From Nitrospira sp. CG24C (lineage in GTDB: Bacteria > Nitrospirota > Nitrospiria > Nitrospirales > Nitrospiraceae): 64,000 bases of DNA. The notes below the pieces were generated by a model that made no database searches, was not told the origin of the DNA, and worked only from the letters and a program-made list of their open reading frames with translations. Positions 1-64,000 of this stretch are shown piece by piece. The stretch is taken from contig NEWR02000009.1 of the NCBI GenBank assembly GCA_002869885.2, forward strand, positions 584,136-648,135, written 5' to 3'. Position numbers and translations under genes: made by a program. The first letter of the stretch is position 1. Each line of letters starts with the position of its first letter.

Positions 1-85
1 CAGATCCTCAACGTACCCCAGAGGGTACGCCTCCGGTCTTCACTCGCTGCGGCCTTGCTGAACAGCCTTTTTGAGCATCCTGAAG
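1..85 (-). repeat. Partial copy of dispersed palindromic element (family of 55281-55410)
   Basis: Read on the minus strand this matches the first two thirds of the element at 55281-55410, including the edge GGATGCTCAAAAAG and the inner palindrome GTACCCTCTGGGGTAC. The window edge cuts off the rest. It lies downstream of fabF and may act as a transcription end or mRNA-protecting hairpin; that role is inferred. Confidence 0.75.
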
Positions 86-160
86 ATATTTTGACATCGA
101 AACCAATATACAAGATTCTAACGGTGCATGGTGTCTATAAACTTGGTTTTTCCGGAGCCT

Positions 161-1411
161 CTAGGCATCTGGTTTCCCGAAGAGTAGGCAGGCATTGACC
201 CCGCCGAACCCAAAAGAGTTCGACAGTGCGACCCTCACTGTGGCCGGTCTGGCCTTGTGCGGGATATAGTCCAGATCGCAGGCAGGATCCGGATGGTCCA
301 AGTTGATCGTCGGAGGAAGTATCCCGTGGTGAAGCGCCAGGACCGTAAATACCGCTTCAATCCCACCGGCTGCCCCGAGTAGGTGGCCGGTCATCGACTT
401 GGTCGAACTCACCGGGATACGGTAAGCCTGCTCACCGAACACCTGCTTGATAGCCTTGGTCTCAATCGCATCCGCCATCGTCGACGTACCATGCGCGTTG
501 ATGTACCCGACCTGGTCCTTGCCGATGCCGGCATCCTTGAGCGCCAGCTCCATACAGCGCACCGCGCCTTCTCCCTCTTCGGACGGGGCGGTAATATGGT
601 AGGCGTCGCTGTTCATGCCGTAGCCGATGAGTTCGGCATAGATTCGGACCCCGCGCCGTCGCGCATGCTCCAGTTCCTCCAACACGACAACTCCGGCGCC
701 TTCGCCAAGCACGAACCCGTCCCGATCCTTGTCGAACGGCCGGCTCGCTTTTGTCGGATCAGCGTTGCGGAACGATAGGGCCTTCGACGCGGCAAATCCC
801 GCAACCCCCAACGGGGTAATGGCGGCTTCCGCCCCGCCTGCGATCATGACATCTGCATCCCCGGCCTGAATCAATCGATAGGCGTCGCCGATACAATGAT
901 TACCTGTTGCGCAGGCCGTCACCGCACAGGAGTTCGGTCCCTTGGCGCCCAATCGGATCGCCACCTGTCCGGAAGCCAGGTTGATGATGGTCATGGGAAT
1001 GAAAAACGGCGAGACGCGTCCGGGGCCTTTCTCCTGCAGAATCGTGTGATAATGCTCGATCGACCCAAGCCCCCCGATGCCCGATCCGATATACACACCG
1101 ACTTTCGTGGCCTCTTCAGGCGCCACAGTAAATCCTGCATCTTCCACCGCCAGTTGGGCAGCGCCCACGGCATAGTGGATGAACGCATCCATTTTCTTGA
1201 TTTCTTTTTTCTCGATGAACTTGGCTGGATCGAAGTCTTTCACTTCACCGGCGATTTGAGCATCATACGCGGAAGGGTCGAACTTCGTAATTCGACCGAT
1301 GCCGGATTCACCGGCACAGATGGCCTTCCAGGTCTTTTCGACACCCGTTCCCAGAGGTGTGATCAGCCCCAGACCGGTCACCACAATTCGCCTGGTCGAA
1401 CGAGGACTCAT
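161..1411 (-). CDS. fabF: Beta-ketoacyl-ACP synthase II (FabF)
   Basis: Elongating condensing enzyme of type II fatty acid synthesis, joining malonyl-ACP to acyl-ACP in the cytosol. The whole thiolase-fold chain is present. Counted from the ATG used here, the nucleophile is Cys167 in TACATGNHC, with the two catalytic histidines at His307 (NAHGTST) and His343 ([10 protein letters not shown]). The frame can be read from a TTG at 1423, but the ATG at 1411 has AGGA five bases upstream and gives a normal-length N-terminus ([14 protein letters not shown]). It is the last gene of the operon, directly after acpP. Confidence 0.96.
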
Positions 1412-1426
1412 CGCGTCCTGCAACCG

Positions 1427-1660
1427 CTAGGCCTTTTCCTTGATATAGTCCAACGCTTTCCCAACGGTCAGAATCTTCTCTGCATCTTCGTCGGGAATCT
1501 CGATACCGAACTCTTCTTCGAGGGCCATCACCAACTCAACCGTATCGAGCGAGTCAGCGCCGAGATCTTCCACGAAGCTGGCTTCGGGCGTGACCTCATC
1601 CTCTTCGACTCCGAGCTGTTCACCGATAATTTTCTTGACTCGTTCATCCACAGTACCCAT
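1427..1660 (-). CDS. acpP: Acyl carrier protein
   Basis: Carrier of growing acyl chains on a 4'-phosphopantetheine arm. The 77-residue acidic helical protein has the attachment motif GADSLD with the modified serine at residue 37. The frame is open to 1726, but the strong AGGAGG lies just before the ATG at 1660, giving the standard ACP length and N-terminus ([10 protein letters not shown]). It sits between fabD and fabF; in related operons fabG normally lies directly upstream, and here it is absent. Confidence 0.96.
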
Positions 1661-1749
1661 TGATTTTCCTGCCTCCTTCCCCATCCTAGACCCTCCTTGT
1701 CGCTGCGAACCCCGCCGCAGCATCATACAATATTCTGTTCACACAGTCG

Positions 1750-1803
1750 TCACGGCATCAACATCCCCCCGTTCACGTGCAACACGTGCCCGGTGATGTA
1801 GGC
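1750..1803 (-). pseudogene. fabG: Residual 3' end of fabG fused to fabD
   Basis: The codons for residues 280-296 of the fabD frame encode the FabG-like terminus YITGHVLHVNGGM. No other part of a ketoacyl-ACP reductase (TGxxxGIG motif, YxxxK active site) is present in the window. The remnant lies exactly where the fabG stop would be expected, 89 bases before the acpP start. Confidence 0.7.
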
Positions 1804-2640
1804 TAAGGTCGTCACACCCATCGCAGCCATGGCCTTCACCGAATCTTCCCAGAGCACCGACGAAGGAAGTTGTCGTACCAGCGAGGCCCGAATATCGCTC
1901 GCCTTCGTAATGGCTTTCGCTTCGGCATTGTTAATCAGTGGCATTTTGAGATCGGACCAGGTGATCGCAGCCAAATCTCCGGCCAGTCGATCGGCGGCCT
2001 TCTGCATCAATGGGGTATGCACCGGCACGCTCACGGGAAGAGGGATTGCTTTCTTACATCCCTTGGCCTTCGCCAGTTCAATGGCCCGTTCCACGGCGGC
2101 CTTTTCCCCGGCAATGACAATCTGGCCTGGTGAATTGAAATTCGCTGCAGCCACAACTCCTACAGACGAGGCCTCTCGACAGACCTCTTTCACCACGTCA
2201 ACCGAGAGGCCAAGAAGCGCGGCGACAAGCCCAGTCCCAGGCGGCACGGCTTCAGCCATATAGCGGCCTCGCTTCTGTACGATCCCCACCGCCTCGCGAT
2301 AGGTCATTCCACCAGCGGCGACAAGGGCCGAATATTCACCCAGGCTATGACCCGCCACCGCAATCGGTGCGATGCCTAATGGCTTGAACGCCTGGAGCGC
2401 GGCAATGCTGCTGACCAGCAATGCAGGCTGAGTATATTCCGTGAGGTTCAATCGTTCCACTGGTCCCTCAAAACACAGTGCGCCAATGTCGTACCTCAGT
2501 ATCGACGAGGCTTCCTCGTAAAGAATCCTGATGCTGGGATCAGCCTCTACCAAGGCTCTTCCCATCCCGACTGACTGAGACCCCTGGCCTGGGAAGACCA
2601 ACCCGATACTGGCTGCCCTGGTTGATTGGAGAGTCACCAT
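1750..2640 (-). CDS. fabD: Malonyl-CoA:ACP transacylase with FabG-like C-terminal tail (fabD'-'fabG fusion)
   Basis: FabD loads malonate onto ACP. The GQGSQ motif, nucleophile Ser99 in GHSLGEY, catalytic His208 (VPVHTPLM) and NFNSPGQIVIAG are intact. After MAAMGVTTL (about residue 279) a FabD should continue with a GPGxVLxGL segment and a final helix. Instead the last 17 residues (AYITGHVLHVNGGMLMP) look like the extreme C-terminus of FabG (YITGxxLHVNGGM). fabG usually lies between fabD and acpP, so the reading is an in-frame deletion removing the fabD end and nearly all of fabG. Whether the product is active is unknown. A metagenome assembly error is a real alternative. Confidence 0.85.
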   Translation of the reverse strand: MVTLQSTRAASIGLVFPGQGSQSVGMGRALVEADPSIRILYEEASSILRYDIGALCFEGPVERLNLTEYTQPALLVSSIAALQAFKPLGIAPIAVAGHSLGEYSALVAAGGMTYREAVGIVQKRGRYMAEAVPPGTGLVAALLGLSVDVVKEVCREASSVGVVAAANFNSPGQIVIAGEKAAVERAIELAKAKGCKKAIPLPVSVPVHTPLMQKAADRLAGDLAAITWSDLKMPLINNAEAKAITKASDIRASLVRQLPSSVLWEDSVKAMAAMGVTTLAYITGHVLHVNGGMLMP

Positions 2641-2778
2641 ACTACCGGAGTGATTGCACGAGGCTACCGTTTACTCTCATCATCGAATTATTCGAAGCAG
2701 GGGAAGGCGCACTGCACCATCCCCGTGAGGTTAGATATCGTCGAATTTCCTTGGAATGTCAACGGGAAAAAGTTCCGG

Positions 2779-2848
2779 AAAGCCGTCAGCGGTCAGCCCT
2801 CAGCCATCAGCGAGAATTTCCGATTCCGGAGTTGATCGCTGATAGCTT
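2779..2848. repeat. Small imperfect hairpin between fabH and fabD
   Basis: AAGCCGTCAGCG and CGCTGATAGCTT form inverted arms around reiterated CAGCGGTCAGCCCTCAGCCA-type tracts. It fills most of the 214-base gap between fabH and fabD, an unusually wide gap inside an otherwise tight operon. Confidence 0.55.
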
Positions 2849-2854
2849 CGTCCG

Positions 2855-3829
2855 CTACCACCTGATAAGCGCCGATGCCCACGTCAGTCCGGCGCCGAAA
2901 GCCCCTAACATCACCACACTCCCGTCTTTGATGCGCCCCTGCCGCACGGCTTCATCCAAGGCAATGGGAATTGAGGCTGCAGATGTATTCCCATATCGAT
3001 CGAGGTTCAACATCACTTTCTCCGGAGGAAGTCCGAGGCGTTCGGCCACCGCTTTGAGAATACGCACATTCGCTTGGTGCGGCACGTAGAGGTCAAGATC
3101 TTCAACCCGGAGATGATTCGCAGCCAAAGTCTCCCGAGCGACCTCTTCCAAGTTTCGAACTGCCACCTTGAAGGTCTCGTTCCCCTTCATCTTGATGTAC
3201 TGCATCCGTTCCGCCACGACCTTCTCAGAGGGAGGTAAACGCGATCCTCCCCCAGGCACTGCAATCAAATCGCAGAGGGCGCCATCGGAACGAAGATGCG
3301 TCGAGAGGATGCCCCGGTCGTTCTCACTGGCGCTGATCACTGCCGCCCCAGCCCCATCGCCGAATAAAATACAGGTATTGCGATCGGTCCAGTCGGTAAT
3401 CGCCGACATCACTTCAGATCCGACAATCAACACATGACGCATGCCGGTTCTCACATAGGCATCCGCCACCGATAACGCATAGACGAACCCGCAACAGGCG
3501 GCCGACAAATCGCACGCCGCCGCACGCGTCGCTCCTAGCTGATGCTGGATCAAACAAGCCGTGGCAGGAAGCGGATAATCGCCGGTACAGGTGGCCAGCA
3601 GAATCAGGTCAAGGTCAGCCGCACTCACCCCAGCGGCGATCAGAGCCCGTTCCGCCGCCTTCACCGCCAGATCGGAGCAGGCTTCACCGGGGCCGGCCAC
3701 ATGCCGCTCTCGGATGCCGGTCCGTTCGACGATCCATTCGTCTGAGGTGGCCACCATCCGTTCGAGATCGGCATTGGTCAACACCTTGGTCGGCACATAG
3801 GATCCAGTCCCTGCAATGCGGGCCTTCAT
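2855..3829 (-). CDS. fabH: Beta-ketoacyl-ACP synthase III (FabH)
   Basis: Initiates fatty acid synthesis by condensing an acyl-CoA primer with malonyl-ACP. The 324-residue protein has the complete KAS III triad: Cys112 (SAACCGF), His251 (VPHQAN) and Asn281 (GNTSAAS). The family's N-terminal signature (GTGSYVPTKVLTN) and GDGAGA are also present. Its ATG overlaps the plsX stop by four bases (ATGA), so the two are probably translationally coupled. Confidence 0.96.
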   Translation of the reverse strand: MKARIAGTGSYVPTKVLTNADLERMVATSDEWIVERTGIRERHVAGPGEACSDLAVKAAERALIAAGVSAADLDLILLATCTGDYPLPATACLIQHQLGATRAAACDLSAACCGFVYALSVADAYVRTGMRHVLIVGSEVMSAITDWTDRNTCILFGDGAGAAVISASENDRGILSTHLRSDGALCDLIAVPGGGSRLPPSEKVVAERMQYIKMKGNETFKVAVRNLEEVARETLAANHLRVEDLDLYVPHQANVRILKAVAERLGLPPEKVMLNLDRYGNTSAASIPIALDEAVRQGRIKDGSVVMLGAFGAGLTWASALIRW

Positions 3830-4851
3830 GCCGGCTTATCCTCGACAGGCTTGACTTGCGAGAAACTTTCTTCAATGTCGCGCTGAATCAGCTCGTCGAC
3901 ACGGCTCTCTGCCAGCCCCTTCGCCCGACGAATGGCATTCTTGATCGCCTTGGCAGACGAACGGCCATGGCAGATCATGGTAATACCGTTGACGCCCAGA
4001 AGCGGCGCTCCGCCGAATTCCGCATAATCGATTTTTTTCTTCAAGTTACGCAACGGCCCGGCAATGAATGGATAGGCCAGGCGGCCTAAGAATGACCCGG
4101 AGATTTCCTTGACTAACAACTTCTTGATCGTATCGGCCACTCCCTCGGAAATTTTTAGCGCAACGTTTCCGATGAAGCCATCGCACACCACGACATCGGC
4201 GCTCCCGCTATACACATCGCGGCCTTCGATATTGCCGATGAAGTTGAGTTGACTGGCCTTGAGGAGCTTGAACGCCTCTTTGGTCACCTCATTTCCTTTA
4301 CCATCTTCCTCCCCGATGCTCAACAGCCCGATACGTGGGTTGGGCTTCCCAAAGAGATGTTTGCCGTACTCATTTCCCATGATGGCAAATTGTGCCAGAT
4401 GCTGAGCCGAACAGTCCACATTGGCTCCCACATCCAACATGATCGCCGTACCAGTCAATGTGGGCAGGCTTGTCGCGATCGCCGGCCGTTCGACACCCTT
4501 CGTCAGTCCGAGAATAAAGAATGACGCTACCATACTGGCGCCGGTGTTCCCAGGGCTGACCACGGCACTCGCCTCGCCGCTCTTGACCAATTCAGTGGCA
4601 ACCCAGATAGAAGAATCCCGCTTCTTGCGGGCGACGGAAGCAGGCGACTCGTGCATCTCAACGACTTGGGAGGCATGCCGGATAGAGAGGCGGGGGTCCG
4701 TACAACCGAGACGGCGACATTCGGCGGTGATGATAGCCTCGTCACCGACCAACAGCACTTCGACATCGCATTCCTGGGCGGCCTGGAGAGCTCCCTCAAT
4801 GGCCGGAGCCGGTCCATGGTCACCGCCCATGACATCTAGCGCGATCTTCAT
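3826..4851 (-). CDS. plsX: Phosphate acyltransferase PlsX
   Basis: Makes acyl-phosphate from acyl-ACP for glycerol-3-phosphate acylation, linking fatty acid and phospholipid synthesis. The 341-residue protein begins with the family hallmark MKIALDVMGGDHGP and contains VSPGNTGA, LDVGANVD and VCDGFIGNV. The plsX-fabH-fabD order is the classical one. A 183-base gap without recognisable signals separates it from rpmF upstream. Confidence 0.95.
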   Translation of the reverse strand: MKIALDVMGGDHGPAPAIEGALQAAQECDVEVLLVGDEAIITAECRRLGCTDPRLSIRHASQVVEMHESPASVARKKRDSSIWVATELVKSGEASAVVSPGNTGASMVASFFILGLTKGVERPAIATSLPTLTGTAIMLDVGANVDCSAQHLAQFAIMGNEYGKHLFGKPNPRIGLLSIGEEDGKGNEVTKEAFKLLKASQLNFIGNIEGRDVYSGSADVVVCDGFIGNVALKISEGVADTIKKLLVKEISGSFLGRLAYPFIAGPLRNLKKKIDYAEFGGAPLLGVNGITMICHGRSSAKAIKNAIRRAKGLAESRVDELIQRDIEESFSQVKPVEDKPA

Positions 4852-5034
4852 AGAGCTGAGTACTCATCGAACGATGACGTATCGCGCGGACGGGAAAGGA
4901 AATCAGTAGTTACCACGCGACATGCGGGAGGAGTTTAGAGCAGTGAACCGATCGACGCAACAGGCAAACAGTCATCATCCCGTCGTGATCCGTAGAACCA
5001 CCAAGCACAGCTGCTGCCCCTGTCACGAACCCGA

Positions 5035-5220
5035 CTAGGATTCTTCGACCTGGATGACCGCCTTGCCCTTATACGTTCCGCAATTCAAGCAGGTGTAATG
5101 AGGCAGCTTGATCTCGTGGCACTGTGGACAGACGGACATGCCCGGAGGGGTGATGCGCAGTTTCTGTGTGCGCCGCTTGTCGCGGCGTTCCCGTGAATGT
5201 TTATGTTTCGGATTCGGCAT
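5035..5220 (-). CDS. rpmF: 50S ribosomal protein L32
   Basis: A 61-residue basic protein with the L32 N-terminus (MPNPKHKHSRERRDKRR) and a four-cysteine zinc ribbon formed by CPQC and CLNC. An AAGGAG sequence five bases before the ATG supports the start. It sits between DUF177 (yceD-like) and plsX, the conserved yceD-rpmF-plsX neighbourhood of many bacteria. Confidence 0.96.
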   Translation of the reverse strand: MPNPKHKHSRERRDKRRTQKLRITPPGMSVCPQCHEIKLPHYTCLNCGTYKGKAVIQVEES

Positions 5221-5257
5221 GGCAACTCCTTCTCACGTTCGATAGCTGACGGTCCTA

Positions 5258-5848
5258 CTACGAATCTGACGATCCGCCGGTCTTGCGTTTCATGCTCTGG
5301 ACCACCCGAAATGCCGGAATTGGTGGTTCCACGGCACAGTGACAGGGCCCCTCATTCAAATTCTTCCCGCATTGCGCACAGAGCCCCAAACAATCGTTGT
5401 TACAGAGCGGCTGCATTGGCGCCGATAGAATCACGTGTTCACGCAACATGGGAGCCAGCTCCAGCTGATTGCCCTGGTATTGATACTGATCGTCCGGCTC
5501 CTCTTCCGGCTCAGCCTCCACGACCTCCGCGCGCGCCTTTCGGGGATCGACTCGCTTCGGATGACGAGGCGATGACTTGGGCTCCGGGACAAAGGCCGCC
5601 CGCACAGAAAAAGCCAGCAAATCCTCATACCCCTTCAAGCACCGCACACATTCGCGAATGATCGTGCCTTCCAGCACACCGGTCACGGCGACCAGCCCTT
5701 CGATATTGGTCAGGTCCAGGCTCACAGCCAGCGGTCCCAGGACTACAGCATCGTCCTCGGTGAGACCGAGTTCTTCCGCCGTCACCTCACCGACCAGCGA
5801 AAGCCCATCGACAGTGATGTCAGCCAGCAGCGGCCTGAGCAGTTCCAT
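5258..5848 (-). CDS. DUF177 (YceD-family) protein
   Basis: A member of the DUF177/YceD family that almost always precedes rpmF; in some lineages it is implicated in 23S rRNA accumulation. Hallmarks are the central RCLK and the C-terminal cysteine-rich segment CNNDCLGLCAQCGKNL followed by GPCHC, probably a metal-binding knuckle. The frame is open to 5917, but that would overlap rpsR; the ATG at 5848 with AGG seven bases upstream gives 196 residues and a typical start (MELLRPLLADI). The exact start is uncertain. Confidence 0.85.
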   Translation of the reverse strand: MELLRPLLADITVDGLSLVGEVTAEELGLTEDDAVVLGPLAVSLDLTNIEGLVAVTGVLEGTIIRECVRCLKGYEDLLAFSVRAAFVPEPKSSPRHPKRVDPRKARAEVVEAEPEEEPDDQYQYQGNQLELAPMLREHVILSAPMQPLCNNDCLGLCAQCGKNLNEGPCHCAVEPPIPAFRVVQSMKRKTGGSSDS

Positions 5849-5885
5849 CGTGGCGCCTACCTGCATTCCCATTCCCAACGTGTGG

Positions 5886-6152
5886 TTATCGCTCTTCCGC
5901 GAAACTGATGAGCGCAATGTGCCGAGCCCGCTTGACAGCGGCCGTCAATTCGCGCTGATGCCTCATGCAATTGCCGGAGATGCGCCGCGGGACAATCCGA
6001 CCCCGCTCAGTCAAAAAGTTTCTCAGCAGCCCGACATCTTTGAAATCGATCGACCCCTTCTCGATACAAAACCTGCAAGGCCGTCTACGCTGAAAAAACC
6101 GTCCTCCACCGCCGCCGTCTCGGTCTCCGCCTTGTTGCTGTTCACGCTCCAT
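5886..6152 (-). CDS. rpsR: 30S ribosomal protein S18
   Basis: 88-residue S18 with the core [17 protein letters not shown] and [18 protein letters not shown]. The N-terminus is a glycine-rich extension ([11 protein letters not shown]). AGGGAG lies seven bases before the ATG. The normal rpsF-ssb-rpsR order is kept, but rplI (L9), which usually follows rpsR, is not present and DUF177 comes next. Confidence 0.96.
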
Positions 6153-6171
6153 AAACCGTCTCCCTATTTGT

Positions 6172-6199
6172 TAGCAGGATGCTGAAAAGTCCGCCTGCC
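6172..6199 (+). repeat. Repeat edge AGCAGGATGCTGAAAAGTCCGCC
   Basis: The sequence AGCAGGATGCTGAAAAGT closely matches the terminal arms of the element at 55281-55410 and a minus-strand copy at 23001-23026. Here it directly borders the large hairpin at 6210-6314. Confidence 0.6.
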
Positions 6200-6209
6200 T
6201 TGTTCATTT

Positions 6210-6314
6210 GGTCTATCGGGCTATCTCGTCTGTCTGGTCTATTCGGTCTGTCTGGTCTTTGGTTGAGCGGAACTACCCAGATAGACCAGACAGACGAGAT
6301 AGCCCGAATAGACC
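6210..6314. repeat. Large hairpin between ssb and rpsR
   Basis: A 33-base arm at 6210-6242 (GGTCTATCGGGCTATCTCG...) is the inverse of 6281-6314 with one bulge. The spacer adds further GTCTGTCTGGTCT units. In the rpsF-ssb-rpsR transcript it would form a very stable hairpin between ssb and rpsR, so it could act as an attenuator or mRNA processing site; that is inference. Confidence 0.85.
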
Positions 6315-6332
6315 GGACAGACCTGGCTTCGT

Positions 6333-6740
6333 CTAGACATGCTCGTCGGATTCAAACCCCGGGTCATCGTGCACAGGCGCCTCAGCCCCGCCTCCGCTGC
6401 CACCGCCATCCTGGCGTTTCGGCATGAACGTCACCGTTTGGGCCACCACCTCATGCTTGCTGCGCTTCTGGCCGTCTTCCGTTTCCCATCGGCGATGCTG
6501 CAACCGACCATCGACGATGATTCCGTTCCCCTTGCTGAGATACTGCCCGCAATGTTCCGCCTGCTTGCCAAAGACGACAATGTCGACAAAACAGACTTCT
6601 TCTTTCAATTCATCGCCCTGCTTGTACCGCCGACTGACCGCGAGGCCCAAACTGGCCACCGGCGTCCCGTTCGGCGTATACCGCAGCTCAGGATTCCGCG
6701 TGAGGTTCCCGAGGAGAATGACTTTATTAAACCCGGCCAC
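6333..6740 (-). CDS. ssb: Single-stranded DNA-binding protein
   Basis: OB-fold ssDNA-binding protein of replication and repair (GFNKVILLGNLTRNPELRY at the N-terminus, then VCFVDIVVFGKQAE and GRLQHRRWE). GAGGAG seven bases before the GTG at 6740 supports that start over the TTG at 6746, giving about 135 residues. After a Gly-rich linker the chain ends DDPGFESDEHV, so the acidic tip lacks the usual terminal DDIPF form. It overlaps the rpsF stop by 14 bases. Confidence 0.94.
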   Translation of the reverse strand: MAGFNKVILLGNLTRNPELRYTPNGTPVASLGLAVSRRYKQGDELKEEVCFVDIVVFGKQAEHCGQYLSKGNGIIVDGRLQHRRWETEDGQKRSKHEVVAQTVTFMPKRQDGGGSGGGAEAPVHDDPGFESDEHV

Positions 6741-7074
6741 CGGCAAACTCCTCTGATGATGTCTCTAGCGGCCGTGGCGGCACCAGTTCTTTTTTGAGGT
6801 GGACGGTCAAAAATTTGATGATGGTGTCTTCCAGACGATAAGACCGCTCCAATTCACCGACCGTGATGTTCGGCGCTCTGAAGTAGAAGTAGACGTATGT
6901 GCCCTTGCGTTCCCGCTTCACCTCGTAGGCGAGTTTCTTCTTGCCCCAATTTTCTGATTTGATGAACTTTGCGCCGGTCTTTTCCGCCACTGCCTTCATC
7001 TTCTCGATCAAGGCAGTGGTCTCCTGGTCGGAGACAGACGCACGAATAATGAACAGAGACTCGTAGAGCTCCAT
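6727..7074 (-). CDS. rpsF: 30S ribosomal protein S6
   Basis: S6 of the small subunit: MELYESLFIIRAS at the N-terminus, then the WGKKKLAYEVKRERKGTYV block and LERSYRLEDTIIKFL. The frame is open to 7119, but GGAGG eight bases before the ATG at 7074 fixes the start. It is the first gene of the rpsF-to-fabF operon and has a credible sigma-70-type promoter upstream. Confidence 0.95.
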   Translation of the reverse strand: MELYESLFIIRASVSDQETTALIEKMKAVAEKTGAKFIKSENWGKKKLAYEVKRERKGTYVYFYFRAPNITVGELERSYRLEDTIIKFLTVHLKKELVPPRPLETSSEEFAGGRV

Positions 7075-7158
7075 GCAGCAATCCTCCTGGACAAAGGCCC
7101 CCAAACGAGTTGGGAGCAAGGTGTAGGCACGCTGGATTCAGCCAGCGCGAAGGGGTGA

Positions 7159-7187
7159 AGCTAACATAGGCTTTGAGAAAGTGTCAA
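7159..7187 (-). promoter_or_regulatory. Putative sigma-70-type promoter of the rpsF operon
   Basis: On the minus strand TTGACA (7182-7187) and TTAGCT (7159-7164) are separated by 17 bases, about 85-110 bases upstream of the rpsF ATG. The -35 box is perfect and the -10 box is weak. Confidence 0.55.
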
Positions 7188-7270
7188 TTAAGTAAGGGCG
7201 CCGCAAAAAATCCACACTGGGCTAAGGCACGCTACGGAGGCGCAACCGCCTATCTGATCATCCAGGATCA

Positions 7271-7945
7271 TCATCTTTTCCTAAATCGTGGTGGGACATT
7301 TTGTCGAGGAGGTGGCGGTGACGATGGCGGCCGTGGCTGACTATAAAAGGGGGAAGGCCGTCCAAAATAGGGAGAGTATCCGTACGGCCTCCCCCAATAG
7401 CCGAACGGCGAGTAGTGCGGGCCGTAGAATGCAGCGGCACTGCCTTCTGATCGTTGTGAAGCGACCCTGCTCCAGTCGGTAAAGTGTTTGATATCAAGAA
7501 TGGGATAGCTGTACTCACCATCATCCAGCGGCCTTGTGGTTGAACCCTTGACGACACCAATGACGGTAATCGGAGTCCCAGGAGGCACAGTCGCCGGGTC
7601 GAAGAACTCTTCTCGGACAGCCAGGAAACGCCCTTCGGATCGGAGCCGGTCTGTTGTCGAAGGCTCTCCTCCTTCGAGAGGAAGCTGGAGAATCTCAATT
7701 TCAGTCTGGTCCTTCGTCCGTTTGGCGCTGATGACGACACCACCGGCCATAATGACTCGCCCGACGTAATTGGCAGGAGCTGCTTTTACATCAACAAAGT
7801 TCACGTTGGTATCAATCTGGTTTGCCAACTCAAGAGGCACGTCGATGTTGCCCGCGTTTCGCTGAATCTGGTGAGCGGACTCCGCACAGGAAGTCAGGAT
7901 CAAAAGCCCACCGAGAAGAAATGCGAAGTCAATAATTCGAGGCAT
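7271..7945 (-). CDS. Slp-family outer-membrane lipoprotein
   Basis: 224 residues. A short hydrophobic leader ends in the lipobox LTSC (Cys20), so it is probably lipidated. The body resembles the Slp/starvation-lipoprotein family (YVGRVIMAGGVVISAK, then PGTPITVIGVVKG and YPILDIKHF). The C-terminus is a low-complexity Tyr/Pro/Gly/Arg tail. It lies 15 bases after the barrel protein gene and has GGAG seven bases before the ATG, so the two form a small envelope operon. The exact role is unknown. Confidence 0.8.
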   Translation of the reverse strand: MPRIIDFAFLLGGLLILTSCAESAHQIQRNAGNIDVPLELANQIDTNVNFVDVKAAPANYVGRVIMAGGVVISAKRTKDQTEIEILQLPLEGGEPSTTDRLRSEGRFLAVREEFFDPATVPPGTPITVIGVVKGSTTRPLDDGEYSYPILDIKHFTDWSRVASQRSEGSAAAFYGPHYSPFGYWGRPYGYSPYFGRPSPFYSQPRPPSSPPPPRQNVPPRFRKR

Positions 7946-7960
7946 AGCAGTTCTCCGCTC

Positions 7961-8605
7961 CTAGAAATGATAGGAGAGGCCGACCAACAGATGCTGTGCT
8001 CTGTAGATACCTTCAAAGCCTCCAGTGTCGAACGCCTGATCGAACCGGAGCGTGGCCCCTGTATGTTTGTATTCAGTAAAGACTGCGACATAGGGGGTAA
8101 CGAATGCGCGCAGGCCCACAAGCACATTCCACCCACCAGCAACACTGGTATTGCTTTGTACTGTGGCGGTATCACTGAGATGGGCAATCACCGTACCGAC
8201 ACCGACTCCTACGTAAGGCTGGAACGTACGTCCAGGATACCGAGCAAGAAGGTTGACCCCAACAGTGGTCACTCGCAAATGAATGCCGGGATCCTCATCC
8301 AAGTTCTTGATGTGCGGCGTGGCCTGCAAGATTTCGCCCTCAATCCCGAACCAACCGTGATCACGAAAGTATCCAAGCTTGGCGCCGTAACTGATCGAAT
8401 TCTTGAGGTCGAAGTTGGGAGATCGAGGTGCGACTCCCGTGAGGTCGCCCGTCCCCGAGATGCCGGTGAGACGATCCGCGAAGTTGGCCCCGACATCTCC
8501 AGCCACATACCATTCAGCCTTCGCCGGAATCGCAATTAAGGATACAGCTGCCAGCAGGAAGAGACTGAAGAAGACCCGCTGTCGAACGTATCTCAAATGC
8601 ATCAT
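7961..8605 (-). CDS. Outer-membrane beta-barrel protein
   Basis: A signal peptide (hydrophobic FFSLFLLAAVSLIAI, cleavage after AKA) is followed by alternating-residue strands and a C-terminal aromatic (LLVGLSYHF), as expected for a small 8-strand barrel of the OmpA-N/OmpW type. Segments such as YGAKLGYF, FGIEGEIL and FQPYVGVGVGTV fit barrel strands. A TTG at 8623 also starts the frame, but GGAG six bases before the ATG at 8605 is preferred. The function within the outer membrane cannot be told from sequence. Confidence 0.8.
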   Translation of the reverse strand: MMHLRYVRQRVFFSLFLLAAVSLIAIPAKAEWYVAGDVGANFADRLTGISGTGDLTGVAPRSPNFDLKNSISYGAKLGYFRDHGWFGIEGEILQATPHIKNLDEDPGIHLRVTTVGVNLLARYPGRTFQPYVGVGVGTVIAHLSDTATVQSNTSVAGGWNVLVGLRAFVTPYVAVFTEYKHTGATLRFDQAFDTGGFEGIYRAQHLLVGLSYHF

Positions 8606-8706
8606 GTGGTGCTCCATGAGCAAGGCTCGAATACATCCTACTAAGAATTTTCTCTGAAGTGTGAAGGGGGAAAGAAAATAATCGCGTGGATTAAGAAGGG
8701 TAAGGG

Positions 8707-8890
8707 GATGGAGCCTGATGATCTTCTGTGCTCGCGAACGCGCGGCCTCAGAAGGGTCGGAGGGGAGTGGCCAGGTGCCCTTCTTGCTCGCAGAACGCGC
8801 ACGATGAAACTGTGCTCGTCCGATGCGCGCAGTGGAAGATCAATCAGCCCCCATCCCTGAGAAAGAACGACGCAATTGGAAGTGAGAATG
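8707..8890 (+). repeat. Mosaic paired-arm repeat, copy A
   Basis: Arm 8707-8726 (GATGGAGCCTGATGATCTTC) pairs with 8835-8855 (GAAGATCAATCAGCC then CCCATC). Between them are a CTGTGCTCGCG..GCGGCCTCAGAAGG module and a CTCGCAGAACGCGCACGATG..GATGCGCGCAGT module. The same arms and first module recur inverted at 44560-44736; the second module recurs at 46809-46857 with different arms. A degenerate AACGA..TTGGAAG tail follows. Confidence 0.8.
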
Positions 8891-8928
8891 GTAAGGAAAA
8901 ATGGAAATGAGGCCTGACTGGGCTCAAC

Positions 8929-9451
8929 CGCTCCCTTGCCTCCGGAGCGACCCTTCCGGGCTTCGTTGAGTGGAAGCCTTCTGGAATTCCTTCAGCCGCG
9001 GTCATGCGACCGCGGTACTTCAGTCAGTTCCAGCTTTCCCTCTCACCTCAGCCTCGGTGGGTCCCCGCTTCTCCGGAAAAGTCCGCTCTGAGCCCAGGCA
9101 GGCCCCTGGAAAACTAGAATGTCCCCGTTTCCTCAGCGCATTTCGCAAAGCTTTAGACCTGAAAGCTGGCTTCCCTGGTGCCGAGGACGCGCGTTCTCGA
9201 CTTGCCAAGCTCGAACAAATACGATGATCACCAGCTAGACGCAAGAGTTGAGTTGTGCAGTGAATTGTGCGGAGATTCTGCGTGACCCTACTCTGGGTGT
9301 GCTAAGGCTCAGAGCGGACGTTGCCGGAGAAGCGGGGACCCAGCGAGACTTTGCCCGGGAGGAAAGCGGAAACTGACTGAGTCCGCGAAGGAATTTCCGA
9401 AGGTTTCCGCCCGGCAGGGTCCGCTGGGTCGCTTCGGGAGGCACGGGAGCG
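8929..9451. repeat. Large imperfect inverted repeat
   Basis: The left arm (8929-9094) and right arm (9306-9451) are inverted copies. The best-conserved part is 36 bases (9059-9094 against 9306-9341, GGGTCCCCGCTTCTCCGG...) with two mismatches. The left arm carries an extra perfect 8-bp hairpin (8996-9015, CCGCGGTC/GACCGCGG). The roughly 210-base centre has no convincing gene. With copy A it fills the 900-base gap between the barrel gene and ychF; no other feature is seen there. Confidence 0.8.
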
Positions 9452-9519
9452 AAGGGCCTTGGCACACCCACGATCTGACTCATGCCATGCAAAAGAGGCG
9501 GGAGACAATGCGAGCGTAG

Positions 9520-10611
9520 TTAGACATTAAACCTAAAATACACGATGTCGGCTTCTTTGATGATGTAATCCTTGCCTTCAAGCCGGAACAACCCCTTCTC
9601 CTTCACCTTTGCCTCCGACCCGCAAGCCAGCAGATCGTCGTAGTGATAGACCTCGGCGCGGATGAAGCCGCGCTCCATGTCTGAGTGAATCTTGCCCGCA
9701 GCTTGCGGCGCCTTCATGTTCTTTGGAATAGGCCAGGCCCGAGATTCGATTTCACCGGCGGTGAAGAAGGTCACGATGTTCAGCAACGTGTAGGCTTCGC
9801 GGGTCAACCGTACAAGGCCCGATTCCGTGAGGCCCATTTCTTTCAAGAAGTCGATTCGTTCGGATTCTGGCAGCGTGGAGAGTTCGGCTTCGAGCTGGCC
9901 GCAGATTGTGACGACGCGTGCGCCACGTTTATCGGCGAACTCGCGAACCGCCTTCACCATTGCCTCATCGGCGCTGGCCTGCTCCGACACATTCGCCACG
10001 AAGAGCACCGGCTTTGCCGCCAACAACTGACATTCATCGAGCACCAGGCGTTCTTCGGGGGTATAGGTCAGGTTGCCCAGCCATTCGCCCTTGTCGAGCA
10101 ATCCGATCAGTTTGTCGATGAAGGCCATCTCAAAGGCGGCCTTCTTATCGCCTGCTCGAACTTTCTTTTCCGTCTTTTGCTTCCGCCGGTCGAGCGTGTC
10201 GAGATCGGCCAACAGCAACTCGGTTTCAATGATACCGATGTCACGGAGAGGGTTCACCGCTCCGCTGACGTGCACGACATCCGTACCTTGAAAACAGCGG
10301 ACGACGTGGAGGAGCGCATCGACTTCGCGGATATGTCCGAGAAACTGATTGCCGAGGCCTTCTCCCTTGCTTGCCCCTTCGACCAGGCCGGCGATGTCGC
10401 GGACCTCCAGCGTACTATAGGTCGTCTTCTTCGACTTAAAGAGGTCGGTCAGGACGATAAGGCGCGGATCCGGCACCGGGGCGATGCCGGTATTGGGATC
10501 GACGGTCGCGAAGGGATAGTTGGCCGCCAAGGCGCCACTACCAGTAAGCGCGTTGAAGACGGTGGTCTTCCCCACGTTCGGGAGTCCGATCATGCCGCAA
10601 CAGAGACCCAT
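9520..10611 (-). CDS. ychF: Ribosome-binding ATPase YchF
   Basis: Obg-family P-loop protein that hydrolyses ATP and binds ribosomes. The 363 residues begin MGLCCGMIGLPNVGKTT (G1), continue with DIAGLVEGASKGEG and a coiled helical insertion, and end in a TGS domain (AGEIESRAWPI...EADIVYFRFNV). The full length matches the family. It follows pth, a common bacterial pairing. Confidence 0.96.
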   Translation of the reverse strand: MGLCCGMIGLPNVGKTTVFNALTGSGALAANYPFATVDPNTGIAPVPDPRLIVLTDLFKSKKTTYSTLEVRDIAGLVEGASKGEGLGNQFLGHIREVDALLHVVRCFQGTDVVHVSGAVNPLRDIGIIETELLLADLDTLDRRKQKTEKKVRAGDKKAAFEMAFIDKLIGLLDKGEWLGNLTYTPEERLVLDECQLLAAKPVLFVANVSEQASADEAMVKAVREFADKRGARVVTICGQLEAELSTLPESERIDFLKEMGLTESGLVRLTREAYTLLNIVTFFTAGEIESRAWPIPKNMKAPQAAGKIHSDMERGFIRAEVYHYDDLLACGSEAKVKEKGLFRLEGKDYIIKEADIVYFRFNV

Positions 10612-10617
10612 AGCCTT

Positions 10618-10696
10618 AACTCAGTTCTGAGTTATGAGTGCTGAGTTCTGAGTTATTGTGCTGCCGCCTGAAAACTCAGAACTCTCAACTCAGAAC
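10618..10696. repeat. ACTCAGAACT-type inverted repeat
   Basis: Reiterated TTCTGAGTT and AACTCAGAACT tracts form inverted arms in the gap between pth and ychF, running into the pth 3' end. A related tract occurs at 63676-63734. Confidence 0.7.
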
Positions 10697-11281
10697 TCAC
10701 AACTCGTTGTTTTCCTCACGTTCCCGCACATTAAACTCATTCATCGCCACCGCTAACCCTCGATGGATCAAACATTCCAACGCATCGACGGCACGGTCTA
10801 GGCAGGGGTTCAATACTTCAAGCTCGGCGCTCGTAAACGCCTCCAACACATAGTCTGCTGAATCCTGACGCGGTGCCGGACGACCGATTCCGATCTTGAC
10901 CCGCACAAACTGGGGCGTCCCGATCGCGTCGATGACCGACTTAATCCCGTTATGCCCCCCATGCCCACCAGCTTGCTTGATCCGTAGACGCCCCAGATCG
11001 AGGTCGAGATCGTCATGGACGAGGATCAGATCGTCGGCGGTTAGTGAGTATTCTCGCAGGAGGCCTTTGAGCGGAGGGCCGGTGATGTTTATCCAATCCA
11101 GGGTACCGGCGAGCTCAAGGAGTTCCGACCCAAGCCGTCCCGATCCACGATGCGCCATGCCGCGCTTGGCAAGACGGACTGACCATCGAGCGGCAGCCCG
11201 CTCGATGACCCACATGCCGGCGTTGTGGCGGGTTGGGGCATAGGCAGCACCCGGGTTGCCCAGCCCAACGATGAGATGCAC
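10697..11281 (-). CDS. pth: Peptidyl-tRNA hydrolase
   Basis: Cleaves peptidyl-tRNA released by stalled ribosomes. The 194-residue protein has GLGNPG, catalytic His19 in TRHNAG, VHDDLDLDLG and GGHNGIKS. The start is a GTG two bases beyond the rplY stop, without a strong ribosome site, suggesting coupling to rplY. Its 3' end runs into the palindromic repeat at 10618-10696. Confidence 0.95.
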   Translation of the reverse strand: MHLIVGLGNPGAAYAPTRHNAGMWVIERAAARWSVRLAKRGMAHRGSGRLGSELLELAGTLDWINITGPPLKGLLREYSLTADDLILVHDDLDLDLGRLRIKQAGGHGGHNGIKSVIDAIGTPQFVRVKIGIGRPAPRQDSADYVLEAFTSAELEVLNPCLDRAVDALECLIHRGLAVAMNEFNVREREENNEL

Positions 11282-11283
11282 CG

Positions 11284-12069
11284 TTACTTCTTCTTTTCGG
11301 ATTCTTTCTTCTCAGCCTTTGGCGCTGCAGCGCCCTTCTTGTCGCCACCTTTGGCATCAGGAGCGGCAGCCGCCGCACCAGCCTTCGCCGGTTCACCACC
11401 CTCAGCGCCTTCACCTGCCACCTTACCCTTCGCAACCACCTCAGGCTCTTTCCCAGCCTCCGGTGCGGCTGCGCCGCTCGCCAGGAGCGATTCAAGCTTG
11501 GCTTCTGTCATCGGCGCCGCAACACTCACGACCATCTGCTCAGGATCGTCGAGATAGCGGACCCCTTCACGCGCGGCCAAGTCTTTCAGATGGAGACCTT
11601 GCGCAATGGCAAGCCCTGAGGCATCGACCTCGATGAAGTCCGGCAACGCAGCCGGCAGACACTCGATATGCAACTCACGCATATTGTGGTGAAGGATACC
11701 GCCTTCTTTAACGCCGGCCGGCACTCCCCCGGTCAAATGCAGGGGCACCTTCACGCGAATCGGCTTGTCCATCGAGATTTCAAACAGATCCGCATGCAGG
11801 ATGTTCCCCTCGACCGGATCGACCTGGAAATCGCGCAACAGCGCAGTGCGGTTCGGTTTAGACTTCGCGCCGGTGAGGGTAAGCGATACGAGCGCGGCCC
11901 CTCCCGCCTGTGCCTTCAAAATCTTGACCAGGCTATCGGGTTCAATCGTCAAGAGCAGGCATTCGCCCTGCCCGTACAACACGCCAGGAACCTTGCCCTC
12001 CCGTCGAAGCTGGCGGGCCGCGCCCTTTCCCGTCTTCTCTCTCACTGCGACTGCTAAATCAAACCTCAT
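11284..12069 (-). CDS. rplY: 50S ribosomal protein L25 (Ctc form)
   Basis: 5S-rRNA-binding L25 with an N-terminal L25 domain (GKGAARQLRREGKVPGVLYG) and the C-terminal TL5/Ctc beta domain (VPLHLTGGVPAGVKEGG). About 60 residues of low-complexity Ala/Gly/Lys/Glu end in ESEKKK, longer than in most L25. GGAGG six bases before the ATG confirms the start. It lies in the usual prs-rplY-pth order. Confidence 0.95.
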   Translation of the reverse strand: MRFDLAVAVREKTGKGAARQLRREGKVPGVLYGQGECLLLTIEPDSLVKILKAQAGGAALVSLTLTGAKSKPNRTALLRDFQVDPVEGNILHADLFEISMDKPIRVKVPLHLTGGVPAGVKEGGILHHNMRELHIECLPAALPDFIEVDASGLAIAQGLHLKDLAAREGVRYLDDPEQMVVSVAAPMTEAKLESLLASGAAAPEAGKEPEVVAKGKVAGEGAEGGEPAKAGAAAAAPDAKGGDKKGAAAPKAEKKESEKKK

Positions 12070-12114
12070 GATAGTCCTCCGTCTTTTTCTCGCCGATCTC
12101 TAGATATGTTCAAT

Positions 12115-13056
12115 TTAGGCAAACAATGAACTCACTGACTCGTCTTCATGGATTCGCCTGATCGCCTCGCCTAACAGTGGCGCGACCGACAATTGATGTA
12201 ACTTCGGGCAGCTCTGTTCTTTGCCCCGTAACGGAATCGTGTTGGTCACGATCACTTGCTTCAAGCAGGATTGCTGGATCTGGGTCAACGCCGGCCCGGT
12301 GAGTACTGCGTGGGTACAAGCGGTCCACACTTCCCGAGCTCCGCGATCCATACAGGCCTGAGCCCCCTTCACGATGGTGCCCGCCGTGTCGATCATGTCG
12401 TCCAGCAAGAGCGCACTCTTGCCGACGACGTCGCCGATGATATTCATGATATGCGTCTGATTTGGCCCATCACGCCGTTTGTCGATAATCGCCAAACTGG
12501 CGCCAAGCCGCTTCGCAAAGGCGCGCGCCCGCTCGACTCCACCCGCATCCGGCGAGACGACCACCAAGTCGTTCAACTTCAGCTTCGTAATGTAATCCAA
12601 GAGTACGGGGAGCGCGTAGAGATGGTCCACCGGCACATTGAAGAACCCCTGGATCTGCCCCGCATGGAGGTCCATGGTCAGCACCCGATCGGTACCGGCG
12701 GTGCTAATGAGATCGGCCACGAGCTTAGCTGAAATCGGCACACGCGGCTGATCTTTGCGATCTTGGCGGGCATAGCCGAAATAGGGGATGACCGCGGTAA
12801 TACGATTCGCAGAAGATCGCTTGAGCGCATCAATAATAATCAACAACTCCATCAGGGAATCGTTGACGGGCTGGCAGCTCGACTGCACGACATATACATC
12901 GCCGCCACGAACGTTCTCCTCAATCTTGACGCGAATTTCTCCATCACTGAATGACGACACCGTGGCGGCACCGAGCTTTGTCCCAAGGTAGGAACAAATC
13001 TCATGGGCCAGTGCCGGATTCGAATTGCCGGAGAATATCTTTAGCTCCCTGCTCAT
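12115..13056 (-). CDS. prs: Ribose-phosphate pyrophosphokinase
   Basis: Makes PRPP from ribose 5-phosphate and ATP for nucleotide, His and Trp synthesis. The 313 residues carry [37 protein letters not shown], the [11 protein letters not shown] loop and the PRPP-binding site [16 protein letters not shown] lies four bases before the ATG, and a good promoter stands at 13206-13235. Confidence 0.96.
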
Positions 13057-13205
13057 CGATTCCTCAGAGGGTTCATATCTGCAACTGCGTCACGGTCTGA
13101 TTACGTATTATATGGTTCGTCTCGACGGCGGGCGTCGGTGGGCATGATCGTAGCCCGCCTACTTCATTCGCTGCGCGCTGTTGAGGAAGCCAACTAAGGG
13201 GTTAG

Positions 13206-13235
13206 AATTTAGCGGAATGCACGGGGAGTTGTCAA
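13206..13235 (-). promoter_or_regulatory. Putative promoter of prs-rplY-pth-ychF
   Basis: Minus-strand TTGACA (13230-13235) and TAAATT (13206-13211) are 18 bases apart, about 150 bases before the prs ATG. A GC-rich hairpin (GGCGGGC..GCCCGCC, near 13129-13159) lies in the leader. Confidence 0.6.
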
Positions 13236-13253
13236 CCGAGCCACGAAGACAGT

Positions 13254-14195
13254 TTATCGTGGTCGTTCATCTCGCCAGCCGAGCGGGCCTGAGCAGGTGG
13301 AAACGACAAACGCTGTCATCGAGCTCTCATTTGCGAACTGGGCCTGGGCCTGGCGCGCGCGCGCTTCGTTCGTGAAGATCCCAAACACCGTCGCCCCGCT
13401 TCCGGACAGCAGCGCGATCTCAGCCCCATAATTCTGCAGATTCTGTTTAATTTCTCGAAGCTTCTCATGTGCGGCAAAGACCGGCGCCTCAAAATCATTC
13501 TCTGCTGCCGCAATCAATTGGTCCCAGCTCACTTGCGATTGCCGATCGAGGTTCTGCTGAACCGGCGAGAGCGGCGTCACGGCAAGCCTGGTGGCAGCCA
13601 ATTCTTGATAGGCCCACTTGGTATTGACCCCGAACCCCGGGTTGACGAGCACGACCCAGCGCCCCCCTTCAACGACGACCGGACGAACTGATTCTCCCCG
13701 ACCCGCCACAAACGCTGATGGAGCAAAGAGAAAAAATGGCACATCGCTGCCCAACGATTGCCCCGCATCGGCCATCTGCGTCGGAGACCACTCCAACCGT
13801 AATAAACGATTCAACCCTATGATGGTGGCTGCGGCATCGCTACTCCCACCGCCAAGTCCGGCTCCCATCGGAATGCGCTTACGCAGCTCAATGTCGAGCC
13901 CAATCGATTGCTGAGATCGTGCCAACACCTCGGCTGCGGCGCGATAGACAAGGTTACTCCGGTCTGCCGCCAGCTGCGTTGCGTCACATCTCAGCTCTAT
14001 CTCCGTTCGATCAGAACGCAAACGGATCTGCACCTCGTCTTCGAGGGCAACCGTCTGCATGATCGACCAGAGATTGTGGAACCCGTCGGGGCGACGGTCG
14101 AGGATACGCAGGACCACGTTGATTTTGGCAGGAGCGAAGACGGTGATCTCGGACGGGCTCGACTGCGGATTAATCACGGCCTCCCTTGATGGCAT
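13254..14195 (-). CDS. ispE: 4-diphosphocytidyl-2-C-methyl-D-erythritol kinase
   Basis: GHMP kinase of the MEP isoprenoid pathway. Motif 1 is APAKINVVLRI, the ATP loop is PMGAGLGGGSSDAA, and the third motif is LLSGSGATVFGIF; length 313. The first 26 bases overlap the end of the upstream response-regulator gene. ispE-prs adjacency is typical of many bacteria. Confidence 0.95.
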   Translation of the reverse strand: MPSREAVINPQSSPSEITVFAPAKINVVLRILDRRPDGFHNLWSIMQTVALEDEVQIRLRSDRTEIELRCDATQLAADRSNLVYRAAAEVLARSQQSIGLDIELRKRIPMGAGLGGGSSDAAATIIGLNRLLRLEWSPTQMADAGQSLGSDVPFFLFAPSAFVAGRGESVRPVVVEGGRWVVLVNPGFGVNTKWAYQELAATRLAVTPLSPVQQNLDRQSQVSWDQLIAAAENDFEAPVFAAHEKLREIKQNLQNYGAEIALLSGSGATVFGIFTNEARARQAQAQFANESSMTAFVVSTCSGPLGWRDERPR

Positions 14196-15552
14196 ACTTC
14201 TCTAGCCGATAGCGAAAGGATCGTGTGTTGAGCTTGAGAAGCCGTGCAGCCTTTTTCTTTACCCACATGGCCCGTTCGAGCGCTTTCAAGAGCAGGTCTT
14301 TTTCAATGCCGTTGATCAGTCCTTCCAAGTCCAGCCCCTCTTCGGGCAAATCAGTGGGCACTCCCTGCTGCTGAGGAATCACAACCCGATGAAGCCAACC
14401 GCGAATATCCTGATCCGAGACAGACCCACCGGCGGAAAAGGTGACCACGCGCTCGATCAAGTTCTCAAGCTCGCGTACGTTGCCGCGCCATTCATGACCC
14501 AGCAACACGTGCATCGCCTCCGATGTCAAGACGGGAACCGGCTTGCCGCTTTCCTGTGAAAACTTATCGAGAAAATGTTTGACCAGAAGCGGAATGTCTC
14601 CCGTTCGAAGCCGCAACGGTGGAAGCCGAATCGGAATTACGTCTAAGCGGTAGTACAAATCTTCGCGAAATGAGCCGTCGGCCACAGCTTTTTCAAGATC
14701 CTTATTGGTTGCGGCTACGATGCGCACATCGACCTTGACATCCTGATTGCCACCCACACGCCGAAACTCCCGTTCTTGAATGACGCGTAACAGCTTGACT
14801 TGAATTGTCGGGGTTGTATCGCCGATTTCATCCAAGAAGATTGTCCCGCCATTGGCGACTTCGAACAACCCGGCTTTATTGGCCATCGCACCGGTAAAGG
14901 ACCCCTTCATGTGCCCGAAAAGCTCGCTTTCGAGCAACGTCTCCGGCACGGCGCTGCAATTCACCGCAACAAACGGCATTGAGCTCCGGGCACTATTATA
15001 GTGAATCGCGCGCGCCACCAACTCTTTTCCCGTTCCGCTTTCTCCACAAATCAGCACATTGCTCTTCGCGTCTGCGACTTTACGCACCACATCAAACACC
15101 TTCTGCATGCTTTCGCTCTGGCCGACGAGCTGCGCAAACGACGACTGGCTCGCCATTTCACGTTTTAATAGAATATTCTCCGTCGAGAGTCGCCGTTTCT
15201 CCAAGGCGTTGCGGATGATCAGCTGCACTTCATCGACCTGGAACGGCTTGGTCAGGTAATCGTATGCGCCCTGCTTCATCGCATCAACCGCCGAATCCGC
15301 GGTCGCAAACGCCGTAATGACGAGGACCACGGTTTCAGGAGAAGAAGACTTCACCGCCTTCAGGACCGCCATGCCGTCGGCTTTCGGCATCCGGAGGTCC
15401 GTGATGACGAGATCGAAGATTTCCTTGCCTATGAAACCGATGGCCTCTTCGCCATCCGACGCTTCAGTTACAATATAGCCTGCACGCTTGAGCATGATGC
15501 TCAAGACTTCGCGCAACCCCCGCTCGTCATCGACAACTAGAATTTTTTCCAC
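14170..15552 (-). CDS. Sigma-54-dependent response regulator (PilR/NtrC type)
   Basis: 460 residues: receiver domain with phospho-acceptor Asp52 (VITDLRMPKADG), AAA+ domain with Walker A GESGTGKE and Walker B GTIFLDEIGD, and a C-terminal Fis-type helix-turn-helix (MWVKKKAARLLKLNTRSFRYRL). The sigma-54 contact loop reads GSFTGA instead of the canonical GAFTGA. The start is a GTG. It overlaps the kinase gene by 16 bases and lies near pilC, so control of type IV pili is plausible but inferred. Confidence 0.92.
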   Translation of the reverse strand: MEKILVVDDERGLREVLSIMLKRAGYIVTEASDGEEAIGFIGKEIFDLVITDLRMPKADGMAVLKAVKSSSPETVVLVITAFATADSAVDAMKQGAYDYLTKPFQVDEVQLIIRNALEKRRLSTENILLKREMASQSSFAQLVGQSESMQKVFDVVRKVADAKSNVLICGESGTGKELVARAIHYNSARSSMPFVAVNCSAVPETLLESELFGHMKGSFTGAMANKAGLFEVANGGTIFLDEIGDTTPTIQVKLLRVIQEREFRRVGGNQDVKVDVRIVAATNKDLEKAVADGSFREDLYYRLDVIPIRLPPLRLRTGDIPLLVKHFLDKFSQESGKPVPVLTSEAMHVLLGHEWRGNVRELENLIERVVTFSAGGSVSDQDIRGWLHRVVIPQQQGVPTDLPEEGLDLEGLINGIEKDLLLKALERAMWVKKKAARLLKLNTRSFRYRLEKYAIKGGRD

Positions 15553-17234
15553 GGTGTCCGTCCCTCATGCCATAACCGCACCCCGGCATCCCCGGAACGC
15601 GGCATACATACCACAAAACGCGAGCCTTGACGCTCCTGACTCTCGACCTTAATCCACCCCCCGTGCAGATCGACGATGCGATGCACGGCTGCGAGGCCCA
15701 ATCCTGACCCTTCTTTCTTCGTCGTGAAAAACGGAAGAAATATCTTGTCGAGGTTCTGTTTCGGAATCCCTTCCCCGGTGTCTTGAAACGCAATTTCGAT
15801 GACGTCGCCCTTCCGACTGCCGGCATCGACATGGCGGCAGCTCGTCGAGATCGTCAACTGTCCTCCATCCGGCATCGCTTCAAACGCATTCGTTGCCATA
15901 TTCCAGAACACTTGCCGGAGCTGATCTTGATCGACCAGGGCCGTGAGATTCCCGGTTGCCAGGGACGTGACAATCTTGATCTTGGAACGTGTGCGCGCTT
16001 CATGTTGAACGAGATCGAGCGTCTCGGCAAGTACTTTGTTGAGATCATGCTCCGCAAGATTGAGCGCCGGCGGGCGCGCATACTGGAGAAATTCAGTAAT
16101 GATGTTGTCGAGCCTGGTGGCCTCTCGAATCGCAATGTCCATTAGCCGGCGATTTGTTTCATCCTCCATCGCATCTTTTCGAAGCATTTGCATCGCGCCG
16201 GCCAACGCGCCGAGCGGGTTGCGGATCTCATGGGCCATCCCGGCAGACATTTCACCCAAGTTCGCCAGCCAATCCTTGCGCCGCATCTCCTCTTCGAGAT
16301 CCCGAACTTGCGTCAGATCTTTGAACACTCCGACCAAGCCTGTCTGCATCCCCTGTTCGTGCAATGGGGATAGGGTCATACCGAGAATCAGCCGATTACC
16401 GTCAGCACGCTTACATTCCACCTCGAATCGCTTCGTCGTTGACACGGCGCCACCGAGTGGCTCGTCTGATTCCTGGTTAGGGTGCCAGTTGAAGACTTCA
16501 CGCCAGGGGCGCCCGGCCACATGACCGATCGCATACCCGGTCGCTTCCTGTGCCGCCGGGTTGAACGAGGTGATGCACCCCAAGGCATCTGCCGTAAATA
16601 CACCGCTGCTGATGCTGTGAACGATATTCTCGTGAAAGACCCGAAGCCGAGTCAGCCCCTGCTCCTTCTCACGCAATGATTGATCGGCATGCTGAAGCTG
16701 TTCCGCTAAAGTACCGCCCAATATCCCGACGACAAGAATGGCGAGGGCATAGACACCAAACGATTGAAACGTTTCAGGCACAGTCAGTCGGCTCGGCGGC
16801 ATCCACCCCCACCCCTCAACAAGTCCATATAGTTGAACGTTCGTTATGAGCCCAAACAGGATAATGCAGAAACAGGCGGTAAGAAGCCCCACCCGCCGAC
16901 GGGGCACGAGACTGGCCACCGCCACCGTCATGATATACAGTACCGCGAAGGGACTCTCGATTCCCCCAGTCCGAATAACCAGCACTGTTTCGAGGAGGAA
17001 GTCGATCCCTACCTGAGCCCCAAAAAGTATCGCGAGGGCTGTCTGGGAAGTAAGCGTACGAAGCAGAATGGCGGAAGGAATCGTCAGGATGTACGTAACA
17101 ACGATCAGGGTATAGAACGTCTCGACCCGCCCGACCTTCCCGATTTGAAACGCGAGCGACAGCCCCAACATCAGGGTCACGAAGGCCACCCGCAGCCCCA
17201 TGATCCAATAGAGTCGTGTGCGCAAATTATTCAT
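15537..17234 (-). CDS. Membrane sensor histidine kinase (PilS type)
   Basis: 565 residues: about six hydrophobic segments in the first 180, a short coiled linker, a PAS domain (about 205-310), then HisKA with the H-box MAHEIRNPLGAL and HATPase_c with NMATNAFEAMP, DTGEGIP and GSGLGLA. The topology and neighbours match PilS/AtoS-like kinases that pair with NtrC-type regulators. The partner is the overlapping gene downstream. Confidence 0.92.
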   Translation of the reverse strand: MNNLRTRLYWIMGLRVAFVTLMLGLSLAFQIGKVGRVETFYTLIVVTYILTIPSAILLRTLTSQTALAILFGAQVGIDFLLETVLVIRTGGIESPFAVLYIMTVAVASLVPRRRVGLLTACFCIILFGLITNVQLYGLVEGWGWMPPSRLTVPETFQSFGVYALAILVVGILGGTLAEQLQHADQSLREKEQGLTRLRVFHENIVHSISSGVFTADALGCITSFNPAAQEATGYAIGHVAGRPWREVFNWHPNQESDEPLGGAVSTTKRFEVECKRADGNRLILGMTLSPLHEQGMQTGLVGVFKDLTQVRDLEEEMRRKDWLANLGEMSAGMAHEIRNPLGALAGAMQMLRKDAMEDETNRRLMDIAIREATRLDNIITEFLQYARPPALNLAEHDLNKVLAETLDLVQHEARTRSKIKIVTSLATGNLTALVDQDQLRQVFWNMATNAFEAMPDGGQLTISTSCRHVDAGSRKGDVIEIAFQDTGEGIPKQNLDKIFLPFFTTKKEGSGLGLAAVHRIVDLHGGWIKVESQERQGSRFVVCMPRSGDAGVRLWHEGRTPWKKF

Positions 17235-17379
17235 GAATGGAAGACCACCGGGCGAGAAGAAGGTCAGCAGGGCAGGAAGAGATATGTGCCTCTTTCATTC
17301 TCCTCGGACTTGGTGCCAGGAACAGGGTCGATGCGCATCTAACGAGGCACCGGGTGATTTGGCCAGAAAAAGGTTTGAA

Positions 17380-17422
17380 TTCTGTCACGGAGTTGGGCCT
17401 AGCGCCCAACTCCGTGACAGAA
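17380..17422 (-). terminator. Perfect 19-bp hairpin downstream of pilC
   Basis: The arm at 17380-17398 (TTCTGTCACGGAGTTGGGC) is exactly complementary to 17404-17422, with a 5-base loop. On the minus strand it follows the pilC stop by about 20 bases and is followed by CCTTTTTC, consistent with an intrinsic terminator. The arms are far longer than a terminator needs, so protein binding is also possible. Confidence 0.7.
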
Positions 17423-17441
17423 AAGGACTGAACGCCCTCTC

Positions 17442-18662
17442 CTAACCAATTGCCTCCGACATTTTGAAGATCGGGAGGTACATCGCAACCACAATAAACC
17501 CAATCACAATCCCCAAGAACACCATCATGATTGGTTCCAGCAACGATGTGAGTGAGGCGACGGCCTGATCGACCTCGTCCTCATAAAAGTCAGCAATTTT
17601 CCCCAACATCGCATCCAGCGCGCCGGTTGACTCACCGACGGCAATCATATGTGTCACCATCTTCGGAAAGACCCCGCTTGCTGCCAAGGGATCGGCAATG
17701 GTCTTTCCACCACTGATACTGATGCGAGCGTTGATCAACGTCTCTTCAATTACCTTGTTGCCCGCGGTCTTTGCGCAGATGGTCATTCCGTCCAGAAGCG
17801 GCACTCCGCTCGCGAGCAGGGTTCCAAGCGTACGTGTAAACTTGGCTACCGAAGCCTTCCTGATCAGGTCTCCAAACACCGGCGCCTTGAGCAGAAGCTT
17901 GTCGATAGCCATGCGCCCCTGGGTAGTTGAATAGTATTTCTTAATACCAAAGATGATCGCCCCAATGCTTATTAGCATCACCCACCAATACGACGTAAAC
18001 ATATTGCTGATATCGATGACCAACTGCGTAGGACCCGGCAGCCCCATTTTCCCGCCGGACAATTCACTGAACATTTTTGCGAAGATTGGAATGACCCAAA
18101 TCATTAAGACAGCGATCACAACCACCGCAACACCGAGGATCGCAGCGGGGTAGATCATGGCAGACTTGATCTGCCCTTTGAGTTTCATCGCTTTTTCGAT
18201 GTACTTTGCGAGACGCGTCAAGATCGTATCGAGCAGGCCGCCCACTTCACCCGCATGCACCAAATTGACGTAAAGATCGTCGAAGACTTTGGGATGGCGC
18301 CGCAAGGCGTCCGAAAAGGTCGAACCGGCCTCCACCTGAGTCTTCACTTCCCCGATGGTCTCCCGTAGCACCTTATTTTCGGACTGGGTCGAGAGAATTT
18401 CGAGACATTGCACCAAGGGCAGACCCGCATTGATCATCGTGCCAAATTGTCGCGTAAATACGACCAGATCTTTATCGGTCAGACCGGACCCAAGACTAAT
18501 ATTGACATTGAATCCGCCAAGGCCGCTCTTTTCTGCGAGGCTCGTGACGACGACGCTTTGCTTGCGGAGCTGATCCACCGCCTCATCTCGGGTTTTCGCG
18601 CTTAGCTCGCCTTTCTTGACGGCACCCGATCTGGTTCGTCCAACATACGCAAAGGTAGCCAT
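17442..18662 (-). CDS. pilC: Type IV pilus inner-membrane platform protein PilC
   Basis: Type II secretion F-family protein. It has the two T2SSF repeats (FTRQFGTMINAGLPLVQCLE and FTRTLGTLLASGVPLLDG) and three transmembrane segments, the last near the C-terminus (IMMVFLGIVIGFIVVAMYL). About 406 residues from the ATG at 18662, preferred over a GTG at 18671 because AAGGGTGAG lies upstream. No pilB or pilT is in the window. Confidence 0.93.
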   Translation of the reverse strand: MATFAYVGRTRSGAVKKGELSAKTRDEAVDQLRKQSVVVTSLAEKSGLGGFNVNISLGSGLTDKDLVVFTRQFGTMINAGLPLVQCLEILSTQSENKVLRETIGEVKTQVEAGSTFSDALRRHPKVFDDLYVNLVHAGEVGGLLDTILTRLAKYIEKAMKLKGQIKSAMIYPAAILGVAVVVIAVLMIWVIPIFAKMFSELSGGKMGLPGPTQLVIDISNMFTSYWWVMLISIGAIIFGIKKYYSTTQGRMAIDKLLLKAPVFGDLIRKASVAKFTRTLGTLLASGVPLLDGMTICAKTAGNKVIEETLINARISISGGKTIADPLAASGVFPKMVTHMIAVGESTGALDAMLGKIADFYEDEVDQAVASLTSLLEPIMMVFLGIVIGFIVVAMYLPIFKMSEAIG

Positions 18663-18819
18663 AGACAACACTCACCCTTCAATGTGGCCATCGTCTTGGC
18701 CGGTTGTAGACGTCAGGAAATACCTACCAGGCGAGTCTACTGGCCACCCCAAAACCTGTCAAACAAATGCACAATTTCTGCGCAAGCGACAGGCACGCAG
18801 GCTCAAGCAATACAGGGCC

Positions 18820-19356
18820 TTAGCTGCTGATCACGCTCGTGTGCCGAACACCGCGATAGAGATAATGCAACCCGGACAAAAGCGTGAAGGAGACCATGCC
18901 TAACAAGAGAGGCAGCATGACGGTGAGATCGATCTGGCGGGAACTCAGAAATATGACCATCACGATATAGGACAGCTGGAGAAACGTGGTGCCCTTGCCC
19001 AAAAAAGTCGGGGTAATGTCCACGCGAGAATCTGTGAAGTGCGCGACCGCCGTTCCCAGCATCAGGATCAAGTCTCGGCTGACCACGAGGATAGTGACCC
19101 ACAGCGGAATCACATGAATCATCGAAAGCGTGATGAATCCGGAGGTGAGAAGCAGCTTATCTGCCAGGGGGTCGAGCACGGCCCCAAGCCTGGTATGTTG
19201 ATTCTTTATTCGGGCGATCGCACCATCCAGCGCATCAGTGAGTCCCGCCAAGAGAAGTACGATGAGCGCTAGATTAAATCTGCCATAGACAAGTAACCCG
19301 ATGTAGCAGGGGATCAGGAGAATACGGAGGATGGTCAAACTGTTGGGGATATTCAT
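18820..19356 (-). CDS. pgsA: CDP-diacylglycerol-glycerol-3-phosphate 3-phosphatidyltransferase
   Basis: Commits CDP-diacylglycerol to phosphatidylglycerol. 178 residues, several transmembrane helices, and the full CDP-alcohol signature in DALDGAIARIK...GAVLDPLADK (DxxDGxxAR-x8-GxxxDxxxD). Phosphatidylserine synthase is less likely given length and N-terminus (MNIPNSLTILRILLIP). It has its own well-formed promoter. Confidence 0.93.
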   Translation of the reverse strand: MNIPNSLTILRILLIPCYIGLLVYGRFNLALIVLLLAGLTDALDGAIARIKNQHTRLGAVLDPLADKLLLTSGFITLSMIHVIPLWVTILVVSRDLILMLGTAVAHFTDSRVDITPTFLGKGTTFLQLSYIVMVIFLSSRQIDLTVMLPLLLGMVSFTLLSGLHYLYRGVRHTSVISS

Positions 19357-19394
19357 ATCGTTCGAAACGCAGCGGCTTACCGCAGCGGGAGAAA

Positions 19395-19423
19395 ATGATA
19401 GGAGGCCGCTACGCAGTTGTCAA
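19395..19423 (-). promoter_or_regulatory. Putative promoter of pgsA
   Basis: Minus-strand TTGACA (19418-19423) and TATCAT (19395-19400) with an exact 17-base spacer, about 40 bases before the pgsA ATG. Confidence 0.7.
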
Positions 19424-19427
19424 CGGC

Positions 19428-19456
19428 TTGCAGTCGGCATGGCGCCACCCTATAAT
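19428..19456 (+). promoter_or_regulatory. Putative promoter of the plus-strand orphan gene
   Basis: TTGCAG (19428-19433) and perfect TATAAT (19451-19456) with a 17-base spacer. Its -35 box lies four bases from that of the divergent pgsA promoter. Confidence 0.7.
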
Positions 19457-19498
19457 CGAAACCTCAAGCTATAGCATTTGAGTGTCAGGGGGGTTGCA

Positions 19499-19816
19499 AT
19501 GAGTTCTCTTCCACTGCTTTTCAAAAAAGAAGGACTGATTGAAAAGCACCAGGTTGAAGGAGTAGATCCGAGCGATCGGTATTTCAATCGTACCGTCCTC
19601 ATCAATCGAACCGCTTCAGGCTACGCCGCCAAGGTCATGTATGAAGCCCTGGTTGTGGAAGGGCACTCGCATCCGACTATAACCGCTTCAGTGCAAGAGC
19701 TTATCGCAGCGATGCAGGGATTCGGCTTCAGCAAAATGAGAACCCGCGCCAATTTCAAAGGCACAAAGTATCTCGCTGAAAAAGAAACCTGGATCGATTA
19801 CCAGGATCCAGCATAG
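19499..19816 (+). CDS. Small conserved-looking protein of unknown function
   Basis: 105 residues from the ATG at 19499, chosen over the upstream start at 19478 because AGGGGGG lies just before it. No signal peptide or transmembrane segment is seen. The composition is that of a compact soluble protein (FFNR-like DRYFNRTVLINRT, then FGFSKMRTRANFKG near the C-terminus). It is one of few plus-strand genes in the left 41 kb and has its own promoter. It converges with the serine hydrolase gene, eight bases away. I do not recognise the family. Confidence 0.75.
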   Translation: MSSLPLLFKKEGLIEKHQVEGVDPSDRYFNRTVLINRTASGYAAKVMYEALVVEGHSHPTITASVQELIAAMQGFGFSKMRTRANFKGTKYLAEKETWIDYQDPA

Positions 19817-19824
19817 TCCGGCTG

Positions 19825-20961
19825 TCAGGCAGACACAAACTCCCGGTACACCAGATCGTGAATGAGGGGGCGGAGAACCTTTATCTTCTCGTTCCTTCGG
19901 CTCGGATGAACCCGATTCGATAACAGCACCACCTCCAATTCGCACAACGGATCAATCCACAGCGACGTCCCGGTGTAGCCGAGATGCCCGAATGACCGCT
20001 CGGAAAAACTGGAGCCCGCTGATGATGGCGCCGACGGAGTGTCCCATCCCAACGCCCAACTCGATCGAGCGGCAGATTCATGGCGAGTCGTAAACTGCCT
20101 GACAAGTTCCCCCTCAAAAATCGACTCTCTTCCATGATAGCCACACAGCCAGGCTCCGGAAACCGCCAGGACCGATTCGGCAGTCCCGAATAACCCTGCA
20201 TGGCCCGCGACACCACCCATCGCTGCGGCATTTTCGTCGTGCACCTCCCCACGTAAGAGTCGATTACGCCACTCATCCTGTTCGCTCGGGGCAATGCGCG
20301 ATACATCGACGGGTGGACGTACAACGTCAGATTGCGCTCGCCCTGCCGTAGGGCGAAACATCATTGGATCGGCCCGTAGCGGTCGGACGATCGCCTCTTC
20401 GCACCAAAGATCCAGAGCCATGCCACTGAGACGTTCCACTAGAAATCCCAGCAACATGAATCCAAGGTCGCTGTAGAGACTTCGTTCTCCGCGCACATAG
20501 ATCAACGGTTCATCGCGAATCATTTCCAGCACGTATTGTTTGGCGGGCTGATCCCCGCCAGGAAGCCCAGAAACCATACCCCTTGCGTCAAGCTGCATGT
20601 AATACGGTCGCCATCCTGGCAAACCTGAGCGATGGGTCAAGAGGTCTCGCACCGTTGCCTGACCGATCGGCGCTCCATGAAGTTCGGCTAGTACTTCTTG
20701 CACAGGATCCCCAAGGGCAACCTTGGCACGTTGAATCAAAAGCAATACTGAGGTAACCGTCACCAACGGTTTCGTAAGAGAGGCGAGATCGTAGATAGTG
20801 GTGGCTCGTACCGGAAGGCCTGGGGGCTCTGATGACAAACGCCCAGCTACGAGCACACATTGCAACTCGCCACGCAGACGCACCGCCAACTGGGCGCCGG
20901 GAAAGACACCGTCGTCGACGGCCGATTGCAGCGCCGCCTGAATGACGTGATGGGTAGCCAT
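19825..20961 (-). CDS. Serine hydrolase of the class C beta-lactamase/esterase family
   Basis: About 378 residues. The SxxK nucleophile motif is SLTK in YDLASLTKPLVT, the second motif is YSD in RSLYSDLGFMLLG, and the third is HLGYTGT. No signal peptide is evident, so it is probably cytosolic. This family includes esterases, peptidases and cell-wall-related hydrolases; the substrate cannot be told. The frame opens at a TTG (21039), but the ATG at 20961 (MATHHVIQAAL) gives the expected N-terminus. Confidence 0.83.
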   Translation of the reverse strand: MATHHVIQAALQSAVDDGVFPGAQLAVRLRGELQCVLVAGRLSSEPPGLPVRATTIYDLASLTKPLVTVTSVLLLIQRAKVALGDPVQEVLAELHGAPIGQATVRDLLTHRSGLPGWRPYYMQLDARGMVSGLPGGDQPAKQYVLEMIRDEPLIYVRGERSLYSDLGFMLLGFLVERLSGMALDLWCEEAIVRPLRADPMMFRPTAGRAQSDVVRPPVDVSRIAPSEQDEWRNRLLRGEVHDENAAAMGGVAGHAGLFGTAESVLAVSGAWLCGYHGRESIFEGELVRQFTTRHESAARSSWALGWDTPSAPSSAGSSFSERSFGHLGYTGTSLWIDPLCELEVVLLSNRVHPSRRNEKIKVLRPLIHDLVYREFVSA

Positions 20962-21060
20962 GGACGAAGTACCTTTGAGTGAGGGAATCGGCTGCTGGCA
21001 GGCGGCACGAAGCACAGCAAGAACCGCATCAGTGAGCAAAGATCGATCAGGTCCAACAGG

Positions 21061-21573
21061 TCACAACGCCGGGCTCGACTCTCCCTCGAGCTTCTCCTCC
21101 GATGCAATCGCGGCGTCGTGAAGCGCTTCCTGCTCTTCCACTTCCAGCATACGCTCGAACATCCGTAACGACGCGCGCAATCGTTCGACCATGAGCAGTC
21201 GCTGTTTCTGAAGCGAAGAGAGATCCCGCTGCGTATCGGTCAGCTCGACCCCGGCTTGACGGATCAACTCGCCGGCCTTCAGTTCAGCCTCCTTGATGAC
21301 GAGATCCGCCTCCCGTTGCGCATTCCGTTTCACATCCTCTGCCAGCGATTGCGCCGAGAGGAGCGTGCTCGACAACGTCGCTTCCGTTCGCTTCAGCTCG
21401 GCAAGCTGCTGCTCTAGAAACACGATCTTTTCTCGCTGAACCGCCTGGTCTCGATTCAGCGATTCAATCGTCTGTGCCAGTTCTTCGAGGAAGCGATTGA
21501 CTTCTTCCTTGTCGTACCCGCGAAAGCTGGCCTTGAACACCATTTGTTGAATATCGAGCGGTGTAATTCTCAT
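21061..21573 (-). CDS. divIVA: DivIVA-domain protein
   Basis: About 170 residues. The N-terminal DivIVA lipid-binding motif (MRITPLDIQQMVFKASFRGYDKEEV) is followed by a long coiled coil. It probably localises to curved or septal membrane and organises division or growth machinery. GGGAG seven bases before the ATG at 21573 sets the start. It lies directly after yggT, as in many genomes. Confidence 0.9.
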   Translation of the reverse strand: MRITPLDIQQMVFKASFRGYDKEEVNRFLEELAQTIESLNRDQAVQREKIVFLEQQLAELKRTEATLSSTLLSAQSLAEDVKRNAQREADLVIKEAELKAGELIRQAGVELTDTQRDLSSLQKQRLLMVERLRASLRMFERMLEVEEQEALHDAAIASEEKLEGESSPAL

Positions 21574-21592
21574 GGCATCTCCCATGGTCGTC

Positions 21593-21889
21593 TCAGTTTA
21601 TCCTCATGGCGAATTCCTTGAGTGATTGTACAATCGCAATTTGCAGGAATGTAATGATCAGGATCACGATGATCGGGGACACATCCATCCCTATCCGCAC
21701 CCCGATCCATCGTCGAATTGGCGCCAGGACTGGCTCGGTCACACGATTGAGAAATTGCACAATTGGATTCCATGGGTCCGGATTGACCCACGAGATCAGG
21801 GCGCGACCGATGATGACCCACATATAGAGCCATAGCACATAGTCAAGAATGGTCGCCACCGCCGAAAGAACATTGCCTGCGACAAACAT
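21593..21889 (-). CDS. YggT-family membrane protein
   Basis: 98 residues with two hydrophobic blocks (VLWLYMWVIIGRALISWV and SPIIVILIITFLQIAIV) around the family motif RVTEPVLAPIRRW. The family is associated with osmotic tolerance and, by location, with cell division. Its ATG overlaps the proC stop by one base. Confidence 0.92.
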   Translation of the reverse strand: MFVAGNVLSAVATILDYVLWLYMWVIIGRALISWVNPDPWNPIVQFLNRVTEPVLAPIRRWIGVRIGMDVSPIIVILIITFLQIAIVQSLKEFAMRIN

Positions 21890-22707
21890 CAGCGCCCCAA
21901 CTCTTTCGATCGTGTGGTGGCCGCTTCGACCGCCGCCATCAGCGCCGCGCGAAATCCCCCCTGCTCGAGCTGATGAAGCCCGGCGATGGTCGTGCCTCCG
22001 GGAGACGCCACTCGATCTTTCAATTGAGCGGGATGCACCCCCGATTCCAATACCAGGCGAGCCGCACCGAGCACCGTCTGCGCAGCAAGGAGCTCGGCAG
22101 TCTGCCGCGGCAAGCCCATCATCACCCCTCCATCCGCTAACGCTTCAATTGCCTGAAATATATAGGCCGGCCCACTGCCGCTCAGTCCGGTCACTGCATC
22201 CATCAATCGTTCCTCAACCAGCACTACCCGACCGACTGATTCGAAAACCGTTCGAGCCAGGCGACTGTCATCTTCAGACACCGCACTGCCCAAGGCCAGA
22301 GCGGTCATTCCCTCCCTGACCAACGCCGGAACATTCGGCATCGCACGAATCACCCGCATCGTCCCGGCTATCTGTTCCGCGATTGCTCGAATCGTTACCC
22401 CTGCAGCGATAGAAATCACCAGGGCATGGGCCAGGGTCGGGCCAAGCTCACTGAGTACAGCAGGAAGCGTCTGAGGCTTGACCGCCAAGACGACCACATC
22501 AGCCCAGGCAACCGCTTCACGGTTGGCAGAACCAACCAGAATGCCGAATTGACTTTTCAAGCGATCTCGGCGATCGGAAACGGGATCCGTTGCCCATATC
22601 GACTCAGCAGAACAGACCTGCCCCGAGAGGAGACCTCCGATCATGGCCTCAGCCATCTGGCCTCCTCCGATGAACGTAATCTTGCTCGTGATCGTTTGAT
22701 TAGGCAC
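21889..22707 (-). CDS. proC: Pyrroline-5-carboxylate reductase
   Basis: Last step of proline synthesis, NAD(P)H-dependent. The Rossmann motif ITFIGGGQMAEAM, LAVKPQ, AMPNVPA and the C-terminal signature SGSGPAYIF...VASPGGTTIAGL are all present. A longer frame starts at 22746, but AGGGAG six bases before the GTG at 22707 gives 272 residues, close to known ProC lengths. Confidence 0.94.
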   Translation of the reverse strand: MPNQTITSKITFIGGGQMAEAMIGGLLSGQVCSAESIWATDPVSDRRDRLKSQFGILVGSANREAVAWADVVVLAVKPQTLPAVLSELGPTLAHALVISIAAGVTIRAIAEQIAGTMRVIRAMPNVPALVREGMTALALGSAVSEDDSRLARTVFESVGRVVLVEERLMDAVTGLSGSGPAYIFQAIEALADGGVMMGLPRQTAELLAAQTVLGAARLVLESGVHPAQLKDRVASPGGTTIAGLHQLEQGGFRAALMAAVEAATTRSKELGR

Positions 22708-22812
22708 GCCGCGCTCCCTCACCAAAGCCGTATGCACCCGCACCATCGTTGACCCATCGAGAGCTTCTTACACACCCACAGCTGAAGCGCCGTCTCTTGG
22801 GAACTGGGGAGT

Positions 22813-22842
22813 ATTGTACCGAAACCACCGGGCAAATGTCAG
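22813..22842 (-). promoter_or_regulatory. Putative promoter of proC-yggT-divIVA
   Basis: Minus-strand CTGACA (22837-22842) and TACAAT (22813-22818), 18 bases apart, roughly 105 bases before the proC GTG. Confidence 0.6.
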
Positions 22843-22892
22843 CGCGCACACCCAAACTAGGAGTCTGCGGAGAAACTATTGTGGCACAATAG

Positions 22893-23026
22893 CCGCGCGA
22901 GAGGAGCGGGACTGGCGAGACAGGCGGGACGTGGCTAGGGTTAATATCCCCCTTGTCGCGCTCATCCCGCGCGTCTCGCCCACCGCGCGCTTGGGACACT
23001 GACGGACTTTCCCCAGCATCTTGCTA
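22893..23026. repeat. Degenerate GCGAGAC/GCGGGA hairpin with shared repeat edge
   Basis: Tracts such as GCGGGACTGGCGAGACAGGC and inverted GTCTCGCC/TCCCGC units form a long imperfect hairpin. Its right border (23001-23026, minus-strand AGCAAGATGCTGGGGAAAGT) matches the repeat edge at 6172. This and the proC promoter fill the 323-base gap between pgeF and proC; the yggS gene often found there is absent. Confidence 0.65.
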
Positions 23027-23030
23027 GTTT

Positions 23031-23765
23031 CTATCGGTGAGAGAGCAAAGTGATCCCGCTGACCATCGTCCCATTCACCCGGCCTTCCCTCCGATAGGAG
23101 TAAAAGAGCTGATCCTGGCAGATTGTACAGAGGTTCACCGACGAAACAGAGGGTGGGGAAACGCCCTCTCCTTCCACTTGCCGGCGGATCAGAGCCTTGA
23201 GATCCAGCCGAGCCTTGTGCCCTTGGTAGTCATACACCACCGTTTTCCAATCAGGCAATCCCATTCGGAGCTGGTCGAGTACAGGATTATCTACTTCGTA
23301 ACAGCAGGGACCAGCCGAGGGTCCGATGCTGACTCGCAGATCCGACTGCATCGACCCGAATCTGTTCGCCATCAGCCTGAAGGTTTTTGGAACAATCCCG
23401 GCGACAGCGCCACGCCAACCGGCATGAATCGCCGCCACGACATGCCGGCGCGGATCATGTACAAGCACGGGGACACAGTCCGCCGTGCGCACCGCCACCG
23501 TTACGCCTGGCTGATCGGTCACCAGCGCGTCCCACCCGCCAGGGAACCGATCCATTTCGGTGAGTGGACGATCCACCACCAAAGCATCGGTCCCATGCAC
23601 TTGCTTGACGGACAGCAGCCAACTGCGCCCTTGCTCCTGCGACTGACGTGCTGGTACTCCTACATCGAGTGCCAGTGAACCTGCATGGCCGCGCGTGCCG
23701 AAAAAATGCCGGATGCCGTCGCGCGAGGACGCGAAGGCCGGAACCGTGATGACCGCTGCGCTCAT
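23031..23765 (-). CDS. pgeF: Peptidoglycan editing factor PgeF (YfiH/laccase-domain)
   Basis: 244 residues of the multicopper-like YfiH fold with the metal-site motifs VRTADCVPVLV, IHAGWRGAVAGI and GPCCYEVD. Current knowledge ties the family to removing misincorporated L-Ser from cell-wall precursors; older annotations say polyphenol oxidase. It lies 45 bases after ftsZ, consistent with an envelope role. Confidence 0.92.
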   Translation of the reverse strand: MSAAVITVPAFASSRDGIRHFFGTRGHAGSLALDVGVPARQSQEQGRSWLLSVKQVHGTDALVVDRPLTEMDRFPGGWDALVTDQPGVTVAVRTADCVPVLVHDPRRHVVAAIHAGWRGAVAGIVPKTFRLMANRFGSMQSDLRVSIGPSAGPCCYEVDNPVLDQLRMGLPDWKTVVYDYQGHKARLDLKALIRRQVEGEGVSPPSVSSVNLCTICQDQLFYSYRREGRVNGTMVSGITLLSHR

Positions 23766-23810
23766 AGCTATACTCCGCTGAAACTACTCGCCCCTATAGA
23801 TCCTATCGGC

Positions 23811-25001
23811 TCAGTCGGCCTGCTTGCGCAGGAACGTGGGTACATCCCATTCATCGTCGGTAACCGCCGCGGCTCGTTCCATCTGCTCTCTTCCATCTCC
23901 CATCCGCCGCAAGAAGGCCGGGCGGTCGAGATCTTTGAAAGGCCGCTCCGCATATGATCGTTCCCCCATCGTCTGGCCGGCCATCGCCTGTTGCCCGGTG
24001 CGGGGAGCCCGAGCCGCTGCCACGGGAACTTGAGCAGGTTGCCCCTCCCATTCAAATCCGGTGGCAATCACCGTCACAACTAAATCGTCTCCCATATCGG
24101 GGTTGATGACCTGTCCGACAATGATATTGGCATCAGGATCGGCCGTCTGTTGAACGATCGTAGCCGCCTCCTCGATCTCGTGCAGCGACATATTGGGCCC
24201 GCCGGTGATATTCAACAACACACCTCGCGCACCCTCCACACTGCCTTCCTCCAACAACGGGCTGCAAATCGCCTTTTGCGCCGCTTCGATCGCCCGATTC
24301 GTCCCACGCGCCACTCCCATGCCCATCACGGCGCGACCCGTATGCGACATCACGGTACGGACATCGGCAAAGTCCACATTGACATGACCAGTAGTCGTGA
24401 TCACATCTGCGATCCCTTGAATGGCCTGCCGGAGGACATCATCGGCCACCTTGAAGGCTTCGAGCAGCGGCGTCGCTTTGTCGACAATACCGAGCAATCG
24501 CTGATTCGGGATCACGAGCAGGGTATCCACATGGCGACGGAGGTCGCGAATCCCTTCATCCGCATGAACCATCCGGCGATGGCCTTCGTAGGAAAATGGC
24601 TTTGTCACGACCCCGACCGTCAAGATACCGAGCTCCCGCGCAATGCTCGCGACAATCGGGGCGGCGCCCGTCCCCGTTCCGCCGCCCATCCCCGCAGTCA
24701 CGAACACCATGTCGGCGCCCTCAAGACATTCCCGAATCTGGTCTTTGCTTTCCAATGCCGAGTCTTTTCCGACTTCCGGCTTCGCACCGGCACCGAGTCC
24801 CCTAGTCCGCTCAGGGCCCAGTTGAACCTTATAGGACGCCCGCGACCGATCCAACGCCTGCAGATCGGTATTTGCCGCGATAAAATCGACCCGCGCCAAT
24901 CCGGACATGATCATGGTGTTCAGAGCGTTGCACCCTGCGCCACCGACACCGATCACTTTAATCCGAACGGGGGATACAACATCCTCTTCGAATGAAAACA
25001 T
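23811..25001 (-). CDS. ftsZ: Cell division protein FtsZ
   Basis: Tubulin-like GTPase forming the Z ring. GTP-binding elements are GVGGAGCNA and the tubulin signature [10 protein letters not shown], with NxDFADV in the T7 loop ([10 protein letters not shown]). The C-terminal peptide [14 protein letters not shown] is the FtsA/ZipA-binding tail. GGGAGGT seven bases before the ATG at 25001 fixes the start; the frame extends further upstream. The linker near residues 325-380 is Ala/Gln-rich. Confidence 0.96.
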
Positions 25002-25055
25002 CAGGACACCTCCCTTAATAGAATTCGCGGGGCGGCCATCCGCCCCGCGCAATGG

Positions 25056-26300
25056 TTAAAAAAACTCGAACATCCAGGACTTCATCCGATCGAATGCTTT
25101 ACTTAACGGCCGTCCACTGCGCAGGCCGGCCGTGGCCATCTCCTCAGCATGGTGCCGGGCATGGAGGAGCAGGCCGACACCCGTGGAATGCATGGGATTG
25201 CTGACGATGTCGCGAAGCCCTCCGATCCCACTGGGCGCGCCGCGCCGAGCCGGGAGATTCAATATCTGCTCTGCCGCATCGGGCATCCCTTCCAACAACG
25301 ACGTTCCGCCTGTAATCACCGCCCCCGCCCCCAGCACACCCTCATAGCCTGCGCGGGCGATCTCCCGGCGAACCAGTTCGAATATTTCCTCGACACGCGG
25401 CTCAAGAATTTCGGCAATGTCACGGCGTGAAAACGTCCTCGCGGGACGGTCCCCGACCGACGGAACCCCCACGGTTTCATGACCATGCACCAATCCCGTT
25501 CGGGCAATCCCATGCTGCAGCTTGATCTTTTCGGCCTCGGTCTGAGAGGTCAGCAGCCCAATTGCGAGATCTTTCGTCAAATTCTGTCCGCCAATCGGCA
25601 AGACCGCAGAATGCCGAATGCTCCCGTCGAAGAAAATGGCGAGGTCGGTCGTTCCACCTCCGAGATCGATCATCACGACCCCCAGATCGCGCTCTTCCTG
25701 ACTGAGGACCGCCTCACTGGAGGCCAAGGGCTGCAACACGATATCCACAACATCGAGCCCCGCGCGATTCACACATTTGATGATGTTCTGCGCTGAAGTC
25801 ACCGCTCCGGTAATCACGTGGACATTCACTTCAAGACGGTTTCCGGACAGACCCAACGGTTCCCGCACCCCCTCTTGCCCATCCACCATGAACTCACGCG
25901 GCAGCACATGAAGAATCCGCCGTTCATGGGGGACGACTGCCAGAGTCCGCGCGCTTTCGATCGCGCGCTGAATGTCTTCCCGCGACACCTCCGCCTTTTT
26001 GAGCGCCACAACCCCCTTGCAGTTCTCCGCAGAGATGTGGCTTCCGGCGATGCCGGTATAGACAGAATTGATCTGGACCGCCGCCATCAGCTCGGCTTCC
26101 TCCACCGCCTTCTTGATCGATTCCACAGTACTCTCGATATCGACCACGACGCCTTTGCGAAGCCCTCGCGATGGGCTGGATCCGACCCCGATGATGTTGA
26201 GCGCCCCCTCATCGGTAACTTCCGACACGATGGCGCAGATCTTGGTAGTCCCAATGTCCAATCCAACAAGAATTTGATCACGCTTTGGCACAGCCCTCAC
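25056..26300 (-). CDS. ftsA: Cell division protein FtsA
   Basis: Actin-like membrane tether of FtsZ. 414 residues: phosphate 1 motif GLDIGTTKICAIV, SHF-type 1C domain, MIDLGGGTTDLAIF (phosphate 2), GAGAVITGGTSLLEG (adenosine motif), and a C-terminal amphipathic helix (FDRMKSWMFEFF) for membrane binding. Its start overlaps the ftsQ end by four bases. Confidence 0.95.
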   Translation of the reverse strand: MRAVPKRDQILVGLDIGTTKICAIVSEVTDEGALNIIGVGSSPSRGLRKGVVVDIESTVESIKKAVEEAELMAAVQINSVYTGIAGSHISAENCKGVVALKKAEVSREDIQRAIESARTLAVVPHERRILHVLPREFMVDGQEGVREPLGLSGNRLEVNVHVITGAVTSAQNIIKCVNRAGLDVVDIVLQPLASSEAVLSQEERDLGVVMIDLGGGTTDLAIFFDGSIRHSAVLPIGGQNLTKDLAIGLLTSQTEAEKIKLQHGIARTGLVHGHETVGVPSVGDRPARTFSRRDIAEILEPRVEEIFELVRREIARAGYEGVLGAGAVITGGTSLLEGMPDAAEQILNLPARRGAPSGIGGLRDIVSNPMHSTGVGLLLHARHHAEEMATAGLRSGRPLSKAFDRMKSWMFEFF

Positions 26301-27166
26301 ACCCTTTCCCGCACAATGACACGGTTGTCATAACGCAAATCAATCTCAGTCACCTCGCGCTTCCGGCCTTCGGAAGAGGCAGTCTTAAAAGACGGTTTCA
26401 CTTTCCGGAACCGCTCCCACTGATCAACCAGAGAATCGTCACCGAACTGAAATCGCACTCCATTGGCTGACGCCACTACATTCGCAGGATTCGCGAGATC
26501 CACTTCAATCCGCCCGTCGAGGGTACTGGCGATAAGCTTGGCCAGCACGACCCCGGACTGAATCGCATTGCGAACACGGGCCTCGCCGCGCTGAATGGCC
26601 TGGAACTCAAGCCCGGTCAACAATGGCAGCGTTTCATCATCCTGCCGGCCCAACTTGGCTAGAAGATATCCGCTCTCATCGCTCAACCAATGGTCCGTGC
26701 CCATCCGAATAATGGCAGCCGGCGTACGTTCCAATACGGTGACATGCAGCAGATGTGGCGGCCGACGTTCGATCGTCGCCTCCTTAATCCAGGCATGCGC
26801 CTGCACTCGCTCGGCGAGAAATGCTGTGCTGACTTGATGGAGCCCCACGCCAGGCTTCAAGACGAGTCGCTCCAACACTTCCGGCCTCGTCACATGGTGA
26901 ATACCCTCGACCTCTATCTCGCGGATTTCCAGCCAGTCCTGCAGAACCGGTCCCATCTCTTGCGTGGCCGCAGTCAGACCCCAAGCCAACACTGCAAGGC
27001 CGACGATCCATTGTCCTATGCGCAACGCACGTCGCCCCCGCGAGACGAGCTTTTCCCGACGCGCCTGTTGCCGATGATCCGAAATCTGACTGGCACGCGC
27101 GCCCTTCCATTGGTTCACCCGAGGGCCAACATCACGAGCCGCTTTCTTCCGCAAAAACACCTTCAC
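26297..27166 (-). CDS. ftsQ: Cell division protein FtsQ
   Basis: Single-pass divisome protein. A basic cytoplasmic tail is followed by a transmembrane helix (IVGLAVLAWGLTAAT, about 54-70), then a POTRA domain (IREIEVEGIHHVTRPEVL) and the FtsQ beta domain. 289 residues; it sits between ddl and ftsA and overlaps ddl by four bases. Confidence 0.92.
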   Translation of the reverse strand: MKVFLRKKAARDVGPRVNQWKGARASQISDHRQQARREKLVSRGRRALRIGQWIVGLAVLAWGLTAATQEMGPVLQDWLEIREIEVEGIHHVTRPEVLERLVLKPGVGLHQVSTAFLAERVQAHAWIKEATIERRPPHLLHVTVLERTPAAIIRMGTDHWLSDESGYLLAKLGRQDDETLPLLTGLEFQAIQRGEARVRNAIQSGVVLAKLIASTLDGRIEVDLANPANVVASANGVRFQFGDDSLVDQWERFRKVKPSFKTASSEGRKREVTEIDLRYDNRVIVRERV

Positions 27167-28173
27167 GGCGTCCTCCCTTCCTCTGACGGGCGATCATGGC
27201 AGGCTGCGCGAACAAGGGCCGACTCGAGAATCCGCTCGGTCAGCTCGTCATAGTCGATCTCGGCCTGTGCCGCGGCCATCGGCAATAAACTTGTTTCGGT
27301 CATGCCCGGCGCCGTATTAATTTCCAACACAACAGGACGGCCACGCGGGGTGATCCGGAAGTCGACCCGGGCCGCACCTTCACAACCCAGCACCTCATAG
27401 GTACGCAGCGCCAACATCCGAATCTGCCTGCTTATCGCCGCGGTCAAGGGCGCAGGACAGAGGTACTGGGTTTTCCCTTTTTCATACTTCGCCGAAAAAT
27501 CGTAAAAACCGCCTGGCGCAACAATTTCCACAGCAGGAAGTACCAGCGGGGATGCATGCTGCCGCCCAATGATCGACACCGTGACCTCATGCCCGGGAAT
27601 GTAAGCCTCAACCATGGCATCCACGTCATAGCGATGAGCCAAGACCAGGGCATCACGCCATTGCGCCGGCTTCCGCACGATAGTGACGCCGATTGTGGAC
27701 CCTTGCGACGCAGGCTTCACCACGACGGGCCAGCGTAATTTCGCCGCCCGCATGGCAGTGGTGCGCGAAACTTCTTCTCCGCGCTTCACCACCGTGCCGC
27801 CCGGCACGGGAATGTGCGCTGAGGCCAAGAGGGTTTTCGTCGTGACTTTATGCATGCCGATCGCACTGGCCTGGATACCGGATCCGGTGTAGGGAACTCC
27901 AAGGGTTTCCAGAAACCCTTGGATCGAACCATCTTCCCCGCCTGGTCCATGCAATGCGAGAAACACTAGCTCGATCTTCTGATCGCGCAAATCCCGAAAG
28001 AGCATCGGTCCTACATCAATGGTCACCGCGTTGTAGCCGCGGCGGACCAGCGACCGATGCACGGCAGCGCCCGTCCGGAGCGACACATCGCGCTCAGCCG
28101 ATTGCCCTCCCATCAGCACCCCGATACGGGCGCGGGTCAGCAGGGGCCGTTCTGTCAAACGGGGCTCGCTCAT
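27163..28173 (-). CDS. ddl: D-alanine-D-alanine ligase
   Basis: ATP-grasp ligase making the D-Ala-D-Ala dipeptide of peptidoglycan. It has GGQSAERDVSLRTG, ALHGPGGEDGSIQG, VKPASQGSTIGV, and the C-terminal RVDFRITPRGRPVVLEINTAPGMTE. The ATG at 28173, with GGAGAGG about nine bases upstream, is preferred to the one at 28206, which would overlap murB. Confidence 0.95.
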   Translation of the reverse strand: MSEPRLTERPLLTRARIGVLMGGQSAERDVSLRTGAAVHRSLVRRGYNAVTIDVGPMLFRDLRDQKIELVFLALHGPGGEDGSIQGFLETLGVPYTGSGIQASAIGMHKVTTKTLLASAHIPVPGGTVVKRGEEVSRTTAMRAAKLRWPVVVKPASQGSTIGVTIVRKPAQWRDALVLAHRYDVDAMVEAYIPGHEVTVSIIGRQHASPLVLPAVEIVAPGGFYDFSAKYEKGKTQYLCPAPLTAAISRQIRMLALRTYEVLGCEGAARVDFRITPRGRPVVLEINTAPGMTETSLLPMAAAQAEIDYDELTERILESALVRAACHDRPSEEGRTP

Positions 28174-28177
28174 ACCG

Positions 28178-29128
28178 CTAGGCCTCTCCGACGATTTTGA
28201 GTTCAAGATCCAACCGCACGCCCGCCAGCCGGCGAATCGCGCTGCGAACCTTTCCGATCAGCGCCGTCACATCCGCCGCGCGCGCCTGCCCCCGATTCAC
28301 CATGAAATTGGCATGTTTCATCGAGACCTCCGCATCGCCGACGCGTGCCCCCTTGAGGCCAACCGCCTCAATCAGTCGGCCAGCGGAATCGTTCGGAGGG
28401 TTCTTGAACACACAACCGGCGCTCGGCAATGCGAGCGGCTGTGTGTCCCGCCGATAATGGAGGTAGTCCTTGACCACTCGCTCGATTTCAGTCCGAACCC
28501 CCTGCTTCAACTGAAGCCACACCCCGACGACGATGCCGCGCGGCAGCAAAGCCCGTCGATACGCGAACCTCACCTGGGCTGCTTCCACTTCTATGAGTTG
28601 GCCCTTCATGTTCACCATGCGAACAGCCTTGACCGAATCCTTCATTTCTCCGAGCTTCGTTCCGGCATTCATCACCACACAGCCGGCCACAGTCCCGGGA
28701 ATTCCCGCAGCCCATTCCAATCCCGCGAGGGAATGGCGAATGGCGTATCCAATCAACGTCGGCATTCCTACTCCCCCTTCGGCATAGAGCACGGACCCCG
28801 GTTCTTCCTTGATCCCCCGCAATCGCACCAGGCTCATGACGATGCCGCGGATTCCCCCGTCCCGGACTAATAAATTTGTCCCACCCAGGACAAACAACGG
28901 GATCTTGCGCGCGCGCGCCTGCTGGACGACCAGACAGACATCTTCAATATCAGCCGGTTCAACCACGACATCCGCAGGCCCTCCGATCTTGAACGAGGTG
29001 TACTCGCTCAACGGAGCCTGGAAGGATACGGATCCCCGGAGGCCCGCTACCGCAGCCCGGACATCTGCCTGCGTGAACTGCGCATGAGCTTTCGCAGCTG
29101 TCGTGACACGTCGGGCACCTCGCTTCAT
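28178..29128 (-). CDS. murB: UDP-N-acetylenolpyruvoylglucosamine reductase
   Basis: FAD enzyme reducing enolpyruvyl-UDP-GlcNAc to UDP-MurNAc. It has TSFKIGGPAD, LGGTNLLVRDGGIRG, AAGIPGTVAGCVVMNAG and the AGCVFKNPP segment containing the reactive-site region. The proton-donor serine typical of type I MurB appears replaced by Cys in AGCVFKNP, as in several type II enzymes. 316 residues; five bases from murC. Confidence 0.94.
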   Translation of the reverse strand: MKRGARRVTTAAKAHAQFTQADVRAAVAGLRGSVSFQAPLSEYTSFKIGGPADVVVEPADIEDVCLVVQQARARKIPLFVLGGTNLLVRDGGIRGIVMSLVRLRGIKEEPGSVLYAEGGVGMPTLIGYAIRHSLAGLEWAAGIPGTVAGCVVMNAGTKLGEMKDSVKAVRMVNMKGQLIEVEAAQVRFAYRRALLPRGIVVGVWLQLKQGVRTEIERVVKDYLHYRRDTQPLALPSAGCVFKNPPNDSAGRLIEAVGLKGARVGDAEVSMKHANFMVNRGQARAADVTALIGKVRSAIRRLAGVRLDLELKIVGEA

Positions 29129-29132
29129 GGCA

Positions 29133-30524
29133 TCATCCGACAGGGGTTAATCGGGCTAATAGCCCAAGCCCCGTCTTCCAAATATCCCCCGCCCCTAATG
29201 TAATGACGAGATCCCCCGATTTCAGATGGGGCAATACCTGATCCACCAACTGCTCTTTGTGTTCCACAAAAGTCACAGATGGATGGCCGGACGCACGAAC
29301 AACCTCGGCCAACTTGGCTCCGGACACCCCGGGAATCGGCTGCTCCCCTGCCGCATAAATATCAGCTAAGAACAATACGTCTGATTGGTCAAACGACTTC
29401 GCAAAATCCTCCAGCAAATCTCGCGTCCTGGTATAGCGATGTGGTTGAAAGAGCACCACCAGCCGCCGGTCCTTCCAGCCTTGCTTCGCTGCAGCGAGGG
29501 TGGCCTTGATCTCGGTTGGATGATGCCCGTAATCGTCCACGACCATAATCCCACCGGCTTCCCCTCGCAGATGAAAGCGGCGCTCGACCCCGGCATAGGC
29601 CGCCAGCGCTTTTCTGATGAGATCCACCGGCACATCCAATTCGATGCCGATCGCAATCGCCACAAGCGCGTTGGAGACATTGTGCCGGCCTGGCACTGCC
29701 AGGCGGAATGGGCCCAAGTTGCGCCCACGGAACTGCGCTCGAAACTCAGCGCCCCATTGATTCAAGCTGATCTCTGTCGCAAAGAAGTCAGGCGTGACAC
29801 CTTCACGCTCACTGAGGCCATAGGTCTGATAGCGTTTCACGATATTCGGGAAGAGCGCCCTCAGCCGATCATCGTCGGCACACAATACGGCCAAACCGTA
29901 GAACGGCACCTTATTGATAAACTCGAGAAAGCACTCGTTGATGCGTTCCATGCTGCCGTAGTGATCCAGATGTTCCCTGTCGAGATTCGTGACCGCGACA
30001 ACGGTCGGGGACAGACGAAGAAACGACCCGTCGCTCTCATCGGCTTCCGCCACGAGGAGATCGCCTCGGCCAAGGCGGGCATGACTCCCCAACGCATTCA
30101 CTTTGCCACCGATCACCATCGTCGGATCCAACCCACCCTGAGCCAGTACATTAGCGACCATCGAGGTCGTCGTGGTTTTTCCATGAGCGCCTGCAATGGC
30201 AACCCCAAATTTCAGTCGCATCAGCTCCGCAAGCATCTCGGCCCGTGGAATCACGGGAATCTGCTTCGCCTTGGCGACCACGACCTCGGGATTCTGTGCC
30301 GACACGGCGGAAGAAATGACCACCACCTGGGCCTCCCCCACATTCGACTCCTGATGGCCAATAAAGATGCGCCCCCCGAGTTCTTCCAATCTCCGCGTCG
30401 TATCGGAAGCCTGCAAGTCCGAGCCTGTCACTTTATACCCCAGCGTCAGCAGCACCTCGGCGATGCCGCTCATCCCCGATCCCCCGATTCCGACTAAGTG
30501 AATTTGTTGCGTCTTGCGAAACAT
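29133..30524 (-). CDS. murC: UDP-N-acetylmuramate-L-alanine ligase
   Basis: First Mur ligase, adding L-Ala to UDP-MurNAc. It begins MFRKTQQIHLVGIGGSGMSGIAEVL and has the ATP loop GAHGKTTTTSM, HLDHYGSME, DDYGHHPTEI and QPHRYTRT. The frame continues to 30629 but would then overlap murG; the ATG at 30524 gives about 463 residues. Upstream lies an 67-base gap to the murG stop. Confidence 0.95.
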   Translation of the reverse strand: MFRKTQQIHLVGIGGSGMSGIAEVLLTLGYKVTGSDLQASDTTRRLEELGGRIFIGHQESNVGEAQVVVISSAVSAQNPEVVVAKAKQIPVIPRAEMLAELMRLKFGVAIAGAHGKTTTTSMVANVLAQGGLDPTMVIGGKVNALGSHARLGRGDLLVAEADESDGSFLRLSPTVVAVTNLDREHLDHYGSMERINECFLEFINKVPFYGLAVLCADDDRLRALFPNIVKRYQTYGLSEREGVTPDFFATEISLNQWGAEFRAQFRGRNLGPFRLAVPGRHNVSNALVAIAIGIELDVPVDLIRKALAAYAGVERRFHLRGEAGGIMVVDDYGHHPTEIKATLAAAKQGWKDRRLVVLFQPHRYTRTRDLLEDFAKSFDQSDVLFLADIYAAGEQPIPGVSGAKLAEVVRASGHPSVTFVEHKEQLVDQVLPHLKSGDLVITLGAGDIWKTGLGLLARLTPVG

Positions 30525-30591
30525 CGGTGCGCGCCTTACTCCACCAACCGGTGAATACGACTGTGACTCCTGTCCACGTTGCCCAATGCCA

Positions 30592-31710
30592 TTAACCTCC
30601 TGCCGCTCCAACAGACCGGTGAGCATCATGATGTCCTCCCATAAGTGCGTAACACTCGCGGACGATGACCTCGGCCGCGTCGATTTTCCGCAGAGAAAGA
30701 CTGGCTTCCCCCATCGCTCGCAATCGCTCAGGATCCCCGAGAATGCCCGCCACTGTGCGGACCAACAGAGGGCCGGTGAGTACAGATTGTGAGAGCAGCA
30801 CGGCAGCCCCGGCTACTTCCATCACCTTGGCATTCTTCGTCTGGTGGTCGTAGATGGCTGACGGCAGCGGAATGAGAATGGCCGGCTTTCCACAGGCCGT
30901 AAGTTCCGCTACCGTCATGGCCCCGGCTCTCGCCACCACGAGATCTGCCTGCCGCAATGCGGCAGGCATGTCATAGATAAACGGCACGACTTGCGACTCG
31001 AAGCCGGCGCGACGATAGGCCTCAGCCACCCGCGCATGGTCAGACTCGCCGGTCTGATGGGTCACAGTGAGATGAGGTATCTGTGTCATCAGATCGGGTA
31101 ATCCTTCCATCACCGCTGCATTCATCGCCTTCGCTCCCTGACTTCCCCCGAAAATCAGCAGATGCGGTGGTCCCAATTTCTCCCTGCTCTGCCGCATGCC
31201 GTCCAAAAACGCTTTGCGAATTGGAGTCCCCACCACACGTACCTTGGAACGATCGAACGAGTCAGCCGCCGACTCGAATGCGAGAAAGACGCGCTGAGCA
31301 AACGGTCCCACCGCTTTGTTGGCTGCTCCGGGATTTGCATTCGGCTCAAGAATCACACGCACCACTCCGGCCAATGCGGCAGCAAGCAACATCATCGGAC
31401 TCGTATATCCGCCGACCCCGATCACCAAATCCGCCCGTCTGGCACGCAGGATTCTCAGGCACTGCCACAAACTAACCGGCGTGGCACACAACCCCGTCAG
31501 CGCCCCGAACAGACCCTTGCCCATCACTGGTTTGGCACTGATCAACGCCAGCTCGAATCCTTCATGGGCAAGCACCTTCGACTCGAGTCCACGCGCCGTC
31601 CCCACGAAGAGGATCTTGGCCCTTGGATCGTACCGGAGAAACTCTCGCGCCAACGCCACAGCCGGATAGAGATGGCCACCGGTTCCTCCTGCTGCTATGA
31701 CGATCGTCAT
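30592..31710 (-). CDS. murG: UDP-GlcNAc:lipid I GlcNAc-transferase
   Basis: Converts lipid I to lipid II at the inner leaflet. It starts MTIVIAAGGTGGHLYPAVALA (G loop 1) and has GVGGYTSPMMLLAAALAG, FGGSQGAKAMN and RAGAMTVAEL, about 372 residues. The frame stays open upstream through ftsW in another register, but the true start is the ATG at 31710, which overlaps the ftsW stop as ATGA. Confidence 0.95.
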   Translation of the reverse strand: MTIVIAAGGTGGHLYPAVALAREFLRYDPRAKILFVGTARGLESKVLAHEGFELALISAKPVMGKGLFGALTGLCATPVSLWQCLRILRARRADLVIGVGGYTSPMMLLAAALAGVVRVILEPNANPGAANKAVGPFAQRVFLAFESAADSFDRSKVRVVGTPIRKAFLDGMRQSREKLGPPHLLIFGGSQGAKAMNAAVMEGLPDLMTQIPHLTVTHQTGESDHARVAEAYRRAGFESQVVPFIYDMPAALRQADLVVARAGAMTVAELTACGKPAILIPLPSAIYDHQTKNAKVMEVAGAAVLLSQSVLTGPLLVRTVAGILGDPERLRAMGEASLSLRKIDAAEVIVRECYALMGGHHDAHRSVGAAGG

Positions 31711-32903
31711 CCGTGATTCAATCCATCGCGCCCACTTCGAGACCCACCGGCATGTCGGTCTCGAGAAATACTGAGTAAGATCCCCACGCCGATTAGACTG
31801 ACCACCAACGACGACCCTCCATAACTCACGAACGGCAAGGTGAGTCCTTTCGTCGGCAAGAGCCCGGTCACCACCGCGGCATTCACTAACGCTTGGCTGC
31901 CGATCAACAGGGTAATGCCCATACCCAGATAGCGGCCGAACGGTACCCGCGCGCGCGCGGCGATCTGAAACCCGCGCCACACAAAAAATGCGAATAGCAG
32001 GATGACCGTGGCGGTGCCGATGAGCCCCAGTTCTTCGCCGACCAGCGCCAAAACAAAGTCTGTATGCGCCTCCGGGAGGAAGTAGAGCTTCTGTTTGCCC
32101 TCGCCCAATCCTACCCCGAACGAACCGCCGCTGCCGAAGGACAAGAAGGACTGCGTGATTTGAAACCCGGCATCCGACGCATCCTTCCATGGAGCCAGAA
32201 AGGTCATGAGCCGTTGGCGCCGATAACTGGACCCCAGGACCAGCGCCAGCACGACCGGAATCGCACAAAGGCCTAAGGCCAAGAGATGGGAGAGGCGCGC
32301 CCCGGCGAGAAAACACATCCCGACCGTCACCAGGCCAAGCACTACGACCGTCCCAAGATCCGGCTCCAACAACACCAGTCCGCTCAGCAGTCCGATCACG
32401 ATCAGGGCCGGCAGAAGTCCGTTGCGGAACAACGTGATCTTGTCCCCTTTTTTGGTCAGATACGCCGCCAGATAGATGACCGCCACAAGCTTGGCCATCT
32501 CCGCCGGCTGCACCGAGATGAATCCCAATCGCAACCATCGCCGCGCCCCCTTGGCCGCCACACCAAGCGACGGCACCAGTACCATGATGAGCAGCAGTAC
32601 GATGCAGGCCAACATCGGGATGGAGAGCTTCTTCCAGAACGTGTAATCGATACGCGATGCGAGATGCATCAACAGTAAGCCGAACGCAAGCCAGGCGATC
32701 TGCCGCTTCAGAAAAAATCCGGGATCCTGAAACCTGTTGCCCGCCACAATGGCGCTCGCGCTGAACACCATGACCAGGCCCACCAACGCCAGGATCATGG
32801 TGACCGCTAGAAGCGTATGATCCGCCGCTACCCGTTGCTTGCCCGACCGTTGGCTGGTCTGGGACCATGGGAGCGCCAGAGTCCCCGCTGATCGATGCGC
32901 CAT
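31707..32903 (-). CDS. ftsW: Septal peptidoglycan polymerase FtsW
   Basis: SEDS-family glycosyltransferase with about ten transmembrane segments. The family markers are QPAEMAKLVAVIYLAAY, the catalytic-region EAHTDFVLALVGEELG and PFVSYGGSSLV near the C-terminus. 398 residues, between murD and murG, as in standard dcw clusters. Its partner transpeptidase is the ftsI product upstream. Confidence 0.95.
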   Translation of the reverse strand: MAHRSAGTLALPWSQTSQRSGKQRVAADHTLLAVTMILALVGLVMVFSASAIVAGNRFQDPGFFLKRQIAWLAFGLLLMHLASRIDYTFWKKLSIPMLACIVLLLIMVLVPSLGVAAKGARRWLRLGFISVQPAEMAKLVAVIYLAAYLTKKGDKITLFRNGLLPALIVIGLLSGLVLLEPDLGTVVVLGLVTVGMCFLAGARLSHLLALGLCAIPVVLALVLGSSYRRQRLMTFLAPWKDASDAGFQITQSFLSFGSGGSFGVGLGEGKQKLYFLPEAHTDFVLALVGEELGLIGTATVILLFAFFVWRGFQIAARARVPFGRYLGMGITLLIGSQALVNAAVVTGLLPTKGLTLPFVSYGGSSLVVSLIGVGILLSISRDRHAGGSRSGRDGLNHG

Positions 32904-32935
32904 TGCTCAGAACCGCCCCTCCCCCGCTTGGCACG

Positions 32936-34345
32936 TCACGCCGGTAAGGCATGAACCAATGCCTTGAATTGACGGCCACGGTCTTGATAGTCCGCAAACA
33001 TGTCGAAGCTGGCACAAGCCGGGGATAACAACACGACGTCACCCGGCGATGCCCCCTGCGCGGCACAATCCACGGCCTCCCGCAAGGTGGCAGCCTCCGT
33101 CAGCGTGGCGACACCTTCCCACGCCTTCCGCAACAGCGGCGCCGCTTCCCCTATCAGAATCACACGCGTGACCCGCCGACTGACCGCCTGGGCGAGTCGC
33201 GAAAAATCGCCACCCTTATCCCGCCCGCCGGCAATGAGCCAAATCGGTTGATCGATACTTTCCAGCGCCTTGAGGGTGGCATCGACATTCGTCCCCTTCG
33301 AATCGTTGACAAATCGGACCCCCCGACGCTCACGAACGATTTCAAGCGCATGCTCGAGTCCGGGAAATGTCGCGAGGACACGGCGAATCACGTCGAGAGG
33401 GCAACCGCACAGCAAGCCATAGGTCGCCGCCGCCATGACGTTCTCCACGTTGTGGTTGCCGATGATGCGGATCTCACTTCGACGACAGATCTCTTGCCGT
33501 ACCCCGGTCACCGTCGTTACGATCCGGTCGCCTTCCAGGTAGGTTCCTCCGGATAAATCACCGCCGAGCGTCGACGTGGTCGTAAACCCCAGGCGTTTCC
33601 CAGGGACGCGATGTCGCAGCGCGGCCACACGGCTATCGTCAAGGTTGAACAGGGCAAAATCCGATGCCGTTTGATTTTCGAAGATCCGCTGCTTAGCCGC
33701 GATGTATTCGTCCAGCGACTCATACCGGTCCTGGTGATCGACCGTCACGTTGAGCAGGGCAGCAATCCAGGGATGGAATCGATCAATTGTTTCCAGCTGA
33801 AAACTGGAGACTTCGACGACGAGATAGTCGAACGGACTCGGCTTTCCCGCCTGACCGGCGCGAAGGTCTTCCACCGCCGCCTCGCTCAAAGCGGTGCCCA
33901 AATTTCCTCCGACAAACGCCCGCTTCCCGCTCTCGGCGAGAAACTTGCCAATCAAGGTCACAGTCGTGCTCTTGCCATTGGTGCCCGTGATGGCGAGGAG
34001 CGGACTTCTAAAAAACTGAGAGGCAAGCTCCAATTCGCCGATCACCTTCACGCCGCGCCGACGCACTGCTTCGAGCGGAGCGAGTCGATAGGGCACTCCA
34101 GGGCTGATCACCACCAGGTCCGCCTCGTCGAGCGACGACTCGTACCGCGCCCCGACGGTCACGCCGACGTGATCGCGGTCGATGCCGCCGAGGACTGCCG
34201 CCAGCTCAGTCGATTCCTTCCGATCGGCCACCGTGACACGTGCCCCCGCCGCCTGGAGCAACCGGCAAGCCGCGACACCGCTTCTGGCAAGCCCCATGAC
34301 CGTGACACGCGCTCCAGCCAATTCCACAGCCGTCTCTCCTACCAT
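32936..34345 (-). CDS. murD: UDP-N-acetylmuramoyl-L-alanine-D-glutamate ligase
   Basis: Second Mur ligase, adding D-Glu. It has [23 protein letters not shown] loop [34 protein letters not shown] and [13 protein letters not shown]. 469 residues, five bases after mraY. Standard length and complete motifs. Confidence 0.95.
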
Positions 34346-34349
34346 GCCA

Positions 34350-35426
34350 TCACCGCAGCTTTAAGGTACTCAGGCTCAGTAATGCCAACAAAATAGCAAT
34401 GATCCACAAGCGCACCACAACCTTGGGCTCCTCCCACCCCTTCATCTCAAAGTGATGATGGATGGGCGCCATGAGAAAAATTCGTTTCCCGCGTGCCTTG
34501 AACGAGATCACCTGAAAAATGACCGAGACCGCTTCAATCACAAACACTCCGCCGACCATCAGAAGCAGCAGCTCGTGCTTGCTGATCACCGCAACCGTGC
34601 CCAGCGCCGCTCCCAGCGGAAGCGAGCCCACATCCCCCATGAATACGGAAGCCGGATAGGTGTTGAACCACAGAAATCCAAGACTTGCCCCCAAAATGGA
34701 GGCGGTGAACACCGCAAGTTCACCCGCGCCTTCGATGTGCGGAATGAGCAGATAGTCCGACATGAGCCGATGACCGGCGACATAAGCCACGATCGTATAG
34801 GCCAATGACGCGATCATGACCGGGCCGATCGCGAGCCCATCGAGACCGTCGGTCAGATTGACGGCATTAGAACTCCCGACAATGACGATTACAGCAAAGG
34901 CGACATACATCCAGCCGAGATCTGGAACGAAATTCTTGAAAAACGGGATGCTGAGCTTGGTCGTATAGCCGGGCAGGAAATAGAGGACGAGTGCGATCGC
35001 CAAGGCCATCGCCACTTGCGCCGTGAATTTCTGCCCCGCCGACAACCCTTTCGATTGGGTCTTGATGAACTTGAGATAATCGTCGGCAAATCCTATCGCC
35101 CCAAACCCCAGCATGGCGGCGAGCACAAGCCAGACATACGGCTTCGCGATATCGCTCCACAGGAGCGTCGAGAGGACCACTGCGAAGAGGATGAGAATCC
35201 CCCCCATAGTAGGCGTGCCGCTCTTCGCCAGGTGGCTTTTGGGACCGTCGCCGCGAATCTGCTGGCCCAGCTTTATGTCTTGTAATTTCTTGATCACCCA
35301 GGGGGCCAGCACAAAGGCAATCAAGAACGCCGTCACGGCCGCATAGATGATCCGAAAGCTCAAGTACCGAAAGACGTTCAGGAATGAGTAATCCGTATGA
35401 AACGGATACAACCAGTTATAGAGCAT
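34350..35426 (-). CDS. mraY: Phospho-N-acetylmuramoyl-pentapeptide transferase
   Basis: Makes lipid I by transferring phospho-MurNAc-pentapeptide to undecaprenyl phosphate. About ten transmembrane segments. It has [13 protein letters not shown], the catalytic Asp pair [21 protein letters not shown], and [21 protein letters not shown]. 358 residues, the expected size. Confidence 0.96.
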
Positions 35427-35493
35427 GCGGTCTTTACCTTAAAAATGAGTGGGCCTATCCGACCAACCCGTGAGTCGAATGAACACCGACTCC

Positions 35494-36948
35494 TTATGAT
35501 GCCTGCTTAGTAACTGCCCTCATCCCCGTCAGAACCTGCACAACCTGTTCCATTTTCATCCCGCGAGAGGCCTTCACCAACACCACGTCACCTTGCCGTA
35601 CAATCCTCTTGAGGCGATCAGCCGCCGCCGCCGCATCCACCACTTCGTCTATCTGCGAACCTGCCATCCCGCCCTGCCGGGCGCCTTCCCCAAGTTCACG
35701 ACCCAACGTCCCGCAGACGATCAGCCGCGACAGCCCTTGCGCAGCAAGAAACTCCCCAACATCCCGATGCATCCGGACTGTTTCAGAGCCGAGCTCTAAC
35801 ATGTCTCCCAGCACGGCAATCCGTTCGCGCGCAGGACTCCACTGGGCCAGCAATTGGAGCGCAGCTTTCATCGACGCGGGGTTGGCGTTGTAGCAATCGT
35901 TGATGATATGGACGCCGTGATGGGTCACCACCTGCGACCGCATCGCGGCGGGACGGAATCGGCCCAGCCCTTGGGCGATCATCGACCCGGACAAGTTCAA
36001 CGAGACGCCCACGGCCGCCGCAGCGAGCGCGTTGGTGACGTTATGCGTGCCATGCACCTTGATTCGAACGATCGTGGGGCGGCTCTTTCCAGGGAGGTGC
36101 AAGCGAAAGGTCGTGCCTTGGCGCGCATCGGACATGATCCCGCTCGCACGGACATCGGCCATCTCCGACAATCCAAACGACATGACGCGACACTGCGCGC
36201 GCGCGGCGAGGTAGTCGAAGTAGGTATCGTCGGCATTCAGAATCGCCATGCCATCGGCCGGAAGCATGTCCAATAATTCCGCCTTCGATTGCGCCGATCC
36301 TTCCATGCTTCCCAAAAACTCGAGATGATCGGGGCCGATATTGGTGATCAACCCGATCGTGGGCCTGACAATCTCACAGAGCCGGGTCGTCTGCCCCTGC
36401 TGATCCACACCCATCTCAATGACGGCTGCCTGATGGCGAGCCGTGAGCCGAAACAGGGTAGAGGGCACGCCGATCCGATTGTTGAAATTTCCCTCGGTCT
36501 TCAGCACCGACCACCGCTGAGCCAACACCGATGCCACCATATCTTTCGTCGTCGTCTTGCCATTGCTTCCGGTCACCGCCACCATGGGAATAGTGAACCG
36601 GCTGCGATAATGTGTCGCTAACTGCTGGTAGGCAAACAGCGGATCCCGCACACCGAAGAGAAAGGGTGCAGTTGGTCCCTCGATCCGGCGTACCGCTGCG
36701 GAGCGAGGAGGAAGGCGGTACTCATCGTGGACGATGGCTCCCGCTGCACCCTTTGCAAGTACGTCCGGCACAAACTCATGCCCGTCGAACCGATCGCCTC
36801 TGAGCGCAACGAAGAGGTCGCCGCGGCGGATCGATCGGGAATCCGTGCCGATCTGTCTGATCCGACGCTTTCCCGATAACGTGTCCTGCCCCGCAAGAAC
36901 TTTCACGCTGATGACTTCTCGTAACTCCTCAATCGTAAAGAGTCCCAT
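35494..36948 (-). CDS. murF: UDP-MurNAc-tripeptide-D-Ala-D-Ala ligase
   Basis: Adds the D-Ala-D-Ala made by Ddl. It has ALRGDRFDGHEF, ATP loop GSNGKTTTKDMV, VIEMGVDQQG, NIGPDHLEFLGS, and INDCYNANPASMKAAL. AAGGA five bases before the ATG at 36948 gives about 484 residues; an earlier start at 36999 would overlap murE. Confidence 0.95.
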   Translation of the reverse strand: MGLFTIEELREVISVKVLAGQDTLSGKRRIRQIGTDSRSIRRGDLFVALRGDRFDGHEFVPDVLAKGAAGAIVHDEYRLPPRSAAVRRIEGPTAPFLFGVRDPLFAYQQLATHYRSRFTIPMVAVTGSNGKTTTKDMVASVLAQRWSVLKTEGNFNNRIGVPSTLFRLTARHQAAVIEMGVDQQGQTTRLCEIVRPTIGLITNIGPDHLEFLGSMEGSAQSKAELLDMLPADGMAILNADDTYFDYLAARAQCRVMSFGLSEMADVRASGIMSDARQGTTFRLHLPGKSRPTIVRIKVHGTHNVTNALAAAAVGVSLNLSGSMIAQGLGRFRPAAMRSQVVTHHGVHIINDCYNANPASMKAALQLLAQWSPARERIAVLGDMLELGSETVRMHRDVGEFLAAQGLSRLIVCGTLGRELGEGARQGGMAGSQIDEVVDAAAAADRLKRIVRQGDVVLVKASRGMKMEQVVQVLTGMRAVTKQAS

Positions 36949-36989
36949 CAATTCCTTATCCTGGGTGATTCCGGCTGTAGCCTGGATTT

Positions 36990-38507
36990 TCACGCGCAAT
37001 CCCGCAATTGCTGAATTGCCTCGCGAGCCACCTCACGGTCGTCAAAATGAAACTTCTTGGTGCCGATGATTTGATAGTCCTCATGTCCCTTACCAGCGAT
37101 GAGCACCATATCGTCTCGACGCGCTTCGTGGATGGCTGCGCCGATCGCCTCACGGCGATCCGGCACCATGTGATACTGCACATGATTGCGGAGCGCCAAC
37201 GCATCGCGCACGCCGATCTCAACTTCATGGAGGATCGCCATCGGATCCTCGGTTCGAGGGTTATCCGACGTCAGGATCACCACGTCGCTGTATTCCACGG
37301 CGGCACGACCCATCTTGGGCCGCTTCCCTCGATCCCGATCACCACCGCAGCCGAACACGGTAATGATCCTCCCGGTCTTCAACGTCTGGGCTGCCGTCAG
37401 CAGGCGGAGAAGCGCATCCTCTGTATGGGCATAATCGACGACGACGGTAAAATCTTGCCCGGAAGAGACCCGCTCGAAGCGACCAGGGACATTGGTAATC
37501 TGGGCGGCCGCTTCGCAGACCTGATCGGATGTCGCTCCACTATGCAGCGCCACTCCAATCGCTCCCAATAAGTTATAGACGTTGTGCTCCCCGACCAACC
37601 GGCTCTCGACCGCAAACGATCCCGATGGAGTTGCTGCAGTAAAAGTGGTCCCGGCAAGCGAGAGACGCACTCGTTCCGCCTTGATATCGGCTTGGTTCTT
37701 CATGGCATAGCCCCAGGCCGGCACAGGGCAGGCTGCCAGGATTGCACCCCCTCTGGGATCGTCCAAATTGACAATCGCGCGTTTCCCGGTCTTCTTCCCT
37801 CCGGCCAATCCGGTAAAGAGCCGCAGCTTTGCCTCAAAGTACTCGTCCATGGTGTGATGAAAGTCGAGGTGGTCCTGCGTAAGGTTCGTAAAAACCGCCA
37901 CGTCATACTCGCATCCCGCTGTCCGGTCTAACGCAAGCGCGTGTGACGATACTTCCATCACAGCGGCATTCAGTCCGCCCTCCACCATCTTCGCCAAGAG
38001 TGCTTGAAGATCGAGTGCGCCGGGCGTCGTGTGGGAGGCAGGAATCGTCTCCTGCCCGATCTGGTAACCCACTGTGCCGATCAATCCGACCCGCCGGCCG
38101 ATTCCTTCCAATAATGATTTGCAAAGATATGTCGTCGTTGTCTTCCCATTCGTGCCCGTCACACCGATCATCTTAAGATGGGCGGAAGGATCTCCGTGAA
38201 ACCGGCTACCGAGAAGGCCAAGCGCCTTGCGTGAATCGGCCACCCGCACGAACGGTACCAGCCCCGAATCCACAGCCGCCTGCGCGACCACCGCAACCGC
38301 GCCGGCCTTGATGGCCTGCTCGACAAATCGGTGACCATCAACCCGCTCACCCTTGACCGCAACAAAGAGACTCCCGGCCGTCACAGACCGCGAATCGTCC
38401 GTGATCGCATGCACCGGGAGGCCCGCATCGCCACGCTGCTCCAGAATCTCGACCTGCCCGCGAAGCACTGAGAGCAACTGCATGAGGGTGATGGGATTGC
38501 GCGCCAT
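36990..38507 (-). CDS. murE: UDP-MurNAc-tripeptide synthetase
   Basis: Adds the third stem amino acid. It has GTNGKTTTTYLCKSLLEG, LTQDHLDFHHTMDEY and DYAHTEDALLRLL. The specificity segment SDNPRTEDP carries the DNPR motif typical of meso-diaminopimelate enzymes, so the wall is predicted to be Gram-negative DAP type. 505 residues, complete. Confidence 0.95.
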   Translation of the reverse strand: MARNPITLMQLLSVLRGQVEILEQRGDAGLPVHAITDDSRSVTAGSLFVAVKGERVDGHRFVEQAIKAGAVAVVAQAAVDSGLVPFVRVADSRKALGLLGSRFHGDPSAHLKMIGVTGTNGKTTTTYLCKSLLEGIGRRVGLIGTVGYQIGQETIPASHTTPGALDLQALLAKMVEGGLNAAVMEVSSHALALDRTAGCEYDVAVFTNLTQDHLDFHHTMDEYFEAKLRLFTGLAGGKKTGKRAIVNLDDPRGGAILAACPVPAWGYAMKNQADIKAERVRLSLAGTTFTAATPSGSFAVESRLVGEHNVYNLLGAIGVALHSGATSDQVCEAAAQITNVPGRFERVSSGQDFTVVVDYAHTEDALLRLLTAAQTLKTGRIITVFGCGGDRDRGKRPKMGRAAVEYSDVVILTSDNPRTEDPMAILHEVEIGVRDALALRNHVQYHMVPDRREAIGAAIHEARRDDMVLIAGKGHEDYQIIGTKKFHFDDREVAREAIQQLRDCA

Positions 38508-38513
38508 AGGCTT

Positions 38514-40232
38514 TCAGTGATCCTTCATCGCCAGTGCGATTTTCACCGTGTCGTCTCTGGACACACCAAGATAGTTGAGCACCTGCTCCCCAACCTGCCG
38601 AAAGACCGGCGCCGCCACGGTCCCGCCCCAAGACTCGCCTTGAGGCTCATCCAGGATCACGATCATCGCCAGCCGCGGAGACTCCGCCGGCACATACCCG
38701 ACAAACGATCCGACAAACTGCGTGGAGGAATAGGCCCCAGTTCGCGAATCGATTTTTTGCGCGGTCCCGGTTTTACCTGCCACGCGAAAACCCGGGATGG
38801 CTGCCTTGGTTCCGGTCCCATTCGTCACAACACCTTCCAATATCGTCGTCAGTGTCCTGGCCGTCTCCGGTGACACCACTCGCCGCCTCACTTGTGGCAG
38901 TACTTCCCTAAGCAAGCGACCTTTCTGGTCGCGCACTTCGGACACCACGTAGGGCTTCATCATGACACCCCCATTGGCAAGCGCTGCCACTGCCGATACC
39001 ATCTGAAGAGGCGTCACTCCGACCTCTTGTCCTATCGAAATCGAAGCCAGCGATCGGCGGCCCCAGTCTTTTGGCGCCTTCAACAGTCCATTCACTTCGC
39101 CCGGTAAGTCGATCTCAGTACGTTGACCGAACCCGAACACTTGAAGGTAGCGATAGAGCCGTTGCTCTCCGAGGGCCATCCCGACTTTAGCGACGCCGAT
39201 GTTGCTGGATTTCTGAATCGCCTCAGAGAACGTCATCCAGCCCAATTTGTCATGGTCATGAATCGTCGTGTTCGCGACTACCATACGGCCGTTTTCACCA
39301 AAGACCATAGTACTGGGCGTCATCACTTTCTCTTCAAGCGCTGCGGCTCCAACCACTATTTTCATGGTCGACCCAGGCTCGTACGTATCCGTCAAAGCCC
39401 GATTGCGCCACCGATCTGGCGTCAACGCGGCCACGACATTCGGGTCGAATCGTGGACTGACAGCCATCGCGAGAATCGCACCGGATTGCGGTTCCATGAC
39501 GATGATCGTCCCGGACTTGGCATGAGTATGGGTGACGGCCTCTTCGAGTTCTTTTTCTGCAATATATTGAATGACCTCGTCGACGGTCAGCGTAAGAGCA
39601 TGACCCGGCGTCGGCGCTTGCTCCGCCACACCCTTAGGAAACACCGTGCGGCCGAACGCATCCCGCTGCAACACGGTGACTCGCTTTTCTCCATGCAGAT
39701 GCGAATCGTATCGGCGCTCGAGTCCCTCAAGTCCTTGCCCGTCCATTCCAGAAAATCCGAGGACATGGGCCAGCAACGGGCCCTTGGGATAATACCGCCG
39801 CCCCTCCATCACCACACCGATGCCGTCCAAGGACAATTGTTCAAGCCGACGGCCTTGCTCAGGATCGAGTTTTCGCGCCAACCACACAAAGCTCTTATCT
39901 TGCCGAAGCTTTCTCTCAAGCTCTTCGCTTCGAATATGGAGCACCGGAGAAAGGTGACGGGCGACGGTCGACGGGCTCTCCAGCGACGTCGGTACACCGA
40001 ACACGGATGGCACCTCCATGTTCATGGCAAGCACTTTGCCGTGCCGATCCGATACCATGCCTCTGGCTCCCTCGAAGGACTCAGTCTTTTGATGTTGCCG
40101 ATCGGCCTTGACCGTGAGTTCTGCAGCTTGAAGCACTTGGAGCGTGACCAGCCGGAATAGAATGATGCCGAACCCGCAGAAGAGCAGGAACAGCATCAGA
40201 TAGCGACGACTGCGAGAGGGGCCGGAAGTCAC
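38514..40232 (-). CDS. ftsI: Septal peptidoglycan transpeptidase FtsI (PBP3-like)
   Basis: Class B penicillin-binding protein. An N-terminal transmembrane helix (YLMLFLLFCGFGIILF) is followed by a pedestal domain and a transpeptidase domain with SxxK at Ser288 (GSTMK), SxN at 342-344 (SSN) and KTG at 487-489 (AGKTGTAQ). There are no C-terminal PASTA domains. The start is a GTG whose GTGA overlaps the ftsL stop. 572 residues. Confidence 0.95.
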   Translation of the reverse strand: MTSGPSRSRRYLMLFLLFCGFGIILFRLVTLQVLQAAELTVKADRQHQKTESFEGARGMVSDRHGKVLAMNMEVPSVFGVPTSLESPSTVARHLSPVLHIRSEELERKLRQDKSFVWLARKLDPEQGRRLEQLSLDGIGVVMEGRRYYPKGPLLAHVLGFSGMDGQGLEGLERRYDSHLHGEKRVTVLQRDAFGRTVFPKGVAEQAPTPGHALTLTVDEVIQYIAEKELEEAVTHTHAKSGTIIVMEPQSGAILAMAVSPRFDPNVVAALTPDRWRNRALTDTYEPGSTMKIVVGAAALEEKVMTPSTMVFGENGRMVVANTTIHDHDKLGWMTFSEAIQKSSNIGVAKVGMALGEQRLYRYLQVFGFGQRTEIDLPGEVNGLLKAPKDWGRRSLASISIGQEVGVTPLQMVSAVAALANGGVMMKPYVVSEVRDQKGRLLREVLPQVRRRVVSPETARTLTTILEGVVTNGTGTKAAIPGFRVAGKTGTAQKIDSRTGAYSSTQFVGSFVGYVPAESPRLAMIVILDEPQGESWGGTVAAPVFRQVGEQVLNYLGVSRDDTVKIALAMKDH

Positions 40233-40564
40233 TCGTTCCCCCTCACGGTTGAATCATGTCTCGCCAGACGGACTTGCACTATGGGTGGGACTACCGGGAT
40301 CGGAGTTTCTTCCTGCTGATGCACCATCAGCACTTGTCCCTGCTGTGGCGGAATGAGCCCCAACTTTTCCGTCGCCACCTTCGCGATTCGCTCGGGGGCC
40401 GTCAGCGCAGAAAACTTCACTTGCAATTGATCCCGCTCTCTCTCCAGCAACACCTTCTGGGTTTTCAATCGTTCGATCTGATAACCCACCCGAACGACAT
40501 CGACGCGTTCCCACACAAACATGAAGACCAGCAGCACGCCGGCCACAATCGTCAACATCTTCAT
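40229..40564 (-). CDS. ftsL: Cell division protein FtsL
   Basis: 111-residue bitopic protein: a short cytoplasmic start, one transmembrane helix (LTIVAGVLLVFMFVWE), and a coiled coil (GYQIERLKTQKVLLERERDQLQV) ending in the FtsL/LRR-like EKLGLIPP segment. AAGGAGG eight bases before the ATG at 40564 and the ATGA overlap with rsmH decide the start, although the frame is open much further. Position between rsmH and ftsI supports the call. Confidence 0.92.
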   Translation of the reverse strand: MKMLTIVAGVLLVFMFVWERVDVVRVGYQIERLKTQKVLLERERDQLQVKFSALTAPERIAKVATEKLGLIPPQQGQVLMVHQQEETPIPVVPPIVQVRLARHDSTVRGNE

Positions 40565-41475
40565 GAGTGACCCTCCTTGGACACCCGCTGGATAGCCCGC
40601 AATTTGGCACTGCGGGAACGGGGATTCCGGTCTGATTCTTCTCTGGTAGAAACCTGCGGCTTCTTGGTGAGCACGACCAATGCAGGATCCTCCTTGCCGG
40701 AGAGCGCCCGAAACGTATGCTTCACAATCCGATCTTCGAGCGAGTGAAATGAAATCACACAGAGGCGGCCGCCGGGAGACAGAACATCCACCGCATCGCG
40801 CAAGGCCGATTCGAGGCAATCAAGCTCCTGATTCACTGAAATGCGAAGGGCTTGGAAGGTGCGGGTAGCGCAGTGAAGCCGGCCATGCCGATAATTCGCA
40901 GGGACAGCCCCCTCGATTACGGAGACCAACTCCTTCGTTGTCCCCAACGGATGGCGTTCACGCGCGCGGACGATGGCACGAGCAATTCGCCGGGAAAACC
41001 GTTCTTCGCCGAACTGAAAAATCGCGTCGGCCAACTGCGCTTCCGGCCACCGATTGATCAGATCGGCTGCAGTCCCGCCTATGGATTGATCCATGCGCAT
41101 GTCGAGAGGCCCATCCTGTTGAAAGCTGAACCCGCGCGCCGGTTCATCGAGCTGAGGCGAGGACACGCCGAGGTCAAAAACAATTCCGTCGACCTGCGCC
41201 AATCCCTGTTCCGATAGATGTTGTTTCAATTCCATGAAATGACCATGAATCAAAATTGCGCGAGCGCCGAACCGCGAGAGCCTTTGCCGACTAGCTTCAA
41301 TGGCCGATCTGTCCCGGTCGAGGCCAACGAGCCTCCCATCAGGGCCGCTTCCCTCAAGCAGTTTTTCAGCATGCCCACTGTATCCCACCGTACAATCCAT
41401 GAAAATCTTCCGCCCATCACCCAGAAGCCAATACAGCACCTCTGAAGGCATGACAGGGGAATGCCGATCATCCAT
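40561..41475 (-). CDS. rsmH: 16S rRNA (cytosine-1402 N4)-methyltransferase RsmH
   Basis: SAM-dependent methyltransferase of the ribosomal P site. It has HSPVMPSEVL, DCTVGYSGHAEKLLE (SAM site), DGIVFDLGVSSPQLD, RGFSF and CVISFHSLEDRIVK. 304 residues, the expected size. It is the first gene of the dcw cluster here; mraZ, which usually precedes it, is not present. Confidence 0.95.
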   Translation of the reverse strand: MDDRHSPVMPSEVLYWLLGDGRKIFMDCTVGYSGHAEKLLEGSGPDGRLVGLDRDRSAIEASRQRLSRFGARAILIHGHFMELKQHLSEQGLAQVDGIVFDLGVSSPQLDEPARGFSFQQDGPLDMRMDQSIGGTAADLINRWPEAQLADAIFQFGEERFSRRIARAIVRARERHPLGTTKELVSVIEGAVPANYRHGRLHCATRTFQALRISVNQELDCLESALRDAVDVLSPGGRLCVISFHSLEDRIVKHTFRALSGKEDPALVVLTKKPQVSTREESDRNPRSRSAKLRAIQRVSKEGHS

Positions 41476-41493
41476 AGATTAGAACTATCCAGA

Positions 41494-41515
41494 CTCACCC
41501 ACTTTCTCCCACCTT
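41494..41515 (-). promoter_or_regulatory. MraZ-like GTGGG direct repeats
   Basis: Minus-strand GGTGGGAGAAAGTGGGTGAG contains two GTGGG units exactly ten bases apart, and a third GTGGG overlaps the -10 region 22 bases upstream. Spaced GTGGG/TGGGN repeats upstream of rsmH are the known type of MraZ operator. Confidence 0.65.
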
Positions 41516-41521
41516 CGGCGC

Positions 41522-41549
41522 AGTATACACCCACCCAAAGACTTGTCAA
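41522..41549 (-). promoter_or_regulatory. Promoter of the dcw cluster
   Basis: Perfect TTGACA (41544-41549) and TATACT (41522-41527) on the minus strand, 16 bases apart, give a transcript start about 40 bases before the rsmH ATG. The rest of the 341-base gap to the divergent gene at 41817 shows nothing clear. Confidence 0.75.
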
Positions 41550-41816
41550 TAGCAAATTCATGGACTTATGAGGCTCTTGTTACTGTTCGTTCGATCCTTG
41601 TCCTGCTGGCAAAGTGTCGTGAGTTTTTGAAGGTGTCGGCAGCTGATACCCCTGCCCAAGTAAGGGCGCAGCAAGAGTATTCCACCGGCAAGATATGGGA
41701 TGAGAGGAAGTGCTGGCATGGGCACAGATAAAATGCGGTCTCCGCGAGTGCTGTCCCCGGTCAATAATGCAAAGCCGGCTGGTTTGATTGCATTTTCACG
41801 GTTTCAAGGGGAGAAT

Positions 41817-42818
41817 ATGCCCATGCAAATCAGGCAACATCTCTTCCTAATTATGGCCATCACATTCGGTTGGCTCCTCCCCGCTCTTGCCCAATCCGCC
41901 TCAACCATTTACTACTGTCCCGACCGCAAGTCTGACCAGCAGTATTCAGCAAGGCCGGCGCCAGGCTGTGTACCACTCGTCGATGAGAAACAGCCAAGCC
42001 AGGGCGACGATTCGCTGCAGCCTCAACGCGAATCAACAGATTTCAAAATCGAAAACCTCCAAAGTGATGTCTCCGCTTTCCTCAGCCGATACCACCAACT
42101 TCTTGAATGCTGTAAGACGGACGTCTCCGAGCTTCAACGAATCGACGAGGTAGGCGATGAGGTGGGCGACCTGCTCAAGTCCACGCAGGCCAAGCTCTCC
42201 AATCACTCGTTGGCATCCCGTGGCATCATGCTGCGGGAGATGATCCTGCCGGTGGCGAAGGCCCGAGCGGACATCAAAAAGCTGCGCGCCACCCTCAATC
42301 GCATTGGCACCATCAGCAACACCCGCGAGTCCGGCGATTTTGAAGAATCAGGGCGAGCTGCTCAGGCTATTCGTGAGATAGAGGAATCCATCGAGCGAGA
42401 TATTCGTGCACCAAAGCTGTCGACAGGACCAAAAACGGGCGCCAGTATCGGCAGCGCACCAGCGGCAGGACCGAGTATCGGGAAAACTCCAAAGACCGGC
42501 AACACCATTGGAGCGGAAGGCGTGACCGGACAAGATATCGGAGCCTCTACCCGCCACAGCCACGAGATCGGCGCATCTGGGCCGACCGGCTTCGCAATCG
42601 GAGGGACGGGTCGCGCCGGGCCTTCGATCGGAGAGTCGACATTCAACAGCGAGTCGTCTTCGGCGGTTGGCTCATCACTGCAGCGCTCTACCGTGGGATC
42701 TAGCCTGTCGGATTCGACGGTGGGGTCGAGTTTCGGCGGTTCAGGGGTAGGCTCAAGCCTCGGAGACTCGACAGTCGGTTCAACGATTCAAGAACGCGGC
42801 ACCAGCCCACAGCGGTGA
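41817..42818 (+). CDS. Secreted protein with DUF4124-like start and regular Gly/Ser repeat array
   Basis: 333 residues. A signal peptide ends near LPALAQ (26). Residues 28-56 (STIYYCPDRKSDQQYS...CVPL) resemble DUF4124. Residues 75-195 are helical and charged. From residue 203 a 10-residue repeat has IG at 211, 221, 231, 241, 251, 261 and 271. From 284 a 9-residue repeat (VGSSLxDST) has VG at 284, 293, 302, 311 and 320. Such strict periods suggest a beta-solenoid or fibrous surface segment. GGGGAG six bases before the ATG sets the start. Function unknown. Confidence 0.8.
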   Translation: MPMQIRQHLFLIMAITFGWLLPALAQSASTIYYCPDRKSDQQYSARPAPGCVPLVDEKQPSQGDDSLQPQRESTDFKIENLQSDVSAFLSRYHQLLECCKTDVSELQRIDEVGDEVGDLLKSTQAKLSNHSLASRGIMLREMILPVAKARADIKKLRATLNRIGTISNTRESGDFEESGRAAQAIREIEESIERDIRAPKLSTGPKTGASIGSAPAAGPSIGKTPKTGNTIGAEGVTGQDIGASTRHSHEIGASGPTGFAIGGTGRAGPSIGESTFNSESSSAVGSSLQRSTVGSSLSDSTVGSSFGGSGVGSSLGDSTVGSTIQERGTSPQR

Positions 42819-42824
42819 TCTCCC

Positions 42825-43853
42825 TCACTGGCTCCGAAGCGCAGTCGGTACCGATTCCCATATTTCTCCACGATTTTTACTCCGATACAAGCCACTCCCG
42901 TTCGTACCAGCATAGAACACGGCTGGATCGGTCGGACTCTGCACGAGCGATCGGATATTGAGCGTCGCAAGACCTGTATTCAACGTGCCCCACGTCTCCC
43001 CACCATCTTCGCTCCGGTGGACGCCTTCTCGACCGCCCAGATAAATGACACCCTTCTTCGTGCGATCCAAGATCATCGAAAACAACATCTGGTCTTGCAG
43101 GGATTGTCCGATCCGTACCCAAACCTTCCCACCATCCATTGTCTTGTAAAGTCCCGTCAACGTGGAAGCGTACACCGTATCCGGCTCAAACGGGTCGACC
43201 AGCACCGACGTCACGCTGAGCGCGCGTGACGACTTAATGATGTCCGGCGACACGAGGCCGTTGTTCACCTTCTCCCAATGACCTGCCTCGTCGATCGTCT
43301 TGTACACTCCGCCGCTCGTGCCCGCGTATAAGATCGCCGGTCTCGTCGGATCCATACCCAGCGTGACTACCATCAACACTTCCTTCATCCCTTCCATTTT
43401 CTTCACCCAATGCTCGCCGCCGTCTTTCGTCTCGGATACACCCATCGTCGTGGCGATAAAGATATGATTGCTGTCCGTCGGATCGAAGAGGAATTGATTG
43501 ACCACCGACGAGATCGTTGCATCGTCCAACCCCGAACGCATCGAAGCCCAGCGCTGCCCGCCATCGTGACTCTTAAAGACCGCATCGCCCTTCGTGCCGG
43601 CATACACAGTGGCCGGGTAGACCGGATCAAGCGCCATCGAAATCACGCGTGAGTGGCTCATGCCTCGCGACAAATTCGTCCAGGTCTGGCCTCCATCGCG
43701 TGTCTTATAGATGTAGTCGTTCGTCGCGACGTAGATGATGTCAGGATTCTTCGGATTGAGCTGAATGACGACGATAGGATCACCGCGATTACAGCCCGCG
43801 AGAGGCAGTAAAAACAATGAGAACACGCAACACAATGCCGCCACATGGCGCAT
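42825..43853 (-). CDS. BNR/YCF48-type beta-propeller lipoprotein
   Basis: 342 residues from the ATG at 43853. The leader CCVFSLFLLPLAGC gives a lipobox ending at about residue 20. The body has five or more Asp-box/BNR units (YKTRDGGQTWTNL, FKSHDGGQRWASM, SETKDGGEHWVK, YKTMDGGKVWVRI, HRSEDGGETWGTL), typical of six- to seven-bladed propellers of the sialidase/YCF48 fold. Catalysis is unproven; a binding or assembly role at the membrane is as likely. The longer frame to 43970 only translates a repeat. Confidence 0.82.
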   Translation of the reverse strand: MRHVAALCCVFSLFLLPLAGCNRGDPIVVIQLNPKNPDIIYVATNDYIYKTRDGGQTWTNLSRGMSHSRVISMALDPVYPATVYAGTKGDAVFKSHDGGQRWASMRSGLDDATISSVVNQFLFDPTDSNHIFIATTMGVSETKDGGEHWVKKMEGMKEVLMVVTLGMDPTRPAILYAGTSGGVYKTIDEAGHWEKVNNGLVSPDIIKSSRALSVTSVLVDPFEPDTVYASTLTGLYKTMDGGKVWVRIGQSLQDQMLFSMILDRTKKGVIYLGGREGVHRSEDGGETWGTLNTGLATLNIRSLVQSPTDPAVFYAGTNGSGLYRSKNRGEIWESVPTALRSQ

Positions 43854-43859
43854 CAGAGC

Positions 43860-43953
43860 GATGGTTGATGGGTAATGGTTTATGGCCAATGAGAGAGAAG
43901 GCCTGCTCGCTACCTTCTTCAGCATCAACCATGGACCATTAACCATTGACCAT
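43860..43953. repeat. ATGGTTAATGG-type inverted repeat
   Basis: Left arm TTGATGGGTAATGGTTTATGG (43861-43890 region) and right arm CATCAACCATGGACCATTAACC (43922-43952 region) are inverted copies. It fills the gap between yajQ and the BNR lipoprotein gene. Confidence 0.7.
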
Positions 43954-43966
43954 GCCCAGTGTATCT

Positions 43967-44464
43967 TCACCGATAATTCGTAAACTGCAGATCTATCCCA
44001 AAATCCTTACCCCTAAGAAACGCCATGGCCGCTTGAAGGTCGTCCTTGCTCTTACTCAGCACACGCACTTGCTCGCCTTGAATCTGCGCCTGCACTTTCA
44101 GCTTTGACTCTTTGATCGCCTTCGTCACCTCTTTCGCCTTGTCCGCCGCGATACCGCTTTGAATCTTCGCCACCTGGCGCACCGTGCCACTCAGCGCCGG
44201 CTCCACAGTCCCGTAGGTGAAGGCCTTCAGCGAAACCCCGCGCTTCACGCACTTGGTCTTAATGATGTCATTCACCGCATTGAGCTTATACTCATCGTCG
44301 GAGACCAGAGACAGTTCCTTTTCCTTCTCCTTCAACGTAATCTCCGTCTTCGAGTCTTTGAAGTCGAAGCGCTGTTTGATCTCCTTCGTCGCCTGATCGA
44401 CGACATTCTTCATCTCCTGCATATCCACTTCCGAGACCACATCGAATGAGAACTGTTCAGCCAC
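43967..44464 (-). CDS. yajQ: YajQ-family nucleotide (cyclic-di-GMP) binding protein
   Basis: 165 residues with the family start (FSFDVVSEVDMQEMKNVVDQ) and the repeated ferredoxin-like core (KEIKQRFDFKDSKTEI, KCVKRGVSLKAF, GEQVRVLSKSKDDLQ, ending GIDLQFTNYR). Members bind cyclic-di-GMP or other nucleotides and act with transcription factors. Relevant here because four PilZ proteins, also c-di-GMP sensors, are encoded 11 kb away. Confidence 0.93.
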   Translation of the reverse strand: MAEQFSFDVVSEVDMQEMKNVVDQATKEIKQRFDFKDSKTEITLKEKEKELSLVSDDEYKLNAVNDIIKTKCVKRGVSLKAFTYGTVEPALSGTVRQVAKIQSGIAADKAKEVTKAIKESKLKVQAQIQGEQVRVLSKSKDDLQAAMAFLRGKDFGIDLQFTNYR

Positions 44465-44559
44465 GATCCCCTCCTGTCATTGCTTCAACTATCCACATTC
44501 CTAACACAAGGCAGCCTGATGGTTCCTTAAATGCACGCGTTGAACGAATACAGAACCTT

Positions 44560-44736
44560 GAATGCTCCCTCCAAGCTTGCTCGTTTTCTCTTCAGGGATG
44601 GGGGCTGATTGATCTTCCACTGCGCGCAGCTTTCTCACCCGCCCACCCACTGGCACGCCGAGACGTGCCATTAGCCCGGGCGAGGGCCTTCTGAGGCCGC
44701 GCGTTGCGCGAGCACAGAAGATCATCAGGCTCCATC
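44560..44736 (-). repeat. Mosaic paired-arm repeat, copy B
   Basis: Minus-strand arms 44717-44736 and 44597-44617 are essentially those of copy A (8707). Between them: CTGTGCTCGCGCAACGCGC then GGCCTCAGAAGG, then a GTCTCG..GGGCGGGT module ending in GCGCGCAGT. The tail at 44560-44590 (AAACGAGCAAGCTTGGAGGG) follows the second arm. It occupies most of the 281-base gap between cstA and yajQ. Confidence 0.8.
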
Positions 44737-44745
44737 TCCTCCCCC

Positions 44746-46755
44746 CTAGCAGCACCCCCCGCCGGGCAACTGCAACCGCCGCTCCTCATTGTCATGACAA
44801 ATCGTCGTCTGCATTCTTCTCGGCGAACTTCCACCCGCCATCACCACCACTTCGCTGCTGGTGAACGGCCGCTTCAAAATCACATAGCCGTACCACTGCC
44901 TCATACTATCGCCCAAGACGATCACCGCGAGCAAGGCCACTACCGCCACCAGCCCAGCATCCAGGTACAAGGCAAAGGCCTGCCCGCTATCGACAAGGGA
45001 CGAAGCCTTGCTCACAAACATTCCAAACATCTCATAGGACCCAATCAACGTGATCGTGCCGACAAACAACATCGGCAGCGCGGTGATCCACAGATACTGC
45101 GCCTTCCGCATCTTGATGAGCACCGTCGTGCCGATACAGAGGGCCAAGGTGCCGAGCAACTGATTCGCTGCGCCGAACATCGGCCAGAGCGTCGAAATGC
45201 TGCCGGCTCCGATGAGATAGCCCCAGGCTCCCACGATCAGCCCGCTGCTCGCCAATACGCCAGGCCACCAATTCATCCGCCGCAACGGAGGGTAGAAGCG
45301 CCCCCCCATTTCCTGGATGAGATAGCGTCCCACTCGCGTGCCTGTATCGATCGTCGTCAAGATAAACAAGGCCTCGAACACCAATGCAAACTGATACCAA
45401 TAGGCCATCAACCCGGCCATACCAGGGAGCGCGGAAAAAATGGACGCCATGCCGACCGCGAGCGACACGGCCCCACCAGGCCGGCCAGCCACATCCGCCT
45501 CGACGAGTTGCGAGAGTTCTTGAACCCGCGAAACAGGAAAGCCCATCGCAGCCAGCGCATCGGGGGAGAGCATCGTATTGATCGCCAGATAATCACCGGG
45601 AATCAACACCGAGGCCGCAATCAAGGCCATCACGCCGACAAAGCTTTCCAACAACATCGCCCCATAGGCGACCGTGGCCTGGGACTCCTGCTCGATCATC
45701 TTCGGCGTGGTCCCTGAAGAGACCAGCGAGTGAAAGCCTGACACGGCTCCGCAGGCAATCGTGATGAAGAGGAAGGGAAAGAGCGTGCCGGGAATAATCG
45801 GTCCGCCTCCGTTTGCAAATATGGTGACGCGCGGCATCTCAATCGTCGGCGCCATGAGGACCACGCCCACTCCCAGCAACACCACCACCCCGAGCTTCAT
45901 GAAGGTAGAGAGATAGCCCCTCGGCACGAGCAACATCCAGCCAGGCAAGACAGACGCAAGAAACCCGTAGCCGGCCAATGCCCAGACCAACGTCGTTCGC
46001 TCCAACTCGAACCACCCGGCAACCGAAGACTGAGCCACCACCCGCCCGAGAATCACAACCGCAACCAACAGCACCACACCGAGCAAGGAGACTTCCGCCA
46101 CCTGACCAGGCCGAAACCGTTGAAGATAGAAACCCATGAACAAGCCAATGGGAATCGTCATCGCAATCGTGAAGGTGCCCCAAGCATTGAGATAGAGCGC
46201 GTTCACGACGGCAAACCCCAGCCCGGCCAGCGCCACAATCACAATGAACAGCACCGCCACCGCTGTCGCGGTACCGGTGACAATGCCCAATTCATCGCGC
46301 GCAATTTCAGGAAGTGAGCGGCCATTTCGCCGCATCGACGCCACCAGGATAATGAAGTCCTGCACCGCCCCAGCCAAGACCGCACCGATCACCAACCAGA
46401 GAAAGCCGGGCAAGAATCCGAACTGCGCCGCCAACACCGGCCCCAGCAACGGTCCAGCCCCGGCAATCGCCGCAAAGTGGTGACCGAACAACACGTATTT
46501 ATTGGTGGGATGAAAATTGACTCCGTCGTTCAACCGCACCGCCGGCGTCACACGTTGATCGTTCAGCTCGACAACGCGCCGCGAAATCCAGCGACCATAG
46601 AAACGAAATGCGAGCACATAAATACAAGCCGCCGCCACGACCAGCCAGAGGCCATTCACTTTTTCGTTTGGATTGACGAGACCGACAACAAAGGCGAGCG
46701 CAACAGCACCAAGAACGGCAAGAAATCCCCAAAGCACCAGCTTTAACGCCCACAT
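44746..46755 (-). CDS. cstA: Carbon starvation protein A (CstA-family transporter)
   Basis: Polytopic transporter with more than fifteen hydrophobic segments; the family imports peptides or pyruvate during starvation. It has the CstA marks NKYVLFGHHFAAIAGAGPL, GAVQDFIILVASMRRNGRS, FHSLVSSGTTPKMI and LPGMAGLMAYWYQFALVFEALFILTTIDTGTR. The frame runs upstream through a repeat; the ATG at 46755 with AGGA eight bases before it gives about 669 residues. The C-terminus ends in Cys-Cys. Confidence 0.93.
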   Translation of the reverse strand: MWALKLVLWGFLAVLGAVALAFVVGLVNPNEKVNGLWLVVAAACIYVLAFRFYGRWISRRVVELNDQRVTPAVRLNDGVNFHPTNKYVLFGHHFAAIAGAGPLLGPVLAAQFGFLPGFLWLVIGAVLAGAVQDFIILVASMRRNGRSLPEIARDELGIVTGTATAVAVLFIVIVALAGLGFAVVNALYLNAWGTFTIAMTIPIGLFMGFYLQRFRPGQVAEVSLLGVVLLVAVVILGRVVAQSSVAGWFELERTTLVWALAGYGFLASVLPGWMLLVPRGYLSTFMKLGVVVLLGVGVVLMAPTIEMPRVTIFANGGGPIIPGTLFPFLFITIACGAVSGFHSLVSSGTTPKMIEQESQATVAYGAMLLESFVGVMALIAASVLIPGDYLAINTMLSPDALAAMGFPVSRVQELSQLVEADVAGRPGGAVSLAVGMASIFSALPGMAGLMAYWYQFALVFEALFILTTIDTGTRVGRYLIQEMGGRFYPPLRRMNWWPGVLASSGLIVGAWGYLIGAGSISTLWPMFGAANQLLGTLALCIGTTVLIKMRKAQYLWITALPMLFVGTITLIGSYEMFGMFVSKASSLVDSGQAFALYLDAGLVAVVALLAVIVLGDSMRQWYGYVILKRPFTSSEVVVMAGGSSPRRMQTTICHDNEERRLQLPGGGCC

Positions 46756-46786
46756 GCGCGGCATCCTAGCATAAAAGGAAGAGGCG

Positions 46787-46988
46787 GGAGCGACCCAGGC
46801 TGCCCTTCGTGCTCGCAGAACGCGCACGATGAAACGGTGCTCGTCCGATGCGCGCAGTAAAGGGCAGCCTCGGTCACTTCCTTTAAGAAAGGTTTATGGA
46901 AGGAGAAGCGTCTCGTTCGACGGCCACAGTCGAACCGACAGGGCTGCCCTCCCTAAAGGGATAACGAACAAGCTTGGAAGAAGCATTC
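46787..46988 (+). repeat. Mosaic paired-arm repeat, copy C
   Basis: Arm 46787-46807 (GGAGCGACCCAGGCTGCCC..) pairs with 46860-46881 (AAGGGCAGCCTCGGTCACTT..). Between them is the CTCGCAGAACGCGCACGATG..GATGCGCGCAGT module shared with copy A, but the arms differ. Further on come CTCGTTCGACGGCC and the tail AACGAACAAGCTTGGAAG (46955-46988). The 216 bases after it, up to the next gene, show nothing clear. Confidence 0.8.
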
Positions 46989-47204
46989 GAATTCCGATCT
47001 CACTCAGGGGCGAAGTGGAGCAAGCAGAAGCGCTTTCTAGGGATAGCAAAACCGTTTGGCGAAAAGGATCTTGAAGGTTAATGAGTATTAGATTTGTCGA
47101 ATCTTGACGACTCAATGAGGACCGCGTTAAGTTCTGCCACATGGGGGCTTCCTTTACGATAGGCTTCACGAATGACAATCATCAGAAGTTCTGCTGAGGG
47201 AGGG

Positions 47205-47864
47205 ATGAACTCCCTTTATATTTTCCTGGATGAAGGAGGAAACCTAGATTTTTCTCTCAGCGGCACCAAATATTTTACGTTAACATCGGTGACCAAATGC
47301 CGACCGTTTGCATTGGATGACCTTCTTCTTTCGCTAAAGTACGATCTCCTTGAAGAAGGTCTCAAGCTCGAGCGTTTTCACGCTTCAGAAGATAGACAGC
47401 ATGTTCGTAATCGTGTCTTTGAGAAAATAGCCAGCAACTTAGCATCCATCAGAATCGACAGCATTGTAGTCGAAAAGCGCAAGACCCAGCCACAACTCCA
47501 TACTGAAGAAACATTCTATGCCGTCATGCTTGGCTATCTACTGAAGCATGTATTTAAGGAGACCTCCTCTAATAAACACTCTCAGGTAATCGTCACAACC
47601 GACACCTTACCGCTGAAAAGCAAGAGAGAGGCTTTCGAAAAAGCAATCAAGACCACCCTTGTAGCAATGCTTCCGCCACTAACAAAATACAAGGTCTTGC
47701 ACCATGACTCTCGCTCCTCTATGAGTCTTCAGGTAGCCGATTACTGTAACTGGGCTATTTTCAGAAAATGGAGCTCAGGAGATACCCGAAGCCACGAGCT
47801 CATTCGGAAAGGGATAAAAAGCGAGTTTGATATTTTCAGAACAGGAGAGACATTTTACTACTGA
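47205..47864 (+). CDS. DUF3800 domain protein
   Basis: 219 residues of the DUF3800 family, thought to have an RNase H-like fold. Family marks are the N-terminal YIFLDEGGNLDF with its acidic residues and the C-terminal LQVADYCNWAIFRKW. Its substrate is unknown; members are often linked to mobile or defence regions. GAGGGAGG directly before the ATG at 47205 is preferred to an upstream ATG at 47172. The gene is visibly AT-richer than all neighbours, as is the DNA downstream, suggesting horizontal arrival. Confidence 0.82.
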   Translation: MNSLYIFLDEGGNLDFSLSGTKYFTLTSVTKCRPFALDDLLLSLKYDLLEEGLKLERFHASEDRQHVRNRVFEKIASNLASIRIDSIVVEKRKTQPQLHTEETFYAVMLGYLLKHVFKETSSNKHSQVIVTTDTLPLKSKREAFEKAIKTTLVAMLPPLTKYKVLHHDSRSSMSLQVADYCNWAIFRKWSSGDTRSHELIRKGIKSEFDIFRTGETFYY

Positions 47865-48203
47865 AGCCAGATAGTCGACCGCCCTGACTACCCTTTCGGG
47901 AGAGCCCCATGGGCTCTTATCATCAGGACGGGACCTTTAACTGAAGTCTACCGTCTCATATCGTAGCCCCTAGCATTTGACAGGTCAACAATTCTAATAA
48001 TTCCTCCTCAGCCCAGCTAATCACTGTGCCTTTCGAATTATAAATTATTGAATTCCTTGTAAAACAAGATTCTCTAAGGGTTCATTCCCTGAGAGAAGAT
48101 AGGCAACCTAGACCATTTCCTCCTTTGCATATCATAGCATCCCTTTTAGAATCCCTCGTTTTTTACAAGAAAACAGCCAGCCACGTGCGGAAAAGAAAAG
48201 GTG
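47865..48203. other. AT-rich gap without recognised genes
   Basis: 339 bases between the DUF3800 gene and the flippase-like gene. A 7-bp hairpin (AGAGCCC/GGGCTCT, 47901-47917) could be a weak terminator. Base composition stays low in GC until about 48180, so the foreign segment probably ends there. No tRNA, repeat edge or coding signal was seen. Confidence 0.6.
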
Positions 48204-49223
48204 TCAGGAACCATTTCCTGAGTCGGGCGTGCGACTTTCCTGAATGACCGCCGCGCGCCCACCCAGCATTGCCAGGCACAATAGCCCGATTCCAATCCAG
48301 ACCAGTTCGCGGAACCGCCGGAGTAATGCGAAGGCAATGCCCGTCACGTCGGAGTACCCAAAGGCCTTGAGCAACAATACATTCCCTCCGTCTTGGGCGC
48401 CGAGGCTGCCGGGAATGAAGAAGGTGCCGCCTTTGATGAAGACGGAAAGGGCGCCGATGGAGATGGCGGAAAGGGCCATAGCAGGACCGCCCAGATAATA
48501 GACGATGACGTACACTTCCAACGCTTCCGCCATCCAGCCAAGAAAGAACAGCCCGGTAGAGGCATAAAAGGCCGGACGGTTGTCACGGTAAAACTCCAAG
48601 ATCGTTCGATCCAGTGACCGTAGCTTTTCTTCACGCGCTTCGAGGTAGGCGATCTTCAGCCCGATCTTCCGCAGAAATCCCAATAACCACGTAAAAATCC
48701 CCTGCCGCTGCACGAACACGAACGCCGCAGTCCCGAAGGCCAGCAAGCCCACACTGACCAGTGCGGCAGCCACGGTGTGACCGGACGAATCGTTCTCGCC
48801 TAACAGCCACACCCCCAATGCGATGCCGAGCAAAATGAAGAGCACTTCGGCAATCGTCATCGTCGTTTTTGCAATGATGACCGAGGCGAGTCCCTCCACC
48901 ATCGGCACATGGTGTTTCTTGAGCAAATAGGCCTTGAGCGGCTCGCCTCCGACATAGGCGGTCGGGGTCGTCATGTTCACCACTTCGCCGGCAGTCCGAA
49001 TCGCGAGCACACGCCAGAACGGAATCGCCTTCGCCGACGGGCCAAGCGTGACTTTCCACCCGTAGGCTTCGACGACGTACATGATGACGGAAGGAATCAG
49101 CAGGACGAGAAGCGCCACCGGCCCGAGCTGCGCCGCCGCATCGTAGATCTGCCCAGGACCGATATGCCAGACAATGAGACCGAGTGTGAGAAGACCGACG
49201 ACGAGTAGGAAAAATTTTAGCAC
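48204..49223 (-). CDS. Lysylphosphatidylglycerol-synthase-TM/UPF0104 flippase-like membrane protein
   Basis: 339 residues with seven to eight transmembrane helices. The family motifs are RTAGEVVNMTTPTAYVGGEPLKAYLL and GGTFFIPGSLGAQDGGNVLLLKAFG. Related proteins (YbhN, MprF-N, AglD, HpnL) move or handle lipids. It is the last gene of the phosphonate-type locus, so flipping the modified lipid across the membrane is a reasonable inference, not shown. Confidence 0.85.
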   Translation of the reverse strand: MLKFFLLVVGLLTLGLIVWHIGPGQIYDAAAQLGPVALLVLLIPSVIMYVVEAYGWKVTLGPSAKAIPFWRVLAIRTAGEVVNMTTPTAYVGGEPLKAYLLKKHHVPMVEGLASVIIAKTTMTIAEVLFILLGIALGVWLLGENDSSGHTVAAALVSVGLLAFGTAAFVFVQRQGIFTWLLGFLRKIGLKIAYLEAREEKLRSLDRTILEFYRDNRPAFYASTGLFFLGWMAEALEVYVIVYYLGGPAMALSAISIGALSVFIKGGTFFIPGSLGAQDGGNVLLLKAFGYSDVTGIAFALLRRFRELVWIGIGLLCLAMLGGRAAVIQESRTPDSGNGS

Positions 49224-49298
49224 GCTGGGCTAGGAATCCACGGTGAGAAAAAACAGGCAGGCATGGAGGAACATATCTTTATTTCCACTCCTTCAGCA

Positions 49299-49595
49299 AG
49301 GGAGCGGCCAAGGCTGCCCTTTACTGCGCGCGACATTCTTACCCGCCCAACCCCGATCGCGTCGAGACGCGCTCTTCTCCCTGGCGAGCACCGTAGATCT
49401 ACTACAATGATCCTTCCAAGCTCGCTCGTTTTTCCCTTTGGGAAGGGCACCCATGTTGGTCTAAGTGCGGCCGTCGAACGAGGCCCTTCTCAGGGCGCGC
49501 GTTCCGGGAGCACAGGACCAAAGTGCGGCCGTCGAACGAGGCCCTTCTCAGGGCGCGCGTTCCGGGAGCACAGGACCAACGTGGGTGCCCTTCCC
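49299..49595 (-). repeat. Mosaic paired-arm repeat, copy D, with 58-bp tandem duplication
   Basis: Arm 49440-49461 (GGGAAGGGCACCCATGTTGG..) pairs with 49574-49595 with a single mismatch. Between them lie two identical 58-bp units (49463-49520 and 49521-49578), each containing minus-strand CTCCCGGAACGCGCGCCCTG. The tail AACGAGCGAGCTTGGAAG is at 49405-49439, then the GGGCGGGTAAGAA..GCGCGCAGT module. It fills the 382-base gap in the middle of the phosphonate-type locus. Confidence 0.85.
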
Positions 49596-49605
49596 ATCTT
49601 TTCTG

Positions 49606-51036
49606 CTAAGCACGGGTGGTGGCGGACGGCCTGATGACCCAGAGCATCAGAAGCGAGAATACCATGGATCCGATCGCCGCCATCCAGAGGAACCAATCAA
49701 GCTTGCCGATCACCGCAAACGTCAGCACGATGACGGAGAAGTCGCGGCTCGCGACGTTCTTGAGCATGAAGTCCGACCAGGCAGCCTGCACCGGTGTCTT
49801 CCATCCGCTTGCGGACTTAATTTTTTGTGCGCGGGTGACGAGCCAGAACGAGAGCCCGTTCCCCAGGACCGCTGCCGAACCCAGGGCCAGAGGCACCCAT
49901 GCACCGTCGTCCCCGGCCATACTCAGATAGGAGCCCACCGCAATACCGGCAAAAATCGCCATATGCACTACATTGTCCATCGCGATATCGAGCCAGGCCC
50001 CGAATGGCGATTCAGTGAACGTGAGCCTCGCCACTTCACCATCGCAACAGTCGATGACTGCCGCCAATTGAAACAACAACGCGGCCACGATGCCGGCGCT
50101 GTAGGTCCCGACGCCGAAGCCGGCGGCCGCGGCCAATCCAATCAGCGCCGCCAGAATCGTAATGACATTCGGCGACAAACCTACGGCGAGAAAGATGCGC
50201 GTGAACCAGCGGGAGATCTTTCGATTGAAAAACCGATCGACGAAGCCTTCGAACTCGCCCTTGAGTGAATTGAAAAGCTTCACCTCAGCGGCCCGTACAT
50301 CGGCGGCATTGCGCACGTCCTGATACCAATGGGACCGATTCGTCTCCATGGACAGCACCCGCACATGCCCGTCCACCGCGGCCCGTTCAAGCCATCGACG
50401 AATCGGCATCGTGCCGGTTTCCACGTCGCCCTGCCCGCCGGCAGCGCTCATGAGATTGACCGGAAGCACGACCAGGTCTGCCGCCACCAGCGCTGCGTCG
50501 TCCTGTCTCGATGTGATCGAACGAAGCCGTCCAGCCTGTACCTTCACGCGTAAACTCTGCCGGCGTGGCTGCCGATCTCGCACGCCAGCGGCCCGAGCCA
50601 CGATGATCGCCTGGCCCTCCTGTACTTCGTGCCGCAGGCTCTCGATCAAGGAACTCGCGAACACCCCCTGCACACCGGACAAGAGACAGAAGCCGCGAAC
50701 TTCAGCGGCCAGCGATTCCCAGGTGCGGGGATCGTCCAGAGGAAACTCGCGAATCGGCATCCAGCGCACGGGAATGGTCAGGCGTGGCCCTTTACCCAAC
50801 GCCTGTTTCAGCTGATCCTCCTCCGGTCCGACCAACACCATGAGCTGTCGAATGCCGGCTCGCTGCAGCGTCAACACCGTCCGCTGAAACAGGCCGATTC
50901 CCACCACGCTGGTGAGCGGACCCACCTCATCGGCATACAGTCCGGTCGCCTCGCCGAACAGACTCACTGACGGAAAGAGAATCGCCGTACTCAATCCCTG
51001 AAGGCCCGTCTGTCTCTGAACGATACTCTCACTCAT
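49606..51036 (-). CDS. CDP-alcohol phosphotransferase with degenerate N-terminal nucleotidyltransferase domain
   Basis: 476 residues. Residues 1-270 resemble an NTP-transferase fold (VGIGLFQRTVLTLQRAGI) but lack the Gly-rich GxGxR loop, so they are probably inactive. Residues 275-470 are a membrane CDP-alcohol phosphotransferase with DCCDGEVARLTF...FGAWLDIAMDN (all conserved Asp present). The layout recalls bifunctional inositol-phosphate cytidylyltransferase/DIPP synthases. Placed after a separate cytidylyltransferase, it probably joins a CMP-activated head group to a lipid alcohol. Confidence 0.82.
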   Translation of the reverse strand: MSESIVQRQTGLQGLSTAILFPSVSLFGEATGLYADEVGPLTSVVGIGLFQRTVLTLQRAGIRQLMVLVGPEEDQLKQALGKGPRLTIPVRWMPIREFPLDDPRTWESLAAEVRGFCLLSGVQGVFASSLIESLRHEVQEGQAIIVARAAGVRDRQPRRQSLRVKVQAGRLRSITSRQDDAALVAADLVVLPVNLMSAAGGQGDVETGTMPIRRWLERAAVDGHVRVLSMETNRSHWYQDVRNAADVRAAEVKLFNSLKGEFEGFVDRFFNRKISRWFTRIFLAVGLSPNVITILAALIGLAAAAGFGVGTYSAGIVAALLFQLAAVIDCCDGEVARLTFTESPFGAWLDIAMDNVVHMAIFAGIAVGSYLSMAGDDGAWVPLALGSAAVLGNGLSFWLVTRAQKIKSASGWKTPVQAAWSDFMLKNVASRDFSVIVLTFAVIGKLDWFLWMAAIGSMVFSLLMLWVIRPSATTRA

Positions 51037-51105
51037 AATGGCTGATCATCCCGACGCCTTAAGAACCAATATCCTATTTACCCCGTTACCCCACTACCCC
51101 CGCTT

Positions 51106-51825
51106 TTAGAGTTTCGGCAACACATCCCGTTCCGCTTTCGTCACATCTTCCACAAAATCGATTTCGGTCCAGGGAAGTCCACCGATCTTCTCATGCCCCA
51201 CTTTGACATCGCGGAAAAATCCCACGAGCGCATCTTCATATTCCATCTGCCAGGCTTCGCGATCCACATGAGTCTTGAGCGACGCCACCACATGCGGCGC
51301 ATCGGCATGCCGAACCTTGAGAAACCCCACGCCTTCTCCGGCATAGTCGTAATGCAGGGGCATTGTTTTCGTCAGCGCAATCACCCGCCCGCCTTCGACC
51401 ACAACCATGCACTCTTCTCCAGTCTGCTTGACAGTATCATCCATAAGCAGCGCGTTCTCATAGGGGGATTCTACCAGGCGACGCAAGATCTCTTGATGGA
51501 AGAGCACGTCTGCATCCATGATGATCGCGTCGTCATCCAACGCGGCGCGCGCGATCCAGAGCGAGGAAATGCTGCCGCGGTGGAACTGCTCATTCACAAG
51601 GAAATTCACGCGAACACCACAAGAATTCGCGGCCACCGCCGCGCGAATCATCTCTTGTTTGTAACCCACCACTATATCGGCACAATGAATACCGACGCTC
51701 AGAAGCGATGTGAGGTAGCGATGCAGGAGGGTCTGCCCGCCGATCTCGATGAGACACTTCGGGCGATGTTGCGTGACCTGCCACAGGCGCTTCCCGACTC
51801 CGGCTGCGAGGATGACGGCTTTCAT
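51106..51825 (-). CDS. Cytidylyltransferase (LicC/PntC-like) for a phosphonate or phospho-alcohol
   Basis: 239 residues with an intact nucleotide loop (MKAVILAAGVGKRLWQVTQHRPKCLIEIGG), metal-binding DADVLF and the C-terminal GLPWTEIDFVEDVTKAE of the phosphocholine cytidylyltransferase group. In the related PntC enzymes the substrate is 2-aminoethylphosphonate, giving CMP-AEP. It overlaps the transaminase gene by four bases, and in some bacteria the same two activities are fused. The substrate is inferred from context. Confidence 0.83.
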   Translation of the reverse strand: MKAVILAAGVGKRLWQVTQHRPKCLIEIGGQTLLHRYLTSLLSVGIHCADIVVGYKQEMIRAAVAANSCGVRVNFLVNEQFHRGSISSLWIARAALDDDAIIMDADVLFHQEILRRLVESPYENALLMDDTVKQTGEECMVVVEGGRVIALTKTMPLHYDYAGEGVGFLKVRHADAPHVVASLKTHVDREAWQMEYEDALVGFFRDVKVGHEKIGGLPWTEIDFVEDVTKAERDVLPKL

Positions 51826-52904
51826 GCTGTGCCACAGATCCGTTCGAATGCGTCGAGAAATCCCACCAACTGCGCCTCCGTGAGCGCGCCCATGTTCGCG
51901 ACGCGGAAAATCTGGCTCTGGAGTTGGCCTTGTCCCGCATAGATCACGTAGCCCTCTTTCTTGAGTCGATCGTGCAGCGACTGATAGGTCACGCCCTCGG
52001 GAAGATGATAGGCGGTGATTGTGTTGGATAGTTTGTCCGGGGTCAAGAGCGGCTTCACGCCGAGTTTCGTCATACGGTCTCGAATCAAGGTCGCGACCTT
52101 CTTATACCGCTGGATCCGCTTGGCAACCCCTTCCTCCATGAGTTCATTCAACGCTTCGTCGAATGCGTAATAGACCTGCACCGCCGGCGTGAACGGAATC
52201 GTCCCAAGGCCCTGGTCATCCACATATTGAGTGATGTGAAGATAGATCGACCGCCTGGGATAGCCGCGCATCCGCTCCAGAAATCCCTTGCGGACGAGCA
52301 CGAAGGACACACCGGGGAATCCCTGAATGCACTTTCCCGCTGTACCTGCCACCATATAGATATGAGACCCAGCGATATCCAACGGCTCGCCTGCCAAGGC
52401 GCTGACCGCATCGAGAATGAACACCCGGTTCTGGCTGTCCACGACAGCCGCGATCTCCTTGACTGGATTGATGAGCCCGGTGGTCGTTTCGTGATGGACC
52501 ATGGCGACCGCATGCGCTTCCGGATGTTGCCGCAGCGCAAGCCGCAACCGTTCAGGATCCGGTCTTGTCGTCCAATCGTATTTAAGCTCAGACACGCCCA
52601 GACGATAGAGGCCGACCATCTGGGAAATACGTTCGCCGTATACGCCGTTATTGAGCACCAGCATCCGTTTGCCAGGTGGGAGCGACGACATCACGGCGGA
52701 CTCGACTGCCGCAGTACCAGATCCGGTCAACACCACGGCGGCATAATCCGATTCCGCTCCCGGCACAAAGAGCTTCAGCAACTTCGCCTGAATCCCGTGC
52801 AGGAGTTCGGTAAATTCCGACTCCCGATGGCAGACATCGGGACGCACCAGCGCTTGCCGCACCCGCTCCGACACATTCACCGGTCCTGGATTCAATAAGA
52901 TCAT
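51822..52904 (-). CDS. 2-aminoethylphosphonate transaminase-like class V aminotransferase
   Basis: 360 residues, PLP-dependent. It starts LLNPGPVNVSERV with CHRESEF, has HHETTTGLINP, and the PLP lysine sits in AGKCIQGFPGVSF, close to the NKCIxGVPG signature of PhnW rather than alanine-glyoxylate transaminase. In a biosynthetic setting it would turn phosphonoacetaldehyde into 2-aminoethylphosphonate. A short CTTACGCC-type repeat precedes it. Confidence 0.85.
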   Translation of the reverse strand: MILLNPGPVNVSERVRQALVRPDVCHRESEFTELLHGIQAKLLKLFVPGAESDYAAVVLTGSGTAAVESAVMSSLPPGKRMLVLNNGVYGERISQMVGLYRLGVSELKYDWTTRPDPERLRLALRQHPEAHAVAMVHHETTTGLINPVKEIAAVVDSQNRVFILDAVSALAGEPLDIAGSHIYMVAGTAGKCIQGFPGVSFVLVRKGFLERMRGYPRRSIYLHITQYVDDQGLGTIPFTPAVQVYYAFDEALNELMEEGVAKRIQRYKKVATLIRDRMTKLGVKPLLTPDKLSNTITAYHLPEGVTYQSLHDRLKKEGYVIYAGQGQLQSQIFRVANMGALTEAQLVGFLDAFERICGTA

Positions 52905-52916
52905 TTCGTCTTTCTT

Positions 52917-52946
52917 CCCCTCACCCCTTACGCCTTACCCCTCACG
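52917..52946. repeat. CCTTACGCCTTACCCCTCAC tract
   Basis: Short repeat in the gap between the transaminase and decarboxylase genes. The same tract recurs as a hairpin at 60336-60427. Confidence 0.6.
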
Positions 52947-52948
52947 AG

Positions 52949-53527
52949 CTACTTGATCGCCTGCATGAACCGTTTCGTAATATCCGGCGGATCGAGCATC
53001 ACGCGCCCGGCATCTTCCACCATCTCGTTGACTTTCACCAGCAACATGCTCGGTCCGTCTTTCTTCAGCATGTCTTTGAACTCGTAGACGAGGTCTTCAC
53101 GTTCCCGTACTCGTTCGACGTTTACATACCCGGCCGCCTTCGCCACCTTCTCAAGTGGGACCACATTGGAAATCGTCGGCTGATTGCCGGTCGTGCCGTA
53201 GACTTCGTTGTCGAACACCACATGAATGAAGTTCTTCGGCTTCAGCGCCCCCACTGTCGCAAGCGTTCCCATGCCCATGAGGACGTTCCCGTCGCCGTCG
53301 AACACGATCACTTGTTTATTCGGCTTCGACAACGCCACGCCTAACGCAATCGCCGCCGCCGACCCCATCGAACCGATCATATAGAAATGAGTCGGCCTAT
53401 CGGCGATCTTTTGCGCCTCACGAGACGGAAATCCATTACAAATGATGACGGGCTGGTCGGTAAGCAATTCCAACAATGCAGCCATTGCCATGGCCCGGCT
53501 CTGCATGGTCCCTTGCTCCGGCCTCAT
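52949..53527 (-). CDS. Phosphonopyruvate (or sulfopyruvate) decarboxylase, TPP-binding subunit
   Basis: 192 residues equal to the C-terminal TPP-binding half of the decarboxylase. The TPP motif is GDGNVLMGMG...NFIHVVFDNEVYG, preceded by CNGFPSREAQ and FYMIGSMGSAAAIALGVAL. GAGG eight bases before the ATG shows it is translated on its own. With the next upstream gene it forms a split enzyme, as in two-subunit sulfopyruvate decarboxylase (ComDE); neighbours favour phosphonopyruvate as substrate. Confidence 0.85.
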   Translation of the reverse strand: MRPEQGTMQSRAMAMAALLELLTDQPVIICNGFPSREAQKIADRPTHFYMIGSMGSAAAIALGVALSKPNKQVIVFDGDGNVLMGMGTLATVGALKPKNFIHVVFDNEVYGTTGNQPTISNVVPLEKVAKAAGYVNVERVREREDLVYEFKDMLKKDGPSMLLVKVNEMVEDAGRVMLDPPDITKRFMQAIK

Positions 53528-53552
53528 GGGTTGTCCTCACGCTTCACGTCCG

Positions 53553-54050
53553 TCACGGATGCAATCCCTTCACGACGCCCTTTGTGATATTCAACGCCAC
53601 AGGAATCCGTTTTTTCATAAACGTCTCGGCTACCCACTTCAGATCGTCGATGGCCGTCTTTTCCGTCAGCGTGCGATGAGGAATCTTCATCGTATCGAGA
53701 AACTGCGGCATGACTTCGCCCATCACCAGATGCTCCGGCGCATCTTTGCCGCCTTGGCCCCGCCAGGACACGATCAGGATGCAGGGTTGCTGATAGATAT
53801 AGTTGAGGGAAATGAGCGTATTGAGCGATGTCCCTAGCCCGGAATTCTGCATCAACACGGCGGGAATCTTGCCGGCCATATAGGCTCCGGCTGCCATGGC
53901 TACGGCTTCGTCCTCACGCACTGCCGGGGTATAGAGACGCCGCTCCATCAACTCCGCAATAATGCCTCCCAGAATCGAGTCCGGAACCCCCGTAAAGAAA
54001 TCCACCCCAATATCTTGCAGGGCTTGGACGAACGTATCGCTCTCAATCAT
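53553..54050 (-). CDS. Phosphonopyruvate (or sulfopyruvate) decarboxylase, PYR-domain subunit
   Basis: 165 residues matching the N-terminal pyrimidine-binding half: DFFTGVPDSILGGII, REDEAVAMAAGAYMAG (the glutamate that activates TPP), MQNSGLGTSLN and SWRGQGGKDAPEH. It is in a different frame from the partner 25 bases downstream, which has its own ribosome site, so this is a natural split or an old stabilised break. It is the first gene of the locus; PEP mutase is not upstream. Confidence 0.85.
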   Translation of the reverse strand: MIESDTFVQALQDIGVDFFTGVPDSILGGIIAELMERRLYTPAVREDEAVAMAAGAYMAGKIPAVLMQNSGLGTSLNTLISLNYIYQQPCILIVSWRGQGGKDAPEHLVMGEVMPQFLDTMKIPHRTLTEKTAIDDLKWVAETFMKKRIPVALNITKGVVKGLHP

Positions 54051-54172
54051 CCGGTCAGTTCCTCGGCACTCCGCACATGGAAAAGCGCGCGCATTATAAG
54101 CTATGCCTCACGCGATTCTCAACAAAACTGAGACAGTTGCGCCCTAATAATCGGCCATGATAGCGTTCTGGC

Positions 54173-54706
54173 ATGATCGGGCAACAGAAGCATCACGTGG
54201 GCCGATACCTTGTCCTATTGTGCCTCCTGCTCTGTATGGGCCGCCCTTTTCTCGCCCATGCGGTGCCGATGATGAATGACCCGAACGGTTTTCAGAGCCT
54301 GGCCTGGGGCATTGCCTTGGCCACGCGGCCAGACTTGGAAGTGGCCAGAGCAGGTCCGCATGTGAATGAATACCGATTGAAACAGGGCCCGCCATCGTAT
54401 GCCGGAATCCCGGTCGAGAGCCTCCTGCTGTTATCGGTCGGCGAGCAGTTCGCCCGCGTGACCATTCACTATCAAGGCGAGGATCGGCACAAACAGATCC
54501 TCACCTACCTGGAACGTCAGTTCGGTTCCCTTGAGCGCATCCCAGGGCAGATGATGCGGGGCCTCAATCAGCAATATACGTGGCGCGGGACCGATACCGA
54601 AATCAACGTGACGTACCATGCGAACACAGAAAGGGGATTTATCTTCATCGACAGTCGCACCCTGGCCCCTCTATTCAACGACCATATCAGCGATTCGGCG
54701 GAATAA
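54173..54706 (+). CDS. Secreted protein of unknown function, tandem paralogue 1
   Basis: 177 residues with a signal peptide (YLVLLCLLLCMGRPFLAHA). The mature part starts VPMMNDPNGFQSLAWG and has QFARVTIHYQGEDRHKQILTYLERQFG and FIFIDSRTL. The same framework recurs in the next gene (NDPNGF, RVTVRYQG, QILAYLQSLYG). The family is not recognised by name; it is probably a small periplasmic domain. One of few signals: stop and next start are almost adjacent. Confidence 0.78.
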   Translation: MIGQQKHHVGRYLVLLCLLLCMGRPFLAHAVPMMNDPNGFQSLAWGIALATRPDLEVARAGPHVNEYRLKQGPPSYAGIPVESLLLLSVGEQFARVTIHYQGEDRHKQILTYLERQFGSLERIPGQMMRGLNQQYTWRGTDTEINVTYHANTERGFIFIDSRTLAPLFNDHISDSAE

Positions 54707-54707
54707 C

Positions 54708-55247
54708 ATGCCTCGCCGCCCCCGCACAACCCGTTGGGTCCGCTACATTTCCCCCCTCGTCCTTTTCTTCTCGCTCATCCTGCAGGGCGCCCCGGCATCA
54801 GCCGTGCCGATGCAGAACGATCCAAATGGGTTCGAGGGAATCCCCTGGGGAGCAACATTTTCGGAAACCGACAGCTTCATGAAAGTCGAGGACGCCGGTC
54901 GGTCACAAACCTATGAGCTGAAGACCGGGATTCCTTCTCTAGGCCCAGTGAAGGTCGACTCCATGCGATTCGTCACCGCCGAAGGCAAGTTCGCGCGTGT
55001 GACTGTCCGCTACCAAGGCAAGGCAACCCACGACCAGATTCTTGCCTATCTTCAATCCCTCTACGGCCCGCTCGACCGCACACCGGGTCAGATCGCCAGC
55101 GGCCCCGTCAAATTCTTTAGCTGGACTGGGTTCGAAACCGATGTGAAACTCCGCTACGAGATCGGCACCGACCGCGGTATCATCTTCTTCGAGAGCCAGC
55201 AACTCCGCCGAAAAATGACCGACAGCAACACAAACACCGTGTTTTAA
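54708..55247 (+). CDS. Secreted protein of unknown function, tandem paralogue 2
   Basis: 179 residues from the ATG at 54708 (the frame opens earlier, inside the previous gene). A signal peptide (SPLVLFFSLILQGAPASA) is followed by VPMQNDPNGFEGIPWG and the same block order as paralogue 1. It starts one base after the previous stop, so the pair is translationally coupled. Divergence is substantial, so the duplication is old. Confidence 0.78.
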   Translation: MPRRPRTTRWVRYISPLVLFFSLILQGAPASAVPMQNDPNGFEGIPWGATFSETDSFMKVEDAGRSQTYELKTGIPSLGPVKVDSMRFVTAEGKFARVTVRYQGKATHDQILAYLQSLYGPLDRTPGQIASGPVKFFSWTGFETDVKLRYEIGTDRGIIFFESQQLRRKMTDSNTNTVF

Positions 55248-55280
55248 CTGGCACCCCCTCGCCTAACCATCCAAAGCTTT

Positions 55281-55410
55281 TAGCAGGATGCTCAAAAAGT
55301 TCGTCCAGCAAGGCCGCAGCGAGTGAAGGCCCGAGGCGTACCCTTTGGGGTACGTTGAGGATCTGAACGATGCGAGAACGCTGCTGGCGGACTTTTTGAG
55401 CATCCTGCCA
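55281..55410 (+). repeat. Complete palindromic element with GCAGGATGCTCAAAAAG arms
   Basis: Arms 55282-55310 (AGCAGGATGCTCAAAAAGT..) and 55382-55409 are inverted with few mismatches. The interior has the palindrome GTACCCTTTGGGGTAC. A truncated copy is at 1-85. The size and arms resemble a short non-coding miniature element. The remaining bases of the 317-base gap show no gene. Confidence 0.85.
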
Positions 55411-55564
55411 AAAACCCTCGCCAATTGCGGCCCATAGCCAAACTCCCCCTTCTGGTGGAGCCCCCACCCCCCCTCTTGAGGGATGGTCCAAACTCCCGAA
55501 TACGGTATCCTCAGTCTGTCAAGGAAAACAGAGGAACTGTGGCGGAACCACAGAGGAAGCACCG

Positions 55565-55981
55565 ATGAAGCTGCCCCACCCACTTTCGGGAGTCAAAAAA
55601 CAGGAATCTCATTCACTCTTGGATCAGCGCTACGCTGAACGAGTTTCAATGTGGTGCCGAATCAGCTACTCCAGCCAGGTAGGCGCACGAATCATCACAG
55701 GAGAGGCAACCCTGAAAGACCTCTCCAAAACAGGCTGCAAGATCTTGAGCGCGGCCCCCTGCCCGCTAGGCAGCACTCTCACTCTGTTCCTAGACCTTAA
55801 AGATGGACAGGATCCGATGTGTCTCACCGACGTCATTGTCTCCCGAATTTCCAGGGACTCGTTTGCCGTCCGATTCCCCAAACTGTCAACAGAAGAACGG
55901 AGACGGCTGCAAGAGATGATATTGAAACATATCAGGTTGTCATCTCTGGAGGATCGACGGGCGGCATTCCGTATCGTCTAA
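55565..55981 (+). CDS. PilZ-domain protein 1
   Basis: 138 residues. The cyclic-di-GMP-binding PilZ motifs are RYAER (RxxxR) and DLSKTG ([D/N]xSxxG), with later strands matching a single PilZ barrel. No other domain is seen, so it may act as a stand-alone adaptor. First of four consecutive PilZ genes on the plus strand. Confidence 0.87.
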   Translation: MKLPHPLSGVKKQESHSLLDQRYAERVSMWCRISYSSQVGARIITGEATLKDLSKTGCKILSAAPCPLGSTLTLFLDLKDGQDPMCLTDVIVSRISRDSFAVRFPKLSTEERRRLQEMILKHIRLSSLEDRRAAFRIV

Positions 55982-56008
55982 ACGTCGATCCAACGCCACG
56001 GAGGGGTC

Positions 56009-56371
56009 ATGGATCCTCATGCTATCGCGCCCATTGCTACCGCAGTAGCGGAACTCCCCGGTCACTCCGATCGCCGGCATGGCAGTCGTACCCCAACGTT
56101 CTTCTCATTGTTCTATTCCTACATGGATTCCGGCCAGACACTGATCGGTGACGGCACCGTCACCGATCTCTCATCAAGCGGGTTCGGCATACGGGGGAAT
56201 CGGTCGGTCGTACCCGGCATGAACGTAACCCTCTCCATCGACATTCCCGGAATGGAAAAGCCATTCTCCATTACCCAAAGCCGGGTCTCCTGGGCAGAAG
56301 GATGCCGATTTGGAGTGGAGATAAAGACCTTGACGTTGGAGGAGAAGAATTATCTGCGATTCTTCTTATGA
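56009..56371 (+). CDS. PilZ-domain protein 2
   Basis: 120 residues. RxxxR is RHGSR and the second motif is DLSSSG (TVTDLSSSGFGIRG). It ends KNYLRFFL, close to the end of protein 3. Lies 27 bases after PilZ 1. Confidence 0.87.
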   Translation: MDPHAIAPIATAVAELPGHSDRRHGSRTPTFFSLFYSYMDSGQTLIGDGTVTDLSSSGFGIRGNRSVVPGMNVTLSIDIPGMEKPFSITQSRVSWAEGCRFGVEIKTLTLEEKNYLRFFL

Positions 56372-56439
56372 GTTCGCGTCACCCTCTCAGTCCACAACGG
56401 AGGCATCTGAGACCAGAGCAGGAACAAGGAGGTGTCCTC

Positions 56440-56826
56440 ATGAGACGACAACAGGTCGCATCTAGAAACGGGCTTCAGTCTGTGACAGAAGTGGCCAATC
56501 GAAGGCAAAGCCCCCGCCCCTCGATAGAATTCGGGTTGATGTACTCAGCCCAAGACCATTGTGGCGAGGTTCTCATGGGCGATGGCATGGTCACGGATCT
56601 CTCGTCCGCAGGATTGGGTATTCGCGGCAACGCCTCAGTCAAGCAGGGGATGGATCTCACGATCTTTCTCTACCTCCCAGATGGACAAGACCCCCTGTTT
56701 ATCATGGAAGCGACGGTGGCTTGGGCTTCAGGACGTCGGTTTGGAGTCGAGATCCTCAAGATGAACCTACGGGAACGAAACCGGCTCTCGTACTTCTTGC
56801 GCTCGAATCTCGCATATTCCGATTAG
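56440..56826 (+). CDS. PilZ-domain protein 3
   Basis: 128 residues from the ATG at 56440, which has a strong AAGGAGG; the frame opens earlier. RxxxR is RQSPR and the second motif is DLSSAG (MVTDLSSAGLGIRG). It is most like protein 2, so these two are the probable product of the latest duplication. Confidence 0.87.
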   Translation: MRRQQVASRNGLQSVTEVANRRQSPRPSIEFGLMYSAQDHCGEVLMGDGMVTDLSSAGLGIRGNASVKQGMDLTIFLYLPDGQDPLFIMEATVAWASGRRFGVEILKMNLRERNRLSYFLRSNLAYSD

Positions 56827-56853
56827 ACTGTTCGCCTGCTGCAACGAGAACCA

Positions 56854-57312
56854 ATGATCGGACCACGGCGGATAGACAAACGAGTGTCGGCCCATCCCCC
56901 AGTTCAAGCTACTGGCCGCAGGGTGGCCCGGCGGATCCCTGTGCAGATCATGGCTCGCTTTTCAACAGCAGATAGCTTCAAACAGGTTGGCGATGGAATA
57001 GCCCTTGATCTGTCCGAGCGCGGGTGTAAACTCTGCAGCACACAGGCCTTGCCCATAGGACAGTCCCGGGCTCTCTACCTGACAATCCCTGAGACATCCC
57101 GTCTGGTTCTTATCTCAGAGATTCGGGTGGTCTGGACAGCGGAAAACGAATGCGGAATCGAATTTCTTCACATCATGGCACGAGAGCAGGCCCGGCTTCG
57201 CCATTTCATTTGGAAGCAGATGAACCGGCCCACACTCAAAGGCAAGCCCCCTTCGCTCACCATCCAGGACCATTCCCGCCCACGGCGGCCACAGCTTAAA
57301 TCCTTACCTTAG
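56854..57312 (+). CDS. PilZ-domain protein 4
   Basis: 152 residues. RxxxR is RRVAR and the second motif is DLSERG. A basic Pro/Lys-rich C-terminal tail (PRRPQLKSLP) is unlike the others. Lies 27 bases after PilZ 3 and ends the row. Confidence 0.85.
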   Translation: MIGPRRIDKRVSAHPPVQATGRRVARRIPVQIMARFSTADSFKQVGDGIALDLSERGCKLCSTQALPIGQSRALYLTIPETSRLVLISEIRVVWTAENECGIEFLHIMAREQARLRHFIWKQMNRPTLKGKPPSLTIQDHSRPRRPQLKSLP

Positions 57313-57429
57313 CCCTTAGTAAGAGACATGGAACGAGATCTGCCGCGCGAGGCTGGGGAGGAGAAGCTCAGAGCCTCTACCTCCCCCACTTCGAATCATG
57401 ACATAACCCCAATCGTCAAACAATTCATG

Positions 57430-58083
57430 TCAGTCTGCAATTACGCCAGCACGGACACACCAGATCCGCTGATCAAAAGATTTACTGAGTCCCAATGCCA
57501 TGCCGTCTTTGAGACCCACGCCCCATGTGAGGGTCGTATTCTCCAGATGCGCCGACGATGACCAATAGTTAGCAGACTGAACGTTGAGAAATGGATGGCC
57601 CTGCGGCAGGGTCGGACCGGGAGAGGCGACAGAGGGATCTACCAAACTGGTTAACTCTGGGAGAGCCGGCACGCGCCAACCCTTTCGGCCTCCGACGGCT
57701 TTATTGGCGCAGGCCAAGCGGCTATTCGCCGCAGATACCCCGTTCGTCTGAGGAGACTTCTCCCAGACAAGGCCTGTTTCCTTATCTAATACCGCATCGT
57801 TGTTAAAGGCCGGCAGAACCACGAATCGCTGCGATACCGGCAGCACCTGATCCCATCGCTGCGTGCTGCTATCCTCGGCAGCGTTACTCTTAGCGCTCTC
57901 TCCAGCTTTAGTGGCCGCCAGAACCTGATCGAGTTTCTCCAAAATTTGCCGAAGCTGCACCTGTTGCGGAGCTGCACTCTGGGCGCCAGCCGGCGTGACC
58001 CATAGGCCACCGCCCGCCAGAAGGAGTCCTCCGAGCACAAGACTGCCCACATTCATTGCTCGAAACCGTCGTCTCTTCATCAC
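57430..58083 (-). CDS. DUF1566 (Lcl C-terminal) domain secreted protein
   Basis: 217 residues. A long basic start and hydrophobic leader (SLVLGGLLLAGGGLWV, cleavage near AGA) precede a helical linker and a C-terminal DUF1566 domain: VLDKETGLVWEKS, GGRKGWRVPALPELTSLVD, SANYWSSS and WCVRAG. The fold is related to lectin-like or formylglycine-type domains. It converges on the PilZ row. Confidence 0.83.
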   Translation of the reverse strand: MMKRRRFRAMNVGSLVLGGLLLAGGGLWVTPAGAQSAAPQQVQLRQILEKLDQVLAATKAGESAKSNAAEDSSTQRWDQVLPVSQRFVVLPAFNNDAVLDKETGLVWEKSPQTNGVSAANSRLACANKAVGGRKGWRVPALPELTSLVDPSVASPGPTLPQGHPFLNVQSANYWSSSAHLENTTLTWGVGLKDGMALGLSKSFDQRIWCVRAGVIAD

Positions 58084-58474
58084 TACCTCCTTGTTGGTTG
58101 TGTTGATATGACGTTAGGATGCCATCGCTGAAACGCTGTATCTAACGCCGATCCGAGACGGACCAGCCTACTGGGTGAAAAAACGATGGCTGCACAATTA
58201 GGCGCCGAGTGGCGCACCAGCGGGGATAAACGAGAGTCCGCCGACAGGGAATACATCAACCGTTGAACGCGGGTGAGATCCATAGCCGCCTCGCGAAGAT
58301 TCCGGCTTATACGCAGATTGTTTTCCCCTGTCAAGCGCCTCCGATGAAAGGGAAACGGCTTGAACATTGCTTCCACATTCATCACCAGCCACGACCGTAT
58401 ACGCCCTACCAAACAAGTCGCGTGCAGTTACTGTCCAATGCTTGCCCCTTGGAATCGCTGCATGCTAGGGTTCG
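58084..58474. other. Divergent intergenic region
   Basis: About 390 bases between the DUF1566 and TetR genes. No gene is supported. The right end runs into the operator-like palindrome at 58475. Confidence 0.5.
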
Positions 58475-58496
58475 GGTGAGTAAGCACTCACTTACC
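58475..58496. promoter_or_regulatory. TetR operator-like imperfect palindrome
   Basis: Starting GGTGAGTAAG and ending CTTACC over 22 bases, 16 of 22 positions are self-complementary, and it abuts the ATG of the TetR gene. Position suggests autoregulation of the efflux operon. Confidence 0.6.
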
Positions 58497-59162
58497 ATGA
58501 AGAAACGGACGACACAGACCACGAACGGGAACGGGCAGCGGGCTTCAGCGCGCGACCGTCAGGCCAGCCTCATCGTGGCCGCCGCATCGCTCTTCGCCGG
58601 AAAAGGGTTCAACGGCACCACCACAAAAGAAATTGCCAAAGCCGCGGGCGTGAGTGAGGCGCTGGTCTTCAAGTATTTCCCGACGAAACGAACGCTCTAC
58701 GCCGCAATCCTGGCAGAAAAAGTGACCGTCAACGAACTGCTCGACGCAGTGGAGGCTGCAGCCAAAACACACGACGATCATCGTGTGTTTACGATGATTG
58801 CGAGCTATCGCATTCGCCCCGGCGTCGATTCGACACTCTTACGACTCCTCCTATTCAGTGCGCTGGAAGGGCACGAACTATCCGACATGTTCTTCGGCAA
58901 GCACCACAAGGTGTTCTACGACCACCTTGCCGCATATATCCGTACAAGGATTGAAGACGGCGCATTCCGTCCGGTCGATCCCCTCCTGGCGGCCCGCGCG
59001 TTCATCGGCATGGTCGTCCATCATCGTCTGCTCCATGAGATATTCGGAGTCCCGATGCATCAATCCCATGAAGACACGGTGGCAACCTATGTCGATCTCT
59101 TCCTTACCGGACTGATCAAGACGCCGGTCGACCGTAAGGTACCGGGGAGGCGATCGCGATGA
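58497..59162 (+). CDS. TetR/AcrR-family transcriptional regulator
   Basis: 221 residues. The N-terminal HTH is ASLFAGKGFNGTTTKEIAKAAGVSEALVFKYFPTKRTLY, then an all-helical ligand domain. The ATG at 58497 gives the normal length; the frame opens earlier. It overlaps the adaptor gene by four bases (ATGA), so it probably controls the downstream RND efflux genes and itself. Confidence 0.9.
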   Translation: MKKRTTQTTNGNGQRASARDRQASLIVAAASLFAGKGFNGTTTKEIAKAAGVSEALVFKYFPTKRTLYAAILAEKVTVNELLDAVEAAAKTHDDHRVFTMIASYRIRPGVDSTLLRLLLFSALEGHELSDMFFGKHHKVFYDHLAAYIRTRIEDGAFRPVDPLLAARAFIGMVVHHRLLHEIFGVPMHQSHEDTVATYVDLFLTGLIKTPVDRKVPGRRSR

Positions 59163-60346
59163 ATCCCCTGAAACAACATCCGATTGTCACGCTCGGGGTT
59201 ATCATTTTCTTTGCGATCACGGCCCTCGTCGTGTTTCGTCTCAGCAGCGGCGCTAAGACCGATGCCCGCAAATCCCGCATCATTACCGTCGCCACCGTGG
59301 CGCCGCTGAAACAAGATCTCGACATTCGACTCACCTATACCGCCGACATCACTCCCAACCAGTCGGTCAATTTGTTCTCACGGGTGAACGGCTACATCGC
59401 AAAAATCTATGTCGACAAAGGCGACCTGGTCAAAGCCAACCAGCTTCTGATCGAGATCGACCACTCGGATTATCGGCATGCCGTCGACCAGGCCAAGGCA
59501 AACCTGGCTGCAGCCAAAGCGAGAGTCTCACAGCAGGATGCCAGCGTCCGCAACACCACCCTCACGCTCAATCGGATGCAAGCATTGATCAAAGACCAAT
59601 TTGTCTCGCAGCAAGATCTGGACAACGCCCAGGTTGCGTACGACGCGGCGGCGGCGGCACTCGACTCGCTCCGCGCGCAGGTCCAACAAATGGAAGTCGC
59701 CCTGGCGCAGGCCGAGACGAACCTGGCCTACTCGTATATCCGTGCGCCCTTCGCTGGTTACGTGGCCGAACGCAACCTCGATCTCGGCTCCTATGTCAGC
59801 GGGACAACTGCCGGCACCTCTACCATCTCGCGTGGGATTCTCACCCTCCATGAGATCCAGACGGTCCGCATTCTGATCGAGGTCGTCGAGAAGGACATCC
59901 CGCTCATCCAGGCAGGCCAAAAGGTGGAAGTTCGCGCCGAGGCTTATCCTAATCGTATCTTCGAGGGCACGGTCACCCGCATCGTCCAAGCGCTGAACCG
60001 TGCCACCCGCACGATGACGATCGAGGTGGATCTCCCCAATAAAGATCATGTCTTGAAGGGCGGCATGTTCGCCCGAGTAGAGGTTCTGGTCGGTGCCCAT
60101 CGGAACGCGATTCAGATTCCCCTCGACGCAGTAAGTCGGCTGGAAGACTCCCAATATGTCTACATTGTGCGCGAAGAAAAGGCCCAGCGGGTACCGGTGG
60201 AAATCGGAGTCCGCGACCAGAACAAGGTGGAGATCACCAAGGGCTTGGACGGTTCGGAGCAGGTAATCGTCTCCGGGAAAGATCTCGTGCACGACGGCAG
60301 TCCCGTGCAGACGCAACCGCTTGAACCCGTGAAGTGTGAGGGGTAA
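59159..60346 (+). CDS. RND efflux periplasmic adaptor (HlyD/MFP family)
   Basis: 395 residues: an N-terminal membrane anchor (VTLGVIIFFAITALVVF), a biotinyl-lipoyl part (NGYIAKIYVDKGDLVKANQLLIEI), an alpha-helical hairpin (about 100-185), and beta-barrel and membrane-proximal domains (GGMFARVEVLVG). Partner of the permease downstream. No TolC-like outer channel gene is in the window. Confidence 0.92.
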   Translation: MNPLKQHPIVTLGVIIFFAITALVVFRLSSGAKTDARKSRIITVATVAPLKQDLDIRLTYTADITPNQSVNLFSRVNGYIAKIYVDKGDLVKANQLLIEIDHSDYRHAVDQAKANLAAAKARVSQQDASVRNTTLTLNRMQALIKDQFVSQQDLDNAQVAYDAAAAALDSLRAQVQQMEVALAQAETNLAYSYIRAPFAGYVAERNLDLGSYVSGTTAGTSTISRGILTLHEIQTVRILIEVVEKDIPLIQAGQKVEVRAEAYPNRIFEGTVTRIVQALNRATRTMTIEVDLPNKDHVLKGGMFARVEVLVGAHRNAIQIPLDAVSRLEDSQYVYIVREEKAQRVPVEIGVRDQNKVEITKGLDGSEQVIVSGKDLVHDGSPVQTQPLEPVKCEG

Positions 60347-60427
60347 GGCGAGAGGCGTATGTTGAAATCATCTTTCTGTCTTCCAATTCTATATTCATCC
60401 CCTAACGCCTTACGCCTCACCCCTCAC
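60336..60427. repeat. GTGAGGGGTAAGGCG inverted repeat
   Basis: 60336-60357 (GTGAGGGGTAAGGCGAGAGG..) and 60406-60427 (CGCCTTACGCCTCACCCCTC..) are inverted copies. It overlaps the adaptor stop and separates adaptor and permease genes. A single-arm copy occurs at 52917-52946. Confidence 0.7.
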
Positions 60428-60450
60428 GTTCCACCTCTCACGTCTTCATC

Positions 60451-63400
60451 ATGTGGCTGACCCTCCTCGCACTTCGCAACGGTATCGGCATTCTGATGCT
60501 GTCCTTGGCCATGGTGATCCTGGGCGCCACCTCCGTCCAGCGATTACCGGTGGATCTCTTCCCCCAAATTCAAGTGCCAGTTGCCTTCGTCGGCGTCATC
60601 TATAAAGGCGCGCCGCCGCTCGACATCGAACAGAGTGTCGTCTATCCCATTGAGAAGGCCGTCAGTTCTGCGTCGAACGTCGAGCATGTCGAGTCGTTTG
60701 CCAAGCAGGGCATCGGCGCGGTGCAGATCTGGTTCAACTGGGGCGCGGACATTAACGTCGGCCAGATGGAGGTCATGCAACGCGTCACTCAAATTCTCAA
60801 TAGTCTCCCTCCCGGCATCCTGCAACCCTTTATCGTCAAATTCGATGTCTCCAATATCCCTGTCTCTCTCGTGACGGTTTCCAGCGATGATCTCGACGAA
60901 CGGGCTCTGTACGATCTGGCCTCTAATACGATTGCCCCGCAGATTGAACAGATCGCCAACGTCGCCGCCGCCACCGTGGAAGGCGGAAAGATCCGCCAGA
61001 TCAATATCAACCTCGACCCGGCGCTCTTGAACGCCCGGAGCCTTTCGATCCTCGACGTCGTCAAATCCGTGAAAGCCGCCAACATCATCCTTCCTTCGGG
61101 CGACATCAAAGCCGGCAATCTGGACTACAACGTCTTCACCAATAATCAATTCCGCTCCGTCGACCCGATTCAGGACGTGATCGTGAAGGTCAATCAACAG
61201 GGCAGTCCCGTGCGCGTAAGGGATGTCGGAACTGTGACTGATTCGTCTGACATTCAGACCAACATCGTCAGAACGGACGGGACCAGGGCCGTGTATCTTC
61301 GGGTCAACAAGCAGCCCATCGCCAATACCGTGGCAGTGGTCGATGCCCTGCGCACGGCCTTGCCGAAGATGGTCGGCATTCCGCCCGGCGTAAAAGTCGG
61401 CATTTCCTTCGACCAATCGGTCTATATCCGCCAGTCCATCAGCAACCTCATCGAACAGGCGCTGCATGGATCGCTGCTGGCGGCTGCGGTCATCTTGATT
61501 TTTCTCCGAAACTTTACGAGCACGCTGATCATTTCTGTCGCCATTCCCCTCTCGATCATGGTGACCTTCATCGTATTGTACTTCTCAGGGCAAACCCTGA
61601 ACGTGTTCACCCTGGGAGGCTTGGCCCTTGGGATCGGACGGCTCGTCGACGATTCCATTGTCGAACTTGAGAACATTCAACGCCATCTCAATACCACGGC
61701 CCGCCGCTGGGACGCGATCCTGGAAGCGGCCCGCGAGGTGGCGATGCCTATTCTCGCCTCGACGGTCACCACCGTCGTCGTCTTCCTCCCGATTTTCTTC
61801 GTCGCCGGGATTGCCCGCTTGCTCCTGATTCCCCTGACCATCACAATCGCGATCTCACTGTTTACCTCCTTCTTCGTCTCCCGCACGGTCACCCCTGCGC
61901 TCTGCTACCGGTTCCTCAAGCCGGAACAGGAGTCTCACCGTTCGATGCCTGCCTGGTTCGTTCGCCTGATGGATTGGAGCCGTGAACGGTATGAGTCGTT
62001 GGACAAGGGCTACGAGGAGTCGCTCCGCTGGGTCTTGGCCCATCGCTGGCGCTTCATCGCGGGCGTCCTGCTCATCTTCACTGCCTCGCTCACTCTGGCG
62101 CCCAAGATCGGTACGGAATTTTTACCGGTGTCGGATGAAAGCCAGTTCCGCATTGTCCTGCGCGGACCGGTCGGTCAGCGAGTGGAGAAAACCGAGCAGC
62201 AAGTGGCGGAAATCGAACGGGTACTGCGGGCACAGATCCCTGTCGAAGAACTGGAAACCATTGTCTCCAGTACCGGCGTGTTGGCCCAGGGCCGCTCCTC
62301 CCTGTTCAACCCGAATACCGGCCCCCATACATCGAGCATCTCAGTCCATCTCGTCACGCCGGATAAGCGGAAACGAAACCAAGTGCAAATCATGAACGAC
62401 GTAAGGCCCAAAGTCCTCAAACTCTTTCCGGGCGTCGCGATGTTTTTCGACCCGGGCGGGCTCATCAAGCGAGTCACCAGCTTTGGGTCTCAGAAATCCG
62501 TCGACGTGGAAATTTACGGCTACGATTTTGAAAAAGCGCGGGGGGTGATCCGGCAAGTCGAAAGCGTGATGCAGCAAATACCGGGGTTGGCCGACATCGA
62601 AGTCAGCCGCGAGGAGAACTATCCCGAAGTCAATGTGGTGGTGGATCGAGAGAAGGCCGCCCTCCTTGGCATCAGTGAAACGGACGTCGCCAACGCCGTG
62701 CTCTTCTCACTCAACGGCAACGGCCCCACAGACCCCATCATTTACACCGACCCCCAGAATGGGAACGAATACTACATCAGCGCCTGGCTTGCAGAAGAAC
62801 ACCGAAAGGATTTCACGGACATCGAGAACATCATTTTGACCGGACGAACAGGAGAGCCAGTCCTTCTGAAAAACGTCGCCTCGCTTAAACTCAACGCCGG
62901 CCCGGTGAAGATCGACCGCAAGTACTTTCAGCGGGTGGTCCATGTGACCGCTAACCCGGTGGATCGGGACCTCGGCGCCGTCGCCGCCGACCTGGAGGCA
63001 GCCATTGCCAAAATCCAGCTTCCTTCCGGCTTCAGCATCCGGTTGGCCGGTCAGATTCAACAACAGCGGGAAACCTTTGAGGGCCTGTTGTTTGCGACGG
63101 CCCTGGCACTGGTCCTCGTGTACATGGTGATGGCCGCGCAGTTCAAATCGCTGATCGACCCCTTCATCATCATGTTTTCGGTCCCGATGGGCCTTCCTGG
63201 CGTAATCCTAATCCTCTTCCTGACCGATACTACTCTCTCCACCACGTCGATGATGGGTATCATCATGATGTTGGGCATCGTGGTCTCGAACGGCGTCCTG
63301 CTCGTCGACTATACGAACGTGCTGCGTCGGCGAGGGCGGGAGTTGCACGACGCGGCAGTCACCGCGGCAAAGACGCGACTCCGGCCCATTCTGATGACCT

Positions 63401-63630
63401 CCCTCGCCACCGTATTAGGGCTCCTCCCTATGGCCATCGGCTGGGGAACCGGCGGCGAAACGAATGCCCCGTTAGCGCGCGCAGTCGTCGGGGGGCTCAG
63501 CGTCTCGACGATCCTCACGCTCTTTCTCATCCCCACGGTCTATGTGATCTTAGAGGAACGGTTTTCCCGCCACCCGGACAAGACACCGGAAAATGTCGAT
63601 TGGATTCCGGCAGAACCGGCTGGCCGATGA
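60451..63630 (+). CDS. RND multidrug-type efflux permease (AcrB/MexB-like HAE1 family)
   Basis: 1059 residues with the usual two-times-six transmembrane layout and large periplasmic loops. The proton-relay Asp pair lies near residue 399 in LVDDSIVELENIQ. Other marks are PVDLFPQIQVPVAFV at the start and GETNAPLARAVVGGL...IPTVYVILE at the end. Substrate unknown: both drug and aromatic efflux are possible. Heavy-metal type is unlikely. Confidence 0.93.
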   Translation: MWLTLLALRNGIGILMLSLAMVILGATSVQRLPVDLFPQIQVPVAFVGVIYKGAPPLDIEQSVVYPIEKAVSSASNVEHVESFAKQGIGAVQIWFNWGADINVGQMEVMQRVTQILNSLPPGILQPFIVKFDVSNIPVSLVTVSSDDLDERALYDLASNTIAPQIEQIANVAAATVEGGKIRQININLDPALLNARSLSILDVVKSVKAANIILPSGDIKAGNLDYNVFTNNQFRSVDPIQDVIVKVNQQGSPVRVRDVGTVTDSSDIQTNIVRTDGTRAVYLRVNKQPIANTVAVVDALRTALPKMVGIPPGVKVGISFDQSVYIRQSISNLIEQALHGSLLAAAVILIFLRNFTSTLIISVAIPLSIMVTFIVLYFSGQTLNVFTLGGLALGIGRLVDDSIVELENIQRHLNTTARRWDAILEAAREVAMPILASTVTTVVVFLPIFFVAGIARLLLIPLTITIAISLFTSFFVSRTVTPALCYRFLKPEQESHRSMPAWFVRLMDWSRERYESLDKGYEESLRWVLAHRWRFIAGVLLIFTASLTLAPKIGTEFLPVSDESQFRIVLRGPVGQRVEKTEQQVAEIERVLRAQIPVEELETIVSSTGVLAQGRSSLFNPNTGPHTSSISVHLVTPDKRKRNQVQIMNDVRPKVLKLFPGVAMFFDPGGLIKRVTSFGSQKSVDVEIYGYDFEKARGVIRQVESVMQQIPGLADIEVSREENYPEVNVVVDREKAALLGISETDVANAVLFSLNGNGPTDPIIYTDPQNGNEYYISAWLAEEHRKDFTDIENIILTGRTGEPVLLKNVASLKLNAGPVKIDRKYFQRVVHVTANPVDRDLGAVAADLEAAIAKIQLPSGFSIRLAGQIQQQRETFEGLLFATALALVLVYMVMAAQFKSLIDPFIIMFSVPMGLPGVILILFLTDTTLSTTSMMGIIMMLGIVVSNGVLLVDYTNVLRRRGRELHDAAVTAAKTRLRPILMTSLATVLGLLPMAIGWGTGGETNAPLARAVVGGLSVSTILTLFLIPTVYVILEERFSRHPDKTPENVDWIPAEPAGR

Positions 63631-63675
63631 GCCGCGGCGCGTGAAGGGCGAGACTTGCGAGAAAGGCGCGATTTA

Positions 63676-63734
63676 AAGTTCTAAGTTCTGGGTTCGAAGT
63701 TCAGAAAACCTCGAACTTCGGACATCGAACCCTC
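63676..63734. repeat. GTTCGAAGTTC inverted repeat
   Basis: AAGTTCTAAGTTCTGGGTTC (63676 on) and GAACTTCGGACATCGAACCC (63713 on) are imperfect inverted arms between the permease gene and the SCP2 gene. Related to the tract at 10618-10696. Confidence 0.6.
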
Positions 63735-63765
63735 AGCTGTCTCGCTCGGCCATGCTGCGGAGATG

Positions 63766-64000
63766 TTACCCGACAGTTGGGAAAAGCGCCTTCAGTTGCA
63801 TTGCCAAACCGATGTCTCCGCTGATCTTGAGCCGACCGGACATGGCGACAGCAGTTCCGCTTAACTGGCCCTTCAGAACCTTGATGCAGTCTTCTCCTCC
63901 CATCGAGAGTACAACGTGAGGGTTCTCATGCGTTCCCTCCACGATCTGACAAACCCCCTCCCGGATGGTGAGAATGTACTGCCCTCCCTGTGCGCCGCTC
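63766..64000 (-). CDS. SCP2 sterol-binding domain protein, C-terminal part
   Basis: Partial gene running off the right edge. The visible 78 residues include GGQYILTIREGVCQIVEG, HVVLSMGGEDCIKVLKGQ and MSGRLKISGDIGLAMQL, the C-terminal half of an SCP2 fold that binds hydrophobic ligands. Not in frame with any longer feature. It converges on the permease gene. Confidence 0.8.
   Translation of the reverse strand, partial: SGAQGGQYILTIREGVCQIVEGTHENPHVVLSMGGEDCIKVLKGQLSGTAVAMSGRLKISGDIGLAMQLKALFPTVG

Follow-up and report, generated by a model that had tools for sequence, protein, structure and literature searches.

An in-frame fabD–fabG fusion in Nitrospira sp. CG24C as a probable artefact of assembly or consensus

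In the genome assembly of Nitrospira sp. CG24C, fabD runs in frame into the last codons of a fabG that is otherwise missing from its operon. We consider this fusion, with a probability of roughly 90%, to be an artefact of assembly or consensus, because on sequence comparison it is found in one assembly only, it adjoins a scaffold gap, and the scaffold carries four further blunt deletions that damage conserved genes. The first-pass annotation had left both a natural fusion and an assembly error open; these three observations argue for the error and against the natural fusion. As biology, the fused gene is probably not a real feature and matters little. It does carry a warning, namely that a well-rated assembly (94.36% complete, 0.11% contaminated) nonetheless has core metabolic genes with several clean deletions. 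Absences or fusions of fabG, of a POR subunit or of ilvC here should therefore be taken as physiology only with reads in hand.

The fused reading frame and its junction

The fused open reading frame lies on the − strand at positions 1750-2640 of the window (the whole stretch of 64,000 nt that was analysed) and encodes 296 amino acids. Positions 1805..2640 (− strand) hold FabD residues 1-278, the catalytic part of malonyl-CoA:ACP transacylase, as identified by a match to the NCBIfam fabD model TIGR00128 and by genus alignments. Positions 1750..1803 (− strand) hold the last 17 codons of fabG and its stop codon, in frame with fabD, as identified by DNA comparison and weak matches to FabG models. 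This FabG-derived tail of 17 residues reads AYITGHVLHVNGGMLMP. Against TIGR00128 the fused product scores 300.2 bits (curated cut-off 260.9) with residues 12-287 matched, and stretches of residues 248-295 weakly match five models of FabG or related reductases (E 5.5e-4 to 0.026), one of the matches reaching the last model position and four stopping one short of it.

The product is thus like FabD (TIGR00128, PF00698) in its curated-score match and in its kept active-site columns. GQGSQ, GHSLGE, R124, H208 and Q257 are all retained, in columns that are invariant or nearly so among 20 sequences (H98 nearly so); we take these motifs and the conserved Arg, His and Gln to have active-site roles. It differs from FabD in that the last 45 residues, with the C-terminal GPGxVLxGL strand, have given way to one junction residue and the 17 FabG residues. 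With FabG (TIGR01830) it has in common the last 17 residues and the stop codon, whereas 230 of the 247 residues are missing and with them the Rossmann fold, the cofactor site and the catalytic residues. A full SDR domain is therefore absent from the frame, and no Pfam SDR match was found in it at E values up to 10.

Aligning the product with the FabD and FabG of relatives, as the first-pass annotation had proposed, confirmed the junction. The closest genomes, G013 and G017 (FabD amino acid identity 93%), carry separate fabD and fabG genes, and DNA comparison with them places the join at positions 1803..1805 (− strand). Above it the window corresponds to fabD of G013 (94.5%) and G017 (91.0%); below it the fabG tail, acpP and the start of fabF match the same two genomes at 96.8% and 93.0%, respectively. 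The offset is 879 nt, or 293 codons, and is identical against both. By hand count the loss comprises the last 45 residues of FabD, its stop codon, a 54-nt spacer and 230 of the 247 FabG codons. No more than 1-2 nt are common to both sides of the junction, where between one and a few bases resemble neither the fabD nor the fabG side well. The profile matches and DNA alignments bear out the initial description of a FabD that is normal to about residue 279 and then ends as the C-terminus of FabG, of a fabG gone from between fabD and acpP, and of an in-frame deletion that took the GPGxVLxGL segment and nearly all of FabG.

The gene order on the − strand of the window is plsX (3826..4851), fabH (2855..3829), fabD, acpP (1427..1660, with the start placed by us at MGTVDERV) and fabF (161..1411), and the four neighbours of the fused gene are intact. 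Across 81 codons acpP shows no nonsynonymous difference from G013 or G017.

FabD and FabG across the genus

A FabD match (E 1e-60) was obtained in 29 of 32 genus genomes, this one (G000) included. The fused form occurs in none of the 28 other genomes that gave a FabD, out of 31 searched, and the recurrence in independent genomes that had been suggested as a sign of a natural fusion was thus not seen. The 28 proteins are 82-93% identical in amino acid sequence to the fused FabD, with alignments that stop at residue 281-282 and open frames of 328-346 residues. Their C-terminal sequence was read directly for G013, G017 and G025 and as DNA for five others, and a simple-pattern search located both junction-side places in 7 of the 29 loci. 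In a named genome collection, 11 of the best 80 FabD loci were titled Nitrospira, Nitrospiraceae or Nitrospirales, and the 23 C-termini read among these 80 were all of the ordinary FabD type, in a collection from which the window's own record may be missing. An exact search of viral contigs with the 35-nt junction, a weak test, gave no match, and a search of the literature by title gave no paper on such a fusion.

FabG was found in 28 of the 32 genomes, a count that takes in G013, and is 91-100% identical to the query from that genome; it is shortened in G003 (by a contig end) and in G029 (codons 1-47 missing at a contig start). The genomes with no FabG match are G000, G025, G002 and G023. G025 was considered as a second genome lacking fabG and rejected, as an N gap interrupts its fabG; in G002 and G023 neither FabD nor FabG was detected.

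Search for a replacement fabG

If the deletion were real and fixed, the lineage would live without fabG, its FabD would end in a FabG-derived tail, and another SDR (e.g. that at C22:761481) would reduce 3-ketoacyl-ACP. We regard this as very improbable. The genome search that the first-pass annotation had called for found no FabG orthologue elsewhere in the 22 contigs, an absence that is not absolute in a genome 94.36% complete, and no second FabD. The FabG query returned seven other SDRs at up to 40% identity, together with the fused tail itself. The best of the seven, at 40% identity, would suit a fixed deletion in being a conserved FabG-like SDR present in this genome; it is, however, a genus-wide core gene, found in 31 of 32 genomes, this one included, beside normal FabGs, and we therefore reject it as a late or special replacement. 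Excerpts of two studies describe FabG as essential in Escherichia coli and Ralstonia solanacearum, and the operon or chromosomal fabG as needed in Enterococcus faecalis and R. solanacearum despite fabG-like paralogues (PMC13293336, PMC4618531); a pair of additional fabG-like genes is described there as unable to take over from fabG in E. faecalis.

Selection and predicted structure of the fused FabD

The open frame itself is in keeping with a fixed deletion, as is an AlphaFold2 prediction from 20 sequences, which retains the FabD fold with a mean pLDDT of 91.8, a result that the ordinary FabDs in the input alignment may impose. Local pLDDT is below 50 for residues 1-7 and about 63-68 for residues 281-296.

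Over codons 1-279 fabD shows 15 nonsynonymous and 32 synonymous differences from G013 (18.5 and 63.5 between G013 and G017). By these counts fabD is under purifying selection up to the join, which suggests that the gene worked until very recently or still does. Against G013 its omega is 0.147, above the 0.021-0.058 of fabH, plsX and fabF. Decay of fabD after loss of fabG was considered as an explanation and set aside, there being no clear acceleration.

Other blunt deletions on the scaffold

We compared the scaffold C22 with G001 over about 325 kb of aligned sequence and looked for blunt losses of 90 nt or more in G000, those whose alignment gap lies between −1 and +1. Five such deletions were found, of 94, 102, 172, 946 and 879 nt (the last being 834 nt against G001), and each falls within or across protein genes that are intact in G001. 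The 946-nt loss (C22:571693) removes an epsilon-type subunit with a CO_dh domain (PF02552) and part of a ferredoxin-like subunit, whose 4Fe-4S matches fall under curated cut-offs, beside a POR_N (PF01855) gene (POR epsilon/delta). The 172-nt loss (C22:569473) shifts the frame of an Rsm22-like (PF09243) methyltransferase, and the 102-nt loss (C22:539582) lies in frame within an FAD_binding_2 flavoprotein. The 94-nt loss (C22:427310) puts ilvC out of frame from about residue 33 onwards, and no other copy of the gene was found in this genome. Modulo 3 the sizes are 0 (879 and 102) or 1 (946, 172 and 94), which is what would be expected were the frame not under selection.

The POR epsilon subunit is full-length at 93% identity or more in 22 of the 32 genomes (G001 counted; one stop lies in the G028 copy) and partial in G013, G004 and G017. 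This genome has only a 56% paralogue elsewhere; G010, G015, G022 and G023 likewise show paralogue-level matches only, and G003 and G025 show none. As the subunit is also missing from other genus genomes, its absence alone says little, and it is the cut at the locus that counts.

Against G018 the 172-, 879- and 946-nt losses are again blunt, and G018 retains the missing parts. The ilvC and flavoprotein deletions were compared at the DNA level with G001 only, the G018 stretch that was fetched lying outside them. Our count leaves out less clean losses of 774, 278, 191, 126 and 113 nt against G001 (27-47 nt remaining between the flanks) and one of 210 nt against G018 (gap 11). A scan by reading frame, which misses in-frame deletions and those extending over more than one gene, gave three events among 386 G001 frames (275 with matches), namely the 172- and 94-nt losses and a less clean one of 61 nt; the reverse scan of 651 G000 frames (314 with matches) gave one event, of 65 nt.

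In a control comparison of G001 with G018 over 206 kb, five events of at least 60 nt were seen, with alignment gaps of 3-7 nt and none blunt. The comparisons with G000 also contain two blunt events in the other direction, one in which G001 is shorter by 59 nt and one in which G018 is shorter by 89 nt; both lie outside conserved parts of reading frames. Altogether 18 stretches shorter in G001 or G018 served as control events (three G018 repeats of G001 places excluded) and were checked for coding and for conservation of the missing part in the third genome. No cut into a conserved gene was seen among these 18, several of which could not be judged as the third genome lacked the region, against five such cuts in G000. 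The missing part was well conserved in two, of 73 and 1124 nt. The former corresponds to residues 1-27 of a stop-to-stop frame, which we presume to be aroE-like, upstream of its likely start MDINAHTQFCGVIGNP; the latter takes a whole 297-aa gene out of G001. A further control event, of 266 nt, is partly conserved in all genomes.

A fixed deletion would require that the scaffold has also truly lost ilvC function, the POR subunit and others through blunt deletions. An autotroph with no FabG, a broken ilvC and a broken POR together is hard to believe. We hold it very improbable that a living Nitrospira has truly lost its operon fabG, has a working FabD whose C-terminus comes from FabG, and reduces 3-ketoacyl-ACP with a conserved paralogous SDR.

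Scaffold gaps and mixed strains

The 654 kb of C22 fetched for the analysis of gaps (of 954 kb) contain 18 runs of exactly 100 N. One of these, C22:584036-584135, ends at the base before the window, and the fabD-fabG junction lies 1.8 kb from this gap and contig end. All five blunt deletions are within 6.9 kb of a gap, at a mean distance of 3.8 kb compared with 14 kb for aligned positions (100,000 draws, p 0.0076, or 0.0067 with two neighbouring events taken as one, in a post hoc test devised after the events had been seen).

At the gap C22:576353-576452 the flanking contig ends repeat one stretch (333 nt at 88% identity and 183 nt at 92%), and at C22:453200-453299 the contig ends overlap over 147 nt at 88% identity. 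Since these overlaps reach only 88-92% identity, strains look mixed, and sequence of more than one strain seems to have been joined in the scaffold. The other gaps end in interspersed repeats, in short exact overlaps or in neither. A generally low consensus quality near gaps was considered as an explanation and found no support, since small frame-shifting indels are not clearly denser there (deletions per kb, 1.29 up to 2.5 kb from a gap, 1.96 at 2.5-5 kb, 1.22 at 5-10 kb and 1.16 beyond).

In its single assembly, adjoining gap, several similar events and mismatched contig-end overlaps, the fusion resembles a structural error in a metagenome-assembled genome; it differs in its blunt join and preserved frame, and is known here from assembled sequence alone. 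Blunt joins are unusual for misjoins made by k-mer assemblers. The blunt join, the preserved frame, the raised omega of fabD and the lack of a clear excess of small indels near gaps all count against an artefact.

Blunt junctions do resemble true products of end-joining, and a real deletion could be present in part of the population, in dead or dying cells or as a segregating variant, the assembler having preferred it to the undeleted sequence. The apparent mixture of strains would suit this, but five events in genes in about 160 kb of one scaffold must then each locally outnumber the intact form, and we give the idea very little credence.

If, as we favour, the fusion is an artefact of assembly or consensus, the genes of the organism most likely form an ordinary plsX-fabH-fabD-fabG-acpP-fabF operon. 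An 879-nt piece that runs from the last part of fabD through most of fabG would then have been dropped next to the scaffold gap, and reads would be expected to restore it. The loss may stem from a mixture of strains or from short contigs that were poorly bridged; poor bridging at contig breaks due to strain variation is plausible because the fabG genes of G003, G025 and G029 are likewise truncated or interrupted by a gap. The in-frame outcome would then be a one-in-three coincidence.

At the contig end, positions 1..160 of the window (no strand assigned) consist of an interspersed repeat. About this length does not align to G013, G017, G018 or G012. Across the 654 kb there are 26 matches to the window's first 200 bases. 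Separately, an intergenic repeat resembling GGTCTATCTGGTCTGTC lies at about positions 6174-6334 of the window and is absent at that place in G001, G017 and G018.
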